7,006 nucleotides of DNA from Acidobacteriota bacterium. Its GTDB lineage: Bacteria; Acidobacteriota; Terriglobia; UBA7540. The stretch is taken from NCBI GenBank assembly GCA_003165615.1, contig PLWR01000425.1, forward strand, positions 1-7,006, given 5' to 3'. Both the position numbers and the translations under genes were made by a program. Under the pieces are notes generated by a model. The model did not search any database. It saw only the letters and a program-made list of their open reading frames with translations, and was not told where the DNA came from. Below, piece by piece: positions 1 to 7,006 of the stretch (position 1 is its first letter; each line of letters begins with the position of its first letter).

Positions 1-166
1 CCTTTTTTATCCTCGGTCCCTCTGCGGGATGAGTCAAGTAAGTTTTTGTCCCTTTTATCCTCAATACACCGGCCATTCGCTGGTCGACACTTAGAATGAC
101 AGTGTAAGAGGATCCTTTACAGCCGTTGTAGCTCCGAGAAACCCTCAAGGCTCGCAGCAATCAAGT

Positions 167-195
167 TTGACGTGTATTTCAAACAATTCAACATT
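167..195 (+). promoter_or_regulatory. Weak candidate sigma70-type promoter for cassette 1
   Basis: TTGACG at 167-172 is five of six to the -35 consensus. A 17-nt spacer leads to AACATT at 190-195, which is only a three-of-six -10 match. The position, about 100 nt upstream of the DUF2844 start in the most AT-rich part of the leader, is sensible. The poor -10 makes this a guess. Confidence 0.22.
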
Positions 196-215
196 TTGCA
201 ATTATTTAACATGTC

Positions 216-250
216 CTTGGAAACCTTTTGGGGGCCAAAGGCCGTCCAAG
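216..250 (+). other. Nested inverted repeat in the 5' leader of cassette 1
   Basis: CTTGGA (216-221) pairs with TCCAAG (245-250). Inside, CCTTT/AAAGG arms (224-228 and 237-241) can pair, giving a two-tier stem-loop that ends about 45 nt before the DUF2844 start. No U-tract follows, so it is not an obvious terminator. It could be an mRNA leader structure or chance. Confidence 0.35.
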
Positions 251-294
251 TAGATACTAATGGGGTAAACCTGAGAAAGGTGGGATAGCGATTG

Positions 295-738
295 ATGAAA
301 AGCACTCTGACGGCTCTGCTCATCCTGATGATGGGAAGTATGCCAGCGTGGGCAGCGCTGGGTGATAATGTATCGTCGGTGGATTCCGATGCACAAGTTC
401 TGCGTGGTCAGCATCGTATGGTGGCCAAAGTGGGCTATAACCTCCATCAAATCACCGCTGCGGACGGCAGTGTCGTGAACGAATTTGTGTCTCCGGAAGG
501 AACAGTCTTCGGAGTTTCCTGGCAGGGACATTCCGTCCCCAATCTCCAGCAGTTGTTGGGATCCCATTTGGCAGATCTCCAACAAGGCCAGCGGACGCAA
601 GTTGTGCGGCGCCGCGCAATAACGATACAAACGGACAATTTTGTGTTTTCCAGTGCTGGGCACTCGCGATACTTCCGGGGACGCGCGTACGTTCCCAGCC
701 TGGTTCCCAGCAACCTCACAACGGAGGTGGTGCAATGA
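295..738 (+). CDS. DUF2844 family secreted protein (cassette 1)
   Basis: A 147-residue exported protein of unknown function. Residues 1-20 form a signal peptide: MK start, hydrophobic Leu/Ile/Met core, and AWA at 18-20 before ALGD, a good signal peptidase I site. The mature part has the DUF2844 landmarks that I recognise: LHQIT near 50-54, an E-F-V-S-P-x-G-T-V-F-G-V-S-W-Q-G block (about 63-78), LQQLLG (84-89), and a C-terminal GRAYVPSLVPSNL (129-141). The usual Gly-Gly-His-Met before that last block is here Ala-Gly-His-Ser. TTG at 292 is an alternative start adding one Met; I chose ATG 295, with AAGGTGGG (277-284) as ribosome site. The stop overlaps the next start (ATGA), so the two products should be made together. 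DUF2844 genes are typically found next to DUF3443 genes. Location is inferred to be periplasm or outside the cell. Confidence 0.85.
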   Translation: MKSTLTALLILMMGSMPAWAALGDNVSSVDSDAQVLRGQHRMVAKVGYNLHQITAADGSVVNEFVSPEGTVFGVSWQGHSVPNLQQLLGSHLADLQQGQRTQVVRRRAITIQTDNFVFSSAGHSRYFRGRAYVPSLVPSNLTTEVVQ

Positions 739-739
739 G
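722..739 (+). promoter_or_regulatory. Shine-Dalgarno and ATGA coupling site for DUF3443 (cassette 1)
   Basis: GGAGGT at 723-728 lies inside the last codons of the DUF2844 gene, 6 nt before the ATG at 735. Stop TGA (736-738) and start ATG share ATGA, a classic arrangement for translational coupling. The 18-nt block is repeated exactly at the same junction of the second cassette (4604-4621). Confidence 0.8.
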
Positions 740-2753
740 CCCTAAACCTCTTTCCTCTGCCACCCTTTTCCGTCTATTGGCTTTTATGGTGGGATTGGTC
801 ATCTTGGCGGGTTGCGGCGGCGGCTCCTCCAGTTCCCCCACGCCCCCCGCGGGTACCCCGGCAGCCACCCTTTCGGCTTCCACCCTTACCTTCTCAAGCC
901 AAGCCGTGGACACTACGAGCGCTGCTCAGCCGGTAACGGTCACCAACTCCGGCAGCGCCACACTCGGCTTCACGGGCTTCACATTGAGTGGTACGAACAG
1001 TAGTGATTTCACCATTTCCTCCAATACCTGTAGCTCCACCTTAGGCGAGAGCGGGACTTGCACGATCAGCGTGACGTTCACTCCCCAGGCATCCGGCACG
1101 CGCACGGGCACCGTGAACATCACCGACAACGCCAGCAACAGCCCGCAGACGGTGACCTTGACGGGAACGGCCGTAGTGCCGACGGTTTCGGTTTTGCCTT
1201 CCACCCTTGCCTTCACCAGCCAATTCCTGGGTATCCAGAGTTCTTCTCAAGCCGTCACGCTAACTAACAACACCAGTGCCACAATTACCATTTCCACCAT
1301 CACGCCGAGCGCAGACTTCCTCGCACCCAGCAACACCTGTGGCGCAAGCGTTGCCGCGGGCGGGAGTTGCACCATCAATGTGACGTTTATGCCCACAACG
1401 GCGGGCCTGCTTACCGGCACCCTGACGATTACGGACAGTGGCGCCAACAGTCCGCAGTCGGTAACCGTGACGGGTACGGGCTACTCGAACACGGTGGCCG
1501 TCACTGCCGGCTTCGGGGCCTTTGGGGACACCGGGAGCATTACCAGCAACTACTACAACGGGCTTTTTACCACGGTTACGGTTTGTACGCCCGGCACCAC
1601 GACCTGCGTGCCCGTCACCAACGTCCTGGTGGACACCGCTTCCGTAGGGTTGCGTATCCTTTCCACGCCGCTTAACGGTCTAACCTTACCCACGATCGCC
1701 GGGGATACCAGTGGCGACGTGCTGCAAGAGTGCTATGCCTATGGCGATTTGACGTATACCTGGGGTCCGGTGCAGTTGGCGACCGTACAGATTGCCGGAG
1801 AAACGGCAGTGCAAGTCCCGGGCGGAGCCGCCAACTCAGGGGTTCCCATTCAAGTCATCACTGCTGGGGGCACTGCCCCTTCAGGGGCAGCATGCACGAG
1901 CTCGGGAGGCGTTGCCTATACCAGTTCCAATACACCAGCGCTGCTGGGGGCCAACGGAATCCTGGGTGTCGGCAACACACCCCAGGATTGTGGCGCCGAC
2001 TGCGCGGCTGCCTCGTCCAGTCAGGAGCTCTATCTTGTCGGTGTCTGCTCCAGCAACAGCAACTGTGGATATGCTTCCGCCGTTCCCGTGACGCAACAGC
2101 TATGGAATCCCGTCGCGGCATTTTCTGCGTCTCCCACCGGCAGTTCGGACTCGAACGGCCTGGTGGTCACGCTGAACTCAGTGGGTGCGGGCGGAGCGGC
2201 TTCGGGGGCGGGAACGCTAACTTTCGGCATCGGCACCCAAACCTGTTCGGGCTCCCCGCAAGGATGCACCACGAATAGCATTACCAGCCAGACCATCTAT
2301 GAGCTCGACCAGAACCAAAACTTCCCCACAACCAGTTTCAACGGGGTCCCTTACACGTCGGCGGGCTTTCTCGACACCGGATCAAACTCCCTCTTTGTCT
2401 CGGACCCCGAAACCTTGAGTAGCGTAACCGGCACGAGCACCATCGATTGCGCGGATACTGACGATGCTTACTATTGCCCGAGTTTCCCCCTCAGTCTGAC
2501 CTTCTACAATACCAACGCCGGTGGCATTGCGACGCCGCTCACGGTGAGTATCGCCAATGCCGATTCCCTGTTTAGCGAATGCACCAGTTGCCAGGTGTTC
2601 AGCAACCTCGGGGGCCCTTCCGGCGGCACCGGCCCGTCGACTGATTACTTTGACTTCGGGCTGCCGTTCTTCTTTGGCAACACGGTTTTCATTGGCATCC
2701 AGGGCACGAGCGTAAACAACGTGACCTCCACCAATGGCTACGTGGCGTTTTAG
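735..2753 (+). CDS. DUF3443 lipoprotein with two ASH-type domains (cassette 1)
   Basis: A 672-residue lipoprotein. The signal peptide ends in lipobox L-A-G-C (24-27) followed by a Gly/Ser/Pro linker. Two ASH / choice-of-anchor D immunoglobulin-fold repeats follow (about 45-146 and 150-248), each ending in the typical T-F-x-P...G-T-x-x-I-T-D...L/V-T-G-T pattern. Residues about 253-672 are DUF3443, with a paired-Cys segment (C284, C291), LVDTAS (298-303), YG and YTWGPV (336-346), GANGILGVG (405-413), FLDTGSNSLFV (545-555) and FGLPFFFG (641-648), ending NGYVAF. The two D-T motifs plus the G-I-L-G-x-G and FGLPFFFG segments resemble a bilobed pepsin-type aspartic peptidase; that is my inference, since the family is named as unknown function. 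Compared with copy 2, a Cys-containing insertion lies near 504-511. The start is fixed by the overlap with DUF2844. A cell-surface or periplasmic lipid-anchored location is expected. Confidence 0.87.
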   Translation: MSPKPLSSATLFRLLAFMVGLVILAGCGGGSSSSPTPPAGTPAATLSASTLTFSSQAVDTTSAAQPVTVTNSGSATLGFTGFTLSGTNSSDFTISSNTCSSTLGESGTCTISVTFTPQASGTRTGTVNITDNASNSPQTVTLTGTAVVPTVSVLPSTLAFTSQFLGIQSSSQAVTLTNNTSATITISTITPSADFLAPSNTCGASVAAGGSCTINVTFMPTTAGLLTGTLTITDSGANSPQSVTVTGTGYSNTVAVTAGFGAFGDTGSITSNYYNGLFTTVTVCTPGTTTCVPVTNVLVDTASVGLRILSTPLNGLTLPTIAGDTSGDVLQECYAYGDLTYTWGPVQLATVQIAGETAVQVPGGAANSGVPIQVITAGGTAPSGAACTSSGGVAYTSSNTPALLGANGILGVGNTPQDCGADCAAASSSQELYLVGVCSSNSNCGYASAVPVTQQLWNPVAAFSASPTGSSDSNGLVVTLNSVGAGGAASGAGTLTFGIGTQTCSGSPQGCTTNSITSQTIYELDQNQNFPTTSFNGVPYTSAGFLDTGSNSLFVSDPETLSSVTGTSTIDCADTDDAYYCPSFPLSLTFYNTNAGGIATPLTVSIANADSLFSECTSCQVFSNLGGPSGGTGPSTDYFDFGLPFFFGNTVFIGIQGTSVNNVTSTNGYVAF

Positions 2754-2765
2754 TCTGCCTTTCGG

Positions 2766-2813
2766 GTAGGGGCGCAAGCCGATTGACTTCACCCATCGGC
2801 CGTGCGCCCCTAC
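2766..2813 (+). terminator. Strong palindrome after cassette 1 (terminator or REP-like)
   Basis: Arms 2766-2783 and 2795-2813 pair over 17 bp: an 11-bp outer stem GTAGGGGCGCA/TGCGCCCCTAC, a one-by-two internal mismatch, then a 6-bp GCCGAT/ATCGGC stem, with an 11-nt loop. It begins 12 nt after the DUF3443 stop, where a terminator would be. No U-run follows, so it may instead be a dispersed GTAGGGGCGC-type palindromic repeat that stabilises the 3' end. Confidence 0.55.
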
Positions 2814-2916
2814 TGATCTTCATGTTCTTCCCAACCTGTCAATTACAACCGCAGTCGTGGCCAGGGCATCCAATGGCGAAGTTCCGGCGTTGGATTGCTC
2901 ACCATAGGGGACTGGG

Positions 2917-3501
2917 GTGAGGAAATCGCACCCCCCGATTTCCTATGCCATGAAAGATATTACCGAAACAGTTGAAAGAGCCGTAAGAACAGTTTATTCA
3001 AAATACATTGATCCGTTGCCAAAAGATGAGCGTATACCCCTCCAATTATTGGTAGGAGTCTTTTCTCGGGACCATGGCCTAACTCTCTTTAAAACGGATC
3101 GAACCACGGCAACTCCGGTCGATAGATTCGACGTAATAGGAACCGGAGGAGTTCTAGCCCAATTAATGATAGAAATACTGGATACCCCCTACTACAACCT
3201 GGTATCCGATGCGAGACTTCTGGGGATATATGCTCTCAGGGTTGCCATGGAATATGACACCTACACAGGGAAAGCCAGCCGGATGAAAATCCTATATCAA
3301 GATGGGCAGATAGAAACCGCTTCCCCAGAAGAGGTTAGCGATACTGAGAATTTTTTTGCCCGGTTGTTTTTGTCCATTCAGGATATTTTAAGAGTTGCTC
3401 TGTATTCAGAAATTCCGGTCGAAAGCATTGAATCTACGGCAGATATTAAGGGCATTATTATGGAATTCAGAGAAAGGCACGAAAGGCGGAAAGTGAAGTG
3501 A
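2917..3501 (+). CDS. Proteasome-like Ntn-hydrolase C-terminal half, N-terminally truncated
   Basis: A 194-residue product from GTG 2917 (AGGGG at 2906-2910) or 183 from ATG 2950; an in-frame TAG at 2905 blocks extension. Tentatively, it follows the second half of a 20S-proteasome beta-type fold: helix (about 16-30), strand LQLLVGVF (42-49), strand GLTLFKTD (53-60), D-R-F-D-V-I-G-T-G-G (69-78) into helix VLAQLMIEIL, then DARLLGIYALRVAMEYDTYTG (98-118) and a strand ending in Q-D-G. In that family the nucleophilic Thr and its Asp/Lys partners lie in the first 35 mature residues, which are absent; only 163 nt separate it from the previous gene. It is therefore probably a non-catalytic remnant. 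Sample lines are about 40% GC against over 60% in the flanking cassettes, suggesting separate origin. The family call is by fold pattern and may be wrong. It ends 4 nt from the converging gene. Confidence 0.5.
   Translation: MRKSHPPISYAMKDITETVERAVRTVYSKYIDPLPKDERIPLQLLVGVFSRDHGLTLFKTDRTTATPVDRFDVIGTGGVLAQLMIEILDTPYYNLVSDARLLGIYALRVAMEYDTYTGKASRMKILYQDGQIETASPEEVSDTENFFARLFLSIQDILRVALYSEIPVESIESTADIKGIIMEFRERHERRKVK
2920..2944 (+). other. Perfect 9-bp stem-loop at the 5' edge of the low-GC gene
   Basis: AGGAAATCG (2920-2928) is the exact reverse complement of CGATTTCCT (2936-2944), with a C-rich 7-nt loop. It lies between the two possible starts, directly after GTG 2917 and 5 nt before ATG 2950, and coincides with the drop in GC. 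It could hinder or select the start, or mark the junction where the gene lost its front half. Confidence 0.5.
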
Positions 3502-3505
3502 GGGA

Positions 3506-3739
3506 CTAACTATACCAAATCCATTTAATCATGCGGACAACCCCGATGAGGGCGGCAATGGAAGCGACTAACCAAAGAATCAACGAAGAAATCATGGCGA
3601 TCCAGTTCTCGTTGGAGGCTATCCACAGGATGTACGCGATTAAGGCAGCGATGGCAGCGCATAACAGCCATCCCCACCACGGGAGGGCTGACGGGCTAAT
3701 CAGAAAGTCCGATTGCAGCACAGCAAATACAGCCATCAT
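3506..3739 (-). CDS. Small two-helix membrane protein
   Basis: A 77-residue hydrophobic protein of no family that I recognise. Two membrane helices are evident: roughly residues 20-41 (Trp-rich entry, then L-L-C-A-A-I-A-A-L-I-A-Y-I-L) and 46-70 (I-A-M-I-S-S-L-I-L-W-L-V-A-S-I-A-A-L-I-G-V-V), joined by a short polar S-N-E-N turn. It ends in a basic/aromatic tail. I chose ATG 3737-3739 rather than the longer start at 3769 because it makes an ATGA overlap with the stop of the upstream basic-protein gene. The next codon is also ATG. There is no independent Shine-Dalgarno, so translation is probably coupled to the upstream gene. It ends 4 nt from the converging proteasome-like gene. It could be a membrane partner of the upstream protein; nothing in the sequence shows its role. 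Confidence 0.62.
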   Translation of the reverse strand: MMAVFAVLQSDFLISPSALPWWGWLLCAAIAALIAYILWIASNENWIAMISSLILWLVASIAALIGVVRMIKWIWYS

Positions 3740-3960
3740 TGGGCAATTTCCCGCGTCTTTTTTGACCAACGCGCTTGGGCGGCCCTGGCTGCGATCTCTT
3801 TCCGTCGGGCCGGACTCAAAGCGGCAGCCCGAGCTGGCCCACCCTTCGGCCCTCCGAGCTTTCCGAGAGCTACAGCAGCGGGGTTCTTTTCGCGGGCCTC
3901 AATCTGGTCGAATACTTTTTTGGCAAGCAAGATCGGGTCGGTTCTTGAGCGTTTAGGCAT
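3736..3960 (-). CDS. Small basic Lys/Arg/Ala-rich protein with GG-x-KGG motif
   Basis: A 74-residue, strongly basic protein. The N-terminal third (about 8-24) looks helical. It is followed by N-P-A-A-V-A-L-G-K-L-G-G-P-K-G-G-P-A-R-A (26-45), then L-S-P-A-R-R-K-E-I-A-A-R-A-A-Q-A-R-W (48-65) and a short charged tail. The A-L-G-x-L-G-G-x-K-G-G-x-A-R...L-S-P-x-R-R-x-E-I-A-x-x-A-A-x-A-R-W pattern is one that I recognise as recurrent in small uncharacterised bacterial proteins. It resembles, but is not the same as, the KGG stress-protein repeat. Nucleic-acid binding is plausible from charge only. It is the first gene of a two-gene minus-strand unit, its TGA overlapping the next ATG. No strong Shine-Dalgarno precedes the ATG at 3960. 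The pair lies between the two duplicated cassettes, in opposite orientation. Confidence 0.72.
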   Translation of the reverse strand: MPKRSRTDPILLAKKVFDQIEAREKNPAAVALGKLGGPKGGPARAAALSPARRKEIAARAAQARWSKKTREIAQ

Positions 3961-3965
3961 GGCCC

Positions 3966-3994
3966 ATTTTTGACCTGATCGAATGAGCCGTCAA
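3966..3994 (-). promoter_or_regulatory. Weak candidate promoter for the minus-strand gene pair
   Basis: On the minus strand, TTGACG (3989-3994) is followed after 17 nt by AAAAAT (3966-3971). Transcription from here would begin almost at the ATG at 3960, making a leaderless message. That would fit the lack of a clear Shine-Dalgarno. Only the -35 is a good match. Confidence 0.25.
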
Positions 3995-4100
3995 GGGAAA
4001 ATCGCATGGATTTCAAATTGACCCACTACCCGATTTTCTCAGGACTGGATGGCTTGTGACAGTCTGTGGTATTTTGGTGAGGCTCATCACAATGCAGGAA

Positions 4101-4119
4101 ACCCTTCATGGGGAAGGGT
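4101..4119 (+). other. Perfect 7-bp hairpin in the leader of cassette 2
   Basis: ACCCTTC (4101-4107) and GAAGGGT (4113-4119) pair around a 5-nt loop, 54 nt before the second DUF2844 start. Like the first cassette, cassette 2 therefore has a stem-loop in its presumed leader, but with unrelated sequence. I found no convincing -35/-10 pair between 3961 and 4173. Confidence 0.4.
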
Positions 4120-4173
4120 AGTTTGAGAAAAAGGCGGCGCGGCTCGATGATAGATCGGTACGGGTGGAGGTCC

Positions 4174-4620
4174 ATGAAAACCTTTTGCGGAGTCTTGCTC
4201 ATCCTGATGTTGGGGGCTGTGCCCATGTGGGCAGCGCTCGGTGAGCCGGAATCGACAGTGAGTGCGGACGGGCAATTCCTGCGGGGTCAAATTCGCGACG
4301 AAGTTCATCAGGGCTATCGACTTCATCAAATTACCGATCCCAGCGGCGGGGTGATTCGCGAGTATGTCTCGCCGGCGGGCAAAGTCTTTGGGATTTCCTG
4401 GCAGGGTCCCTTTGTGCCCAACATGCAGCAGTTATTGGGAACCTACTTCACCTATGTCCAGCAATACGCGCAGGCCCAAACGGGACGTCACAGCGGCCCC
4501 CTCAGCATGCAGAAGGATGATTTTGTTTTCACCTGCGGCGGGCACATGCGATGGCGCTACGGCCGCGCTTACGTGCCCAGCCTCTTGCCCACCAACCTTT
4601 CCCCGGAGGTGGTGCAATGA
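4174..4620 (+). CDS. DUF2844 family secreted protein (cassette 2)
   Basis: A 148-residue paralogue of the protein at 295-738. I chose ATG 4174 because it places a proper signal peptide at the N terminus (residues 1-20, ending M-W-A before ALGE), collinear with copy 1; GTGGAGG at 4164-4170 sits close in front. Upstream in-frame ATGs (4108, 4147) would bury the signal peptide behind an Arg-rich stretch. Shared blocks are LRGQ (36-39), LHQIT (50-54), E-Y-V-S-P-A-G-K-V-F-G-I-S-W-Q-G (63-78), MQQLLG (84-89) and GRAYVPSLLPTNL (130-142). This copy keeps the Gly-Gly-His-Met (122-125) expected of the family, which copy 1 has lost. Function unknown; it presumably works with the DUF3443 protein encoded from its last bases. 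Confidence 0.85.
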   Translation: MKTFCGVLLILMLGAVPMWAALGEPESTVSADGQFLRGQIRDEVHQGYRLHQITDPSGGVIREYVSPAGKVFGISWQGPFVPNMQQLLGTYFTYVQQYAQAQTGRHSGPLSMQKDDFVFTCGGHMRWRYGRAYVPSLLPTNLSPEVVQ

Positions 4621-4621
4621 G
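4604..4621 (+). promoter_or_regulatory. Shine-Dalgarno and ATGA coupling site for DUF3443 (cassette 2)
   Basis: This is identical over 18 nt to the site at 722-739: GGAGGT (4605-4610) 6 nt before ATG 4617, with the DUF2844 stop TGA at 4618-4620. It decides the start of the downstream gene, because a longer reading from ATG 4551 would place 22 residues before the lipoprotein signal. Confidence 0.82.
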
Positions 4622-6473
4622 GCTTAAGAACATACCCGTGGCCACATGGGCAAGCCTCCTGGTGGTGGCGAGCGGGGTATTTTTGACCAGTTGTGGTGGT
4701 GGGGGCACGGGCAATAACATCCCCTTCCCCGTCGTTACCCTTTCGCCCGCTTCCGCGTCGGTTGCAGCGGGAGCCCCGCTGCAATTTACCGCCACCGTGG
4801 TGAGCCTGACCAACACAACCATTACCTGGTCTGTAAATAACATCCTCGGGGGCAATTCCACTGTGGGCACGGTTAGCACTTCGGGATTATACCTGGCGCC
4901 CGCTTCCGTCCCCAATCCGGCCACGGTGACAGTTAAAGCCACCAGCTCGGCGGAAACCAATCCCTACGGCGCGGCGATTGTAACGATTACGGCTCCAGTG
5001 GTGAATGCCGCGGTTGCCATTGTCCCGCTCGACGCTTCGATTTTGGCGGGAACGGCGGTGCAGTTTGCCGCCACGGTCACCGGAACCGACAATTCCGCTG
5101 TCACCTGGTACGTGAATGGCACGGCGGGAGGCAGTTCGGCGGTGGGCACGATCTCCCCTTCCGGACTTTATCAGGGGCCCACAACGGTACCGAATCCTGC
5201 TACGGTTGTGGTGACCGCCACCAGCCAGGCCAGCACCAGCGACTCCGCTTCCACCACCGTAACGCTGACATCCAGCAATACCGCACCCCTGTTCGTCAAC
5301 TTTGGGCTCAATGGAAACACCGGTAATCCCAATACCGCGCACTACAACGGGCTTTTCACAACCATAAAGGTTTGCTTGCCGGGCACGCCCATTTGCCAGA
5401 TTATCCCCGACATTCTGGTGGATACGAGCTCGGTGGGTTTGCGAGTCCTTGATTCCGCCCTCACCATAGTTCCGGCTACCGAGCTGGGGACGGTTAAAGA
5501 CTCCTCCGGGAATCAAGTGGAGGAGTGCGTCCAATTCCCCGACACCTCTTACACCTGGGGACCGGTGGTGGTTGCCGATGTGGTCCTTGGTGGCGAAACG
5601 GCCTCCGCCGTTCACATGCAGGTGATGGGCGATACCACGTTTCCCGTCCCTTATTCCAGTTGCCTGAGCCTTGGCTCCGGCCCCAGTCTTGACACGGTAG
5701 CAGCGCTGGGCGCCAACGGCATTCTGGGCATCGGCAACTCCCTTCAGGATTGCGGCCTTAACTGTGCGGGGGGGCAAACCTTCTCCGCCTATCCCTATTA
5801 CGTTTGTCCCAATTACGTGTGCCAGGCGGCGCCACTTCCGGTGGTGCAACAAGTTGCCAATCCTGTGGCCTTCTTTACCAAGGACAATAACGGCGTGGAA
5901 ATTATCCTGCCGGCGATTTCTTCCGTGGGAGCACCTGCGCTTCCTTACGCGAATGCGGATGGAACGGGCTTGATCCCTGCCGGTCAACTGATCTTCGGGG
6001 TCGGAACCGAACCCAACAACGGTCTGGGAAGTGCCACCCTCTATGCCTTGGACACCAACGGCAACTTCCCCCAAGTTGTCTTCGATGGCTTTACCTATTC
6101 CTCGGGTGGATCCCTCAACACGGCCGCGAATGCCCTCTATCTCGCCAATCCTCTTGCCCTCGGCATACTGAATTGTGCGGACAACCCCTACTACTGCCCG
6201 GGTTCGACCACTCCCATTTCCCTCACCACCTACGGAGCCAATGGCGCTTCGGGGACGGTGGTGCTGAATATCGCCAACGCCGACCTGCTTTTTGCCGACA
6301 ACCCTGACTTCTCCGCCTTCAACAACCTGGCACAGGAGAGCATCAGCGGATTGTCGACCGATTATTTTGAACTGGGATTGCCATTCTTCTTCGGCCGCAA
6401 CGTATTCGTGGGGATTGCGGGTACGACCGTTCCTAACAGTGCCAGCGCCCCGAACGGATATGTCGCCTTTTAG
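4617..6473 (+). CDS. DUF3443 lipoprotein with two Ig-like domains (cassette 2)
   Basis: A 618-residue lipoprotein, paralogous to the 735-2753 product in its C-terminal part only. The signal peptide ends in lipobox L-T-S-C (23-26) plus a Gly-rich linker. Two bacterial Ig-like (Big_2-like) repeats follow, about 38-126 and 130-217, each with the S-G-L-Y-x-x-P...V-P-N-P-A-T-V pattern. DUF3443 spans about 222-618: Cys pair C253/C260, LVDTSS (267-272), SYTWGPV (311-317), GANGILGIG (365-373), GVGTEPNNGLGSATLYALD (461-479), SLNTAANALYL (499-509) and LGLPFFFG (586-593), ending NGYVAF. The second aspartate of copy 1 (D547) is here N501, and the flap-like Y-G becomes F-P (307-308). If the fold is aspartic-peptidase-like, this copy is probably inactive or altered. 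It is coupled to DUF2844 through ATGA. A long antisense reading frame lies opposite but has no gene character. Confidence 0.87.
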   Translation: MRLKNIPVATWASLLVVASGVFLTSCGGGGTGNNIPFPVVTLSPASASVAAGAPLQFTATVVSLTNTTITWSVNNILGGNSTVGTVSTSGLYLAPASVPNPATVTVKATSSAETNPYGAAIVTITAPVVNAAVAIVPLDASILAGTAVQFAATVTGTDNSAVTWYVNGTAGGSSAVGTISPSGLYQGPTTVPNPATVVVTATSQASTSDSASTTVTLTSSNTAPLFVNFGLNGNTGNPNTAHYNGLFTTIKVCLPGTPICQIIPDILVDTSSVGLRVLDSALTIVPATELGTVKDSSGNQVEECVQFPDTSYTWGPVVVADVVLGGETASAVHMQVMGDTTFPVPYSSCLSLGSGPSLDTVAALGANGILGIGNSLQDCGLNCAGGQTFSAYPYYVCPNYVCQAAPLPVVQQVANPVAFFTKDNNGVEIILPAISSVGAPALPYANADGTGLIPAGQLIFGVGTEPNNGLGSATLYALDTNGNFPQVVFDGFTYSSGGSLNTAANALYLANPLALGILNCADNPYYCPGSTTPISLTTYGANGASGTVVLNIANADLLFADNPDFSAFNNLAQESISGLSTDYFELGLPFFFGRNVFVGIAGTTVPNSASAPNGYVAF

Positions 6474-6570
6474 GAATTAATGAAGAATTTGCGCATGAGG
6501 TGCTGGCGTCCTGAGTCAGAAGTTCGTTTATGAAATGCGCCCGCATAGAGGGCGACATCTCGTCACTCGT

Positions 6571-6833
6571 GTCCAAAACAGGTTTCGCGCGTGGGGTCTT
6601 GGACAGGACAGAACACTCGGTCAATGCTGCTGGCGGAGCCAAAAACCTTTCGAAACGGGCCAAAAATCGCGGCCTCCGGAGCATTTCAGAGGTTTTGGGG
6701 AATGGCAAGCCCCCCTGCGCCGTTTTGGACAGGATCGTAACGTTTTCGGAGACCTGGTTTTGGACGAGACAACGCCATATTCAAGACAAACGACTTAGCC
6801 CGTCCAAAACGCCATTTCAAGGTTGTTTTGGAC
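6571..6833. repeat. Dispersed GTTTTGGAC 9-mer, five exact copies
   Basis: GTTTTGGAC occurs at 6722-6730, 6757-6765 and 6825-6833 on the plus strand, and as GTCCAAAAC at 6571-6579 and 6802-6810. Near matches are CTTGGACAGGAC from 6598 and TGTCCAAA from 6889. Two copies continue as GGACAGGA and one as GGACAGCA. Plus-strand copies are 35 and 68 nt apart. Chance alone would give well under one copy of a 9-mer here. Confidence 0.6.
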
Positions 6834-6840
6834 AGCAGTG

Positions 6841-6889
6841 ACATCTCGCAGCCCACGGCTGACGCCGTGGGCTAAAGGACGTCAGATGT
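6841..6889. repeat. Perfect 10-bp palindrome with outer arms
   Basis: AGCCCACGGC (6850-6859) and GCCGTGGGCT (6864-6873) pair perfectly around TGAC. Outer arms ACATCT (6841-6846) and AGATGT (6884-6889) add a second tier. The form, CCCACGGC followed by GGGCTAAAG, is that of a REP-like dispersed palindrome. No U-tract follows. Confidence 0.6.
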
Positions 6890-6900
6890 GTCCAAATTAC

Positions 6901-6923
6901 GGTCAGGCCATTGAATGGCGACC
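6901..6923. repeat. Short inverted repeat
   Basis: GCCATT (6907-6912) and AATGGC (6914-6919) flank a single base, with outer GGTC/GACC (6901-6904, 6920-6923). It could act as a dyad binding site or, with the inner pairs opened, as a hairpin. Confidence 0.4.
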
Positions 6924-6924
6924 T

Positions 6925-6963
6925 GCGGCTTCGCCGCTTGTGCGGAAAGGCTTCGCCTTTCCG
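6925..6963. repeat. Two adjacent TTC-loop hairpins
   Basis: GCGGC-TTC-GCCGC (6925-6937) is followed five bases later by CGGAAAGGC-TTC-GCCTTTCCG (6943-6963), a perfect 9-bp stem. Both use a TTC loop closed by C-G. This looks like a cluster of REP-like palindromes rather than a terminator, because the following sequence is GC-rich. Confidence 0.6.
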
Positions 6964-7006
6964 TCGCGGGAAACCACCCCTAAACCTCCTCCGCGCCGCC
7001 GGAAGG

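What the first reader, a model, noticed from the sequence alone, without database searches (positions are those of the whole stretch)
1626..2690. DUF3443 domain reads like a hidden pepsin-type aspartic peptidase
In copy 1, landmarks occur in the order expected of a bilobed A1-type fold: hydrophobic-VDTAS at residues 298-303, a Y-G...W-G flap-like segment (336-344), N-G-I-L-G-V-G (407-413, compare pepsin D-G-I-L-G-L), a second F-L-D-T-G-S-N-S-L-F-V (545-555) and a C-terminal hydrophobic G-L-P-F-F-F-G. Seen: the motifs and their order. Known: pepsin-like enzymes use two D-T/S-G-S/T motifs, one per lobe. Inferred: DUF3443 is a lipid-anchored aspartic-peptidase-like protein. The first motif has Ala where Gly is usual.
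Basis: partly seen in the sequence, partly recalled or inferred. Interest (0 to 1): 0.75.

Follow-up and report, generated by a model that had tools for sequence, protein, structure and literature searches.

The report
Overlooked pepsin-like family in bacteria
A bacterial protein family of unknown function (DUF3443) is predicted to have the two-lobed shape and paired active-site aspartates of the stomach enzyme pepsin, to be exported from the cell, and to be made together with a small exported partner protein, which suggests a group of bacterial pepsin-type proteases that has gone unrecognised.

The parts
295..738 (+). DUF2844 gene 1 (PF11005); signal peptide with AWA site (signal peptidase rule recalled), predicted mature protein starting A-L-G at about 355
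   Evidence: Pfam E 6.6e-35 (ORF listed from TTG 292, ATG at 295); model pLDDT 83.7, pTM 0.80, no confident PDB fold
735..738 (+). ATGA: stop of DUF2844 gene 1 overlaps start of DUF3443 copy 1
   Evidence: sequence; a 4-base (A/G)TGA overlap in 22 of 23 pairs examined
735..2753 (+). DUF3443 copy 1, 672 aa
804..815 (+). lipobox LAGC, residues 24-27 (predicted lipid anchor)
   Evidence: sequence; motif recalled; lipobox-like motif in 130 of 176 members, 3 in a control stretch
855..1481 (+). two ASPM/SPD-2/Hydin-like (choice-of-anchor D) beta domains, residues 41-249
   Evidence: PF15780, PF22073, NF012200 E 5.6e-34
1485..2750 (+). DUF3443 domain, predicted bilobed pepsin fold, residues 251-672
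1629..1643 (+). lobe-1 active-site motif VDTAS (299-303), Asp300 at 1632-1634; family consensus VDTGS
1740..1766 (+). flap-like hairpin YGDLTYTWG (336-344)
   Evidence: aligned with the pepsin flap
1953..1973 (+). lobe-1 psi-loop NGILGVG (407-413)
2367..2399 (+). lobe-2 active-site motif FLDTGSNSLFV (545-555), Asp547 at 2373-2375
2649..2678 (+). lobe-2 psi-loop segment FDFGLPFFFG (639-648): strand, Gly, short helix, taken to correspond to pepsin ILGDVF but with Asp640 at the first hydrophobic position
   Evidence: secondary structure of the model, conservation; residue equivalence inferred
4174..4620 (+). DUF2844 gene 2 (PF11005), predicted mature start A-L-G at about 4234
   Evidence: Pfam E 2.5e-35 (ORF listed from 4108); family match starts at 4174
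4617..4620 (+). ATGA: stop of DUF2844 gene 2 overlaps start of DUF3443 copy 2
4617..6473 (+). DUF3443 copy 2, 618 aa (ORF listing gives a start at 4551; this start follows the overlap and the lipobox LTSC at residues 23-26), weak Ig-like N-terminal matches, predicted pseudoenzyme
   Evidence: PF11925 E 1.1e-88
5418..5432 (+). copy 2 lobe-1 motif VDTSS, residues 268-272
6114..6143 (+). copy 2 lobe-2 motif LNTAANALYL, residues 500-509; Asn501 (6117-6119) in place of the catalytic Asp

Best explanation
DUF3443 is a bacterial family of exported, usually lipid-anchored proteins whose conserved domain has the bilobed pepsin fold (clan AA). Canonical members should work like pepsin: one Asp from each lobe holds an activated water in a cleft under a flap hairpin and hydrolyses peptide bonds of substrates in the periplasm or at the cell surface. 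The pepsin fold, export signals and conservation of both Asp are supported by computation; proteolysis is inferred. I see no recognised propeptide; the upstream, translationally coupled DUF2844 protein, exported in parallel, is the likely partner, and I infer that it takes over part of a propeptide's work (folding help and/or blocking the cleft). Copy 1 may be a weakened enzyme because of DTAS; copy 2 is a predicted pseudoenzyme that kept its partner gene.
Confidence: 0.72

Rival explanations
1. DUF3443 keeps the pepsin fold but is mainly a binding protein (surface receptor or adhesin for peptides or glycans), like the plant xylanase inhibitor or pregnancy-associated glycoproteins; the Asp pair is kept for structure.
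For: Surface-protein architecture with Ig-like or ASPM-like domains; altered lobe-2 psi-loop and flap; copies without a catalytic Asp under purifying selection; eukaryotic precedents named in PMC2761423.
Against: Neither catalytic Asp is replaced in 201 of 210 domains, mostly with D-(T/S)-G-(S/T) around them, whereas the named precedents lack conserved active-site Asp.
Confidence: 0.22
2. Members are recent acquisitions of eukaryotic A1 genes or ordinary members of bacterial A1 (shewasin type).
For: Same fold; Leu follows the lobe-2 Gly in most members, as reported for Shewanella and Colwellia homologues.
Against: 0 of 53 members match PF00026; PF00026 found, at the cut-off, in 1 of 297 genomes of the phylum; exported and Cys-rich, unlike the signal-less bacterial A1 homologues of PMC2761423.
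Confidence: 0.04
3. The motif resemblance is chance and the fold differs.
For: Very weak or no sequence-level signal to pepsins.
Confidence: 0.02

Closest known systems
Pepsin family, MEROPS A1 / Pfam PF00026 (pepsin, endothiapepsin, Irpex lacteus proteinase 1wkr)
   Same: Bilobed fold over the whole domain, one Asp motif per lobe, flap hairpin, lobe-1 hydrophobic-hydrophobic-Gly psi-loop, export.
   Different: No match to PF00026; Arg in 208 of 210 at the position I align with pepsin Trp39; Asp in the lobe-2 psi-loop; mostly Phe at the flap Tyr position; at least 125 of 422 residues outside the aligned core, with conserved Cys; no recognised propeptide; coupled DUF2844 gene.
Bacterial A1 homologues (shewasins; PMC2761423, parts 1-2 read)
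   Same: Bacterial, bilobed, two conserved Asp; Leu after the lobe-2 Gly as in Shewanella and Colwellia.
   Different: Those lack signal peptides, were found in seven bacterial genomes and were recognised as A1 homologues by sequence; DUF3443 is exported, and the named records met here are Terriglobia/Acidobacteria, Burkholderiales and one Verrucomicrobiae MAG.
Rlo and RimB retropepsin-like bacterial proteases (A2 type; PMC12239564 outline, abstract and passages seen; PMC11957791 search listing only)
   Same: Aspartic proteases of the same clan in bacteria; Rlo is secreted.
   Different: Rlo is a dimer of single lobes; DUF3443 carries both lobes in one chain.
Plant xylanase inhibitor and pregnancy-associated glycoproteins (non-peptidase A1 relatives, named in PMC2761423)
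   Same: Pepsin fold without a full catalytic pair, comparable to copy 2.
   Different: 201 of 210 DUF3443 domains show no replaced catalytic Asp.

Membership tests
MEROPS A1 / PF00026 (pepsin) | Two-lobed pepsin fold in one chain | tested here: met
   Predicted model, (prediction, not experiment)
MEROPS A1 / PF00026 (pepsin) | Hydrophobic-hydrophobic-Asp-(Ser/Thr)-Gly-(Ser/Thr) in each lobe | tested here: met
   Family consensus; Asp 209 and 202 of 210, Gly 196 and 200 of 210. Copy 1 departs in lobe 1 (DTAS), copy 2 in both (DTSS, NTAA)
MEROPS A1 / PF00026 (pepsin) | Hydrophobic-hydrophobic-Gly in both psi-loops | tested here: not met
   Lobe 1 met (mostly I/L/V-L-G); lobe 2 reads D-(L/F)-G, Asp640 in 199 of 210; residue equivalence inferred from the model's secondary structure
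MEROPS A1 / PF00026 (pepsin) | Flap tyrosine (Tyr75) | tested here: inconclusive
   Aligned position 336 is Phe 144, Tyr 65, Ala 1 of 210; a nearby Tyr341 is kept in 196 of 210
MEROPS A1 / PF00026 (pepsin) | Sequence match to the family model | tested here: not met
   0 of 53 members match PF00026 at E <= 10
MEROPS A1 / PF00026 (pepsin) | Pepstatin-sensitive endopeptidase activity | not testable with these tools
   Needs protein
Retropepsins (A2, single-lobe dimers) | One lobe and one Asp motif per chain | tested here: not met
   Two motifs in one chain whose model matches whole two-lobed pepsins
DUF3443 (PF11925) | Match above Pfam's gathering score | tested here: met
   265.5 and 298.1 bits against a cut-off of 25

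The most novel reading that the evidence does not exclude
DUF2844-DUF3443 is a bacterial pepsin whose propeptide has become a separate, co-translated subunit: DUF2844 is exported alongside and its mature N-terminus (x-Leu-Gly, directly after a predicted signal peptidase site in 105 of 120 listed homologues, the window's own included) enters the DUF3443 cleft, much as the N-terminus of nematode pepsin inhibitor-3 does (recalled), holding the enzyme silent and aiding folding until it is displaced; paralogues without the catalytic Asp next door act as decoys or regulators. If the bilobed fold is old in bacteria, this would bear on how two-lobed pepsins arose.
Probability: 0.25. Interest if true: 0.85.

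Novelty: new variant of a known kind. Interest (0 to 1): 0.64.

Why it matters
Bilobed pepsins were assumed to be eukaryotic until a few signal-less bacterial homologues were found, and whether the two-lobed form is ancient or transferred was left open (PMC2761423). At least 4866 database proteins match this DUF3443 domain (only 7994 candidates were scored), and Pfam still calls it 'unknown function'. A survey put aspartic types at 0.6% of bacterial secreted peptidases (PMC6411800, passages); a sizeable exported pepsin-like family would change such counts and give the origin question material to test. The DUF2844 link gives a ready two-gene system for biochemistry.

Full report
What is there. 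The window holds two cassettes of the same kind: DUF2844 (295-738) followed by DUF3443 copy 1 (735-2753, 672 aa), and DUF2844 (4174-4620) followed by DUF3443 copy 2 (4617-6473, 618 aa). In each, the stop of the first gene overlaps the start of the second in ATGA.

Motifs. From homologues, genome loci and three plasmid loci I kept 210 distinct domains of at least 300 residues out of 227 (the database copy of the window's own copy 1 was dropped beforehand, and 17 short or duplicate domains afterwards). Asp300 is D in 209 and E in 1; Asp547 is D in 202, N in 5, and S, A, E in 1 each. The lobe-1 Gly302 position is G in 196 and A in 3; the lobe-2 Gly549 position is G in 200. G411 of the ILG motif is invariant. 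Arg307, which I align with pepsin Trp39, is R in 208. Position 336, aligned with the flap Tyr75, is F in 144 and Y in 65. Asp640, at the first position of the lobe-2 hydrophobic-hydrophobic-Gly motif, is D in 199. In the 19 domains new from L031 onwards both Asp are kept in 19 of 19.

Sequence-level link. None of 53 members matches PF00026, and neither copy 1 nor the profile finds a pepsin among PDB sequences. A DUF3443 profile against four pepsin-type PDB sequences aligns co-linearly in local mode, putting the VDTGS, flap, ILG and (I/L)DSGS segments opposite the pepsin equivalents; score 30.0, E 0.0041 for one comparison, probability 8%; 60 column shuffles reach at most 23.8 and the reversed alignment 17.1. 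Global-mode runs failed. Lobe 1 against lobe 2 of DUF3443 itself matches over 16 columns, the two Asp loops, score 22.1 against at most 19.4 in 40 shuffles. PMC2761423 (parts 1-2 of 5 read) says of pepsin that the only similarity between the lobes lies in the Asp motif and the hydrophobic-hydrophobic-Gly motif.

Copies without the second Asp. Copy 2 reads VDTSS and LNTAAN. Nine of 210 domains have a catalytic Asp replaced; among them are the last members of tandem arrays in L001, L002 and L003 (NSRLS, ASRLS, NSRSS), a clade of three with support 1.0. Pairwise omega among these three is 0.15-0.16; copy 2 against L052, which keeps the Asp, 0.18; copy 2 against the L001 copy 0.19; an intact pair 0.19 (frames of the fetched loci were taken stop to stop, and dS is above 1 in four of the six comparisons, so those values are rough). 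So copies lacking the Asp appear to be kept by selection as proteins. In copy 2's 30-member group 25 keep both Asp.

Partner. In the order of G001, 30 of 40 genomes have DUF3443 and 28 of 40 have DUF2844; the 28 are among the 30 (Fisher p 7.8e-8, kinship ignored), and each of 30 DUF2844 places has a DUF3443 match downstream on the same strand, 123 to 1482 bases on (one DUF3443 row below the family cut-off was left out). The two exceptions, G002 and G003, hold DUF3443 only; whether their contigs are cut there was not settled. In eight genomes chosen because they have DUF3443, 6 have DUF2844. For the overlap I fetched 20 of the 28 genomes: of 23 pairs in these 20 loci and the window, 22 have a 4-base (A/G)TGA overlap in frame; in the other, L103, the DUF3443 frame is not open there. 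In wider samples DUF3443 is rare: 3 of 149 genomes of the phylum, G001 included, 4 of 100 of G069's class, 3 of 17 of G155's order. The pair is annotated on a Paraburkholderia plasmid, and a DUF2844 match lies upstream of DUF3443 in the Burkholderia cenocepacia record; beside the Caballeronia gene none is annotated.

DUF2844. The predicted structure is a small alpha/beta domain (pLDDT 83.7, pTM 0.80; the first 20 residues are lower, 72-75) with no confident relative in the PDB. Of 120 listed homologues, 105 show A-x-A followed by x-L-G, that is, a conserved mature N-terminus if the recalled A-x-A rule for signal peptidase holds. The reading that this terminus enters the DUF3443 cleft is my inference and was not modelled, as two-chain prediction was not on offer.

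Export. Copy 1 (LAGC) and copy 2 (LTSC) have lipobox-like motifs; 130 of 176 members with a start-like first residue have one within 50 residues, against 3 in residues 101-150.

Reading. Canonical DUF3443 proteins are most likely exported pepsin-like endopeptidases; fold and Asp pair are well supported, activity is inferred. The departures (lobe-2 psi-loop, flap, and in copy 1 the DTAS) are real reasons for caution: PMC2761423 judges two bacterial homologues without the psi-loop motifs much more likely inactive, and says that no Phe75 homologue had been shown active, while a Tyr75-to-Phe change in rhizopuspepsin left some, weakened activity. It also reports that the bacterial A1 homologues it found lack signal peptides and came from seven genomes. 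DUF3443 was not named in any paper of the library searched.

Noticed in passing
window 2917-3501 (+): 194-aa ORF between the cassettes with weak matches to archaeal proteasome beta (TIGR03634, E 4e-4, far below its cut-off) and to the HslV peptidase family (phrog_1040, E 4e-4); possibly a divergent Ntn-hydrolase-like protein.
   Followed up: partly
window 3736-3960 (-): Small basic ORF with no Pfam match and a weak PHROG match of unknown function (phrog_2384, E 6e-5).
   Followed up: partly
L001, L003, and genomes G374 and G370: DUF3443 occurs in tandem arrays of two or more genes in some genomes; G370 has two DUF2844-DUF3443 cassettes in a row like the window.
   Followed up: partly
L003 ORF of 782 aa: Middle gene of an array has Glu in place of the lobe-2 Asp (IESGS), unlike the Asn forms.
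   Followed up: no
L019/L020 (G184:C124): DUF3443 match split over two open frames of 400 and 152 aa next to a DUF2844 match; broken gene or assembly error, described only.
   Followed up: no
L089, L092, L098-L101, about 1 kb upstream of DUF2844: Recurring gene in 6 of 20 fetched loci; the one representative scanned (L099) has weak Metal_resist and LTXXQ matches below cut-off, a possible envelope-stress link.
   Followed up: partly
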